Position numbers and translations under genes: made by a program
Shown here: piece by piece, positions 1 through 64,000 of the stretch
Layout of the letters: each line of letters opens with the position of its first letter
Position numbering within the stretch: the stretch's first letter is position 1
NCBI RefSeq assembly: GCF_963678975.1
Contig: NC_089281.1
Location: forward strand, 9,325,277-9,389,276
DNA: 64,000 nt
Direction of reading: 5' to 3'
Origin: Dysidea avara
Taxonomy: Eukaryota; Porifera; Demospongiae; Dictyoceratida; Dysideidae
The notes under the pieces: model-generated
Seen by the model: only the letters and a program-made list of their open reading frames with translations
Told to the model about the DNA's origin: nothing
The model's database searches: none

Positions 1-660
1 TGGTTTTAAGTAAGAAGCTGGTAAATAAGCTTCACTCAGTAGGCTTCATTACTTCATTGTGGCTAGGCGTTACTCAGTGGATTACTAACGAGATTAGTAG
101 CTTCGTTACTTGTAGTAATAATATTACGTAATATTAGATTCGTTACAGTAACTATATTACTTAGGTAACGCGTTATACTTGTAAGTAAAGTAACTTGAGT
201 TATATTACCTGCTTTTATAGCATATTTCGTTATATTACTTAGTTACCACAAAAGTAATAATATTACGTAACGCGTTACTCCCCAACACTGCCAGATAGAC
301 TTACACCGACAAGTTAAAACTGATACACTATCTTTGAAAATTATAGGATCCTAACTGTTAATCCAATGAAAATTAGCTTTCCAGTGACAGAATGATTGCA
401 TATCATACATCTTCAAATAATCCAAATATTTCCATTATCGATGGAGTGATTCTTATCCAGAAGAGGACAAAAATAAACAAGGACATTTGGCACAGTAATA
501 AAATATGTGTTTAAATATCTAGCCAACATGTTTTTTAATGACAGGCTTACAAGTAACTGCTCCATGCTAAAATGCTAGTGCTATTGTAACAATTTACCTT
601 GCATAGTTGTGTGGTACAGCGGATGAAGACTTAAACACACAAGTAGAAGGAATAATGAAA
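1..660. other. Gene-free AT-rich DNA with GTAAC/GTTAC-rich repeats
   Basis: No open frame of note. Bases 60-285 are dense in short words such as GTAACG, ATTACG and CGTTAC in both orientations, as in a decayed short interspersed repeat. Similar GTAAC/GTTAC-rich sequence recurs at about 3025-3170. Confidence 0.5.
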
Positions 661-671
661 ATTTTGAAGTT

Positions 672-825
672 GGATTAGGGATGAAAAAGTAGGGAATTGC
701 TATATAAGAAGTTGTGAAAGAAGAGAGGTTGCCTATACACCTGCATATATACTAGTGGACATTTAATCCCTATACTTCATTCAGTCTATAACCACGACTG
801 AATTAGGAATTAAATGTCCACTGCC
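672..825. repeat. Foldback repeat, CTAGTGGACATTTAATCCCT family
   Basis: The stretch at 753-784 (AGTGGACATTTAATCCCTA onward) returns in inverted orientation at 796-823, giving a short hairpin. The upstream part (GGGATGAAAAAGTAG, then GGTTGCCTATAC) matches a second copy at 38356-38514 inside an AREL1 intron. I read it as a non-autonomous foldback element; no target duplication is clear. Confidence 0.55.
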
Positions 826-1023
826 AGGGCCACCCAGAGAAATTAAGGGGCCCAGGGCAAAGAGTTAAAGTGGGGCCCTTGACCCAAGTTGTAAGGTGAA
901 GACCAAAAAAAAAAAAAAAAAAAAAAAAAAGGTCACAACCTGCTGGCAATGACAATAACTACCCATCACCAACCATATCTCCTTATCTATAAGCTTGCTA
1001 CACTGCTCCTCTGGAGAATACTG

Positions 1024-1069
1024 TGACTGCTCTATTAGAGTATTTAGATCTGACTGCTCTATTAGAGTG
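1024..1069. repeat. Two copies of the TGACTGCTCTATTAGAGTA motif
   Basis: Copies at 1024-1042 and 1051-1069, spaced 27 bases. GATC follows each. This is one locus of a motif dispersed throughout the window. Poly-A (905-930) and poly-C (1141-1160) runs lie either side. Confidence 0.8.
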
Positions 1070-1239
1070 TATTGATCTTTTAAACAGGTATTCAGGGGGC
1101 CCCTTTCAGGCTGGGACCCAGGGCAAAATGCCCCAGTTGCCCCCCCCCCCCCCCCCCCCCTGTGGGCAGCCCTGTCCACTGCAGCATATATGCAACCTCT
1201 CTTTTTTCACTACTGTATTAGACTGAAGTATAGGGATTA

Positions 1240-1860
1240 AATGTAGGACTGTCGTAATTATGACTGGTGAACCCGCACATATACTGCATCAAAAGGAAGA
1301 AGGGCACCTGACAAAATAAATGTCTGGTAGCATGCCCCAACTATCAATTATGAAGCAAAAATTGAGGTAGCCATTACACTTCATGTTCAGCTATGCTTTT
1401 TCCATTACACAGTGTTGCAAAAAAAGAACAGCATGAGAAGTGTCTCAACTATCAATCATATTGCTATGGAAAATACAGGCAATAAGCTTACACACCCACA
1501 GTTAAGCCGTATCACGCTATATAGTGTGGATTGACATCTTGCATTGTCAGCAAAGAGAACTAGAACACAAAGACAAAGGCAAGCCCATAATGCATGTATT
1601 GTATGTCTGCGGTTGGCAAAATCAAGTCCATATGTCAAGTTATACTTGGCTGTCAGTCAGTCAGTCAGCATAAAATTCTGTAAAAATTTTTTAATGCTAC
1701 AGAAAGAGTTTGGGGTTAGTCTGAAGACATTTTTGAGCTTGGCTGTTCCTAATCAATGCTGCTAAACTGTCATGAAGGGAAACTGAGACTGGTTTTAGGG
1801 TGATACTTCGAACTGGAAAGCTCCTACATGATCCCTAATATTTAGTACTATCGCACTGTA
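1240..1860 (+). repeat. Interspersed repeat A, copy 1
   Basis: Starts with ATTATGACTGGTGAACCC and contains AAAATCAAGTCCATATGTCAAG, then a run of GTCA units, then a TTGGGGTTAGTCTGAAG segment and a terminal TAGTACTATCGCACTGTA. The same ordered blocks are found at 39080-39895 (same strand) and 27752-28050 (inverted), so this is a dispersed element of about 0.6-0.8 kb. Small open frames inside are not credible genes. Confidence 0.7.
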
Positions 1861-3795
1861 TAATGCATCGAAAATGACAACAGTAACAGTGCTGATGATT
1901 GCTAGGCTCATATCTTTGAATTAACTGTATTAGATATTAATACATACAATGCCGGCCACGTATCATGATGCACGTACTGAGATACATAGCTGTGATGTTT
2001 TTATATGTAGCTATACCCCAAATCTCAATGTTAATAATTCACTTTGTTTTATGCAATAACTATGCCAAATTAAGTTTCTTAGCACTTTAGAGGCTATCAA
2101 TGGATTCTATATGGATATGAGAACATAGAAATAGTGTTTGTTGCGAATAAGAGGCTGACATAATTATGGAGAAATTTGCACCATAGCCAGGGGCAGATCT
2201 AGGATTTCAGAAGGGGGGGTGCTAACATGGACATTTATATATGTAGCAAGATAGTTGATACAATTAGTGTGAGAAGCACACTCAGCATGCGGAGCATGCT
2301 CTATCTAGGGGGGTCTGGGGGCATGCCCCCACAGGAAAATTTTGCAAATTTGGCCTATTGAGATTGAATTTGGTAGTAATTTTGAATGAAATTTTGTTTA
2401 TGTGATACCATTATTCCCCTACAGCTTGTCAATGTAACTAAAGGGCGCAGCCATGTAGCTAAAATTCAATCTTAGACTAACATTTTAAAGAACTAGTAGT
2501 GGAAACATATGGGTATCAGCTGCACATGATCAAATTTAGTGTTTTGAAGTATAGCATAATTTACAGTCTCATGGCTCAAACTATACACCAGTAGAGAGGG
2601 TAAGTGGGAGTGGAGAGGGCAAGTAGACTCACCAGTGTATGGAGTGCATGTGCACTCAGTTGTATATAATTCTCCAGCTAGGGGGCTTTAAATCTGGTGG
2701 CATATGTACTCCCGGACCCCTGGAAATTTTTGGAAAATGGCTATCACAAGATTGAATCTAGAAGCTATTTTTAATCAAATCTGGGTACAAAATAAATGAG
2801 TTCAGGTGGAAGTAATTTTAATTTGAATGAGTTCAGTTGGAAGTAATTTTAATTAAAAAAACAGAACTATACACTGTTTCTTGTTATTGGTTTTAAGAAA
2901 ATGTATAATAGTGGCTTGTCAAAGAGAATAAAGTTAATTGAATGTAAAGTCAAGGATTGGATCTACAGGAGGAAGACGTAATTTTCAACTAAACTCTCTA
3001 TATACTTGGTGACTTCTTTATTAATTATATGCATTACTTATAAGTAATACAACTAGTTTAGTCTAGTTACATCCTTTGTAACTAGTTTAGTCTAGTTACA
3101 TCCTTTGTAACTAGTTACAAGTTACAACTGTCCAAAAAGTAACTATATAAGTTACACCAGTAACTAAGTACAATAGTGATAAAAATAATATTTTGCACAT
3201 AAACCCTAGGATATAACCTATTTAAAACACAGGATTGGATCTACTTCATATGTAGCCACTGTTCTGAAGTGCTGGTTGCTATTTCAATCTAACTTTTAAA
3301 ATGATGGATCCATCCATCATTATAATTGTTTTACTACTAGTCTACAAATACAACTAGTTTTTGGCCACAACTAACCCCTTTTTAGCACACAATTGATCAT
3401 GACAACATAAATGCTGCAGTATCATTTAAACTTAAAAGTTGAGCTTCAAGGGATTTGATAGTGCAAACTCCAAAGCTGCTACATTTATACAAATGTAGCA
3501 TGGGATTTGATTAAGCAAGGGAAAACAAAAACGAACAATTCACAGATGTCACAGCCTTGTAAACTTTATAAAAGCTATGAAATTCACTATTATATAAGAC
3601 TACTGTTTTACTCGCAAGAGAAGCATTTCAACCCAAGAATCAAGTTTGTAGCAGAGCCTTAAAATATATTTGACAGAAAAGGTTATTTTCAGAATGGATT
3701 TTCAATTAATGATGTTTTATACAATTTATAGTACATTAAAGGTATAAATCTTTTACCTGAAGTGATTGATATATGGCAGGATGTTTGGTACAGTG
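1861..3795. other. Gene-free stretch with repeat fragments
   Basis: No credible coding frame. It holds a fragment beginning AGGGGCAGATCTAGGATTTC with a G-rich tail (about 2190-2345), similar in style to the AGGGGCGTAG element at 5656, and a tandem duplication of about 30 bases at 3049-3110 (unit AACTAGTTTAGTCTAGTTAC...). Confidence 0.5.
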
Positions 3796-4060
3796 GTGAG
3801 GGTATAGTCTCGCGTGGCCAGACCGCTTTTTCTCTTTGTCATTGGGTAGGGAGAAAAAAGGGTCTGGAACAGTTTGAATCCCACAATCGTCTTGACACGT
3901 CACGAGTCAATGTCATAAGTATGCAACCCTAGTCTCGTGCCCAGCCGGGCTCGCGCTAATGCGCAAACACCGTCTGGTGTGGTGACAATGCTCGAGTTTC
4001 TTGGGCCCGGAAGTGTGATCCAGCCAAAATATTGGCTGGCCAATCAGAATCGAGGAGTTG

Positions 4061-4362
4061 CGTAATCATTTTAAAACACTAAAATACCATTCCAAAATGG
4101 CTAGGAATAAAGTAAAACTCAAATTAGGGTGTTTACTTAATGTGATTTCTTCATTTATCGTATTAGTAGAGGATAGCGTATCATTTCTGGTGAAACATCG
4201 AGTCACGATTCACAAGGTGAAACCGGAAAAAACAACTTGACAACTTACGTCTTGAATAGTGTAGGAGAGTAACTTCTAATAAACGGCTTTAAATAGTCTG
4301 CTTATTTACCATACTACTACTTATTACCTAACTATATACTTATTACTACCTACGTACTTAAC
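4061..4362. other. Level-2 spacer, no gene
   Basis: Between the left inverted repeat and the stop codon of the captured frame. It carries TTACTAC- and TTAACT-type AT-rich sequence and a short plus-strand open frame (4058-4240) without recognisable content. Confidence 0.4.
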
Positions 4363-5316
4363 TTAACCAATGTCAAAGTCAGGAAATTTGTCCTCAGCAG
4401 TAAGCGAATATTGGCAGAGTATCATTTTCGCATTGTACCTCCACAAAGTCACAGACAGTTGCTGGAGAAGTTGGCGCATAGCAAACTTTTGAGGTAAACC
4501 ATTTCTAACAGTTGTTCTGTCAGCTATGGATCCTAAAATTGATAGGGCATATGGTGACCAAACACCAAAGGTCTCACATACAAGAGGGATAAAATCTCCT
4601 CCATTATCATTCACAATGTCCTGGTATTGGTTGTCCTTAGCTATCTCACCAACAGCAGCGGCCACCCCAGCCTGAGAAGAAGCAGAAGATATGACAGCAG
4701 ACTGAGTGGTACTCCTGACGGAGAGATCAAAATAGGTAGGACGACCAAGATGAAAGTCAGGGTGGTATATGTCGCCAGGACGAGATTGGTCAGATGAAAT
4801 GCCTTGCTCCCTAAGAACACCAGGGTGATCTTGGAGCAAGGCATGGTGTACAACAGACACTAAAGCATTATGACGCTGGATCCTCAAGGGACCATGAGAG
4901 CACCCCAGCAGATGATCACCAAACTGGTCAATGACAGATAGACAAGTACAGAGTGGTAAAGAAGGGAACAAAGGAATACCAAGCCACAAACGTAAAGCTA
5001 TAGTAAAATCGTGAGGAGGAATAGCTAGACCCAAAGCAGGCTGTGGAAGTGCTTTAAGCCAACCACTGCTGGTGCCAGAAGAATGTGATAAAGCACGCAG
5101 ACGTGCTTGATCACGAATAGTGGAACTGCTTACAAGCTGTTTAAAAAGTGAATCATCTAAAATGGCTTGAAAGTCAGTTTGAGAGGAGTTATGCAACACA
5201 GAAACAGACATACCTTCGAAGAAAGCGAGGGAACAATCCTCCCCGGGGAAATGGCATAAAAACATCAAAAGTTTCCACTAAACGCGACACTAAAATACGG
5301 GCAGAATTACAGGACC
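4363..5316 (-). pseudogene. Retroelement C-terminal region: zinc-binding and restriction-like endonuclease (REL) domain fragment
   Basis: The minus-strand frame 4363-5268 ends at a natural stop. About residues 107-133 carry a spaced Cys/His set (CTCL, then GDHLLGC, then RQH-type His). Next come RPGDIYHPDF (about 163-172) and TYFDLSV (about 178-184), matching the R-P-x-D and D-x-V pattern of restriction-like endonucleases of non-LTR retroelements. The frame upstream of residue 1 continues in another phase (5189-5316), so there is a frameshift near 5235-5250. The N-terminal continuation lies at 8336-8607, beyond a transposon. The family is recognised by motif only; it could come from any REL-bearing non-LTR clade. 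Confidence 0.65.
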
Positions 5317-5655
5317 TGTCACGGAAATATCGGTCCGGGTAAAATCGGTCCGGCCGGACCGATTTTGGATACCAAAACTGGTCCGGCCGGACCAAATTTG
5401 GTTGACCAAGTTTAGTCCGGCCCAAACTTTGTTGGCCACATGCACCCCCTGACCACCTGGACCAATTTTGGTTGGCCCGAGGGTGTACCCGGCATTGTGT
5501 GGACAGGTCGGTCCGTGCTAAGTATATTGTGATGGATCACTGCAGCCGACTTAGCCTGGAAACTATAGAAATGAGTAGCGTAGTTTAATTTCCCGAGTTG
5601 ATTTACGGAAAATGCATATAGTAGCTAGAAACTAAATTCCATGTCATATAGCTAT

Positions 5656-6476
5656 ATATGCAGGGGCGTAGGGAGGGGGGGTTCCGGGGGGGTTCAGGAA
5701 CCCCCTGTAAAATTTAGACTTCTGCAAGCAGGATCTTACCACACCATTTAGTGTGGCAGGACAAAATGAGTGAGTAATATAGTGTAATGGCGCAGCACAA
5801 CAATTGATAAAACTTACATTCATCTCTCAGGGAAGGATTTACAGAGGTAACATGAGCCCTCTTCAAAACTTGTTAAAAAGATCGATATACTCTAATAGAG
5901 CAGTCAGGTTTATACTCTAATAGAGCAGTCAGGTATACTCTAATAGAACATGCATGTAAATATATCCATGTCCATATGAAGTTTTTCAGACATTCTAACA
6001 TTAAATACAAACTTAGCATGACCTTATACTGCTATAGCTTTGGTGTGCAGTGTTTAAAGATATAGAGCTCCAGTAATTTATCACTTGTGTTATGCAAAAT
6101 GAATTCATACTATACATATTTGTATAGTTATATTGTTTCGATTGTAAGTCATTCCATTTGTATCAGTGGATTCATGGCTCCTATACCACAGTGAGATATA
6201 ACTATCACTTACAGATTACTATAATTATGTGTCTCTGTGTTAAGCTGTCTGTTTCCACTAGGTAGCTTTATCTAGTACTACCTTCATCCCAGGGGCACTT
6301 ATATGCATCATAATTAATGTACTTTTGCATAAAATATAGCAATTTGCTGAGTTTTGATTCATTAAAATATTGACAGTCTCTCAGCGGCTGGGGGCTGTGC
6401 CCCCAGACCCCTGCTTCTGATAACTCAATGCTGGTGCTGGAACCCCCCTTCAAAAAATCCTGGCTATGCCCCTGAT
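5656..6476. mobile_element. Level 4: AGGGGCGTAGGGAGG element, copy 1
   Basis: About 820 bases, starting CAGGGGCGTAGGGAGG and ending CTGGCTATGCCCCTG, so the ends are short inverted repeats. A second copy at 22608-23287 shares the internal blocks in the same order (ACACCATTTAGTGTGGCAGG; the 19-bp TACTCTAATAGAGCAGTCA motif; TTTGGTGTGCAGTGTTTAAAG; TCAGCGG.TGGGGGCTGTGCC). Flanks share ATATG, a possible short duplication. No transposase. Termini resemble hAT-type MITEs; this is inference. Confidence 0.7.
5888..5950. repeat. Three tandem copies of TACTCTAATAGAGCAGTCA
   Basis: Perfect 19-bp copies at 5888-5906 and 5913-5931, then a decayed third from about 5936. Preceded by GATCGATA. Located inside the level-4 element. 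Confidence 0.85.
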
Positions 6477-8100
6477 ATGCAGCGATGAACAGTCGCAAAA
6501 ATAATGTTGTTTTAATTTAAAGCAGTATGGTATGATAAAAGTCCTGCATTCTTCTTCTCCATGTCAATAGCTAGCTGGGAAGCAGAGGTTTTCTTCCGGC
6601 ATATATCAACTCAAATGCATGGTCAATGCTGGATTCATGGTGGTCAATGTTGCATGCAAAAACACAGGTATCAAAATATTCTTCCCAAGTACGCTTTTAT
6701 ATGTTCAACCACTGTTTGAATGTGAAAACCTTTTCTTGTATTATTGATATTAACTACCAATTAAATTTTTTTTTTTAAATGTTCAATAAACTTCACAAGC
6801 ATCATCAGCTCTGCAGTGTTTGGTTGAATCTTTCATCCAGCTTGTTTGTGTTGATTATGACAAACAACTATATATAGCAACATGATGGAAATCACCAGCC
6901 TATGCTGGATCACTTATACTTGAGGATGGTAGACAATATATAAAATCTATCATTAAAACATGTCTTATCTTCAACTTCTGCATATATAGCTCAGAATTTA
7001 ATTTGTTAATTCTGACCCTTGGTCAGTTTTTTATTAATCTGGGAATACCCATGCACGCATTGTCATAAACAGATACACATATTATTTCAGGGACTGATCC
7101 AGAGGGGTGGATGAGGTGGCTAGCCACCCACCATGCATGGCCTTGCAGCCACTCAGACATGCATTATTTAATAATGAATATTACTGATCATGAACACTCT
7201 TTTGTTATATCAATATGAACTAAATCCCTACATTGCATCAGATTCCAATGCTAGCTGGCTATAACCTTACAGTAGATGGTAGCAGTATACATGAATTTAT
7301 CTATGATCATGGGCAGTATTAACTATCACCAGGCAGAGGACTTCTTGAAGGAAAATATGGGGTCTGCTTTAGGATTGAGTCGATTTTACTTTTATGTCTG
7401 CAGCAACTCACCCTAAGGCTGTGGAATAATGTGACTGCATGCCTCAAAATTTTAAGTTGGCTAAGTAGTAAAAAACATACTGAGAATATTATAGCTATAA
7501 CCTTTATAAGGTGATGTTTCTTCCTGTGGGGCATGTCATTAGTAGGAGATGATAGTTCACATTTAGTTATTCAATGGAGTAAACCTAAACTATTATCTCC
7601 TACATATCACATATGACAGAGAGGAATGTGCAGTATGTACACATGCAGGTGTTACAGATGTATTGTTCTAACCATTAGTGTTAACTCATGATCAGACATT
7701 ATATGTGCATAAGAGCACAGTACACATGATACTGTGCATGCACTTCACTGTACAAGCCAAACAATAACAGTTTCAGCTTTTCCTGATGTATATAAATATT
7801 AAGACATTTAGGACTCTCAACTTAAAATCTGGGCCAGGCTGGGTAGCCACCTACCTTCATTTATTTCTGGATCAGTGCCTGGTGATGAATGTTATAGGTG
7901 ACTGCTCTATTAGAGTATCTCGATCTTAAGCACCTCCAATGCGGCTAGCTGATCCTGTGCATGCAATGATCCGTGCCCTTGTTGGATAACCTTTTAAGCA
8001 CAAATCCATGCAGTGATAATGCCTGCAATGCTCATTATTCGAGATTGATAAATGAGAATAGCTATAGCTAAGTTGGTTGCAGTGTTCCGTCACAAACAAT
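6477..8100. other. Interior of level-3 element, no gene
   Basis: AT-rich, no coding frame supported. It contains one copy of the 19-bp motif at 7899-7917, followed by CGATC. Short open frames here are not conserved-looking. Confidence 0.45.
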
Positions 8101-8335
8101 TTATAGCTATGCATCATTGGCTGCATGCGTTAGTGGTCCACCCGGACCCATTTTGGTATACCAATATTGGCCGAGTGGTCAGGAGTGCATGTGGCCAACT
8201 AGGTTTGGGCCGGACCAATTTTGGTCAGGTCGGACCAATTTCGGATGCTTAAAATGGTCCGGGCGGACTAAATTTGGTCGACTGAAAATGGTCCGGCCGG
8301 ACCGATTTTTGCCCCGGACCAAAATTTTCGTTACA

Positions 8336-8607
8336 GACCCCACAAATGCAGGAGCAGCAGAACGCTCAGATTCACGTAGGCCCAAGCCTCGTAACCTAAA
8401 TGGCAAGGTGGCTTGTGTCCAACTACTATCAGAAATTCCACAACACAAGATACTACTAAGGCATTCTCGCAACCTAAGGTCAAAATGTGAGGGAAAGGAG
8501 CCCAAAGAGGAAGATGGCACACAACGTAAAAGGTGAGTGACCTTGCAAACGTTAAGACAGCTCCTAAGCAGATGCAACTCTACTTGAGGGTCCTCGAGGT
8601 CAACCAA
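8336..8607 (-). pseudogene. Reverse transcriptase C-terminal (thumb) fragment, continuation of the REL gene
   Basis: Minus-strand frame with ATLPFRLRGLGLRESE and then APAFVG, a pattern typical just after the polymerase domain of non-LTR reverse transcriptases. The frame runs into the level-3 element at 8335 and would resume at 5316. Upstream of about 8607 there is no RT core before the inverted repeat of the level-2 element, so only the thumb plus endonuclease part was carried. Its position next to the inverted repeat suggests capture of a gene fragment, not an autonomous element. Confidence 0.65.
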
Positions 8608-9135
8608 TTTATCCTAAATTGCAACTATTTTATCAAATTGAACAGATAAAAAGGCATCGTTTGCTTATTCGTCTACTTCCAATACATTCATGCGATTGTG
8701 CAACTCCTCGATTCTGATTGGCCAGCCAATATTTTGGCTGGATCGCACTTCCGGGCCCAAGAAACTTGAGCATTGTCACCAGACGGTGTTTGCGCATTAG
8801 CGTGAGCCCGACTGGGCACGAGACTAATGCAACACATGCGCTTAAACTCCAAGAATGCTACAGCACAACAATAAACAAAGATTTAACTTACTTAAAGAAC
8901 TATCAATCGATTCAATCTATTATCGCCTCAAAGGCAGCTTTAGATGCTGATCGGTTTATAAATACGCGCTTGCAATTGATTGACGCAAGCGGCTACTATT
9001 TGAAAACACATGTACATCACGTTTCTGGGGAGTGCCAAGACGAGTGTGGGATTCGAACTGTTCCAGACACTTTTTTCTCCCTACCCAATGACAAAGAGAA
9101 AAAAGCGGTCTGGCCACGCGAGACTAGTGAGGGTA

Positions 9136-9639
9136 GCAGTGCACAGGTCTAGCAGAATAGGTTTAATTTCAGCTTACACTCTAGTAACTTCTTGAAAGTT
9201 ATAGTTTTAATGTTGGATGTTCTATTAGAGTAGTTGACTGTTCTATTAGAGTATTTCGGATTTAGCAACTTCTAAGGTAAGACTTACTACAAAAGTATAA
9301 TTTTGAACCCTTCTTAGTAATTCTTGGATAAGATTAGCTATTCCCTTGCTCTTTCCATCTTTTCATTGCCCATACATGTGTATAAAATGCAACTGCACCT
9401 GTACTACAGCTTCTAGAAGCTTCCTAGTTTGCTCATTGTAAAATTTTGGAGGGGGGTGCTTCAGCGCCCCAAACACCCCCCCCCCCCCCCAAATCCGCTC
9501 TTGGTGAATGGTACTGTCTCGTGGATCGTGATGTTGGTAGGTAGGAAGTGATATCTGTTGGTAAAAAAACGAGGTAAAAAACTTTGTGTAATGTTTGTAG
9601 TCGAGATAATTTGCGGCGAGTCTGGAGAGTTAGCCATGA
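9136..9639. other. Spacer with motif copies and a poly-G/C repeat fragment
   Basis: Holds motif copies at about 9216-9232 and 9235-9253 and a GGAGGGGGGTGCTTCAGCGCCCC...poly-C fragment at 9448-9500 like other GGGG-rich element ends in the window. No gene. Confidence 0.5.
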
Positions 9640-11150
9640 AAGCTGATTTAACATTGAGGTGGTAGACTAAGTCTACCATAATCATTCATTACCCAGCGTG
9701 CTGCTCTTCGTTGTATTTTTTCTAGCTCTACAATATCTCCAGTTTGGTGAGGGTCCCAGACGTCAGATGCATATTCTAGTTGTGGCCTGACCATTGTTAG
9801 ATAAGCAGATTCTTTAACTTGTTTTGAACAGTTGTTTAAATTGCGTTTCAGGAAATTAAGTGTTTTAGATGCTTTAGTAACAGTACTAGAAATGTGTGGT
9901 GAACAAGATAGTGATGTATTAAGGATTACTCCCAAGTAAGTATGTTGATCAGATAGATTTAAGATGTGATTATTGAGGGTATAGACGTGGTGTCAAGGAT
10001 CTTGTACAACGTATGACAGTACATTTACTAACACTGATTGAATCTAGCTAAGTTGCCAAGTGTTTGCCCATTCTGATAACTTATTCAGGTCTTCTTGAAG
10101 CATGTTGGCGTCTTCTGCACCGTTAATAACTCTGTAAAGTAGACAATCATCAGTAAACAAGCGGAGTGGTGAGTTGATATCTTTAGTAATGTCATTAATG
10201 TACAACAGAAACATTAATGGTCTGAGCACTGTGCCTTGTGGTACTCCAGTAATTAAGCACTGGTACTGGACTCGAGGATTCACTATCTAACACAACACAC
10301 TGGGAGCGGTGAGTAAGCCAAGTTTGGATCCAATTGTAACTATTACCATTAATTCCATAGAATCTTAATTTAGTTAGTAGTTGCTGGTGTGGTACTGTGT
10401 CAAATGCTTTGGAAAAGTCTAATAGGATGATGTCTATTTGTTTTTGGTGGTCTAAAGCAAAGGAGGTATCTTCAGTTAGTGTGATAAGTTGGGTTACACA
10501 TAAATGGTTAGCTCTGAATCCATGTTGATTTTCAATTAATATGTTGTTCTGATTTAGATGGCTCATGATAGAGTGATATATGATATGCTCCATGACTTTA
10601 GCACAAATGGAGGTTAATAAAATAGGACGATAATTAGCAACATTACTACGACTACCCTTTTTATGTACAGGACATATATTAGCTTTTAGCCAGTCATTTG
10701 GTAAAAGACTTGTAGAGTAAAGTAAAAATTATATATAATATCGGTGTTATTTCATCTGCATAGTGCTTTAAGATGTAAGGTGATATACGGTCTGGTCCAC
10801 TGGCCTTGTGTTCATCAAGTGATGTAAGTATTTGGTATATTCCAGCTTGAGAAATAGATATATCAGGCATGTTGGGTGCATCAGTATGATTATCCATAGT
10901 TGGTATTGTTGACAAGTTTTCCTCGGTAAAACTGATTTAAAGTGACTTTTCAAAGCGTTAGCTTTATCCTTTGCACTATGAATTGGTTGATTGTCTACGA
11001 ATAATGCAGGTATATCAAGTTTGTCTTGACGCTTAGCTCTGATGTATTTCCAAAATTGTCGTCGGTTACCACTAAAGGAGTTATCAAACAGTTTTTTATA
11101 GTAGTTGTTATGTGCTTTTTTTCAATTTAGTGTTTATGGAGTTCTTAGTA
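9640..11150 (-). pseudogene. Decayed non-LTR (LINE) reverse transcriptase
   Basis: Fragments in successive minus-strand frames read 5' to 3' as a LINE polymerase: ASGPDRISPYILK (about 10800), NQHGFRANHLCVTQL and DIILLDFSKAFDTVPH (about 10380-10530), GVPQGTVLRPLMFLLYIND (about 10190-10260), LFTDDCLLYR (about 10140), and RPQLEYASDVWDP with KIQRRAARWV near 9700-9790. The order and motifs match Jockey/CR1-like RTs. The polymerase box reads FTDD where YADD is usual, and there are several frameshifts and stops, so it is dead. The 5' endonuclease ORF is not visible. Confidence 0.88.
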
Positions 11151-13029
11151 CTCTATGAGTCTGTAATAAACAAGAAGATGCATTACTGCATATACAACAA
11201 TGTGTAACTATCTCCTGTATGTTGTGCATGGCTGTTGCCACACCACTGATATACTAGCACATCACCAGTGGCCTCTAGTTACAATAGAGTCTGTTCAGTT
11301 GTGCCATATTGGCTTGATTGGGATCATTTGCTAATTGTGCCATCACCACGTCCCTTGTTCTGCATAGCCTCACTTCACTGCTGAGTCATTTTCAGAGACA
11401 CGTCACACCTACAATATAAACTTTCAATATAGCTAACTTAACTTGGTTTTTGTGTCAGTTGTGTTTTAGTATTGTGGTTTTCTGATGCCAGTTAAACTCC
11501 CTTGACTGTGTACGTATGCATATGTATCATTTCCTGTGCATCTTTCTACATGATCTGCACACACTGTGTTGGCCATGCACTGTTTGTACATGCCCATTAG
11601 TAGGTTGTCCCGTTGGTAATTGTACTTGGTTGTATTTGCCCCCAGCCTAGTAATAATAATAATAATAATAACTGCTAATTGACTAACATGTAGGTATCTG
11701 TATAAATGTAAGCATTGATTTTCACTGACCTCCATGCTCTCAGTTTTCTAATAATAATTATGTAGGCCCATAAATTTTGAGCAAAGTTATCTTTGACATA
11801 ATTAACTATGTCAATGCATGCCACCAACTGGTGCAAAAGTACTCTTGGACCTAGTCAGGGTGAAATCATAGTTGCCAATTGCTAAAAAAAGTCACCTTTT
11901 AAAGGAGAATGTTTTATGCAAATTACAAATTTTCCAGTATTAGCTAATCTCCTGAAATTTATGCCTAACATAAACACACTAGCTCGAATTTTCACAAAAG
12001 TGACTGCTACATTAGAAATATGGACTCAAAGTTGACTGCTTTATTGGAAAATGTGACTGCTCTATTCAATCTTTTGTGCTGTTTTTAGGCTTGAACTGTT
12101 TTAGTGGAATCCAAACTTATACTTTGCACCAGGTATACATAGATCTCATCCATTTAATATTCCTCAATTCTTTTTGCTAAAACTTATTCCTGAGTTATTG
12201 CAGCATAATGGATACTCTTCTATTCTGTTTGTAAAAATTTCTGATTATTCATGATTAACTATCACCTCTAATGAATAGGGATGTGAAAAATGTAACCAGA
12301 GAATCCGTTGAGTTCATTAATGAACTTTTATGTTAAATTAAAATTGATATACCAGGAATTTTCACTTTATTAGCTACCATTTTGAAATTTTAAAAATGCT
12401 GACCTTGCAGAAATCTGTGTAAATGTAAACAGATTCCTCATGCTCTAAGCTTTCCAAAAATGTATAGGTTTGCTAAATTGAACAAAAGTACATAGTGAAC
12501 CTGACTACAAGCTAAGCTGCTTAGCGTAACTATCATAACTATATAACTCTCGCATGCAATTATTTTTCCTTCAATACATGCATGTAAACAACGAAATTTT
12601 GGCATTGATTGCATAGTGACCACATCATTTATTGTTTGTGGTATACACTTTCTAGTTTGCTGAGTCACATGACTGAAGACATGTGACTGAGAGAGTCACA
12701 TGACCATCTAATCCCAGTAGTTTTTGTGGACAATAAATTTAAAGCGGAAGTCATAAAAAAGAAGTGACTGGATTGGTCAAAATCTTGTGCACATGACTTT
12801 GTTGGTCACATAAGAACTAGTAGAACCTACTTACTTGATGTATATTTGTACTTTAGGCTTGCATGCACAGTGTGTACTGGCTACCAATTAGCTAGATATC
12901 CTGGTTATCATCTCTGGCTATCACGAAGGGATATACAGCTCACATGCAAAATGTCCAGCACTATTATCAAAATTATGCTCATTGTAATGCTTGGATATTT
13001 GAATATAACTAACTGACAATACATCTGTG
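11151..13029. other. Gene-free stretch between LINE and PSD-family gene
   Basis: No supported gene. An (AAT)n tract lies at 11650-11670. Bases 11600-11650 (TTGTCCCGTTGGTAATTG with TACTTGGTTGTATTTGCCCC) match, inverted, 41428-41471 upstream of the AREL1 gene, so a repeat fragment is shared. Decayed motif copies sit at 12001-12070. Confidence 0.45.
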
Positions 13030-14349
13030 TTACTTTGGTACAGTAGCAATCCTGGAGTTAATCTTAATGCTGTTTGTATTAAAGCCTGGTTCCTCACCGT
13101 GGAAGTCAAATTCAAGTTCCACTCCAGGTCGGAAAATCAGGCAATGTGAAGAGCCACCAAAGTGAAATGTCCCTGTCTGTTGACCTTTCTTCACACTCTG
13201 TCCTTCTTTGACTGTTATCTCACAAGAAGATACTTCTAACATGCCAACAGCTATAAAACACATCAAGCCAATATACGGATTGTCAGCCTCAATAAAAATT
13301 ATAGCTCTCGCTGCTACTTCTGTGAGATAGCCTTGAACATAATCAGAAACTGGAAGGTTATTATAGTCTTCATTGCCATTACCCAGTGGATAAGAATAGT
13401 AAGTGCCATCTGCAACAAATGCTTTTACAATTTTACCATCTACAGGGCTATGCCATCGGTGATAATTGTAGAGCATCAGAAGACCTTGGTACACGGTTCC
13501 CCCAACAAATTTTTCTGCAAGTGTGTCATCAGCTAACATGAATTTTAAATTATAAGGTTGGCCTTTTATCCAAAATTTGCCATGCTTTGTAACTTGTTTT
13601 TCAATTCTAAATGGCATTGATTCACATGCATTAACAATGACTCTTCTATCATCTGGATAAGCAATAGGACGAGCATTAGGTTGCAATTTTCTGGTAAAGA
13701 AATCATCCCATGAGACAAATCCATAGTGTGGTTTACTGGGATCACAGATAAAATCATCTTCAAAGTTTCCTCCCATTTTTTCTATGGCTTTTGCACTGAA
13801 CCATCCATCAGTATTCAGAACACTACAAGAATTTGGTGATTTTAGAAAGTCTCCCCACTTATTTAAGATGCTTTTCATATGATAATTGACTTTAGGGTTT
13901 AAAAAGGCAACATACCCATCAATTGTTTTCATTGGCTTAGTAAGTATTGCAGTGATGGGATAAGTCAATGTGGTAGTATTATCCCTAAATTCTGGAGGTT
14001 TTGTTAACACGTGGTTAATAATTTGAAGCATATGATGATAATCTTTGACCAGTCCTCGAGAAGTTGGAGTCTTCTTGTGGTAGTTTGTTGGAACCTCAGC
14101 AAACATTTGACCGAAGAACATTGATAGCTCAGCACTACTCTCAATGGCATCTTTGAATCTTTGAACAACCTGGTCCAATGGGTCAGGCGGTGTCTTCCTT
14201 TCAACTTCTTCAATCTGTTTTTGTAACCACTGATCCACAATGACTTCATCAGAAGGTAAGCACTTCCCTACATAGTACGGTACTGCTGTTTCATATGTGC
14301 CTGTAACCTCTGCAGGTGCTTTACTGAGGGTGGCACAACAGCATCCCAT
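13030..14349 (-). CDS. Phosphatidylserine decarboxylase-family protein, intronless
   Basis: A 439-residue protein in one uninterrupted frame. The family makes pyruvoyl-dependent decarboxylases, classically converting phosphatidylserine to phosphatidylethanolamine. Visible marks: WDDFFTRKL (about 214-222); YNYHRWHSPVDGK (about 294-306), the conserved His-bearing segment; AVGMLEV (about 367-373); and FGGSSHCLIF (397-406), where the self-cleavage triplet is GSS and not the GST of canonical mitochondrial or bacterial enzymes. About 200 residues precede the catalytic domain, as in the large soluble fungal and bacterial members of the family. The N-terminus MGCCC fits N-myristoylation plus palmitoylation (inference), suggesting membrane attachment without a transmembrane helix. 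GSS-type members include fungal tryptophan decarboxylases, so the substrate cannot be assumed. The lack of introns contrasts with neighbouring genes and leaves retrocopy or horizontal transfer open. Confidence 0.92.
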   Translation of the reverse strand: MGCCCATLSKAPAEVTGTYETAVPYYVGKCLPSDEVIVDQWLQKQIEEVERKTPPDPLDQVVQRFKDAIESSAELSMFFGQMFAEVPTNYHKKTPTSRGLVKDYHHMLQIINHVLTKPPEFRDNTTTLTYPITAILTKPMKTIDGYVAFLNPKVNYHMKSILNKWGDFLKSPNSCSVLNTDGWFSAKAIEKMGGNFEDDFICDPSKPHYGFVSWDDFFTRKLQPNARPIAYPDDRRVIVNACESMPFRIEKQVTKHGKFWIKGQPYNLKFMLADDTLAEKFVGGTVYQGLLMLYNYHRWHSPVDGKIVKAFVADGTYYSYPLGNGNEDYNNLPVSDYVQGYLTEVAARAIIFIEADNPYIGLMCFIAVGMLEVSSCEITVKEGQSVKKGQQTGTFHFGGSSHCLIFRPGVELEFDFHGEEPGFNTNSIKINSRIATVPK

Positions 14350-14531
14350 TTTATAAGTATCTCAACTAGTTCGCTATAAGGGTCACAAAGGTCAGCAAAT
14401 CAGTTTGGAAGGGTGGGGCACACACCACCCGTCATATGACTGGCCAAAACTACTAAAATCGTCAACACCAGCACTAAGATCGAAACTCAGCACCGTATAA
14501 CGTGTATTATTACATGTAGCTATTATCTATG

Positions 14532-14638
14532 GCTCCACTGTAGTCTCATGCCCAGACCGCTTTTGTGTGTGGGTGCGTGTGCGTGCATGTGTGTGGGGCG
14601 GGAAAAAAAGTGGTCTGGGCACAAGACTAGCTTCACTG
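14532..14638. mobile_element. Miniature TAGTCTC element (14541-14629) with 9-bp TSD
   Basis: An 89-base element with ends TAGTCTCATGCCCAGACCGC and GTGGTCTGGGCACAAGACTA. Flanks GCTCCACTG (14532-14540) and GCTTCACTG (14630-14638) form a 9-bp duplication with one change. The GT-rich centre has no coding content. It sits less than 200 bases upstream of the PSD-family start codon, in its likely promoter region. Confidence 0.85.
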
Positions 14639-14875
14639 ACGGTTGTAACTGGTAACTTACTCTCTGCGCGGCGCTTATCGATAATGAGGGGCTTCAGAAT
14701 TATTGCAGTGGCAAAAAATAAAACCAGTCAGTTAAATAAAATAATAACCAAACGAAACCTGACATTCAGTCATTGAGTTGCTTAATGAAAATTATGAGTC
14801 TGCTGTACTAGTAGGCAGTTTGCTAAATCTCCTGACTAAAACTCGTGTAACTGAGGCCTAGCTACTACCCAGGTA
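14639..14875. other. Gene-free spacer
   Basis: No feature beyond a weak plus-strand open frame (14567-14776), judged fortuitous because it starts inside the miniature element. Confidence 0.4.
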
Positions 14876-15400
14876 TGGGGTGCCATTTGTCTCAAAACCC
14901 CAAAAATTGAGATCTAAACTAAATATCGTCGATATTTACTAAACATCGACGACATTTGCTAAATATCGACGACATTTAGCTAAACATCGACGACATTTAC
15001 TAAACATTGCTGACATTTGCTAAACATCGACGATATTAATTTTAACAATTCATCTGCTTTTGCGTTTTAATTTTCTGCGAATCCTTCAGTATAATAATAT
15101 TATAGGCGCTTATACTTGTAAATACTAATTGCTGATTAGCTGCTTGTGACTGTAGATGAACCATCTGTGGTGCTATGCGTGACTCATTAGGCTTGTTTTC
15201 ATTCGGATGAGTCCACGACCTTTAATGGAAATAATTGCTGCGCGTTTATTAAGATCAATGTTGCTGTCATCGGCGACGAGAGGAACTGATCTCATCTGTG
15301 ACTAAGGATGTGAGGTATGGAGTTACCTTTTCAGTTGTAAATGTGACAACTTGTAATCTGCACGTGTTTCACTTTTCATCACTGGGTGCCAATACATAAT
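14876..15400. repeat. Inverted-pair repeat, arm 1, with 20-bp satellite
   Basis: Begins GGGGTGCCATTTGTCTC and holds about six 20-21-bp units of the form CTAAACATCGACGACATTTG at 14917-15036, followed by a unique-looking block (CTGATTAGCTGCTTGTGACTG onward). The same order in inverted orientation is found at 20480-21020. The pair encloses about 5 kb. Confidence 0.75.
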
Positions 15401-16518
15401 GCTGTCCGCTGTCACTGGGAGTATAATTCGGCTGAGTATAATTATTTAGTTGCATGAATCAAGTAGTGTTTTATTTAGTTTATTAATACTTTACAGGACT
15501 AATGCACATATCAATGTAATTCCCGACTACCACTGATACAGGCTGAGGGTAGGGGATGGTGGGGAATATTCATATGAATCTCAGCAGGCCACAATTTGAA
15601 TGCTCTTGTCAGACTGGTACTTTTTATTTAGTCAAATTTCCCAACCAAACGATATAATATGGACTTGCCTGCAAAGACGAAATTCTGAGATCATTTCAAC
15701 TTGTCAACTAGCTACACACAAGGGTAGTTCTAGAAATTTGCTGCCTGGTCTCCCAACTCAAAGGTAGAGCAACTTGTTAAGCTTGATTGCCAGTTGTGCA
15801 TTATTGGTTACAAGCTTTTAATTTACCCTCAAGGAATTTTAATATTGGTAACTTAGATCAAGATACTCTAGTAGAGCAGTCAATATTAAATTACTCTGAT
15901 AGAATCATCAACATTATAGAGAGGCAACAGGGATAATTGAAGAATTTTATTTGCTATAGAGTCATCCATATAATTCATTTTATAGTAGGTACAGTGGAAC
16001 CTCTCTTATCTAGGTAGTCTGGTATACTGTCCTTATCTCAGAAATATCCGTAACTAGCTAATATAGTAAAGCTAACTGTTCTGCAATGTTACTATTGCTA
16101 CTATACATTTTAGTGGGTAGAAGGGGAAGTCACTACAGAGCATTCGTGGTCACTCCCCTGGGTTGTAAATTTTTTATCACCTAGCAACCAAGTGGTAGTT
16201 AGAATCAACAAGCCACCTAACATATAAACATCTTATTGTCAATAGACTACAGGCCACATGCATGTGACTAATTTGGACTGTCTGGGCCTGGATAATAGAG
16301 GTCCAGATAAGGGAGATTTCAAGGTTATTTCACAGGTCCCTTAGTCCTGTCAAGCAATGTGTGAGTCAGAGGCTGTACAGTTGAATTTAAAAGTGAAAAA
16401 TGATTCCAGTTTGTGTCAATGATCGCCTATCTACTGTATCAGTGTGAAAAGTTTAAAATGAATGAGAACTTTTGTAGCTATATACAGTAGTTTGAGGCAG
16501 GCAAGTTGTAGTAGCAAC
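15401..16518. other. Gene-free stretch with pogo-like fragment
   Basis: Motif copies at 15864-15882 and about 15890. ACAGTGGAACCTCTCTTATC at 15991 with GGTCCAGATAAGGGAGATTT near 16302 look like decayed termini of a pogo/Tigger-type MITE. No gene. Confidence 0.45.
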
Positions 16519-16884
16519 TAGTGATGTGCGATATGTGATATATATCGAAACATCGTGATAAATTTCTTTATATGGTGATACGATATAGAATCGTTATATC
16601 GCGATATAAGCCGAAGTATAGATTTTAGTTATAATTAGAGAAAACTGTACCCAAGATGTCATTGTACACTGTAATATTTTTTGATAAAAGAGCTTGTAAT
16701 GTTGTATGCTAGTGATGTACCATGTTGTATTGTACTTCTAGTACATTAGTGCTACAAGTGTCATCGGTGTAAGTACACAAGCTGAGTGATGAGTTTGTAT
16801 ATCGTGATATATATTGTATCGTGATAATTGTGTGTAATAATCGTGATATGAAAATATCCTGTATCGCACACCACTAGTAGCAAC
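16511..16884. mobile_element. hAT-like MITE (16519-16876), 8-bp TSD GTAGCAAC
   Basis: Ends TAGTGATGTGCGATA and TATCGCACACCACTA, flanked on both sides by GTAGCAAC (16511-16518, 16877-16884). The body is rich in ATCG words. An 8-bp duplication and this TIR fit the hAT superfamily. A related copy lies at 27313-27740. Confidence 0.88.
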
Positions 16885-18321
16885 ACTGGTAAGTCAGTTG
16901 TACCTCGCTCTCACAGAGGCTCCAACTCTCATGCCTTAGGTGTGATTCTCACAATTTGGCCTTCAATCACGCCCAACATTCTCATGTCTAAAATTGATGC
17001 TCACTCCCAGAATTTTCTATTGCTGACTATGCTTCACTGAAGGCTCCCTGAGGCTAGAAAAGGTTGCGGTATGTGCAAGGATTTCAGCAGTCACGTGGTG
17101 ATCTCTCGTTAAAACTTTAGTTTGGTGGTCAGAGTTCTCAATGGCGGTTGACTGGTTCCACGACTGAGGAGAGTTGTATAAGGACAGCAAACAGTGTACT
17201 GGAACTTTGAAAGGTCACTGGGAATCCAGGCGGTTGGTTGCTACAAGATAGCTACAACCTGTGTGGACATGGTTAGAAGCTAGATAGTTGAGCTGGCAAG
17301 ACATCTTGTAGAAGTGTGTACTCCAGTGGATCACATGAGCGTCACGTTTGTCATAGAAATTGTAATGAATTGCCACAGTTGTAATGTACAGTAGCACACA
17401 CACACACACACATACACACCAGCTTTACACTTTTAGCTAGTAATACACAGCTTCTCAATGATGTAACTATGTGCAAACACTTTCAAATATAACTAGTACA
17501 AGGAGGCCATGCTATTATGTCATGAAATCCTGAAGTGCTGGTTATAATTTAACTTTGTTGAATTGCATGCTTGGGCTACATCTCCACTGTTCACCTTTAT
17601 GAAAAATCTCACTCCCAAGAAAGATCCAAGGTTGGAGCGTCTGCTCTCACTCAGCTATCATGTTATTCTGCTGCATGATTCTGCAAAAGATGTAGACTCT
17701 ACATTTCTGGGGCATATTGATACTGTGTGTTAAATTTTATTTGGAGCATTTTTGGCATGTTTTTCCCAGTAATGAAGATACAAGCCTTCATATAGCTAAA
17801 GAAAGTAATAATGGCCCAATAAAACATCTTCACAAACATTAACTTTAGAAATAAGACCTATTTCATTCTGTAGTTACTTGTGTTGAAATTATAAGAATCC
17901 AGCTTCAGTAATTTGTGAGTCTGGCTGAGGAGTATTTTGGGAAATCATCACTATTGTGGACCACAGTACCACACTCCCAAGAACAGATGTTGTTTTGCAA
18001 TGTTGTATTACTACCACAACATAGTTGTTGAAACTCTACAGCACATTTTGTAATTTTTTACTCCCATACATTAAAAATATACACCTTGACCTTAACTGGT
18101 ATACGGAAAATAGCTGTGTGTGGTTACTAAGCACAGCTATGTATAATTTCAGTCTTGGAATATGGTGGTGGACCTGGACCATGTTGTCCAAGTGGACCAA
18201 CTAGCTATGCAAATACAAATTGCTTAGCTTTTACAACAAAAATTAATGTGACCTTAGTCATCTATCATTTGCACATTTACAAGGTTTTATATAGGGGGGT
18301 AGTGCATCATAACCTGAGATT
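16885..18321. other. Gene-free stretch
   Basis: A (CA)n tract at 17397-17412. A plus-strand segment at 18153-18230 after a good acceptor (TATAATTTCAG) has exon-like glycine/proline-rich content but cannot be joined into a frame with confidence. Otherwise nothing supported. Confidence 0.4.
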
Positions 18322-18759
18322 ATGTCTAATCATTTTTGGGTACCTGAGAAAGCACCAGAAGCAGTTTGTCAAACATTTCCTGGAGAAGAATACCCACACA
18401 GATCTGCAGAAGAGGTATGACACTCTTTAAGTGTTTCAATAAGAATTTGTGCTAATTGTATAATTATTTTTTACTTTTAAACTACTGCTGCTTAGCCTAG
18501 GTTTACTGGATTGTGGAGACCTTGAATACAATTGCTTTCTTTACCTTTTCAAACATACTTTCTTTAAACAGGTTGGTAGGATCAGGAATCCTATAGACCT
18601 TCTTCAGCACTTGTATTGTAAAGCTTTAATAAATAAAATTGACAGTGCTGATCTCTTCCATTGTTACCATTTCATGCAGTAAGCTCTTTATCACTTGATG
18701 ACGTCTCCAATTTCCTGGGGTTCAGCGAGGTCAACCAGTTTTTATTGAAACCCTTATAA
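18322..18759 (+). CDS. Candidate small three-exon gene, unrecognised
   Basis: Exons 18322-18414, 18572-18678 and 18726-18759 join in phase to 77 residues starting MSNHFWVPEKAPEAV and ending NQFLLKPL. Splice signals are good: GAG/gtatga, ttaaacag/GTT, ATGCA/gtaagc and gttcag/C; the second intron would be only 47 bases, similar to the 55-base first intron of the AREL1 gene. An upstream in-frame stop lies just before the start Met. No domain is recognised and no homologue comes to mind. It could be a chance open frame, or the 3' end of a longer transcript starting upstream near 18150. Confidence 0.3.
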
Positions 18760-19010
18760 AGTAGCTTTATTACTCTGTACAAATCCTATGAGCTCACATG
18801 AGTGTGTTGTACATCCTCTGGTTCACTTATATGTCAATGAAAGTATGTGAAATTTTTATAAACAGTTCATAATTTAATTAATACTTGGAAAGTACTGCTT
18901 CTACCTTTTGCTACCCTGTCAGTACTCAGCAGCAGGCTGCTACAATTTTCAAAGTCAATGGCAATAAATCGTCACAGTTTTTTCCAGTTTTAAGAGTCAA
19001 CAATTTGCAA

Positions 19011-19263
19011 ACACCTCAGAACATGAGACATATTGTGTGTAAATCAACAGCTGTAATTTCAAACAGCTATAGTGTATTTTTTTACATCTGTACAGCAAAC
19101 TGAAAAACACACATGTGCATTGTGTGATGTCACTAAACACCTCAGAACATGAGACATATTGTGTGTAAATCAACAGCTGTAATTTCAAACAGCTATAGTG
19201 TATTTTTTTTACATCTGTACAGCAAACTGAAAAACACACATGTGCATTGTGTGATGTCACTAA
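19011..19263. repeat. Tandem duplication, 126-bp unit
   Basis: Bases 19011-19136 are repeated almost exactly at 19137-19263 (starting ACACCTCAGAACATGAGAC). The only clear difference is the length of a T run. The near-identity implies a recent duplication. Open frames in it are repeats of each other and not genes. Confidence 0.9.
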
Positions 19264-20383
19264 AGTCTAGCCTCACTATATTATGTTTTTTTTGTTTTCT
19301 TTCCTTTTTAGTTGTCTCCTGGTATACACTCACAAACTTGATGTGGACATTCTGACAAATCACAAAAGAAACCCAAAACAGTACGTTTCTGAGCTCTGAC
19401 TGGATCATCGATAGCGAGTTGATGAGCAACTGCATACTAGGTAGACCTACATACGAAGCAAATACAGTGGAGTAGAATCCTACACTGACACTGCACCATT
19501 TAGTAATATGCTTAATTCTTTGTTCCACTACTTGAGAAACTTTGGCAATGGTGAAATTGATTGTCACCAAAGATCTTTTGTAGTAATTTCAATGGTTGCA
19601 TACTTCATACTATTTTAATTAATAAAAGGTTAAACATGTTTATGTTTAATATCAGTACAAAATACATAAGTACTGTACACATGTGTAACTCTGTAGCTGC
19701 CAAGCACAGATAAGATGTGCTTTATTACAAAAGGCCATCTAAGAATAGATGTAGGGGTGCTCGAACACTTTCTTTTTACTGTGTAGTAACTACAATAGGA
19801 AGGTACTGCTATAGAAGCTACAGGTGCACTTGTATTTTATAAACGCTAATATCTTTTAAAAATTAATGTGCTTGTGCCAATTATGTTGGCATGATTGTAT
19901 ATTAACAGGCTAGCAAAAGCATCAAGTATTATGCCAGCAAATAATACAAGATTTTAAAGCAATGTGAATGTAAGAAATACGTGCAGCTAAACATGAACAC
20001 ACTGTGCATAATGCTGCATTTGATATCAAATGCACAGTACTCTTATTTTTACAGTTTTGGGCTGATTTGATATACTCTAATACAGCAGTCGCTTACTCTA
20101 ATACAGCAGTCACAATTCTAATAAAACAGTCAGCTCTCAAGCACATTATTTAATTGCATGTGATGGGGCATTTAGAATGTAACAATATCCTCTCAACCAA
20201 TCAGTTTGGTTTCCACCAAAAAAAATTCTGCTGATCTTCAACTAATAACACTACATGTAAATGGGTAGTGTCAAGACCAAGATTTGAACTGTACTAGATC
20301 CCTTCTTCTCCCTACCCAGTTGGTCTGGCCACACAAGGCAACCCAACATACACCACGCATGCACAAATTAAAGTATGTAGCTG
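19264..20383. other. Gene-free stretch
   Basis: A series of three decayed motif copies lies at 20073-20140 (TACTCTAATACAGCAGTC type). Bases 20265-20340 resemble one end of the TAGTCTCG element (CTCCCTACCCAGTTGGTCTGGCCACAC). No gene. Confidence 0.45.
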
Positions 20384-20479
20384 TCATTGTACACAAATCC
20401 TGTATGCTATAGAGTCTCTAGACCCTCGTTCACGTGAGAGTCTGTCTCTGCCAGACCGAGTTCTGTCACTGGAACATTG

Positions 20480-21020
20480 AAAAGCAAAAACGTGCAGTGT
20501 ACATGCTGTCACGTTTACAGCTTTAGAGGCTAACCCCATACCTCTTATCCTCACAGATGAGTTCCTTCCTCTCAGTCCAACTCGTCGCCAACACAGCAAC
20601 ATTAACCTTAACAGATGCGCAGCATTAAAGGAGGTCCGAATGCCTAATGAGTCACGTAGTACCACAGATGATTCATCTACAGTCGCAAGCAGCTAATCAG
20701 CAATTATTAGTATTGTACGCGCCTATAATATTATTATAGTAAAGGATCCGCAGAAAATTAAAACGCGAAAGCAGCTGAGTTGCTGAATATCGTCGATGTT
20801 TAGCAAATGTCATCAATGTTTAGCAAATGTCGTCGATGTTATTATTATTATTATTATTATTGTTGCTGAGCAGGCAGCACAGCTGATATGCTCAGGAAAA
20901 AAAGCAATCATAAAATGAATTTAGCTACGTAGTTTAGCAAATGTTGTCGATGTTTAGTAAATATCGACGATATTTGGTTTAGATCTCAATTTTTGAGTTT
21001 TTGAGACAAATACCCCGGCG
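20480..21020. repeat. Inverted-pair repeat, arm 2, satellite interrupted
   Basis: Inverted counterpart of 14876-15400. The 20-bp units (GTCGTCGATGTTTAGCAAAT) occur at 20784-20840 and 20932-20979, separated by about 90 bases with an (ATT)n run. This arm is therefore a more derived copy. Confidence 0.75.
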
Positions 21021-22607
21021 GCATCAGTGTTTCTGACTCCCTGTATTCACAGGTTTTCACTAGTAGCTAGCCTTCTCATCTAATAATCCAGATCTAATAA
21101 TCCTGCCAGCTGGGGTAGTAGAACTAGTAAAATTGAGTGCTAAATTTCGTAGCTATTTTAGCTAATTCGTATTTGTATGTAGCTATGTTACCGAATCTAA
21201 TTGCTAGCAGTAGCTAATGTGTGTATGTAATTATTGTATTATTTGTATTGTATTAATGCTTTACAGTGACCAGCACTGAAGGTCTGCAGCAACATGTGCT
21301 GCAGCCTTAGGATTACCTAACCTAATTTCAAGGACTTAGACTTAGTGACTTATAGCTGAAAAGGTGTAACAGAAAAGGGGCCAAAGTAAGGAAAAAAATC
21401 CCTCCAACCCCAGGAATCGAACTGCAGGTCACCCAATGTCTAGTCGGGGCCACACTCAGTCTCCTCCAGGAGGGATGGATTTTCTTCCTTAATCCTAAAG
21501 TTATATAGAACAAAATACAACAATAACTCAACAAAAATAGATTTACAAAAATCAGGTGGTCAAAGATGAATATAGCTGATGTTTAAAATGGTTGATATAC
21601 ATAATAGATTCATGAACATTAGTCTAGTGAAAAAAATACTGTTTACAAAAAACGATTATCTATAACTGTTGATTGAAGATGATTTGCGATGAGTGAATGT
21701 GCCTTGTACATGCAGAAATGAAAGAGAAAACTTCAGAGTAATATGCCTATGTGGGTTGTAGTACTGGCCTGGTGGGGTGGTGAGTGCACTCCTTGAGTCA
21801 AAATGAGCTTGATGGAAGCTGCACAGTTGACCAATTCAAGAAACCTTCTAAGCCCCTAACTTGGACTGAACGCTCAGTATCTGTTCTCAACTGATGCTTA
21901 ACTTTATTGAATACACAAGATATGAGTTGGTGGAAGGGCAGATAACTACTTTAGATCATTCAACAAGATGAGTACTAGATGTCTTGGAAATTTCATTGTA
22001 GTTTCTGAACCATAGACACCCATATATATGCTGAAACATAACTGTAGGACTAGTTCCTGAAACCATAATTTAGAGGTAGGACTGTGTCTTGTTTTCTGCA
22101 CAGGGAAAAAAATTTAGCTTTTCTGGACCAAGAAAATGGCATGGAAATGTGCAGGACATGCCAATGTTGAATTTACCAATCACACCTGGAGTAAAATAGT
22201 ATACTGTAAATGTCATGTGATCATCACATTTCCTAATGCAGTGTTCCCTTGATTATACAAACCTAGTTGTATTATCCGAACACTTGAGCAGTAGGAATGA
22301 CTGCTCTATTAGAGTATTTTGTCTGTTTAAGATGTATGTTTGATTAGAGTATTGAACGGGGCTCTGTATATAAATCAATGGCTTTGATTATCTGAACATG
22401 TCTTAGTCCCAAGGAGGTTGGATAATTGAGGGAGCACTGTATATTGGAAATTTCATGCATCTTGGACATTTTCTCTGCCAAAAATTTGACATGCTGTTAG
22501 ATTTCCTTACAATACATGAAATTTCAGAACACATGGCATGCGGTTAGCATTCCTATACTGAATGTACTTAAGATTTCTTTAGCTAAAGACACAAGACATG
22601 GCATGCA
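21021..22607. other. Gene-free stretch
   Basis: Contains the tRNA-like SINE (21390-21500), a pogo-like pair of ends (AGTGTTCCCTTGATTATAC at about 22240 and GGATAATTGAGGGAGCACTG near 22419-22438), and a 19-bp motif copy at 22299-22317. No gene seen. Confidence 0.45.
21390..21500 (-). repeat. tRNA-derived SINE-like sequence
   Basis: On the minus strand an A-box-like GACTGAGTGTGG is followed by GTTCGATTCC, a near-perfect Pol III B box, and the outer flanks GGAAGAAAATCCATCCCTCC and GGAGGGATTTTTTTCC are partly complementary, like an acceptor stem. It is too divergent for a working tRNA; the anticodon arm cannot be assigned. Confidence 0.5.
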
Positions 22608-23287
22608 CGGGAGCGTAGGGAGGGGGGGTTCTGAGGGGTTCAGGAATCCCCCTGTAAAATTTAGACTTTTGCAAGCAGGACCCTAACACACCATTTAGTG
22701 TGGCAGGACAGTAATATGGTGTAATGGCACACACACACAAAAATTGATTGTTTAAAAGATCAATATACACTAACAGAGCAGTCAGGTATATACTTTAATA
22801 GAACGAGCATGTAAATATCCATCCATATAAAGTTTTTCAGACATCATAACATTAAATGCAAGACTGAACATGACCTTATACTGCTGTAGCTTTGGTGTGC
22901 AGTGTTTAAAGATATAGAATTCCAGCAATTTAGCTATCACTTGTGTTATGCAAATGAATTCATGCTATGCATGTTTGTATAGTTGTAATGTTAAGTTTTG
23001 ATTGTAAGTCATGACATTTGTATATCAGTGGATTTATGGTTCCTATTACTAGCGAGATAACTATCACTTACAGATTACTATATGTGTCTGTGTGTTATGC
23101 TGTCTGCTTCCACTAAGTAGCTTAATCTAGTACTAGCTTCATCCCAGAGGCACTTATATGTATTATAATTTATGTACTTTTTGCATAAACTGAAAGTCCC
23201 TCAGCGGTTGGGGGCTGTGCCCCCCAGCTTCTCGTAACTCAATACTGCCATTGGAACCCCTTCAAAAAAATTCTGGCTACGCCCCTG
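22608..23287. mobile_element. AGGGGCGTAGGGAGG element, copy 2
   Basis: Starts GGGAGCGTAGGGAGG, ends CTGGCTACGCCCCTG. It shares internal blocks with 5656-6476 but is about 140 bases shorter. Flanks carry CATGCA on both sides (possible duplication). It includes the 19-bp motif (22766-22784, decayed). Confidence 0.7.
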
Positions 23288-23623
23288 CATGCAGTTAATT
23301 AGCTTTCCTACATGTGAAATTAGCATTTATAAATAGCAAGCAATGTTGTTAGCTTTGACTGGATTTGACAAAAGATCAACATGAAAGAAGAGGATCAATC
23401 TAAAAATTTTACTCACAAGTATACCTAACAAAAATTTCGCTCATTTTAGTCTTGAGTTTTCAGATGAGGTTTCTGTGTATGTAACAGCTTTCCTTTTGTA
23501 TTTGGAAACACAATAGACTCCAAAGGCATATTATGTGAATTTCAAGAAATATCATGTGTACTGGTTACAAAGGCTTATGGATACAAATAGTCAATATAAA
23601 GAATGCATATTATTATTATGCAT

Positions 23624-26600
23624 CTACCATGGTTTATCTATACAGTTATTACATAGCAAGACTACCACTACAAGTCCAACTACTACAATCAACAGCATGT
23701 AGGTGAATAAACAGAAGATAACAGATGTAATCTGATATCTTCTTCTGCAGCGTATGGTTTGCCTTGATCTTCCCTACACAAGAGAAAATAATAATAGGGC
23801 ATAGATGACACAGGTGCTGGGTGTTCTTTAGCCTGGTGAGGAATACATGCATACCTATAGCTTTATCGAGATGCATGCAAGCCCTGTCTCATGTAACGTA
23901 TGAGAACAAACTTTTGGGTAAATACTTGCAGGCACAATAATATTACAGCTGTACAATGTACACACTAAACTGTTTTCTATGATAAGAATATAATGTTGTG
24001 ATAAGGTAACTACCTCACACAGCTAGTGTAGTAGCTATGCCATTGTAAGTCATAAACATCTTTGGTTTCCATACAGCTGCTTCCTGAGTTAGAAGTCCAA
24101 GCAAGTGTTTGTGGTAGCCTGCGACTACCATGGACTGTGATCAAATCTGGCAGCAAATCTTCATTTGTTACAATACAGCACCTTACAGAGAATTTTAGTG
24201 AAGCATAAGCATCAATATTGGTTGCTCCATGTTGATCATTGCTGGTGTTTGCCTGCAGTGTTTGTTTCCATTTATACAAATGGTCCTGTCTGTGATGCTG
24301 AAAGAACCAGAAAGTGTAAAGTGCTCATCCTTCATGGTGGCCCCAGGACAGTTGTTGTGATATGATTTTATATGCACCCTTAATACCCTGGTATTTATCG
24401 CATGCAGTGATTTAGGCATTTATATACCACTCTGCGTGGGCAGTTCATAGGCGCTGCCAGTGCCATAATGTGTATATGGCACTGTTGCAGATAGCAGTAG
24501 GTGCATTACAACTTATAACGCACTGGTTGCAGTTTTGCAGACCGCAATGAGTACATTATACGTTATAATGTACTGACCGCAGTGCAATATACAGATAATA
24601 TTGCACTGGCTGTGGTTTTGTGCAGCATTGCACAAGTGCCAGCAGCTGAGACCGCTACGACACCTCACCTAATAGGTGGAGAGACACCTCACAGATCACT
24701 CAAATTTTTATAGCCTGACATGTAAAAGTCAATTGCAGACCATAACGTCATCAATACACATAATGTTTACCAATCAGCCAATGGTGATCACAATGCAGTG
24801 GTCACAACTCTAGTCTACATATATATTAGTCTTGAGTGCCGGCAGCAAATCAACTGTCTGGTCACTGTTGCACACAGTCCGTGACCACTGCCGGAATGTT
24901 GGCAGAGCCAATCAGATCGCTTTGTGGACTCTGTGATGAGACAAACACTAATAATTCAAATTGAAATAAAGAACTGAATCTCGGCTACAGATTACTTTTT
25001 TGAAAGTTTAACAACGCCATGGGCTTAGGATCTTTGTTTCCCTAGTACAGGGCTCTTAAAAGTGTTAGTATAAGAATGATTATGGTTCACGACAGATTTG
25101 TGAAATGGCAAAATTGTTGAAGAAGACATTCAGCAATGTTTCGAATACATCACCAGGACATTACCAGTACAACTATCGTCTTAGTCTGCTCACAGAGGTG
25201 AATGGAGCGATTATTACATCATCCTAGGCACAAAACAATACCATGATGTAATCTAATTGCATTCCAGTGAGTTCACGGAAAGTGTGCAACAGTGACCAGA
25301 CGGTTTATTTACTGCCCCCACACAAACCGTTTGGCACGTGAGACTACATATATATATATATATATAAACGTGCTTATACACCTTACTAGTCTGGTGCTAT
25401 CTGAACCCACATTAAATCATAGTCCATTTCAACAATGACTCAATAAAACTATTATATTCTAAATAATATTCACTATAACATTTGATTGTGGCAATCAGTT
25501 TTTGTCATGCCACCAGATTCAAAGTTTAGCCAGTGTGGATAGTAAGAATTAGACTAGTACTGTTAAAGTCTTATTTATTCAAACTGTCTATTAGCTGCTT
25601 TTCTCGAATCATGGGTGATCAAGTGATCACATACTGTATGCTGAGCACTACATGATGAGAGTCGAACAGCAAATGCAGGTTAGTGCTATAGGTATCCCAT
25701 AGCATACTAACTTTCAATATCTCTGGTGGCTGAGACACTGTAGGGAGAATTTCACCACAGCGTTCGGCTCTGTCACCTACAATCGATGTTAGAAACCTAG
25801 CATTTATTAGATGTACAGCTGCCTTGTGAGACTCTCCCCACCTATTAGGTGAGTGGAACGTGCACTCGTCCTCTGCATGTATCAAGCAGAGCACTCGTGC
25901 CACGTTGTATATCTACATAGTAGAAATACGTCTTTATGGGACCACAAATCACATCATTTACTGTAGACTTAAGGGCCGCATGTAACTGGTAAACCCTTCA
26001 CCAGTAGCCAGTTCATAATCATGTCGCTGTGGTGAGACTACAAACATATAAAATTTTATGGTTGTGACCTTATAGGAGGTTGATACAGGAGATCCCAAAA
26101 ATGTACATAGGTAGAGAACTCTACAGTGACAAGCATACAGTACACAAAACAGAAAGTACTATTATAATCCAATTGATCACACATCAGGTAGAGTGCCATA
26201 AGTTGCGAATAAGTTTAATTAAGTAGGGATGATAAGAACTCTCATATATAAACAAATTTTCAGCAAAACATTTGTAGTACCAAGCATTGCAACGCTTGTT
26301 AGGTATCAGACACTCCCATCAGAGAGATCAAAACCAGGCATTATGCTAATCTTAAGAATAATTGCTTTTCATGCATTTTTTCAGGACACTCGGGCTGTAC
26401 CAATACCACATTTTTAGTTATTGTCCAGCTATGGTACAGGTGTTCTGATGAACCAATACAAAAGCTGACCAACTTGTGATTTGAACTCACACACACATAT
26501 ATCTGTTATCTTAGACATTACCACTGCAATATAAAGTCACTTCCCAAATTCCATGTGTTACATTGTGCATAAATAAAAATATTAGTGATATACACCTCGT

Positions 26601-29600
26601 AGCCAACCAATACTCGAAATATCAGTACTCGTACCAATATAGCATCGATATTGGTACAGTCCCAGTAGCTATACAACAGTGAACCACTCTAATAAAGCAG
26701 TCAGACAGCCACTCTACTAAGGCAGTCAGACAGCCACTTGTAGTAAGTTAAAGCTGTGAAATATTTAAATAATACAGCAACTATTTGAAGTGGAAACATC
26801 AACATAATAGTTGGCTTCATGCATAGCCATGGTATTATTACAACTAATGGAACTTCACCATATCGCAACATGAAACAAGGAAGTGCTTATTAGTTCATGA
26901 TATACTGTAGCAACTTACATAACTGAAAAGCAGCCATGATATCAGAAATGGAATGAGGATGACTGAAAGTAGTGCTAATACAATACAAATGCACGTAATG
27001 CTGCTAATCCTGTCCTTGGAATTTCCATTGCTGACACAACATGTACATTTCTCACAACAATCCTCTCTGTCATCATCAAAACATTCCTAGTAAAATATAA
27101 AAATTTAGAGGAGAAAGAAGCATAACAACATGAATCATCTAGATGCAGGTATATAAATGCAGATATTTGGTATCCTTGATTGGTTTCTACCTGGGGGTAG
27201 GACAAGACCATGTATGCTAACAAAAATATTTTTATTGAACATAGTCCTACTACCAGTTGAAAGTAACAGATTGTGCAAAAATGATCATATTGAAATAATC
27301 ATACAGTACAATTAGTGGTGTGCGATATCAGGATTTTCATTTCGATAGATATCGATACGATAATAGGGTAAATATCAAAATTTCGATTCGATTTTTGATA
27401 ATTTTTAATTGTGTAGGTGGATTAATTGCGTGGGTGGCCGATATTTATAAATATGCTACAAATACAATTTGCACTCCAAGACTATTGCATAGAACTAATA
27501 CTAAGCCTAGAAAACTGGTAGACAAGCTTTTAAAGTGGCTAGATTGTACAGAACCAAACTTCATTTCTAGCGTGATTGCGCAGTCACACACTAAATGCTG
27601 TTGATTTATCGAAATATTGATAATTATCGAAACTTTTTGATAATATCGAAATCTGCTAAAGTGGTATAGAAATCGATCCAATAACGATATTAATAAATTA
27701 TCGTGATATCGATATTTTTTCGATATATCGCACACCACTAAGTACAATAGTACTGTATAGTAGGGACCACAAAAGTTTGGGCGTGGCACATGAAAAAACA
27801 TCACCCAAAACCAGCCTCATTTTTCCCTGATGATGATGAAGCTGTAATGAATAGGTAAAACTAAGCCAAAAACAAGCATCCGAAACGCTTTCAAGTTACA
27901 AAATTTGGAATTTTCTAGTGACTGACTGACTGACTGGTGCCTTCAGACAAGTGTAACTTGAGAACAGCTAAGGCTATGGGCTTGATTTTTTCACTTTACG
28001 ACATCACTTCAGCTGGACATGTGCCTTTTGGCATATCTAAACAGAAAGGTTCTGTGGCAATGACTGCCAAAGTTACGGCCATTTTAATAAACCTACGTAA
28101 GCTGCTGTAATATTTTAAAGTAAATTTTGAGCAGCCATATCTTAAAGGGAGATCAATAGAATGGGCCAAATTTTGGTGTGAGAAAGTTTCTTAGTAGAGT
28201 CCAGGTCTATGCCAAACTTCATGAAAACCCAAACGGGTCGGATTTTTTTTGGTTGATTTGGTATGGAATGACCCCAATGCATACAGCCATTATTATCATT
28301 AACATCGTTGCAGCCATTTCTTGGTTACCACCTTTGATTTCACAACTTTTTTCACCCAGGCTTTTTAAGACTGCAAAAATTTTTTTGAGGACTTCTAGTA
28401 GAACATTCATAGAATGTTCTGAACATTCTATGAAATTATAAACGTTTGATTATAAGCAGATTTCCACTAGAAATTTCATTTATAAAGCAGAAATTAAGTG
28501 AGGTGATCAGCCAAGGTAGCAGTGGTTCAGTGGTTAAGGATGCAGGTGTAACAGCAGTAGGTATGGAGGTCCCTGGCTTGAACTCTGTTGAGGTTTTTTT
28601 CTCGACATTTTTTTGTACACCTTTAAATGAAGAAAGTAAAATGAAACTTTGAATGCCCATATCTTGCAAACGGCTGTTGTGAATTTAATCAAATTTGCTG
28701 TGTGGCGTACCTTACCTGACGGACAGCTATATTGCAAAAATGGTGTGCTTTGGAGAAGGGGCCATGGAGCTATGCATGCGTGAAAAAGCTGTTTTCTTTC
28801 TTCCTGTCAATATACTCACAGTGTGGTGTGCCGGCTTTTTTGGCCACACAACACACTACTGTGTGTCTTGTTGGTCTGAACGATTCAAATGACTGCTTCA
28901 GTTCCAAATATAACACCTATGTTACCGGTAGTAGAGAAAGAAATGGGACACAAAGGAGGACAAAGGTAAGTATATGCATGCATTGTAACTGCTGCAGTAT
29001 GCAAAAAGGCATGTCTTGGGCTTAAGTAACCACGAACAGTGAAACACTCAAGTCCGTAGCACCAGCTGTAATTGAGATGCATGTATGCTTGGCTGAAGGA
29101 ACTTGAAAAATTAGGTTACTGTATTGTCTCGAATTATGGCCCGGGCATTTATTTCTTTCAAGCAACTTTATACCCTGGCTACTAAATGAGACCGGCGACT
29201 ATATGAGACCAGCGTTTATGTATATATATGCCTGATCAGCCTTCACGAGTCAACTTCATACCTTGGTGTTGTACTCTCCTGGACTCTCCTTGATGTTTCC
29301 CTCAGCATACAGATTCAAGCTTAATAGGAACTCTATAAAACGATCTTCACTTCATCGTTTATAACACCACCCAGAATTGTTAAAAATAATGACTGCAGTA
29401 GACGTATATTTGAGACCTGGCGTTTATTTTTGTTATGATGCTGAATACCCCCAACAACTAAAAGGGACCAGACGTTTATATGAGACGGCCGTAATTCAAG
29501 GCAATACGGTAATTAGAAAATTGTTAAAATTCTATAGGAACTTGAATATGTCTAACCAATACTACCAACTGTTGCTTTTGGATGGTTTTTGAGCAGGAAA

Positions 29601-32600
29601 CCCCAACCTTTTATTAAATGTTATCCCACTAGAGACCAGTGAGAAGGCTAAAGCCTGTGAATACAGGGAGTCATAAACCTTCCTATATGAAAGAGGTAAG
29701 TGGTCATGAATGGCATTTGGGATGTATTTCTCTGATAATCCCACACCTGGCATACCAGAAAAATCAATGATCACCTATTTCAGTTTCATAGCCAAACAAT
29801 ACCTACAAGTTTGTTGGGTCTCTTTTGTAAGGATGCTTGTGCTATATATGAAAACATTCTTCACTGAGATTCATACTGTACTTTACATAAAGGACTTAAA
29901 ATCCAGGGTATCTAGTCAACCCTTGAGGTAATTATGGCATTTAGAACATAAGTACTTTTTGTTACAGTTCTTACCTTTTTGTATGGACATGAAATCTCCA
30001 ATATGCTTGTACTGTGTGGTCTCACTGTGATGTAGTGTTTGGTCTGGCAATCAGTTTTCTTGATCAGGCCTTGTATGAAAATTTGTACTGTGTAAACATG
30101 CTATCTGGGTTCAATTGTATGGGTATTTAAGGGATGAGTGATATACAGTGTGTACAGCTTTGTCCTTTGTGTGGTATGTGTGGAGATACCAATAGGGTGA
30201 AACTATGGGGTGGGAACAAATTATGGAACAACTATTCTCTCAGCACTACACAATTCTTGTCTACAAGATAATTTTGTATGTGTACTCATCATCCATCATG
30301 AGAATCATCTGTAATTTCCATAGTGAGAGGATTAATTAAAGACACTTTTAGTACTGTCCGTTGCTTGTAACGCATGTAATGGCAAACTTCAACTACAGAA
30401 ATTGTCCCCCTAGCTAGGGTATACATGTAGGTATTTCACTATGTCAGTGTAAATTATTCCATAAGGACAAGAAGGCTGTGTAGACACATGCCTCTGTTTT
30501 GATTGCATCTGGATTACTACAGCTGCATTTGGCTCAGTGGGTCAATCGAGTCAGTAACTCTGAACAGGATTTGCCTACTGTACACACAGTATTGGTAAAA
30601 AGACTAAACAGAATAAAATTGGTGCCTTCATGCACACACATGTAGCACGTATATAGTACTGCATATCCAAACATCCCATACTGTCAATGATGGAAGGCAT
30701 AGTTGTGTGTGTCTATATGGTGCATGTACAAGAAACATGCACGTTTGTTTACTATTACTGGGAGGGGTTATTAATCATACTTAAGAGTTAATATACCTTG
30801 CATAGGATTAATTCACCTGTCAATGGTAGTATATGTGAAACACCTCTTGAACAAGAACGAAATGGCATGGCTTTGTGTACAGCCAAGAAAGTACATGAAG
30901 CCCCTAATTCTTCTCTTTGACTCTGTCATACTATCTATCACCACCCACAACATAGTACAAGTACGGTGTAACTAACTAAGGCATTGATCATTGGCATAAA
31001 CAGTCAAATAACTTATACTATCATATGTCTCAAAAGATAATAAACACTTACAATGGTACAGGTAGCACAATATAATCATGTAGTTAGTAAGTCCAGTGAT
31101 GCTATGGATACTTGTGTACATTAGCAGCTATAGTGAAGCATGTCTGTTGTACTTCACAAAATTAATGACATGTCACCCATAACATCAGGTCTTAGGATGG
31201 TATTATGCTAAAATATAGATTTGCTTATCCATTCAAGAAACTCCCTTGACTACAGTGTTAAACAAAGGAGTGAATGAAACAATAGGTAATTAGATAAGGG
31301 CTCTGTGTAACTGATTGCTTAATGCCATTCACCTAGCTACAGAAGTTTCTCTATCACCTATAAGTTAGCATTTAGACACCAAGGTTCATTCACAAATTAA
31401 GATGTTTAACCAACAAACTTTTAGCTTGACATTGTGTGGGGGTTGTTCCACGACTATGATCATCTATACTGGCTCAAAATGGTATAAAAGTGGCTGCTAC
31501 ATGTAATAGTACAAATTTGGCTACATAATTTTACATCTGCGTATCTACTAATATTCAATTTGCCAAGGAGTTACAGTAGAAGGACCAACTAGTCCTAGAC
31601 ATTTTATTTACAATGCAGAGGAGGTTGGTCAAGCAACATAACCCTATGAAGTGTGATTACACAACTTAGTTAGGAAAGCAGCATGCCAAGAAGGCTTGTA
31701 ATGTTCCTGGTATGGTACTATGTACAATTTGTCCTTAGAATATTAGGAGGTGTCAATGCTGTATTAGTACAACAGCGATTCTTTGAAATCACGAGATGAA
31801 ATGATTATCTCCACCAGGTGCTTATTGATTTGGGCGCTTATACTCTAAAAATCAATAAGCACCTGGTGCATACAAGGTCTGGCTATGCAAGACTATGAAA
31901 GAAGTCGGTAGTCCTGTTGAATGTGATTGCAGTTGTGCAAATAATTAAACTATGTATATAGAGGTCTTCATAAGAATCCGAGAATGCAAAGAATCCGAAA
32001 CTTATGGGACACTGTTACATCATGTAGATATTCTACGAGTAATATTGGAAAACGTGAAAAAATAATAGTCTTACTGCTAAGCTATGGATGTATTAATTAT
32101 TTTAAAATGACATCTAGTTATGGTCATTCAAGAAACAGTGAAGGATGGACACACTTGTACCATCTAGCACTATATTTCAAGGAAAGTAGTCGTAAGTATG
32201 CTTTTATCACCAAGAGCTCAAGGTTTTAGGCAAGTACACGAATTGCCACAATTAAGACTCCACAGACAGTATGGTCATAATAGTGCTTAACAATACCAGT
32301 GTACACATTCATTCATTGCACCAGCAGCTTTCAAATGTTAATACATGTACCAAGTTATAATGATATATACCACTTTAGCGTGGGCGTTCAGAGGTGCTGC
32401 TCGATGCTTAACTCGCATATTGCCTGGGCAATATCATGGGAAAGCGGTTTGCCAATGACTTTGATACCCAGCCAGTTCAAAGAATCGATGCACTTTGACT
32501 CGTTATATTGAGCGACATATATAGAGCTTTGTATTGTGGGTCTCATATTTGTAGTGGTTGCTAAGCTGAGTAGTTTTGATAAGATAGACTAGTTGGTTGT

Positions 32601-34353
32601 TACTAAAGGATAATGAAGGCACAAAATAATTGTTTGGGCGATCGTGGATGCGTATTTTTACCCACCGCGTATCAGCCTTTGAACAGACCACGGAACAGCA
32701 AAGCTACTACTGCTACGTTGAAATAGGTTAGTAACTTACAGTCCTAAGTACTTAACTTAATATAATAACTTACTTACTGTCCCAATAGCTAAGTTAGTTG
32801 GCTTAACTTAGTACAAAAATGTAACAATATAAACTCCATCCTACAATCACAAGTTTTCTAATATTGCATGTTGAAGCATGGTAACGTATTAATGATGTTT
32901 TAACGTATGGATAACGTTCTGATGGCTATTAGCCCACGCTATTAAAACCACGATCAATCTTCAGATGCTACTGTATAAAACAAACGGGATGAGTTCTCAG
33001 TGGTTCTTTCACCTATTAGGTGAGTGCACCCCAAGTGATATTAGTCTCGCGTGGCCAGACTGTTTTTTCTCTTTGTCATTGGGTAGGGAGAAAAAAGGGT
33101 CTGGTCCGGTTCGAATCCCACACTCATCTTGACACTACCTGGATAATTGGGTAGTGTTAACCAAAGAAACGTGATGCATTTTTTTTTCTCCCTACCCAAT
33201 GACAAAGAGATAAAAGCAGTCTGGCCACGCGAGACTAATATCACTTGGGGTGCACTCACCTAATAGGTGAAAGAACCACTGAGAACTCATCCCGTTTGTT
33301 TTATACAGTAGCATCTGAAGATCGATTGTGGTTTTAATAGCGTGGGCTAATAGCCATCAGAACGTTATCCATACAAAATGTATCATGTTTCTTTGGTTAA
33401 CACTACCCAATTATCCGGGTAGTGTCAAGACGAGTGTGGGATTCAAACCGGACCAGACCCTTTTTTCTCCCTACCCAATGACAAAGAGAAAAAAGCGGTC
33501 TGGCCACGCGAGACTAAAGTGATATATATCACTTATACCACGGCTGCTTGGTATTTGCTGATACTATACACCCGCAGCCCTCGGGCTTTGGGTGTATATA
33601 TATCAGCAAATCCCTCGCAGCCATGGTATAACTATTAAATACGTCCAGTGTTCTGTAAAATATCGTGGCTATATAAAATGATGAAGCTAGGACGACGTCC
33701 TATAAATTTCTACTTTCTTGGAAGACCTCTACATAAATGAATGGTTGAGCAGTTCTAGCTATCAATATATTATATAGATAACTCACCACACTGTCCTCAC
33801 GACGTGTAGCTTTCCCCTCGGATTTTCCATTTGTTGCAGAGTGGTCTAAAGTGGTTCTGTTACTATTCATCATAGCAAATTCAAATCCAGTTAAACTCTC
33901 CGAGGTGATGGAGCGACAATCAGGGGAGAGCATATTTAGAATTGGAGTGTTAGATTCGGAAGGCGGCAAGCCATGGCCATTAAGAACTTTAGCACTAGCT
34001 CTTCTTCGCTTGTCAATTTCTTCTTCCTGTGGTCCATCAAGAGTGTTGTCAAGACTTTCTTCAGACTGAAAGGCCTCTTCGAATCTCTCCGACCATCGTG
34101 CTACAGCAGTAGGATTAGCAAGCGATTCTTGGGACGACGCTCTTGACGAAGCCGATAATTCAACCGAGCTGGGAATTCGAAGAACAGCACGATGTAGAGC
34201 TAGAAAAGCATCGCGTGTAGGTTCCCTTCTCTCTAAAGAGGCTTCTCCGCTCCCTCGATAGCTACCACTATCGGTATCACTAAATTTCTGAACAATGCCC
34301 ACCCGTGTCCGACGCGGGGGTACCCGCGAAGTAGTGCCAGTTTCTTCTTCCAT
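23624..34353 (-). CDS. Four-exon gene for an unrecognised membrane protein
   Basis: Exons (minus strand) 34353-33787, 27086-26919, 24297-24019 and 23773-23624 join at phase-0 boundaries with good splice signals into 387 residues. Exon 1 (MEEETGTTSRVPPRR...) is hydrophilic and Ser/Glu-rich with an RRR stretch, probably cytoplasmic. Exon 2 has a cysteine cluster (CCEKCTCC) followed by a hydrophobic segment of about 25 residues (ICIVLALLSVILIPFLISWL). Exon 3 is soluble with paired cysteines; exon 4 holds a second strong membrane segment (SVIFCLFTYMLLIVVVGLVV) and ends CIDKPW. Two membrane passes are inferred. The first intron is 6.7 kb and filled with transposons. Exon 1 starts 190 bases after the AREL1 stop. 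I recognise no family. Exon 1 is the surest part; extra exons could have been missed. Confidence 0.5.
24459..24607. other. Array of four short hairpins
   Basis: Inverted repeats at 24459-24483 (AGTGCCATA stem), 24501-24523 (GTGCATTA, one mismatch), 24550-24574 (AGTACATTATA, perfect, 3-base loop) and 24581-24607 (AGTGCAATAT, perfect, 7-base loop). Linkers share GCAG/CCGCA words. It lies just upstream of exon 3 of the membrane-protein gene, inside its intron. Confidence 0.7.
24818..25355. mobile_element. TAGTCTTG/TAGTCTCA element (24827-25346) with 9-bp TSD
   Basis: Inverted ends share TAGTCT, then GTGCC, then AACTGTCTGGTCACTGTTGC in the same order on both sides, with gaps. CATATATAT flanks it at 24818-24826 and 25347-25355, although the right flank continues as a TA repeat, which weakens that evidence slightly. 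520 bases, no coding content. A divergent subfamily of the TAGTCTC group. Confidence 0.75.
25619..25903 (-). other. Open frame in intron, possible extra exon
   Basis: A minus-strand open frame of 94 codons with a possible acceptor (CATCGATTGTAG at about 25787) and donor (AAA/gttagt). Its phase does not fit the phase-0 joins of the surrounding model, so I keep it out of the gene. Confidence 0.15.
27305..27748. mobile_element. hAT-like MITE (27313-27740), 8-bp TSD AGTACAAT
   Basis: Ends TAGTGGTGTGCGATATC and GATATATCGCACACCACTA with the 8-bp direct repeat AGTACAAT exactly on both sides. The body is full of ATCGATA words. Same family as 16519-16876. It lies in the first intron of the membrane-protein gene. 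Confidence 0.9.
27752..29110 (-). repeat. Interspersed repeat A, copy 2 and associated repeat DNA
   Basis: Begins TATAGTAGGGACCACAAAAG and runs, inverted, through the blocks seen at 39080-39895 (AACTAAGCC, GACTGACTGACTGGTGCCTTC, ATGGGCTTGATTTTTTCAC). A second partial block (GGCATGTCTTGGGCTTAAG, AACACTCAAGTCCGTAGC) follows at 28990-29060. The open frame at 28178-28441 lies in this repeat DNA and I do not call it a gene. Confidence 0.6.
28515..28605 (+). repeat. tRNA-derived SINE-like sequence
   Basis: AGTGGTTCAGTGGTTAAGGATG matches a Pol III A box (TGGTTCAGTGG), and about 45 bases on GGCTTGAACTC resembles a B box. A T run follows. No cloverleaf is convincing, so I call a SINE head or tRNA relic and not a tRNA gene. 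Confidence 0.5.
29111..31790. other. Intronic DNA without further genes
   Basis: No exon-like segment is supported. TTTGGCTCAGTGGGTCAATC at 30527 resembles an A box, but no B box follows. Sequence at 29130-29500 has repeated GAC/CGTTTATATGAGAC words, probably a repeat. Confidence 0.4.
31812..31868. repeat. Perfect 19-bp inverted repeat
   Basis: CACCAGGTGCTTATTGATT at 31812-31830 is exactly inverted at 31850-31868, with a 19-base spacer. It could form a stable hairpin in intronic RNA. Confidence 0.85.
32905..33525. mobile_element. Rearranged TAGTCTCG element (33042-33516) with 9-bp TSD and an inverted copy of its flank inside
   Basis: AAGTGATAT flanks the unit at 33033-33041 and 33517-33525. 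Inside are three TAGTCTCG termini: 33042 onward, the inverted end finishing at 33237, and the inverted end finishing at 33516. Bases 33238-33375 are an inverted copy of 32905-33041, the DNA left of the element. The TIR contains GGTTCGAATCCC, a perfect Pol III B box. Confidence 0.87.
33534..33631. repeat. Palindrome with GC-rich centre
   Basis: TATACCACGGCTGC, GTATTTGCTGATA and TATACACCC on the left are mirrored by GGGTGTATA, TATCAGCAAAT and GCAGCCATGGTATA on the right, around GCAGCCCTCGGGCTTT. Confidence 0.75.
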
Positions 34354-34542
34354 GAGTATTACTGTATCAGCTAGTGTACCAGTTGAAGGGAGCAACCGAA
34401 GAAATCGTACGTAAAAGTATGTGCATGTGTGCATGCGATCATCTATATAGATACCATACATTGGTGAAGTCACCTAAGCTACCGGTTGGATGGGTTCCAT
34501 AGATTAATTTCATTAAAATTGTACATACAACCAAATGAATGA

Positions 34543-37500
34543 TCACGCAAACCCAAACCCCTCTGAACCTTCGTTAATCGCTAACATAAGGCAATGCTGA
34601 AATTGTTCATAAGAGTCATAGTCTGGCAAACACAGCTGATTGAAACTGCAAAATAAAAGCCACAACCATATGTTAGTAAATATGTGTACCATAACTGCAT
34701 ACCAGGTGTGGGCAGTAGGTAGCTGCCCATATGTCGGCGCAGGAGAGATCTGGAACTTTGGAGTAAGGTCTTTAAACCCCCCTGGAGGGAGCTGCGAACA
34801 ACCTGTTGTAAACTGTAGTAGCCTGGAGGAACAAATGTAATAAAATGTCATATAGCAACAAGAGTTAATTACCTTGCCATTTCTTCATGTGTAAAATTGC
34901 TAACTATGGTCCAAAACCATGAAATGACTTTGTTGAAAGAAGATCCTGCTCCATTTATGGCTGTATGTGATTTTAATTCATCAAAGTTGAAATCATTTGT
35001 GCCACATATTAATAGCTACACAAAGGACGCAACACTATTCATAACTACTTTTATATCTACACTTTTACCTCAAGTTCAGTCTCATCAAATATGGACAACA
35101 ATTCATCAGGTATGATGGAATTTAAACCTTAAAATATTCCAGGCATTGCAATGATCATACTGTATAAATATACTATCATATACTGTACCTTCTAAAAAGG
35201 AGTGTATTTCATCCTCAATTCTGTTGCACAATCTGTATTCAGCTAAGTGGTTGAGATAACTCATCTTATTTTCATTTGTGACTTCAATGTTTTGTCCATT
35301 TGGTACAAGTGGGATCATCTAATAGAGGAAGGATGTACTGTAGCTCTAAATACTAATGCTGATGTATTTATGGATGTATCCATGGATACGAACCAAGCAC
35401 TAAAATAGTTTATTTTTGTTGTATAGGGAAATCTATATTGAATACAGAATTCATCCAAGGTTTCTGCTTCAACAACCATGAAACTACCTATTTCCCTCCC
35501 ATATGCCATGGATACTAAGTAAACAGCTTTTCTTAGAAGTTACAATGAAACTTCCATCTCAACTACTGGCTTGGTGTATTATGGTGATTTATTAAATTAC
35601 TTTCTTGCTTACTTGTGGCTCACACCTGGAATCAGTATATTCCTCTTCAGCAAATACTTGACCAAGCCCAGCAATGTCATTATCCTTAATGTAGCACACC
35701 TTTGTTTTGTACAACTCTGGATCGTCACTCTCTAAGTACTAAAAGAAGGTAGCCTGAATAATAATTAGAGTACCAATACTTGGAATTACCTTGTAATTGA
35801 CTTTTAGTCCAATTATTTGAGCTAGAAAAGAACGAGCAAATCTTGCTTTCACTAACAGCGGACTGGAAACAGCTGATTCGTATAGACATTTACCAACAAG
35901 GCAACCAGCAAATTTATAATATTTCAGTTTTAAACCACTGACTCTGCATCGATTTGGCAGAACCTAAAGTGATACATATTCACAAGTAATCATGTATATC
36001 ATTAGACTAACCAAAGCTTGGTGGTCGTCCTTAAATCTGTGAAACAGTTTGTTAGAACAGTCAAAACATTTCACTGACAAGAGTTCGAAAAATTCTCTAC
36101 TCACTCCTCCCCAGTCCAGCCCTGAAAGGAACAAAATTAAAATCTGTAATTTGTTAGTTAGTAAATGGCTTTGGTATAAACTGTGTATGAAGTAAATGAC
36201 TGGAAAGCGAAACACTGTAGAGCTTTCAAAAAATATACTTCACCAAGAACTGCAGGATGATTAAGTATGACATAGGTCCGATCCACCACCTCACACACTT
36301 ATTTCTAAAGTGGAAATGATATGTAACGGAGTTACTTAGGGATGATGTAATAGTAAGGTGTGGTGGTCACAGCTTGCATTAGCTGACACAATATGCGTGG
36401 CTCTGTGACTGACTATCATTGTCATCCATTACGTCATAATGATCGCACAATCAGTTGCGTTTGGTAAAACCGTACGATTTTTATTAGAATATGAATACTA
36501 ACTATGGCCATTGTAACATTAATGGTAGTTACTAAGGTGCTGTTTAGTTTAGTGGCCATTGCTTGGTGAGTAGGACAAACTCCATACTCTAAAATTCATA
36601 TAGCTAAAACAAGTTGTTTACATTTACCCTGACTACTGCTCTATGTACATGCAGTGCAACATTATCTGCCTACTCACAGAATTTATAACAACATGCAAAA
36701 CTGTGATGTAAACATTGCAGCTCCTTAACAACACTACTCTGTGACACATTAATGATTTTCGTCCTTCAGGAATTGACTAGGGGTTCTTATACAGTAAAAC
36801 CTCTCTAATCTGATACCTCTGTAGTGCCAGAATACCACCCACTATAATCTGACATAGTTTTCTACCTTGATGACATCCTCACTAATCTGACACAATTTTT
36901 TGTCTCAATGAGCGTCAAATTATAGAGCTTTCACTGTAGTTTCATGGCTGGATTTATTGTCACTGTTGTCTGCATATGGTGTGTACAAACAGCAGAATGA
37001 CTTTTTGTAATCTATACTCACATGTAACTATATTGCAAATGATACCTTAACACACAATTTAGGTACTTGGCAGTTATACAGTAGCTCAACAATGTACTAA
37101 GTAGTGACAGGCTTAGCTAGTACATTTATAAAGGAAACTTCTTTAATTTTGTCTTATCTCCCATGTATCAATGAACACTCTTAACTTTAGGGGTTGTATT
37201 TTGTACTAAGTATAGATACCTTCTTCTCCTCTGAATTTGATGACAAATTTCTTCCTCCAGTCAGAAAACTTGAAATGTTCAGTTGCCTTTATAGCCTGCA
37301 CAATTACAGCACTAATATATAGTAACCTTCACTCAACCAATACACATACATCGTTTAGGAGATTAGTGCGTCTAACTTCGATGGTTTTTTCATCACGAGC
37401 AGACTTACTAAGCTGACAAACCTCTTTGTAGAAATAACTCTGTTTGTCTTGAAATTTCTCTGAACCTCCTAAGCATACAACAGATATATGACATTGACTC

Positions 37501-40500
37501 GATCTAATGTACTGTATGAGCAATAGTAGTACAATGATACTGGGAATTTAAGTTCCATTTGAAAACTAGTGTTTTTGAGGTGAGCTATTGACATCATCAC
37601 AAAGATGACTTATTTTGTGATGAAGATAGTTTACACTGATTGAATATGTGACACCTTGGGACTAACCAAAAAGTGTCAGGTCAGTTCACATGATAAGGGG
37701 GACCATTACCAAGTGTCCCTATTATGCAGGTGTCGTCATTTCAAGTGATTAACAGGTTCCACACCCATTATGGTTATCTATGGGATATGCATCAGAATTA
37801 ATATGTCTACCTACAGTACAGTACAATTGGTTTTATACTAAGGCTTACCAACATTACTTAGAATATACTTGGAGAAAGTTGCAGCAATGATCAACCTATC
37901 TTTGGAAGATAAAGTGACTGGTGGACGATAACCATCATCTATCTTGAACATATCACCTTCACAGAACTCAAACTACACACATGAGATAGCTATAACAGTA
38001 ATACATAAGTCATGCTTCTTACGGTTGTAAGAGGGCACACACGAGATGCAAATACCCTCTTTTTAGGAATATACAGCAATAACAGTTTCATGTATTCTTT
38101 GATCTGCAGTTGCTGGAAAGAGAGAGACAGATGAAGTATGAGACATTGATTAATCTATTGTCAAGCATGGCTTACAGTACACTTCCAATGTGATTGCAGT
38201 GTAAAGGCTGCATGCTAAATTGATATACATAGCTATAGCTTCGGAAACGGTTATCATAAAACATATTTCCATGCACCTTGACAGTCAACGATGTTAGTAG
38301 TTTCATTTGCTGATGACAATAACTAACAAGTGCAAGAAAAATTAGGAATTTTAAGGTTGATCAGGGATCATAGGGAAAAAAAAGTAGTGAAACAAGAAGC
38401 TATACTAGTAGACATTTAATCCCTAATTTAGTCTAAGTGTCCACTAGTATATCTTCGGGTATAGGCAACCTCCCTTGTTTCACTACTCTTTTTTCTTATG
38501 ATCCCTAGTTGAATAAAAATTCTGTAGCTACCTATTGGATGACAACTCATTTATTCTCAGTATCCAATTTCCTGGGCTTTGCACGATGTGGTCATGGATT
38601 TCACATTGTTCACAAGTGCAATTCTTAGAATGTAGCCCTCACTGGTGAAGAGGATGGAGAATAATACTTGGCATGAATAAGACTGCCGCCATAAAAAAAA
38701 AACAATAAATAAAGCAATGGCAGCAGTAGTACAGCAATAAAGGTATGAGTTCTTTACTGAACAAGTACACAGAAAAATTTGGAAATTTCAACTAGAGTAG
38801 GGACCATAACACATCGATAAAAAGTACTGAAAAAAGCTGGAGTAGTGCACGATATTATTTCACAGTAAAACTATAAGAAGTGTTTTACATCCCTACTGTG
38901 CTCAAGATACCATAATGGAAATGCACAGTAGGGATATAACACTTATAGTTTTACTATGAATTAATGTCGTGTGCTACTCCAGCTTGTTTCAGTACTTTGT
39001 ATCGATGTGTTATGGTCCCTACTCTAGTTGAAATTTCCAAATTTTTCTGTGTACTTGTTTGTTAACTTTTTTTTTTCAAATAATAATTATGACTGGTGAA
39101 CCCACGCATACCGCATCTGAAATGGCGCCGTGCACCCCAATTATTGTCTGAAAAGTGAAGTATCCATTACGCTTCGTTGTCAGCTATGTTCAACCCGTTA
39201 CCAGGCATTTCGAATCAAGAACTGTTGGAAAAGCACCTCTGCAATCCATGCATACCGAAAGAAAGAAATGGTGCCACGCCCCCCAGTTATATCAATTATC
39301 GTCTGAAAAGTGAAGTATCCATTACGCTTCATTGTCAGCTATGTTCAACCCGTTACACAGCAGTATGAATCAAGAACTGTTTGAAAAGCACCTCTAATAT
39401 CAAAATAGCCACTATGACAAATACGGACGATTTCCATTACGAAGGGAAGCCACCATGTGCTATCGCCAAATCAACACTTTTCGCTGTCAGCAAAGATGAA
39501 TGGAGGACACTGGTAAGTCCATGAAGAATGCATTCATTGCATGTACTGTGGTATGCCAAAAGGCACCTGTCGGGCCAAAGCGATGTCAAACAGTGAAAAA
39601 ATCAAGCCCATAGCCTTAGCCGTTATCAAGTTACGCTTGTCTGAAGGCATCAGTCAGTCAGTCAGTTACTTACTTACTACTCAGTCAGTAGAAAATTTCG
39701 TTAAATAAATTACTTTTAGCAACTTGTTGAAAACGTTTTGGGTCGATCTGAAAGCTTGTTTGGGCTTAGTTTCACCTAACCAATACTGCCTGATCGTCGT
39801 TAGGGGAAATTGAGGCTGTTCTTGGGTGATATTATTTCGTGGGCCACGCCCACTCCTTTGTGGTCCCTACTATACACTACTATCATAGTGTATGATATAG
39901 AAACTGTGACCTACACAAAATGGTTGTCCATGGGAGGTCTTTTTTCCCAAGCAATATATGAACCTACTTCTAATCTGCATTGCTTTTACCTTTGGAGATA
40001 TGTAACAGTAAACTTTCTTATCCTTGTGATCATCTGTTATCATCCTTGCTTCAAACCACAAGTTGTGACTTCTCTTTGCAATGAACTTGTCCACCTTGTT
40101 CATATCTTCAGCTACAAATAGTGTGCAACAAAACATAACACCTGTACACGACCTGTACACATATGTACACTACTAACCAGTAAGACTGATCAACTTGAAC
40201 CATGCTGGTCCAATCCTTTCATTGTTATACTTTACTCGTCCAACATAAAAGCCAACTTGCTCCACCTTCAAGAATAAGTCATATTTAGAGGCAGCATTCA
40301 TGTCAGCAAAGAATTCTGGATTAATCATAGCTCCATTGTAACCATTCTATAAGATAAAATGATGTCATAAAACAATGTACCCAAAACTGTATACAATTTT
40401 GTGGTCAAGTGATCCAATTATGCATATAATTGGTGGTAGCATGCATATACATAGTTGATCATTATGATCATTAATCATCCTCAGCAATAACCAATTGATT

Positions 40501-41338
40501 TACTGATTTTTGCATAACTGACCCTTACTCATGCAGTGAAATTCTGACTGGTGTATCTCTATAGGCTCATTTCATGCATGGGGACCCAAAGTCCCTTGAT
40601 CTTGACAGTTGGCATTTGCCCATAGTAAATCATACTAGGTACTGTACAGTAGATAGGAATAAAAGTTCTAACCAGCACAAACACACACACACACTACAAA
40701 CAGTTTACCTTTCTTATTTCAATGTCTAACTTTGACTGATCAACAGTGGCAGTATTTCCAAAACAGTCTTTAGCTTCAATCGCAATAGTGTGATATAAGC
40801 CAGCAATTAATACTATTGTATTACTAAAGCGTAAAAAAACTGTCTTGCTTGAATCAAGTGGACCTAGAAAACAGCAAATAATATTATAAACTTAGCACAC
40901 TCCATATAACACTCACCAGCTAAATATTTTCTAGTGAAAGGAGAACCCACTATATGTCTGTTACTGACTTTAAGCTGCACAGTATACTGTCCTGACAATC
41001 TAGTTGTGAAAGAAATTGTCGCTTCATCACTCTCAACAAGTGTAGAAGGCTCCACAGCATGAGAAATTTCTGTAGCTGTTGGTTTGTGCTTAATGAGGCA
41101 CACAAACTTGTCAGAGTGAGCCAATTTGTATGGATTTCCATTTCTGTTTTTAAACTAGGAGATATAATACACATCCTAAAATAACAGCATGTAAACCAGC
41201 CACTCCAACAAAGTTATTTAACCATGCTGAACAATTTGCTCTCTCCAGTGGTAGTTTACTCAGCTCTCTGTCATAACCAGTTAAGTTACATCGTACCACT
41301 AAGTATATAAACAGCAACAATCTAATGCTTCTATACAT
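34543..41338 (-). CDS. AREL1: AREL1-type E3 ubiquitin ligase (filamin-like repeat plus HECT), 17 exons
   Basis: Exons 41338-41210, 41154-40917, 40863-40709, 40346-40178, 40111-39990, 38112-38023, 37972-37849, 37468-37350, 37295-37220, 36121-36012, 35963-35790, 35738-35613, 35318-35189, 35127-35069, 35015-34873, 34822-34703 and 34645-34543 sum to 2187 bases in one frame: 728 residues (vertebrate AREL1 about 820). Order: N-terminal hydrophobic segment (RLLLFIYLVV); filamin-like region (SGQYTVQLKVSNRHIVGSPF); linker with VYCYISPK; HECT domain from LDWGGVSREFFELL. The C-lobe has LPPGGF, then LPTAHTC, whose Cys (split across the 34703/34645 junction) is the expected ubiquitin-thioester residue, and ends EGFGFA. 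The family ubiquitinates IAP-antagonist proteins and restrains apoptosis in mammals; the role here is inferred. The first intron is 55 bases. The gene looks intact. Confidence 0.93.
36790..36938. mobile_element. Pogo/Tigger-like MITE in an AREL1 intron
   Basis: CAGTAAAACCTCTCTAATCTG at 36792 and an inverted end AGAGCTTTCACTG finishing at 36936, flanked by TA on both sides. Typical of pogo-type non-autonomous elements. Confidence 0.6.
38356..38514. repeat. Foldback repeat in an AREL1 intron
   Basis: TCAGGGATCATAGG, poly-A and AGTAGTGAAACAAG on the left are mirrored by CTTGTTTCACTACT, poly-T and TTATGATCCCTAG on the right. The centre contains TAGTAGACATTTAATCCCTAA, linking it to 672-825. Confidence 0.75.
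38761..39058. repeat. Long palindrome in an AREL1 intron
   Basis: ACAAGTACACAGAAAAATTT at 38761 returns inverted at 39039-39058. Arms of about 135 bases are nearly complementary throughout, with a short centre around 38901-38924. Transcribed as intron RNA it would form a long hairpin. Confidence 0.88.
39080..39895 (+). repeat. Interspersed repeat A, copy 3
   Basis: Fullest copy: ATTATGACTGGTGAACCC start, a roughly 150-base internal direct duplication (GTGAAGTATCCATTACGCTT at about 39158 and again at 39310), the GTCA run at 39650, GTCGATCTGAAAGC, and an end at CCCTACTATACACTACTATC. It occupies most of the 1.9-kb AREL1 intron together with the palindrome. Confidence 0.7.
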
Positions 41339-41600
41339 TCAGATCTCTGTACACTAAAATCATTTGGCAGCTTGAAGATCTATTTATTATTTATTTATTT
41401 TACATTTTATCTAGGACTGTGTCACATACAACCAAGTACATGTGCCAACGGGACAACCTAACACCAGGGCAAGGCATATACAGTGTGTAGCTACCATACT
41501 GTTCAAGAGAATATAATACGTAATAATACCTACAGTAGTATGAAAAAGATAGTGTTGTTTTAGTAAGGACTTTTAGTTTTAGCTAGTCATGGCCATTTTC
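41339..41600. promoter_or_regulatory. Upstream region of the AREL1 gene
   Basis: About 260 bases between the AREL1 start codon and the nearest DIRS terminal sequence, so any promoter must be compact or lie in or beyond the retroelement. No TATA or other motif can be assigned. It carries the repeat fragment shared with 11600-11650. Confidence 0.3.
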
Positions 41601-41796
41601 ATCAATAATTACATTTTATGAGATTCGCTGCATATAACACTGGTATTTCTTTTGCAAACACACAAAATACAGCAATTTGTAGCTCTATTATACTCTATAA
41701 AAAAGAAATAGTTCATTAATACGGTCAATCCTTTCAAACTGCAGCGGCTGCCAGGTTATCCTGCATTTTTCTTTTGCTGCACAACATTTGTAGCTC

Positions 41797-42780
41797 GTGA
41801 AGATGGTGAGCCAAGTGGTGGATGATAACACCTCGCAAGACCCTCTGGTGGACGAACAGCTTCAGAATACAGACGGAGATGATATTCTCAAGGACCTGAT
41901 GAAGCGTTCGGAGATTCTAAAGAAGCTCGGACTTCCTGACCCTTCCGTCCTGACCCCTAGTGGGAAGGATACAGGTGGAGGTGGTCTTCTACCACAAATG
42001 TGGTGCCCCTTTCCAATGTTTGCACCTTGGAACCTGGCATTTGGCGCAAGCATGGCGGGCCCTCACATGGAGGGATCTTCTCAACAGCAACTCGCCCCCA
42101 GTTCTGGTGACACAGATCTAGAGACCGGTAAGGATCCTAAGTCTGTCAACGAAGACCTTGTGGGACTCCTAGACAACAGCGAAGCCTTGGAGTTTGTGGA
42201 ATTCGACCCCACAGTCAAAGCGCCATTGCTTGGACCCCGTCAGAGATGATGGTTAGTTTCTTAAAGAAAATATTTACGTAACTGTTGTCTGCCTGACAGC
42301 AAAAGGAATGAGATCCTTAGCGACTTCCCAAAGCCAAACACCCCAGTCCTTGTGGTCCCAATACTAGACAATGACATTGTCAAGCAGCTCAAGAGCAATG
42401 GGAAGGACCCCCATTATGGCCAGGAGAAAGTTATGTACAAGCTGCAGGAGGCTCTCTTGGATGTGTCGGGACCCCTCATGTGTCTCTGGTCAGACCTAAC
42501 CAATCCCCAGGCTGAGGTATCCAAGAAGGAAACTTTGCTACTCACCCAATGTGCCCTTGTCCTCCTTGGGAGTCCATCAAATGCCGTCAACTTGGAGAGA
42601 TGAAAGATAGCATTCGCCAGGATTAACGCCAATCTAAAGGCACTAGCCACAGAGAAGAGGGAGGACCAGTTGTTTGGACCTGGCTTCCTGGAGAAAGCCT
42701 CAAGAGACCCAGAAAGCTTTGGCCAAAGTCTTCATAGAGCAGGCATCTCACAAGAGAGCCTGGAATGATGACAAGACAGA
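41797..42780 (+). pseudogene. DIRS gag-like remnant
   Basis: Frame 41797-42249 (KMVSQVVDDNTS..., with DDILKDLMKRSEILKKLG) is followed after a frame change by 42300-42603 (ILDNDIVKQLKSNGKDPHYG...LSVSG-type helical region), a stop at 42601 and further readable sequence to about 42780. The content and position fit the N-terminal gag of DIRS elements, but there is no zinc knuckle to anchor it. Confidence 0.6.
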
Positions 42781-43002
42781 CCTATGCTGTTTTTTAAAAA
42801 TCAAAAGGTGCCTCTGCACCAGCACCACACCAAGCCGTACAACAGGCCATACCAGCAATACAGGTCACATCAGCAGAAACCAAGAGGTCAACCCCCCTGC
42901 CGCTCGGCCCAAGCCAATCCCTCCAAATAAGTTTGCTAGGATCCTCTGTGAGCACAGTTTCACAGCCTGCACTACCACCAGCAGGCAGAGTAACCCACTG
43001 TT

Positions 43003-44480
43003 TTGCACAGCCGGGAACAGATAACCTCAGATACTTGGACGCTGGAGGTAGTGAAAGGATATCATCTGGAATTCTCCCATCCCCTGTTCCAGACTCTTCC
43101 ATCTCACACAATGGCCAAGTCACCTCCAGAACAACAGCTAATAGAGGAGGAGATACAGACACTGATACAGAAGCAGGCAGTGGTCAAGATCAACGCTAGG
43201 AAAGATCAGTACCTATCAGTGAGCATTTGCCAGGAACACTGACGATACCTCCGTTTCACATGGATGGGAAACACTTATGAAATCACGCCCTTGCCCTTCA
43301 GACTGACCAGTGCTCCAAGGGTTTTCACCAAGCTACAGAAACTTGTGATGGCCTGGACAGGGCTTAAGAACCGTCATCTACCTGGATGACCTGCTGATAA
43401 TGAACCAGTCATTGGTGATTCTACAATCCCAAGTGAACCACATAGTGTCACTACTGGAGTTGCTGGGCTTCACTATCAACAGGGAGAAATTCCAACCAGT
43501 GCCCTCCCAGCAGATCGGATTCCTGGGTTTTCAGGTGGACTCAGTGGCCATGAAGCTATTCCTCCCCAATGCAGCAGGTCCTGGAGCCTCTTGTCTCAAC
43601 AGACAGTATCCCTCAGAAGTCTCTCTCAGCTACTGGGAAAGATGTGTGATACTACCCTGGCAGTGTTCCCAGCACCACTATGGTACCGGAGTCTTTAGCA
43701 ACTGAAGATCCAGTCACTCAGATGGTCGTCATCGTATGACGACCTGGTGACCCTAGATCCACTCTATATAGAGAAGTTGAAGTGGTGGAGCTCCCAGCTA
43801 CATTTGTGGAATGGCAGAGATGTCCACCCCAAGGTACCAGACATGACAATAGACACAGATACCTCCCTGACAGGTTGGGGAGCAGTCTGCAACAGTGTGC
43901 GCATGGGAGGACTGTGGTCACCAGTGGAGAGGAGTCTCCACATCAACCATCTGGAGCTTCTAGTGGGCTCCTTTGCAGTGCAGTCCTTTACAAAAGACAA
44001 ACAGAACATACATGTCCACCATCGAATGGACAACAGCTTCTATGTCAGCAGGATTGGGGGGACCCACTCCCCAAGTCTAACCGAACAAGTCTGCCATCTA
44101 TGGTAGTGGTGTCTGCAGAGGAGAATAACCTTGTAGGCAGAGTATCTACCTGGAACAAGCAATTGGGTAGTGGACAGAGAGTCTCGCCTGGTACAGACCT
44201 CAGCAGAATGGAAACTAGACGAAGAGGTGTTCAGAAGCGTGTGCCAGATGTTTGGGCCATTTCAGGTGGATCTATTTGCTTCATGGCTCAACAACCAGCT
44301 AGAGAAATACGTGAGCTGGAGACCCGACCTCTTTGCTATGGCAACCAATGCACTACAGATCAGCCTGTCAGAGCTGATGGGCTATGCCTTTCCTCCATTT
44401 GTTCTGATAGCCTCCAGAAGATCAGAACAGAGAGGTGCACAGTGTTGTTGATAACTCCATGCTGGAGGACTCAACCATGA
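43003..44480 (+). pseudogene. DIRS reverse transcriptase / RNase H remnant
   Basis: Recognisable blocks in shifting frames: EEEIQTLIQKQAV (43135-43190), RYLRFTWMGNTYEITPLPF then GLTSAPRVFTK-type sequence (43246-43345), a polymerase-box region near 43375-43400 read through a frameshift, INREKFQPVPSQQIGFLGF (43480-43530), MTIDTDTSLTGWGAV (43846-43890) for RNase H, and FQVDLFASWLNNQLEKYVSWRPD (44262-44330). The order is that of DIRS pol. At least four stops or frameshifts; inactive. Confidence 0.8.
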
Positions 44481-44780
44481 TTCCCAGCCCTGCTGGAACT
44501 GCTTGTGGATCTTCCAATCCTCCTGCCCAAACACCAGAGCTTACAACAATCAACCGCATCCTCAGAAGACTCTTTGTCTTGCCGCCTGCAAAGTAACTGG
44601 AGACAACACACTTCAATCGGAGTTTCTGGGCAAGCTGCAGAGTTGCTGGCCGCAGGCTGGATCAAAGGAACCAACACAGCCTACCAATCAGGCTGAAAAC
44701 ATTGGTATAGTTGGTGTCATTCAAGGAAAGTCGATCCCATTTATTGTGGGATACAGCACCTTCTAGACTTTCTAACCGAA

Positions 44781-45530
44781 TTGTTTATGGATGGTCTTGA
44801 GTACCGCTCCATTGATGTCATCAGGTCGGCAGTCTCATCGACCCATGCACCTCTAGAGGGATCTCCCATAGGCCAGCACCCATTAGTTTCACAGCTTCTA
44901 AGGGGAATTTATAACTCCAGGCCTCTGAGACCCCGATACACTTGCACATGGGATGTTGACTTAGTGGTGCGACACCTCAAAGGATTGGGAAACAATGCTA
45001 ATTTGTCACTCAAGACACTATCAGGAAAGCTAACCCACCTGATGGCTTTAATCCTGGCTAGTAGAACGTCAGAACTGTAAGCGATGGACCTACGTTTCAT
45101 ATATTTCAGACCTGAAGGTGTGCTGTTTATGCTAGCTTCTCTGACTAAGAAGCGCAAAGTGGGCAGCTCCCCAAAGGAATGCTTCTTCAGAGCATTTACA
45201 GAAGATAGTAGCTTATGTGTGGTCCAATATCTTTGTCAGTATGAGACCATTTTGCCAGTTAACCCCAAACAATCCACAACCGCTTTCTCTTTTGTATGTA
45301 AAACCCCATAAACCAGTCACATCCCAACGGCTGGCTCATTGGATCAAGGAGATGCTATCAGGAGCAGGCATTGATACCAAGACATTCAAGGCATATTCAG
45401 TCAGAGGAACATCAAGTTCAGCAGCACTGAGGAAGGGTGTACAGATTAGTGATATCCTACAGACAGTAGACTAGTCAAAAATTCTACTTTCAAGTGATTT
45501 TACTACAGACCAGTCGCAGATGATGGCTAT
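44781..45530 (+). pseudogene. DIRS tyrosine recombinase remnant
   Basis: Reads HPLVSQLLRGIYNSRPLRPRY and DVDLVVRHLKGLGNN (44878-45000), ...LTHLMALILASRTSEL (45030-45078), then KPVTSQRLAHWIKEMLSGAG (45310-45370), the box YSVRGTSSSAALRKGVQISDIL (45396-45462) and FYYRP-like sequence shortly after. In active recombinases the box carries H-x-x-R; here the His is Tyr (YSVR). Stops at about 45078 and 45309. Inactive. Confidence 0.78.
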
Positions 45531-45776
45531 GCCTCCAAAGTGTTGAACTGACTGCGTCATCTCTGTGGTTGTATTTGTAATTGGTTTGTTGCTCCATGAC
45601 ATAATTATTCCTGTAAACAAATGTGTCTTTAATAAATGGTAACCGTTATGGTATATCTATGGTAACCGGATGGTTTATATGGTAGCCAAGATGGCATACA
45701 CAATTTTATGAATGGCACATGCTATTGCTAAGGTGGAGGGGAGGGGTTAAGGTTATTCTATGCAGAGGTACATTAC

Positions 45777-45882
<106 letters not shown>

Positions 45883-46269
45883 ATTATTTTCACATGCCTT
45901 GTAATGTGTATGTGTGATTAATAAGGTGAGTTTCTTGCAGGGGTTTTGAAGTCTACCAGTGTTACATGCAGCGAATCTCACAAAATGTAATTGTTGATTT
46001 GACAAGGGTCCAAAGGGCCTGAAGTTAAATCATGATTACATGAGTGAAATGAGCAAATGTGACACTGCCCTCCCTGCCCACATGAATGGACCCTCAGTGT
46101 TAACATTGCTCATTCATCTCTTGCAGACCTGCCTCACTCTCACATTGCAGGCAGCGAAAAGGTCAAAGCGGGATAATCTGGCGGCTGCCACAGTTTGAGA
46201 GGATTGACCGTTTTGATGAACTATTTCTTTTTTTTTATAGAGTGTAATAGAACTACGAATTGCCAGGAG

Positions 46270-47710
46270 TTTTAGTTAAATATAGTCATAGCTAGTTTCT
46301 TCAATGATTTTAGTTTTAGTTATAGTAATTCTTCTTAATTAATTTTAGTTACAAATTTAGTTATTGTTATATTGTCTGTGTCGTTTTAGTTTTAGTTAAG
46401 AACATGAAAACATTTTAGTTTTAGTTATAGTTTTAGTCGTGCAAAAGAAAATCTTTTAGTTTTAGTATCTTTCTCAATTCTTTTTAGTTTTAGATTTAGA
46501 CTGTGGTTCGGCTCATTTACAGGTTTACTAATTCACTTAGTCACCTCACATGCTCATTTAGTCACCTCACATGTTCACTTAGTCACCCACCCTCAAGCAA
46601 TTTTGTACATGATAAATAATTAAAACACGAAAGGTACATTGGAGTACTTGATAATACCGTAAAACAATTCTTCTCCGTGTTCTGCGAATAATTCTGGACA
46701 AATAGTAGACTAAGCGGCGTATCTACTGTAGCTCTAGCCGTTACTCTGGTTACCGGTTGAATAATTATTTTTGTGGGCGTTGTAAGGACTTCAGGAAGAA
46801 ACCATTCCGCTGTTCTGCATTGCTCTTTCACCCCACCCTAATGCTCTGGCTATAAAGGTATGTAAACCATAGTCTAAATAAGTTAGACACCACAACCAAT
46901 GGGAACTAAGTGATTTAGTCACCCCTCTGGCCCTTAGTAGCGCCCTTGCTGTGCTCGGGATGCTACAGCCTCGGGCCATCGGGGTTACTAAATCGCTTAG
47001 TTCCCTTGGTCTTGGTGTCTAACTATTATTTAGTTTTGGTAAATTATTAAAAACAGATTTAGTTTTAGTTATAATATGGATTTGCTTTAGTTATAGTTTT
47101 AGGTAACTACAACATATTTGTCTTACTAAAAGTACTTTTAGACTATGATATAGCTCATTTAGAGGGTTACTAAATCACTTAGTCACCTGACATGCTCATT
47201 TAGTCACCTACACATGTTCATTTAGTAACCCGCCCTCAGGCAATTTTGTACGGGAAAAATAATTATAACACGAAAGGTACACTGGAGTACTTGATAATAC
47301 TGTAATACAATTCTTCTCCGTGTTCTGCGAATTATTCTGGAGAAATAGTAGACTAAGCGGCATATCTACTATAGCTCTAGCTGTTACTCTGGTTACCGGT
47401 CGAATAATTATTTTTGTGGGCGCTGTAAGGACTTCAGGAAGAAACCGTTCTGCTGTTCTGCATTGCTCTTTCACCCCACCCTAATGCTCTGGCTATAAAG
47501 GTATGTACTTTAAACCATAGTCTAAATAAGTTAGACACCGCGACCAACGGGAACTAAGCGATTTAGTAACCCCTCTGGCCCTTAGTAGCGCCCTCGCTGC
47601 GCTCGGGACGCTACAGCCTCGGGCCATCAGGGTTACTAAATCGCTTAGTTCCCTTGGTCTTGGTGTCTAACTATTATTTAGTTTTAGTTATAGTTAATTA
47701 AAACAACACT
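46270..47710. repeat. Tandem duplicate of a ~645-bp unit with TTTTAGTTATAG tracts and palindromes
   Basis: The unit from about 46510 to 47045 recurs at about 47155-47690 with high similarity (for example CCTCAAGCAATTTTGTA at 46591 and CCTCAGGCAATTTTGTA at 47234). Each unit ends in a palindrome (46882-47023, 47530-47671) with ends GTTAGACACC and a GC-rich centre (GCGCTCGGGACGCTAC). Stretches of TTTTAGTTTTAGTTATAG precede both. Open frames here are repeat-derived. Confidence 0.85.
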
Positions 47711-47732
47711 AGAAACTGACTGCTATACTAAG

Positions 47733-47751
47733 TGACTGCTCTATTAGAGTA
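47733..47751. repeat. Copy of the TGACTGCTCTATTAGAGTA motif
   Basis: Perfect 19-bp copy followed by TAACGATC, again with GATC close by. Confidence 0.85.
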
Positions 47752-47784
47752 TAACGATCTGTTCAAGTTTGCAAGCTGGACCAG

Positions 47785-48628
47785 AGCTTAGCGGGTATAT
47801 CCATTCACTGGACTGGACTATTGGACTGGAATACTGGACTAACATAAAGTTTGCTCAACTACCTTTTTCAACCACTAAAAGTGATTAGCTAGATTACTTT
47901 GTATTCCACACACACTCAGGGTTCCAGTGTCTTAATTGTCTTGCATTTACTGGTTTTGTGCCAGCCGCAATGAGCTGGTAACCAACAAGTCCTCTGGTAG
48001 TTTGGTGAATGCTGGAGATCATTGAATCTGCTATTCACAAGTCACATACAGTTAACTGTATTCTAGTTTTAGTGGTCTATTTAGTGGTATGACATAAGTT
48101 CATGATCAATAGGTTGAATTCTTCTTATATACATTACATGTAACAAAGATGTAGCCTTACCTACCTGTTACATAGATTGGGAAGCGTTTCTCTAGCTAAT
48201 TGCTATTTACAAGCATTATAAACCAAGGAGGTGGCTATTCTATAGTGAATATGCAGACTATACTGAAAGGTTAGGCGATGCTACATTAATTCAGTATAAT
48301 TGCAGGTGTAAAACTGACTGAATGTTATGTCAATGTGTGCTATTTTACAAAAGAAGATAGACAGATGTATTTAGCAGTGTTAACAGTGCACAGTGCTTGT
48401 ATCTCGTTGCTAGCGGTGGGCAAATTGTTTTTGATAACAAAGTTTTAGTGTAGTTTTTTGTGAATAATGCGCAAGATTTATATATCTTGTGTGCAAGTAT
48501 ATGTCTTGTGGTGAATGATGTAATATTTAAAAGACTCCTGTGGCTATAAAAGGCTAAAATGTTTGAGTCCAGTAGCCCAATCCAGTAATCCAGTCCAGTG
48601 AATGGATACACCCAAGCTTAGCTTTTGA
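47785..48628. mobile_element. Inverted-repeat unit with GGACTG repeats
   Basis: AGCTTAGCGGGTATATCCATTC with CACTGGACTGGACTATTGGACT (about 47787-47840) is mirrored at about 48560-48620 (AGTCCAGTAGCCC to GTGAATGGATACACCCAAGC). The roughly 840-base unit has no supported gene. Target duplication not resolved. Confidence 0.6.
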
Positions 48629-49477
48629 AAACAGGATAGTTATTTTTAGGATGTAGAGTATCAGAGTATGATGCAAAGAAACAGGTTTTGTCATGCACAC
48701 TAGCTCCTTGGGTGATTTTCTTACAGATGCATTAATAGAGAATGTAAACAAATAAAAATTATAGAGACAGCTACCATAAGTACAGTGGTGGTCCATACAA
48801 GCTCTGGCCAGCCTGGAGATGGTTGTATGTGGCTGTACAGCTCTGTGGTGTTGAATAAGACTTGAGCTGTAAATGTCCTTTTGTTTCAGTCAATTTTGAG
48901 ACCTGAATGGCCCAACTTGGCCTAACTTATCCCTATGCTTTCCTATTTAATTTCTTAAAACAGACACTTGCCCTCCTCTGGCCCTTGCCACCCAGCTCTT
49001 TTAGAGCTTGCCTGATACAGTCAACATCGAATTTAAAACTATCTAAAATGGCAGGAAATCAAGCTGTTGGCTACTTGTATAGTAGATACTCTGGAATTGG
49101 TATATAACATGAGAAAATTTCTATTAGCAAGCTAAAGCATATTAAAACTGGCATTTTTCAATACTTTTAAATAGGTGATAAGACTGGTTTTCCCAGACCA
49201 GCTAGGCCACATATTAGCATGTGCAGTGAAATTGACTGCTTTATTAAAGTACATCTATGACAGTGATTGCTCTATTAGAGTATTACAACATTGACTATTG
49301 TGTCACTGAATAACCAATCAATCGATCACAAAATTTCAATAACCAGTGATCAATATTAAATAACTGATAATCAGTTCCTAATTATTTCACTCAAATACAC
49401 ACTAACATTTGAGTAGCCTTTGAGTGCTGAACATACCAATCATCATAATTTGGCTTGATATGATGCATTTTGTTATG
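48629..49477. other. Gene-free stretch
   Basis: Motif copies at 49233-49251 (decayed) and 49264-49282. No gene supported; the frame at 48907-49107 lacks any recognisable content. Confidence 0.4.
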
Positions 49478-49849
49478 TACAGTGGAACCTCCTTTATGCA
49501 CCTCCATTGTCTGGACAGCCCAAATTGGTCATGTGGCTTGTCTATTGACCATAATGAAGTTTGGTTCAGATAAAAGCACAAGGAGCAAGCCTAAACATTG
49601 CTGTTTGTCTGTTTGGTGGTAATAATAACTACTACTTGGTCACTAGGTGATAATGAATATTCACAGTCCAGGAGAGTGACCATGAATGCTCTATAGTGAC
49701 GTCTTCTTCTGCCCACTAAACTGCATAGCACTAACTGATAGTAATAACAACAATACTTGCATTTAAGTGCACAATAGCATGTTAATGGACATTTCTGATA
49801 TGGACGGTGGTATGTAGCAGACCACCCGGATAAGAAAGGTTCCACTGTA
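49478..49849. mobile_element. Pogo-like MITE, TA target site
   Basis: CAGTGGAACCTCCTTTATGC at 49480 and GGATAAGAAAGGTTCCACTG ending 49847, flanked by TA. About 368 bases, no transposase. Same style of ends as near 15991 and 36792. Confidence 0.78.
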
Positions 49850-50770
49850 TCAATAGTCACCCACTTAAATTGATAAGAATTTAATGTCAATCACATGCAC
49901 AATCACAAGTACATGTGCTCCATAAAGAAATATTACTATTTTTAAAACCATGCTTAAATAGTGGAATTTGATTATACCAATTAAGCGGCTAGTACCTAAA
50001 AAAAGTTGATGCAGCCCAGGTAGTGAAATGACAGGAAACAAAGCTTATTTAATTATAAAACAGTGATCAAAATCTTGTAAGTGCACAGCTCTAATTGACT
50101 ACTCTATTAAGAGTACATCATCAACATATTTAGCACTGTTCCATCAAGATAGTCTGCTCAATAAACCTACCTACCAGAACAATGAATACATGCTAGTACT
50201 GTTGCAAATTAGTGCCAGAAATATCTGCCAATCTATGGTACTTACAAACAACACATATGTGTGTAGTGCATGAGTGTGACTTACAGTACACAGGGTAGAT
50301 CAGGATTTAGTAGGGGTGTTAACAGGAGCAACAATTTGTACAGTGAGGGCTAATAAAGGGTTGATAATCACTATGCATGAAATGAAGTATGCTAAGTATG
50401 CATTCTATATAGGGGGATTTGAGGGCAACATGCTAAATACAACAAGTAGACAGCAAGGCAATGTTATCACATGGAAATGAGCTAAACACACACGCGTGCG
50501 TGCACGTATGGACGCACGCACGCACAAAGTGACTTTCTGCTTGACAAACGCACGCACAAAGTGACTTTCTGCTTGACAAACTGAAAGCACACTGAAAACA
50601 CAAACATGCAGTAAGTCCATGCATACTGATAACTGCATGCTGAAAACACTGTAATGTATAAGGCTATGCTGTTGTATGTAAGTTACCTTATATTTATACT
50701 CGCAAACTGCCTACAAGTTGCACTCACAACAGTAAGTAACAAGAGTAAAGGAGATAGCTATTTAAAAAAT
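49850..50770. other. Gene-free stretch with small tandem duplication
   Basis: A 31-34-base unit (CGCACGCACAAAGTGACTTT onward) is repeated at about 50517-50580. A motif relic lies at 50096-50115. No gene. Confidence 0.45.
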
Positions 50771-50772
50771 TA

Positions 50773-51075
50773 AAAATTTCAAAAAGAAGTAGGGGTTGAT
50801 ATAATATACATACTACAAAAAGTAAGGAAACAAGCTCAAAAACGTTACAGCTGAAATGAGAAATGATCCAGCAGTAAAAAGTAAGGAAACAAGATTAGAT
50901 GACTACTTGCTAAAATGAGACACACTTTAATCCCTACTTTTGGCAATTTTGCCAAAAGTAGGGATTAAAGTGTGTCTCATTTTAGCAAGTAGTCATCTAA
51001 TCTTGTTTCCTTACTTTTTGTAGTATAATATTTATATATTATATCAACCTCTACTTCTTTTTGAAATTTTGTAAT
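50773..51075. repeat. Large palindrome with 70-bp perfect arms
   Basis: Arms 50876-50945 and 50950-51019 are exactly complementary around a 4-base ATTT loop. Outside, the right flank (to about 51070) pairs with 50773-50835, while 50836-50875 has no partner, so the left arm holds an extra insertion starting with a repeat of the AAAAAGTAAGGAAACAAG block. Confidence 0.92.
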
Positions 51076-51170
51076 AGCTAGTTTGTTTACTTTTTTTGTC
51101 TAGCTAGCTAGCTATATTATACTCTTTTTGGTTTCCACATAATATAAATATCACTTGAAGCAACTATCTT

Positions 51171-53063
51171 TCACCTTCGTACACAATAAGCGCCTCTAAA
51201 ATAATTATCGTCTTGTCTTTTAAGGCTATTACAGCAACTGTTTAAGGTTTCAGCTGCATTTCTAATGGCATAAATGTTGATGATTTTACAGTAAAACATT
51301 GCTGGAGAGTCCACCATTATAAGAATGGAACCCTCGCTTTTAGAAGTCTGGATCCTGAAGTAGATGTGCCCCTCAAAGACATTATTAGCTATAGTTACCT
51401 CACAAAAAGACAACTATCCAGCGTTAACAAATGCTAGAGATAACTCCTTAGGTACTACACCAGTTCACCCTCATCTTACGCACATGTATTCACACTTCAT
51501 TAAAATCACATGTTTGGGTTGTGGCGCGTGCCGCAACCATTAAGCGCCTCAATTATCAATTATCCTTCGAGAAGAACAAATAAGCGGATGAATGATGAAA
51601 GCAAACAGCATGGTGCAGTGGACAGAACGTAATCGGAACAACAGATTCGTGAATCCGACGACATTACCTTGACTGTTTGAAATTTCTGGAGCCGTACACC
51701 TAGCACTACCGGGTCTTACAGCAGGCAGGCTGGCAGACGAAATGTAGGTGAATTTCAAAATTTTTAATACTCACTGTACATCGAAACATTTGACTTTTCG
51801 CTCCGTTTACCCAAGGTACAGCATCATTATAACAGTACTAATGCATTCCAGGTGGTTTTTTTGGGGTAAAACTTATTGCAAATCCATTTTTAAGGTGCAA
51901 AAATCCACGAAACCATATGATTTCTTACCAACCCCTACTATACAGTACTATCGTACTGTATGATATTACTCTGGTAGCATGTGAATGAGTTTGATGGAGC
52001 ATAAATAAAATTGTACCATGCACTTGTGTTTAGTCACATGAGTCATATAAGCTCCTGTACAGTATATATGTACCTTAATTTTTACAACAGTAGTTCCACC
52101 TACAACTTGTTGATCATCATGGCTCCAATCCACTTCACATTTGGACACATCCAGAAAACGTCCTGTGAACCTCGCCAACATACCAGGCCGGAAAGGAGCT
52201 TCACTTGTTCTCTGAATAGCATCAATATGGTCACATGTTCTTTAAGTGTACAAACCTTTGGATGATGAGGTAGCGAGGATCGGTAAACTGCACTGTTCCT
52301 GCGTAATAATTTGAAGGCTTTTGATAGCCACTTGAAAAAAGTTGGTCTGTACTGTGCGACACTACTAGTTTTGCCATTTAACCACTAAAAGATTAATCCA
52401 TTATCCAGTTAATTGACAACGGATTATAACCTACCATTCCAAATGCATCAATTAGTGAAAGTACAAATAGTCCAATAAACACTCCAACTATAATATACCA
52501 AGGATATAACGTACCTATTTGTGTACTCCTTACCTATAACTACAGCAATAAACAAGCACACCAGAATTCCCATAATCACCCACAGAATTACTTTTAAGAT
52601 GCTCCACAATACACCTGAAATAGACAAAACAACATGATCGAATGGCAAATGATCACATGCAATTAAAATACTAGACAGCTACACATATGCAAGTTACAAC
52701 AGTATACATATACACAAAAGACTATGATTGCATGCCAATACCTGTTTGAGAAGTACTACCATCAAAGTTTAGATCAGCTTTAGCTTCTTGACGTAATTCA
52801 TCAAGTGCTTGAAGAAACTTTTGATGCTGATGAAAGTTTTTAATATGCAATGCTAACAGCATAACAGCTTTAATGTCCATCTCAGCTAGTGAATGTAAGT
52901 CTGTGTAGCCTTTATCACCTAATATGTGTTGGAAATCGTATAATCCTTTTTTGTCTAGCCAAATCAACAGTTTCAACTTGGGTAGTGCTAGCTCCAGTTT
53001 ATCTCTTTGTGCATGTGACAAATAGTCCATATTTTGGGGATCACTTCCCTTTTCAACTAGTGA
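51171..53063 (-). CDS. Six-exon gene for an unrecognised membrane-anchored protein
   Basis: Exons 53030-52742, 52614-52534, 52487-52435, 52384-52256, 52211-52074 and 51398-51171 join in phase to about 305 residues. Exon 1 (MDYLSHAQRDKLELALPKLK...) is a helical region of about 95 residues with GYTDLHSLAEMDIKAVMLLALHIKN, which resembles a SAM or death-fold adaptor module (inference, weak). Exons 2-3 encode one long or two close membrane helices (ILKVILWVIMGILVCLFIAVV, then GVFIGLFVLSLIDAF). Exons 4-6 are soluble; the part running from DWSHDDQQVVGG into VTIANNVFEG and IYFRIQTS alternates like beta strands. An acceptor before TTGAAAAGGG (53063) keeps the frame open upstream of the Met, so earlier exons may exist. 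Family unknown to me. Exon 6 is the least certain because intron 5 is 675 bases of repeat-like DNA. Confidence 0.6.
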
Positions 53064-53154
53064 ATGTAGTGAAAAGATACCTAGAGATTATATAGATTAC
53101 AATTATTGTCTGAGCATCAAAGCACTAAAAGGCATAACAGTGCTTCCCTGTACG

Positions 53155-53190
53155 TACGTACATACATACATACATACATACATACATACA
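53155..53190. repeat. (CATA)n microsatellite
   Basis: About eight CATA/CGTA units starting at GTACGTACGTACATACATAC. Confidence 0.95.
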
Positions 53191-53327
53191 CTATATATGA
53201 CGTGTACACAAAATTAACACAAAACAAAATAGAAAATATGTGATATAACAGGTTATCTAATAAGTCTAAACATCAAAAGAAATAAGTGTAATCTAAAGTA
53301 AGTAGCAACTTTCGTTAGACCCAGTAT

Positions 53328-53832
53328 ACAATATCAAGAGTTCATAATATATATATATATATATATATAAATTATATATATATATACTGAGGAGAGTGTC
53401 CTACTCTCATATACCCCTGTAGAAGGGCGTATCGTGAAGTTATGATGTAATGACAAGATGTTGTGGTTTGTGACATACGGGCAGCTGTAAAAGTGCAAGA
53501 ATCGTTAGCACCATTTCACACTCCTGACGCTCAGGATAGCCGTATTCGCGAATGTCTTAGCAAGAAATGCCTACAAAGTGGTCTTAACCCACAAAGGAAC
53601 GATTGTAGTGCGGTGAGAAACTCTTAGAGATGGAGTTAATGTGGTTGCTAGCGACGTTGTTAGGCATGCGTTCAATCGATACCATGTTCAACTAATGACA
53701 TCACAAATTATACACAGAAAAACGGGTGAACTAAGATGTGCTACATCATAACTTCACGATACGCCCTTCTACAGGGGTATATGAGAGTATGACACTCTCC
53801 TCAGTATATATAATATGAACTCTTGACAATAC
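53328..53832. mobile_element. Foldback MITE (53335-53825) with expanded TA tract
   Basis: Inverted ends CAAGAGTTCATA..., ACTGAGGAGAGTGTC and CATATACCCCTGTAGAAGGG run about 100 bases with very few changes, except that the left arm has a much longer TA repeat (about 53346-53393). Flanks ACAATAT (53328-53334) and ACAATAC (53826-53832) suggest a 7-bp target duplication with one change. No coding content. Confidence 0.8.
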
Positions 53833-53959
53833 GGAATGGTGGGTTCACAAACATGTGAACACCGATAATGAAGGTTAACACAATTAACCGGAGTTAATGG
53901 AGGAGGCCAATTGCAGCGGCCACCACTCATCTACGTATCACTGCCAAGCGCAGGCGCAA

Positions 53960-54640
53960 TCGCACTTTGCTGACTCAGAATAAGTGGTAGCAGCTTAAAG
54001 GAACTTCTCTTATCGGAGTCTATTGTAAGTCGTAATGGCGGACAAAGGTGATGTTGCATTTTCAGCAGAACAGGAGGAGTGGATAAAGGAGCTCGTGACA
54101 AGTCTTCAAAAGCAAAATCGCAACCCACCACTTCTATACCTGCGTGAGCTCATCGTCAGCCATCGAGTCGTCATCATCCAACACCCCTTCCACCACAGCG
54201 GGAAATCTTAGTGAGTTACCTGATATTATGGAACAACCAGGCGGCCAAGTCACGTTGCTCATTTCGGCGGATCTACTAGCACATTCTGCAGTCGCACTTT
54301 GCTGACTCAGAATAAGTGGTAGCAGCTTAAAGGAACTTCTCTTAGCGTTTTGGAGTCTATGGTGGACAAAGGCGACGTTGTATTTTTGGCGGAACAGGAG
54401 GAGTGGATAAAGGAGCTCGTGATAAGTCTTCAAAAGCAAAGCGAGGAATTTCAACCCACCACTTCTACCTGCGTGAGCTCATCGTTAGCCATCGAGTCGT
54501 CATCATCCAACACCCCTTCCACCACAGTGGGAAATCTTAGCGAGTTACCTGTTATTATGGAACAACCAGGCGGCCAGGTCACGTTGTTCATTTCGGCGGA
54601 TCTGCTAGTGCATTCCGCCACGTCGAGTTCCCCCCCCCCC
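53960..54640 (+). repeat. 332-bp tandem duplication carrying an open frame
   Basis: Bases 53960-54291 (start CGCACTTTGCTGACTCAGAA) recur at 54292-54640 with a few changes. Confidence 0.88.
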
Positions 54641-54772
54641 CCCCCACTTTTGCAAAGGTTCCCTAAGGCTGGAAATAAGAATAAAATTGTCAAAAGGAAC
54701 AATGTCCACCTCATCTATGACGCTTCGCCGCCTGTGTGTTCTATCCACCGCATACACCTTCACACACGTTAA
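54350..54772 (+). CDS. Unrecognised 140-residue frame in the tandem duplicate
   Basis: Starts MESMVDKGDVVFLAEQEEWIKEL, then a Ser/Thr-rich stretch, a LFISADLLVH segment, a run of prolines from poly-C, and a basic tail (KAGNKNKIVKRNN). The first copy of the duplication (starting MADKGDV at 54034) encodes the same start but loses the frame after the LQKQ segment. No domain recognised. It may be the start of a mobile-element ORF; I give it low weight as a cellular gene. Confidence 0.35.
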   Translation: MESMVDKGDVVFLAEQEEWIKELVISLQKQSEEFQPTTSTCVSSSLAIESSSSNTPSTTVGNLSELPVIMEQPGGQVTLFISADLLVHSATSSSPPPPPLLQRFPKAGNKNKIVKRNNVHLIYDASPPVCSIHRIHLHTR

Positions 54773-54779
54773 TATGTCA

Positions 54780-55250
54780 GCATAGCTACACTCTTCATGG
54801 GTCAGCTACGGTATTGTTCTGCATGCAGATTAGTCTGTGCCCTTAGAATGACACAGTGTGCCCCCTAAAAGGTGCTGTTTCTTCACATGAGGATCCAAAT
54901 AGACACCCCTGTAGGTGAAGCCATGTGTTAAATCACTTCAATAGTGAAGACCAATTGCCTACTGAAGTCCAGGCAATCTAATTATAGACACCTTAGTCAA
55001 GGAGAACTCTGGAAATATCAGACTATGTAATCAATCCCATTCTAATAGAAGCACAACATAATGGCAAGTAAACCTACATTAAGCCCAATATTTTTATCTG
55101 GTATTAGCAAATATTTGTTGAGCACACCCCACACACTCATAGAACTCTATCAACAACTGCACCTTAGCCATAAGCCAGAGTACCAAAAGCCCTACGCAAT
55201 ACATGCTTACTGAATGACCAAAAAATAGGATAACAATAAAAGAAACTAAG
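54780..55250. other. Gene-free stretch
   Basis: No supported gene or clear repeat. Confidence 0.4.
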
Positions 55251-55905
55251 GTGCCCCCCTTCCACAATCTGCAAGCGGGGCGAAGCAAGCATCATCAGAG
55301 ATTGTTCATTTAATCACTTGCTAAAGTTTAAGCTTAAGCGTCTACGCAATCTACTCTCCTGGAATAACTGTGATGCCAAGCAAGGACATAGAGTCAAGCT
55401 AGCATTCTACGCAACCTACACTCAAGAGTAACAGTGAGGTAAAGCAAGTGTCATCTATGCTGCCCCCTCCCACAATCTGCAAGTGGGGCAAAGCAAGCGT
55501 CATCAGAGATAAGTCATTCAATCATTTGCTAAAGTTTAAGCTTAAGCTTCTACACAATCTACGCTCCTGGAATAACCGCAACGTCAAGCAAGGACATAGT
55601 GTCAAGCTAGCAATCTACGCAACCTACACTCAGAGTAACAGTGAGGTCAAGCAAGTGTCATCTATATAAAATAAAAAGGAATTCAAGCTAAACTTATACG
55701 CAATGTACAGCTGTGATGACAAGCAAAGGCAAGTATATATAGAAATATAAAAGGAAGAGCTCAAGCTGGGTTCTACGCTCCCTATGCTCAGCATGACCAC
55801 AAAGTCAAGCAACATATCAACAGAAGCCAGCTGAATAACCACTAACTAAAAAGTCAAGCTAACAATCTATATGATTTATATCATGAATAATGGTGAGGTC
55901 TAATA
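55250..55905. repeat. Degenerate minisatellite, ~60-bp units in a ~205-bp higher-order period
   Basis: Blocks CCACAATCTGCAAG.GGGGC recur at 55262 and 55472. Within each are units with CAAGCT, TCTACGCAA.CTAC.CTC, AATAAC.G..A.G.CAAGCAA. Further units continue, increasingly decayed, to about 55900. Confidence 0.8.
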
Positions 55906-57050
55906 AAAGAAAACCAAAAAATAATAAATAAATTTAAATCCCAGTGCGTGGGAGTATCAAAGCGCTGCACTGGGTTATAACTACCATACAGCTAGACAGA
56001 GCGGCACTGCTACTGTACGATATATTAGTTATCACCCAGTGATAACTAACTAATCACCCTGTTGCGGAGCCACTCAGTCTCATTCGTGACATCATAATAA
56101 CCGTGAATGGTATTTTTTACCAATGGAACAAAGAGCCAAATAAGGAAATATTGATACAAAACACACCAATACAGCACTAAAACCAGCTAAATCTTACAAG
56201 AAAACTGTTAATCCTTTACACAGTAACACTACAAGTTACCAATACGATAGTTGAACAAATGTCAAGAACAGTCTGCTCCAGCAATCGCTCCCAATGGTCA
56301 CTGTGGTGAAGAACTAACTTCCTCTAGCTTTATTGTTCTATCTCGGACTACGGTAGCCACTTGTTGGTCTTTTTTTTTCTCTTGCACACCACGCGACACC
56401 ACCATACCAACTTCTGACGAAGGTGAATTGTACCTGGAACCACTGCTTCGTAACACCACCCTTCACTACAGTTTGTAGGCAGTATGCAAGGTCTCTCTTG
56501 TAGCTATGAAGTAGAATCTCCACACAATTCGGACGAAACCTTGAACACAGTGACAGGAACTCAAACTGGAACTTAATTTACTATCCGTAAACTTCTACGC
56601 ACTCCCGTGCACTGGGATATAAAATAGTTATATCCCATATACTCGGATGATATCATTGTTATTACACTCGTCCTCGGCTCCGCCTCGTGTAATAACAATG
56701 ATATCACCCTCGTAACGGGATATAATTATAACAAATAAACTAAAACTTATAAGCTATTGGTCATACTCAATCCATACCTCAGGTATCCACAAGGTTTTTA
56801 AAAAATAAATAAATCACTACAAGATAATTCCCCCTACACCCTTAACCTCACAAAGTTAAACAGGAGTTTACTTACAGACATAAAAATAAACAAATAAATA
56901 AATAATTAAGGCTACGATCTGTTCCCCTCTCAGTAGCCCTAATCCAAGCAGACATGCAAATAAAATTGCTCGAACTGCTACCACCAACCTCTATTGCATA
57001 CTACATTATATATTCATTACAGAATGGGGAACAACTGTCACACCCACCTT
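55906..57050. other. Gene-free stretch with two palindromes
   Basis: Palindrome TTAGTTATCAC/GTGATAACTAA at 56025-56049 (loop CCA), and GATATCATTGTTATTACAC at 56649-56667 inverted at 56687-56705 around a GC-rich loop. No gene is supported; open frames at 56251-56523 are not convincing. Confidence 0.6.
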
Positions 57051-57051
57051 A

Positions 57052-57910
57052 TTGCAGTCAATCCCAACTTTTGGGCAAATTGCTTCCTCCACATCACACT
57101 CATCCTATTCAGTCCCTCGTCTATCACTACTCAACAATCAACCAACATTCCCAGATACAAGTGTAACCCTTCCCCCATATCTACAAGACATCCCAGCCAA
57201 GATTGTTAAAAAGATCCAGAACCTGGAATACATAGACATGGCAGAGCTGATCCAGGGTAGTTGGGAGCCAGAAGAACCCGAAGCCCACTGCTATGGAAGT
57301 CATCAACCTAAAGGTTCATGACACCGACCAGTTAACAATATACTAGTATGGCTAGACTGCTATGCCTCACTGGTATCTGTGTTATGCTCCGCTCATCCAC
57401 ATAAGATGAACCATTTCCTGGCTTATCAAAAGACCATCATCAATGCCCATCAATCCTTCGTCGGAGATGCCTGGGTCCAGTACGACACCTGCTTTAGAAG
57501 GAAGGCAGCTAATGCCAAATCATTGAATTGGGGCAGAAAGGATGGAGATCTGTACAACAAGATATTTACTGGAAGATCCAGGGCTATTACACGCTGCAGC
57601 ATCTGTCTAAGTGAGACACACCTTGCTCCGCAATGCCCAGCATCGCTCAGGCAACCAGAACCTTACTTAACTGCAGCTCGACTTCCCCCACAACTACCCA
57701 AAGATGATCTGCTACCCTGATCTGTATACTGTACAATGACCATAAGGGGAAAAGGTGCACCTACGACCCTTGCAAATTCAGACATAATTGCTCAGGATGC
57801 TATGCCAGCACTCCTACTCTGAATGTCCCAATAACCATAAATGCCCTAAACACTTTCACAAGTTACGGACACAGCAAGAAGAGGACCAAGAGAGAAAGGG
57901 GATACTGAAC
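57052..57910 (+). pseudogene. Gag-like region of a second YR retroelement
   Basis: Plus-strand frames: LPPYLQDIPAKIVKKIQNLEYIDMAELI (57165-57250), then VWLDCYASLVSVLCSAHPHKMNHFLAYQKT (57350-57430), QSFVGDAWVQYDTCFRRKAA, and a zinc-knuckle-like CSICLSETHLAPQC (57597-57640). After a stop at 57718 a second Cys/His set, CTYDPCKFRHNCSGC, follows (57750-57800). Frame changes at about 57320, 57720 and 57810. The content matches gag proteins of invertebrate DIRS/Ngaro-type elements. Confidence 0.75.
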
Positions 57911-58440
57911 CAGTGACCGCAGTCACTGGGCGTCATTACTATAACTGGCAATTCTAGGCTTTATTAACACATGTCATTTTTTTTTTGTTTTCAATGATCA
58001 CATGTTATAATTAACAGCAGTTAACGAGACTTAAACACTGTACTCCGGAACACACATTTACTCTTGTCAGAAGCTCAAATTATATCCAATTCTTATTATG
58101 TGAACTAAAAACAAAGTAGGTACACAGCTAATTCCCTTTAAAACAAATAAAAAATGATGCAGAGTGCATTGCTTAGTGCTAACAATAATTCCGTCCTTAA
58201 AGGATGTGATCACCCACCTACCCGGTGCGGTTTAACAACAGTAGATAAGTATAACTATTACATGTATAACTATATTGATATAGTGAATATCTGTAAATGC
58301 TAGGTGAGAATTACAGCTCCATCATATCCCCCACCCAGGTGCAGACAGCACATACAAGTACACAAGTGACCTGCTAAACCTACAGCACGCCTCAGAGCCG
58401 ACGGAACCAAGTACCAGCGTCGACCCTCGTCTGGCAAGTA
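57911..58440. other. Gag-pol junction, no gene
   Basis: AT-rich, with poly-T at 57978. Possibly an insertion between gag and pol; no clear inverted ends. Confidence 0.4.
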
Positions 58441-58465
58441 TAAGAACTCCCCTGAACATCAAGTC

Positions 58466-60340
58466 ATGGAGCAACCACCTTTCTACAAAGACTTCTTCAA
58501 GAACATCCTTCAAGGGATTCAATACGGCTTCCACATTGGAGCCTTTTCCATCAAGCTCACCGATCCCCTTAAAGCAGCAAAAAGCAACGTGCACTCAACG
58601 CAAAAACATCCAGAAGTAATCGACGAGTACGTGCAGAAAGAACTTCGCCAGGGTAATTTCCTGGGACCCTTTGCTCTACACACAGCCCCAGTGGTTCATA
58701 TTAATCGCTTAGGCGTCATCCCAAAGAAGCACCAGCCAGATAAATGGCGTCTAATCGCAGACTTATCATTCCCAGAAGGAGCCTCTGTCAACAGCACAAT
58801 TGACACAAAGCTGTGCTCACTGAAGTATATAACTTTAGAAGAGGTTGCTAGGCAAGCGGTAGCACTGTGCCGTAGCTCTCTTGCCAAACTAGACATTAAG
58901 TCAGCATACCGCCTGGTACCAGTAGCCCTATGCGACCGCCACTTCTTAAGAATTAAAAGGAGGAGGGAAAACATCTACGTGGACGGAATGCTTTCGTTTG
59001 GCTTAAGATCAGCCCCAGCGGATGCACTAAAGTGGTGCATAGCAAAGCAAGGAGTTGAATTCATGTACCATTAGGCCACTCCAAATGAGAGTGCAGTTTC
59101 CTGTCCTCCGCCCGCATCACGTCTGGGCACCCACATTGCATGTCATTATTGTTCCAAAGCCACTTTCTGTGCTGCCTTCTGGAAACTTCTTATGGAGCCT
59201 TTTATTTTGCATTGCTAAAAAGCACAATGAAACACGGTTTTGGTGGATGCTAGCTTGCAAAGAAGCCATTTTTGTGACCTTGAAATCCTCTCAAGATCGA
59301 GATACTGTAATAGAGCAGTCACATCTTTAATAATGAATAATGATAATAAGCCTCCCGCCCGCACCAAATAACGAAAACATCAGGACGGGAAACTACAGTC
59401 TTATTTGGAGTGGCCTTACCTTGACGACTTCGTAGTGCTAGGCCTCCCGGATTCAGAACAGTGCGCGCAAAACCTCCATATCCTACAATCAGTATGCAGA
59501 GACCTGGGCATACCCCTGGCAATGGAGAAACAAGCCGGACCCAGCTCCACCATAGAATTCCTTGGCATAACTATAGACACTGTCCGCCAAGAGCTTCGCC
59601 TGCCAGACAACAAACTGGAAAGGCTGAAGGCCCTGCTATCCACCTGGACACCCAGCAAGGGCGACTCTTGTACAAGGAAAGAACTTGAATCACTTCTAGG
59701 AGCATTATCGCACGCATGTACAGTCATTCCACAAGGTAGATCATTCCTTCGCAACATTATAACCCTCGTTCATGGCACCAAGAAACCTTACCATCACAGA
59801 CGTCTCAATAAGGAGACCTGGAATGGTGGCGACTGTTTGTGCCACACTGGAATGGAACAGGGATAATTCCAAAAAGTAGTTCAAAGAGAATAGCTCTGAC
59901 GTCAGATGCATCTGGATCCTTGGGCTGCGGCACCTGATCAGGCTCAAGCCGGTTCCAACTCCCATGGGACACGAACTCAATTAACCTACAAATTGCTATT
60001 AAAGAGCTGGCCCCAATTCTGGTTGCAGCAATGATCTGGGGGCATAAATGGAAAAGGAGCACAGTAACAGCACACTGTGATAACAAAGCTGTGGTGTGCA
60101 TTTTGAACAGCAGATATAGCAGGGACGATTACCTGATGCACATGCTAAGAATTCTTTTCTTCACTGAAGCACACTTTTCGAGCTCTCTGCATCACATATC
60201 CCAGGAATATCAAACACCTCGGCTGACTATTTATCTAGGAATCAACTTAGAGAATTTCACACTAACTTACCGCATGCAGACACACACCCATCATATGTTC
60301 CCCCTTCTCTTTTACAGTGGCTACTGGACCCTCAACTAGA
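58466..60340 (+). pseudogene. Reverse transcriptase / RNase H of the second YR retroelement, split by a MITE
   Basis: 58466-59072 encodes the fingers and palm: HINRLGVIPKKHQPDKWRLI, DLSFPEGASVNSTI, AKLDIKSAYRLVPV (first catalytic Asp) and LSFGLRSAPADALKW. The frame breaks after EFMYH, exactly where a 342-base MITE sits, and resumes at 59416 with LDDFVVLG, so the catalytic YLDD box is cut after its Tyr-bearing start. RNase H follows: SDASGSLGCG (about 59905), IAIKELAPILVA, HCDNKAVVCIL (60073) and SADYLSR read in another frame (about 60215). Stops at about 59864 and elsewhere. Inactive. Confidence 0.85.
59071..59418. mobile_element. Harbinger-like MITE (59074-59415), TSD TTA
   Basis: GGCCACTCCAAATGAGAGTG at 59074 and its inverted counterpart (GTCTTATTTGGAGTGGCC) ending 59415, flanked by TTA on both sides. 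A 3-bp TTA duplication fits PIF/Harbinger. Removing the element and one TTA restores the polymerase frame. It also carries a copy of the 19-bp motif (59303-59321, one change). Confidence 0.9.
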
Positions 60341-60380
60341 CTGGACATCACATCGCTGGACCAAGAAGTTCAATTCCTTT

Positions 60381-61330
60381 GTGAGCAGGGAATATCAGCT
60401 TCGACATGAAAGACCTACCAGTCAGCCCTGCGACAATTTTGCACATTATATAACACCATTCCCAGTTTTGGAGTCACTACTATGCTATTTTACAACACAT
60501 CTATCTCGTGACAAATTGGCGCCTCAGACTATTAAGGTATACCTATCGGCTATAAGGCACATGCAAATAACAATGGGTCTACCAGAACCATGCAAATTTT
60601 TTTCAATGCCACACCTCCTCCTGGTCCAGGCAGGCATTCAGAGAGTACACGCAAACAGCTCAGACAAGGTGAAGATTCACCTGCCCATTACCCCATCCAT
60701 ACTACACAGAATTAAAGAACACTAGACTCCATACAATAAGGACAACGACATTGTAATGCTCTGGGCAGCAGCCACAGTATGTTTTTTCGGCTTCTTCAGA
60801 GTTGGAGAAATCTCATTGACCACAACGACTTCCTTCGACATTACTCAACATCTTGCATGGGGGGAAGTGGCAATAGACTGCTCGGAGGATCCACAAACGC
60901 TTAAAGTACATCTCAAGAAATCAAAGATAGACCAATTGGGAAAAGGAGTGGACGTTTAAATTGGGAAAACCGGATGGTCCTTATGCCCCCATAACCGCCT
61001 GCTTACAGTACATGGCCACACGAGGAACAAAACCTGGCCCATTTTTCCTTTTCAAGAACGGGAAACCTCTCACTAAGTCAGCATTCACCGCCAGAATTAG
61101 ACAGGCTCTCCCATCTCTAGGCCTTCCACAGGACAGCTTTGCCGGACACAGCTTTCAAATTGGAGCAGCGACTTCCGCCGTTCAAGCATGCATAGAAAAT
61201 TCCGTTATCAGGAAAAATGGGCAGATGGAGTAGCTCTGTCTTCCTGGTGTACATAAGGACCCCAAGAGAACATCTGGCTGCAATCTCCAGCACACTAGCA
61301 ACCTCCCCCTCCTCAGTCACAACATAACAA
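60381..61330 (+). pseudogene. Tyrosine recombinase of the second YR retroelement
   Basis: Core-binding part: HLSRDKLAPQTIKVYLSAIRHMQ (60500-60565). Catalytic part: CFFGFFRVGEISL (60780-60818, Arg I), KSKIDQLGKG (60920-60945), then after a stop at 60958 FFLFKNGKPLT (61040), HSFQIGAATSA (61148-61180), where the usual HSFR Arg II is Gln, and a VYIRTPREHLA segment in the next frame (about 61238-61275) with the expected Tyr. Stops at 60723 and 60958 and a frameshift near 61215. Confidence 0.82.
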
Positions 61331-63750
61331 GATAAAAACCAACAATAGTAGCTAATAACTAGCTTTTCAAATGTAAAAATATTGATATGTAAAAAAAAGA
61401 AATAGTAATATTAACAGTAATAGCTAAATGATAGACAAAAAAAAGGGGGGGGGGGGGGACACATGGGGGATAGAGCAAGGTACTTGTACGCTCACATGCA
61501 CCCCACCACCAACCAAAATGCAGGAAGCGATACCAAGAATGAAGTTAAGAGTGTCCATTGGTTTGGGGGTATAGGAACAGAGTTCTTTTGGACCGAGGAG
61601 TCCACTCAGGTGTACTCCAAATTACCCCCAAACACGCAGTGGATAGCTAGTTAGATAGATAAATAGAATGACATACAAGGGGGAGTACAATGCTATCATG
61701 GAGGTGTTGATAGCTCAGTGATTTTCGCGGGTGATAATGCAGGTGATAATTACTGCCAGATTAATGCAGATTGGTAACTATGTACACACTCATAAGTATT
61801 CCGCGCACGCCGCTGTCCTAGAGCTTCCTCCAAACAGATCTATACATATGAACGGAGAAATATCAAGGCATATAACCAGCGACAGACATTACAGAATTTA
61901 TAGTGGGGCTAGTAGTGGCCGGGACTATATGGATGTTGCCTAGTAAGTTGTGCAAAATATCATAGAAAAAGAAAACACAGAGATGTTTTGACAAACTGCC
62001 AGTGCAAACATTTATCAGACCATTTACTGAAACAGAATTCCATCAGCTGCTGACCAACAGGCAGCACATTGATTGACCAATTCCCACCTTTATCAGCATG
62101 GGGATTCCAATGTTTGTCCCGTATACTATACTGAGTGCCTGAACTTTATGCGTTGTTTGCTTTGGGATTGTTCCTCTGTGGCATCCCTATTGTTGTAACA
62201 GCCAGCAGACTTTGAAGTCAAATACTGTACATTACATACACAAGGCATAAGGTAAGTAAGGGGGCTGCACATTCCGGACACTTCATTTATAATCCGCTAC
62301 TGAAGAATCGATTGGAAACCAATCAGGTTATGGTTGAGTACTCAAGTACAGTACCCTACTTGTGTGCTGCTATAAAATACTTGTTTTGATAGCTTTAAGG
62401 ATTGCTGAGAACCATCATGATTTGCTTTTGCACGTAAAATATTTTTGTGTGAAAAAACTATCTATAAGCAAGACTGAGGAAATCGTTTGTAATTCTAATT
62501 GAGCATAGGCAGCACAAATCATCATTCACACTATACAGTGAATGGATACGATTTAGAGATAGTCAGATAGTACAAATGGAATCCAACCTGCATCGTGTTA
62601 ACTTGTGTACAATTAACACAAACACCACCCTAGAGCAGCCTGCAGCAAGGATCTGCTGGGCCACATTGCCAATTCTGCAAGGGCTGATACAGATTTCCAG
62701 GCAGTAGATCAAATGCCACATCTTTTAAAGCATCGCAAGATCTGAATAAAGCTTGGAACAGCATACATGTATAAGAAACAAAGTAACCAGTCAATCAGAA
62801 CGCTATCAGTGCACGACACTCAATGGAATGCAGTATTTCGACCATAACAATGCCAGGTACAACTACTGGTGTCCGGAAACCCCATCCACATAAATTTTTG
62901 AACTTACAAACAAAGACTGCTCTTTCTCCTAGCTAGCACCCACACTCAACAATTTATATCACCAATAGCCTATGTCCACAGGCTACAATTTGGCACCAAG
63001 CATGCTAAAATCTGTTTTCTCTTGAGGAGAAATGAGGATCATTCCATGTTAAATCACCGAGAAATCATAGGGTCACCTCTCAGATTTCGACAAAACTTGG
63101 TGTGTTTGTAGTACCTATGGTGCTCATCACCCATACCAATTTTTAGCCTCATACACCACATAGTTTCTGATTTATGACCACAGATATTTAGAATATTTCA
63201 CGAAAAATTGGTCCGTCTTACATTACAAAATCAATTGTAGCTCACCACTGTGTAAATATTTTAAAATAAAATTTTCAGCGATTATAGACTGTTAATTGAT
63301 CTTTCAAGTAATCCATTAACTATGGGATATCAATTTAATTAAGGTTCAAAAAGGCTCCATTAAAAACTTTAATCCTTAATATTTCAAAAAGTGCTGCTTC
63401 AAATTCTTTGATTTTTTTAGTAAATAATAATTAGGTTATGGTCTGTTGTTGGTAGAATTTTTGTGGTGGGGCCACAATGGGTTCAAGAGATATAATTAAA
63501 TATGTTGTGGTATGTAGTGGAATTTTGTAGTCTATTATTGCTATATGGGAGTGTACACCTCTAATAACCACTGCTGATAAGGTCATGCCAACTTTGTCTT
63601 ACACAATGAAGGTATCCAAGTACAGTGCAACCTGTATTAGTGACCACTTGTATTGAAAGACAAACTTTGTACTGCAATTTATTTAGCTGTATAGTTTTCA
63701 AATACAGCCAGCTTATATAACTTGCAAAGGCAGTACAATGACCAGCTATT
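61331..63750. other. Gene-free stretch
   Basis: Poly-G at 61444-61458. ATTCCGGACAC at about 62271 and GTGTCCGGAAA at about 62868 may be short inverted ends of a 600-base unit. 63020-63230 reads like a common interspersed repeat (TTCCATGTTAAATCACCGAG onward). No gene supported. Confidence 0.4.
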
Positions 63751-63799
63751 GACACCACGTCAGTTGTTCGATTGAGCATGTAGCAACATACCTGCTACT

Positions 63800-64000
63800 T
63801 ACTTTGGTATTGTAACAATGAAGATTACTCGAGACAACAGGGACGATGCTTTCAACTCTCACGTACAATCCATGGTACCAGAAAACTGCACTCTTTTGTG
63901 CCAATCTCAGATAGCAGAGTGGAAACAAAAATTTTACTCATAATCTGATGTTTTCAGGAAAGAGCAAGTTGCTCTAGCAAAGAATGAAGCTTCACCAGAA
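63800..64000 (+). other. Possible plus-strand exon at the window edge
   Basis: A good acceptor (GATGTTTTCAG) ends at 63958 and is followed by an open frame KEQVALAKNEASPE to the edge. The open frame upstream (MKITRDNRDDAFNSHVQ..., from 63821) ends at a stop before it. Too little sequence to judge. Confidence 0.2.

Follow-up and report, generated by a model that had tools for sequence, protein, structure and literature searches.

A five-layer transposon nest in Dysidea avara whose innermost layer most likely joined its container before reaching the locus

TinT is said to use nested transposons for relative dating. REANNOTATE takes nesting level as the temporal order of insertions, and both nesting and its use in relative dating are established (PMC2672092). 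The locus described here resembles the nest clusters of both approaches in that elements interrupt elements and an order can be read from containment, though the REANNOTATE rule would mislead for the innermost layer, which most likely joined its container before that container arrived. Its two outer elements share terminal inverted repeats (TIRs), 9-bp duplications, short non-autonomous copies and nested inserts with MULE/Mutator-type elements such as Tm1 (PMC3169594), and differ in that their TIRs begin TAGTCTC, the MULE assignment being putative. Nested transposons are ordinary for a repeat-rich genome; what is notable in this one is that an inner layer had most likely settled in its container before the container arrived, which makes it a clean, testable example of containment depth that need not equal insertion order at a locus.

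Two further known systems bear on the inner layers. The reverse transcriptase block is a piece of a non-LTR retrotransposon, for which the nearest known kind would be elements with an endonuclease-like domain at the C-terminus, as in RLE clades such as R2/NeSL. It resembles such RLE-type elements in the RVT_1 domain of a sibling (L061), in 5' truncation and in the short target duplication of the piece, and differs in a C-terminal domain without a Pfam match and a shortened 3' end. The innermost element has the CAGGGGC termini of a hAT-like MITE, and we take these ends to be hAT-like; hAT target duplications are usually 8 bp, in contrast to the 5-bp duplication favoured here.

We tested the layers of a nest in a 64,000-nucleotide stretch of D. 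avara DNA (the window; C10:9325277-9389276) against other copies in the same genome, a 550.8-Mb assembly of 108 contigs in which C10 has 30,661,186 bases. The layers are named, from the outside inward, L1, L2, RT, L3 and L4. Very probably they form a five-layer nest made by four insertions on site, namely L1, L2, the RT piece and finally L3 with L4 aboard. A sequence-only reading of this DNA had described four nested transposons; the nesting holds, and the count rises to five since the RT block is a layer of its own. Genome searches took the best 40 candidates each, so that all copy counts are lower bounds and the junction searches could miss further composite copies. The features, in window coordinates, are as follows.

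3796-3804, no strand: left target-site duplication of L1, GTGAGGGTA
3805-3929, plus strand: left part of L1, with the TAGTCTCGCG TIR; its last nine bases, 3921-3929, double as the left L2 duplication
3921-3929, no strand: left target-site duplication of L2, ATGCAACCC
3930-4306, plus strand: left part of L2, with the TAGTCTCGTG TIR; 17 copies aligned across the middle, 9-bp duplications in the flanks
4299-4306, no strand: 8-bp duplication left of the RT piece, TGCTTATT; single copy in the close L2 relative L010
4308-5316, minus strand: 3' part of RT, with C-terminal ORF 4363-5268 and 3' UTR; 3' end short by ~26 bp or more
5313-5316, no strand: left target-site duplication of L3, GACC; empty site ACAGGACCCCACAAATG in 4/4 siblings
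5317-8335, plus strand: L3, a non-autonomous TIR element, TGTCACGG...CGTTACA, with GGTCCGGCCGGACC-type subterminal repeats
5656-5660, no strand: left target-site duplication of L4, ATATG; empty site AGCTAT(A/G)TATGCAGCGATG in L084, L087, L088 and L089
5661-6474 (about), plus strand: L4, CAGGGGCGTAG...CTATGCCCCTG; the copy in L054 matches from 5661
6475-6479, no strand: right target-site duplication of L4, ATATG
8336-8339, no strand: right target-site duplication of L3, GACC
8340-8660, minus strand: upstream part of the same truncated RT copy, from sibling alignments (L059-L062) and a junction search
8662-8669, no strand: 8-bp duplication right of the RT piece, TGCTTATT
8662-8826, plus strand: right part of L2, from copy alignments and a junction search
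8827-8835, no strand: right target-site duplication of L2, ATGCAACAC
8827-9126, plus strand: right part of L1; its first nine bases, 8827-8835, double as the right L2 duplication, with one C-to-A change
9127-9135, no strand: right target-site duplication of L1, GTGAGGGTA

The coordinates and duplications of all noted layers are present in the window sequence. Target duplications flank every layer, those of the four local steps measuring 9, 9, 8 and 4 bp, and at fixed places 9 bp would match exactly by chance with a probability of ~4e-6, or ~1e-4 where one mismatch in nine is allowed. L1 has long inverted arms (3827-3898/9032-9103 at 94%; 3805-3831/9100-9126 at 100%), as does L2 (3977-4067/8694-8784 at 95%; 3930-3979/8777-8826 at 96%), and empty or uninterrupted sites for L2, RT, L3 and L4 were seen in sibling copies of the same genome. 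The nesting of L1, L2 and L3 with their duplications, as first read from the letters, is thus borne out, and the separate genome copies of the layers that this reading called for were found (short L1, L3 without L4). Every layer is a repeat, a class prone to misjoining, and the interval might in principle be an assembly artefact of unrelated repeats. We regard this as extremely improbable, since each junction comes with the target duplication and the empty site that insertion predicts, and no N was seen within the interval or anywhere in 3500-9500.

L1 (3805-9126 in the window) belongs to a short non-autonomous TIR family of ~440 bp. Its copies were sought with window 8827-9126 as query (best 40 of 638 candidates), and 19 of 30 fetched loci were examined as whole copies. 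These are 425-452 bp long (n=19), share 91.1-95.9% identity with the window L1 and in 16 of 19 cases carry a 9-bp duplication with at most one mismatch. In short copies such as L030, the counterparts of window 3805-3929 and 8827-9126 adjoin and overlap by 9 bp, which is the short element without L2 (3805-3929 plus 8836-9126) that had been predicted. The L2 target is empty in these siblings, reading ...ATGCAACCC and then ATGCGC, with exactly ATGCAACCC in 14/19, and the window is the sole match spanning the L1/L2 junction among the best 40 of 494 candidates.

L2 (3930-8826 in the window) likewise represents a short non-autonomous TIR family, of ~530 bp. Among the best 40 of 422 candidates, 17 copies aligned over the middle connect the two parts of the window element directly, without the RT block; one of these (L013) has a 20-bp gap at that very place and another (L009) is broken near its right end. 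A by-eye count gave 16/19 rows with a 9-bp flanking duplication of at most one mismatch, two of the 16 being counted after the listed boundary was moved. The nearest L2 copies among those scored, L009 (contig C1) and L010 (contig C2), share an identical left flank of 15 bases, and because of this flank they are probably duplicates of one another.

The retrotransposon homology spans 4308 to ~8660, and of the best 40 of 815 candidates the 39 besides the window match at 96-98%. All four siblings compared (4/4) extend upstream of 8660, and in L061 this upstream sequence, outside the piece held by the window, contains a reverse transcriptase domain (RVT_1, 3.6e-9), so the window copy is 5' truncated. 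Pfam gave no match to its C-terminal ORF, an NCBIfam search returned weak matches only, far below the cut-off, and PDB sequences showed no match to the sibling RT ORF up to E 0.1. Nothing interrupts the L2 copies at the point where the window has 4307-8661: siblings read AGTCTGCTTATTCATC or variants straight through, the RT piece being absent, and in the window TGCTTATT is exact on both flanks. The window alone spans the left L2/RT junction among the best 40 of 380 candidates, and it alone spans the right RT/L2 junction among the best 40 of 296. From the L2 copies that lack it, the TGCTTATT duplication and the unshared junctions, the RT block is an insertion in its own right, peculiar to this locus among the matches scored.

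This result does not bear out the sequence-only reading, which had treated the block as a captured fragment carried by L2 and had predicted a ~1.9-kb element consisting of L2 and RT without L3. The scored matches of both junctions contain no such element, and with a second copy of either junction absent among the best 40 each, joint amplification of L2 and RT is not seen. The RT block as mobile cargo of L2 was therefore rejected, on the L2 siblings without it and on junctions unshared among the scored matches. The comparison shows how to distinguish a fragment that merely resembles captured cargo from one that inserted separately.

That L2 acquired the piece as captured cargo, by Pack-MULE-like transduplication or as filler in the repair of a break within it and not by retrotransposition, we judge unlikely. 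The piece is cut at both ends, including a 3' end through ACATACTG or a one-letter variant that is kept by 23/24 sampled siblings (L059-L082); target-primed reverse transcription does not usually leave ~26 bp or more missing there. An L1-family element elsewhere in the same window (33042-33516) contains its own flanking sequence in inverted form (97.9%, 193 bp), so the TIR group does take up filler. Set against this are the exact 8-bp duplication around the piece, single in the L2 relative L010, the two RT junctions that are not repeated among the best 40 each and so give no sign that L2 moved with RT, and the variability of retrotransposon 3' ends, one sibling (L071) having also kept only part of the 3' sequence. 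A wider version of this alternative, in which RT is filler from staggered-break repair in L2, reflecting a capture habit of the TIR group, and L3 is an undescribed non-autonomous family that prefers G-A/T-C-C and spreads with L4 hitchhiking, seems to us slightly more doubtful again. We thus prefer a separate insertion of the RT piece into L2.

L3 interrupts this retrotransposon copy, and its site is empty in all of the siblings compared (4/4), which read ACAGGACCCCACAAATG. Copies of L3 were sought with its left end as query (best 40 of 336 candidates). Two of them, L087 and L088, have both ends and 4-bp duplications (GACC/GACC and GTCC/GTCC), with other inserts in both; a third, L089, is a copy with no recognisable left end. 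A transposase frame was looked for in L084, which has no ORF of 100 aa, and in its extension, again without success. The frame of the retrotransposon had been said to be restored when L3 is removed. This is correct locally, as removal of L3 with one copy of its duplication leaves 133 open codons across the join, but away from the join the window copy has another stop, and a shift of frame, relative to the siblings. The segment 7088-7881, with CAGGGACTGATCCAGA inverted ends, was considered as a sixth layer and rejected, being also present in L083 and L085; L087 matches 6475-8339 unbroken, and by eye no matching target duplication was seen around the segment, so that no feature singles it out as a local insertion of its own.

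The duplication around L4 is either ATATG (5 bp) or, with the boundary read further, ATATGCAG (8 bp); the shorter is favoured because the copy in L054 begins at CAGGGGC. Among the first three L3 loci fetched, L4 is present in L083 (C9) and L085 (C5) and absent in L084 (C8). The first two are not full copies of L3, L083 ending at about window 8276 and L085 lacking 5317-5411 and having been fetched to about 8282. They differ from the window at 2/821 and 0/795 positions in L4, at 1/790 and 5/794 in 7088-7881, and at 8/1345 and 10/1251 in the remaining L3. The L3/L4 junction is spanned by four of the best 40 matches (800 candidates), namely the window itself and copies on C9 (100%), C5 (99%) and C10 (87%). 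Eight of the 40 match the L3 side only, with ends at window 5663 (seven matches) and 5657 (one). The remaining 28 begin at query positions 38-66 and so cover little or nothing besides the L4 side. The L4 site is empty in four L3 copies (L084, L087, L088 and L089), the last three having been chosen as matches to the L3 side only; these are the copies without L4 that had been predicted.

Given that the L3 copies on C9 and C5 share the L4 junction and that others are empty, L4 must have entered an ancestral L3, and L3 and L4 most likely came to this locus jointly, with L4 probably not a later event here. The outer-to-inner order implied by the first reading is consequently not supported at its innermost step, as L4 is already present in L3 copies at other loci, and we rejected L4 as the final local event on this shared junction. 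For L4 to have inserted here last, the copies of L3 with L4 elsewhere would have to derive from this locus. L3 copies without L4 do exist, so that L4 must have entered some L3 once, and the copies on C9 and C5 could in principle descend from the window copy. Even so, we consider this course of events highly unlikely: differences from the window number 11/2861 in L083 and 15/2839 in L085, and the junction at C10:1858826 matches at only 87%, which together with those differences points to an older joint origin. The left flank of L083 is also unlike that of the window and speaks against segmental duplication of the locus as the source of the L3 copies with L4. Sharing of junctions across the genome in this way separates the local events (L2, RT and L3) from the pre-packed L4.

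In the order that we propose, the non-autonomous TIR element L1 (~440 bp) would have inserted first, with a 9-bp duplication, and the related element L2 (~530 bp) would then have entered L1, again with a 9-bp duplication. The RT piece, shortened at both ends, would have followed, landing in L2 in minus-strand orientation and duplicating 8 bp, and L3, with L4 already inside, would finally have entered the retrotransposon with a 4-bp duplication. Judging from their 9-bp duplications, L1 and L2 may have been moved by a MULE-type transposase; MULE-domain matches in the genome number at least 150 (best 150 of 410 candidates). The RT piece may have entered by target-primed reverse transcription or as break-repair filler, and the putative mover of L4 would be hAT-like.

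Letters private to the window copy (L1 11/416, L2 1/528, RT 11/1327, L3 8/2835, in samples that, with the window counted, comprise 19, 18, 5 and 3 sequences) are upper bounds and not dates, as they vary with the closeness of the sampled sisters. The counts for L1, RT and L3 fit the proposed order, while that for L2, being lower than that for RT, runs opposite to it if taken literally. The L2 sample includes two close sisters. The duplications themselves, with 0/9 mismatches for L1 and 1/9 for L2, had been thought at odds with the order of the two insertions. Under the models tried in which the outer element is older, this combination has a joint probability of 0.04-0.24, and it is therefore compatible with that order. 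Gene conversion, which had been offered beside mutation for the mismatch, is unneeded, as one C-to-A change suffices; this change sits in the right copy, ATGCAACAC, because 19/19 L1 copies have C where the window's right L2 duplication has A.

Apart from the nested insertions, the window holds the following features, among them an L1-family element (L1 being the outermost layer of the nest, from a short non-autonomous family).

5878-5954, 7893-7942, 9207-9258 and others, both orientations: short repeat around TACTCTAATAGAGCAGTCA
13030-14349, minus strand: open reading frame with a match to phosphatidylserine decarboxylase (6e-36 to Pfam PS_Dcarbxylase)
22603-23287: second, diverged element of the type of L4, the innermost nest layer (main pieces 78-82% to L4)
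33042-33516: L1-family TIR element, with flank at 32905-33041 and the duplication AAGTGATAT on both sides

Within the 33042-33516 element, positions 33182-33374 are an inverted copy of the element's own left end together with 137 bp of adjoining DNA, matching these over 193 bp at 97.9% identity. The interior looks like filler taken from the element's own flank. Elsewhere in the genome, five L1 copies on contig C7 (L031, L032, L033, L036 and L038, 36.6-37.3 Mb) have the same duplication, gtactatgc, and therefore probably stem from a single insertion that was multiplied as part of a large duplication on that contig.

Both flanks of the diverged L4-type element carry CATG. At C8:5007000-5012400 (L084 and L086), a copy of L3, the TIR layer that encloses L4, lacks L4; it is broken up by other sequence of ~3.5 and 0.9 kb, and its right end was not found.

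Three siblings of the window's non-LTR retrotransposon (L068, L069 and L074) share an alternative, longer 3' end (TTTAAACGAGCATACAAATG...GAAGCCATAATATTACATACTG), and the 3' ends of this retrotransposon therefore vary among copies. The short repeat around TACTCTAATAGAGCAGTCA also recurs, in both orientations, many times across the window and the flanks of the fetched loci.
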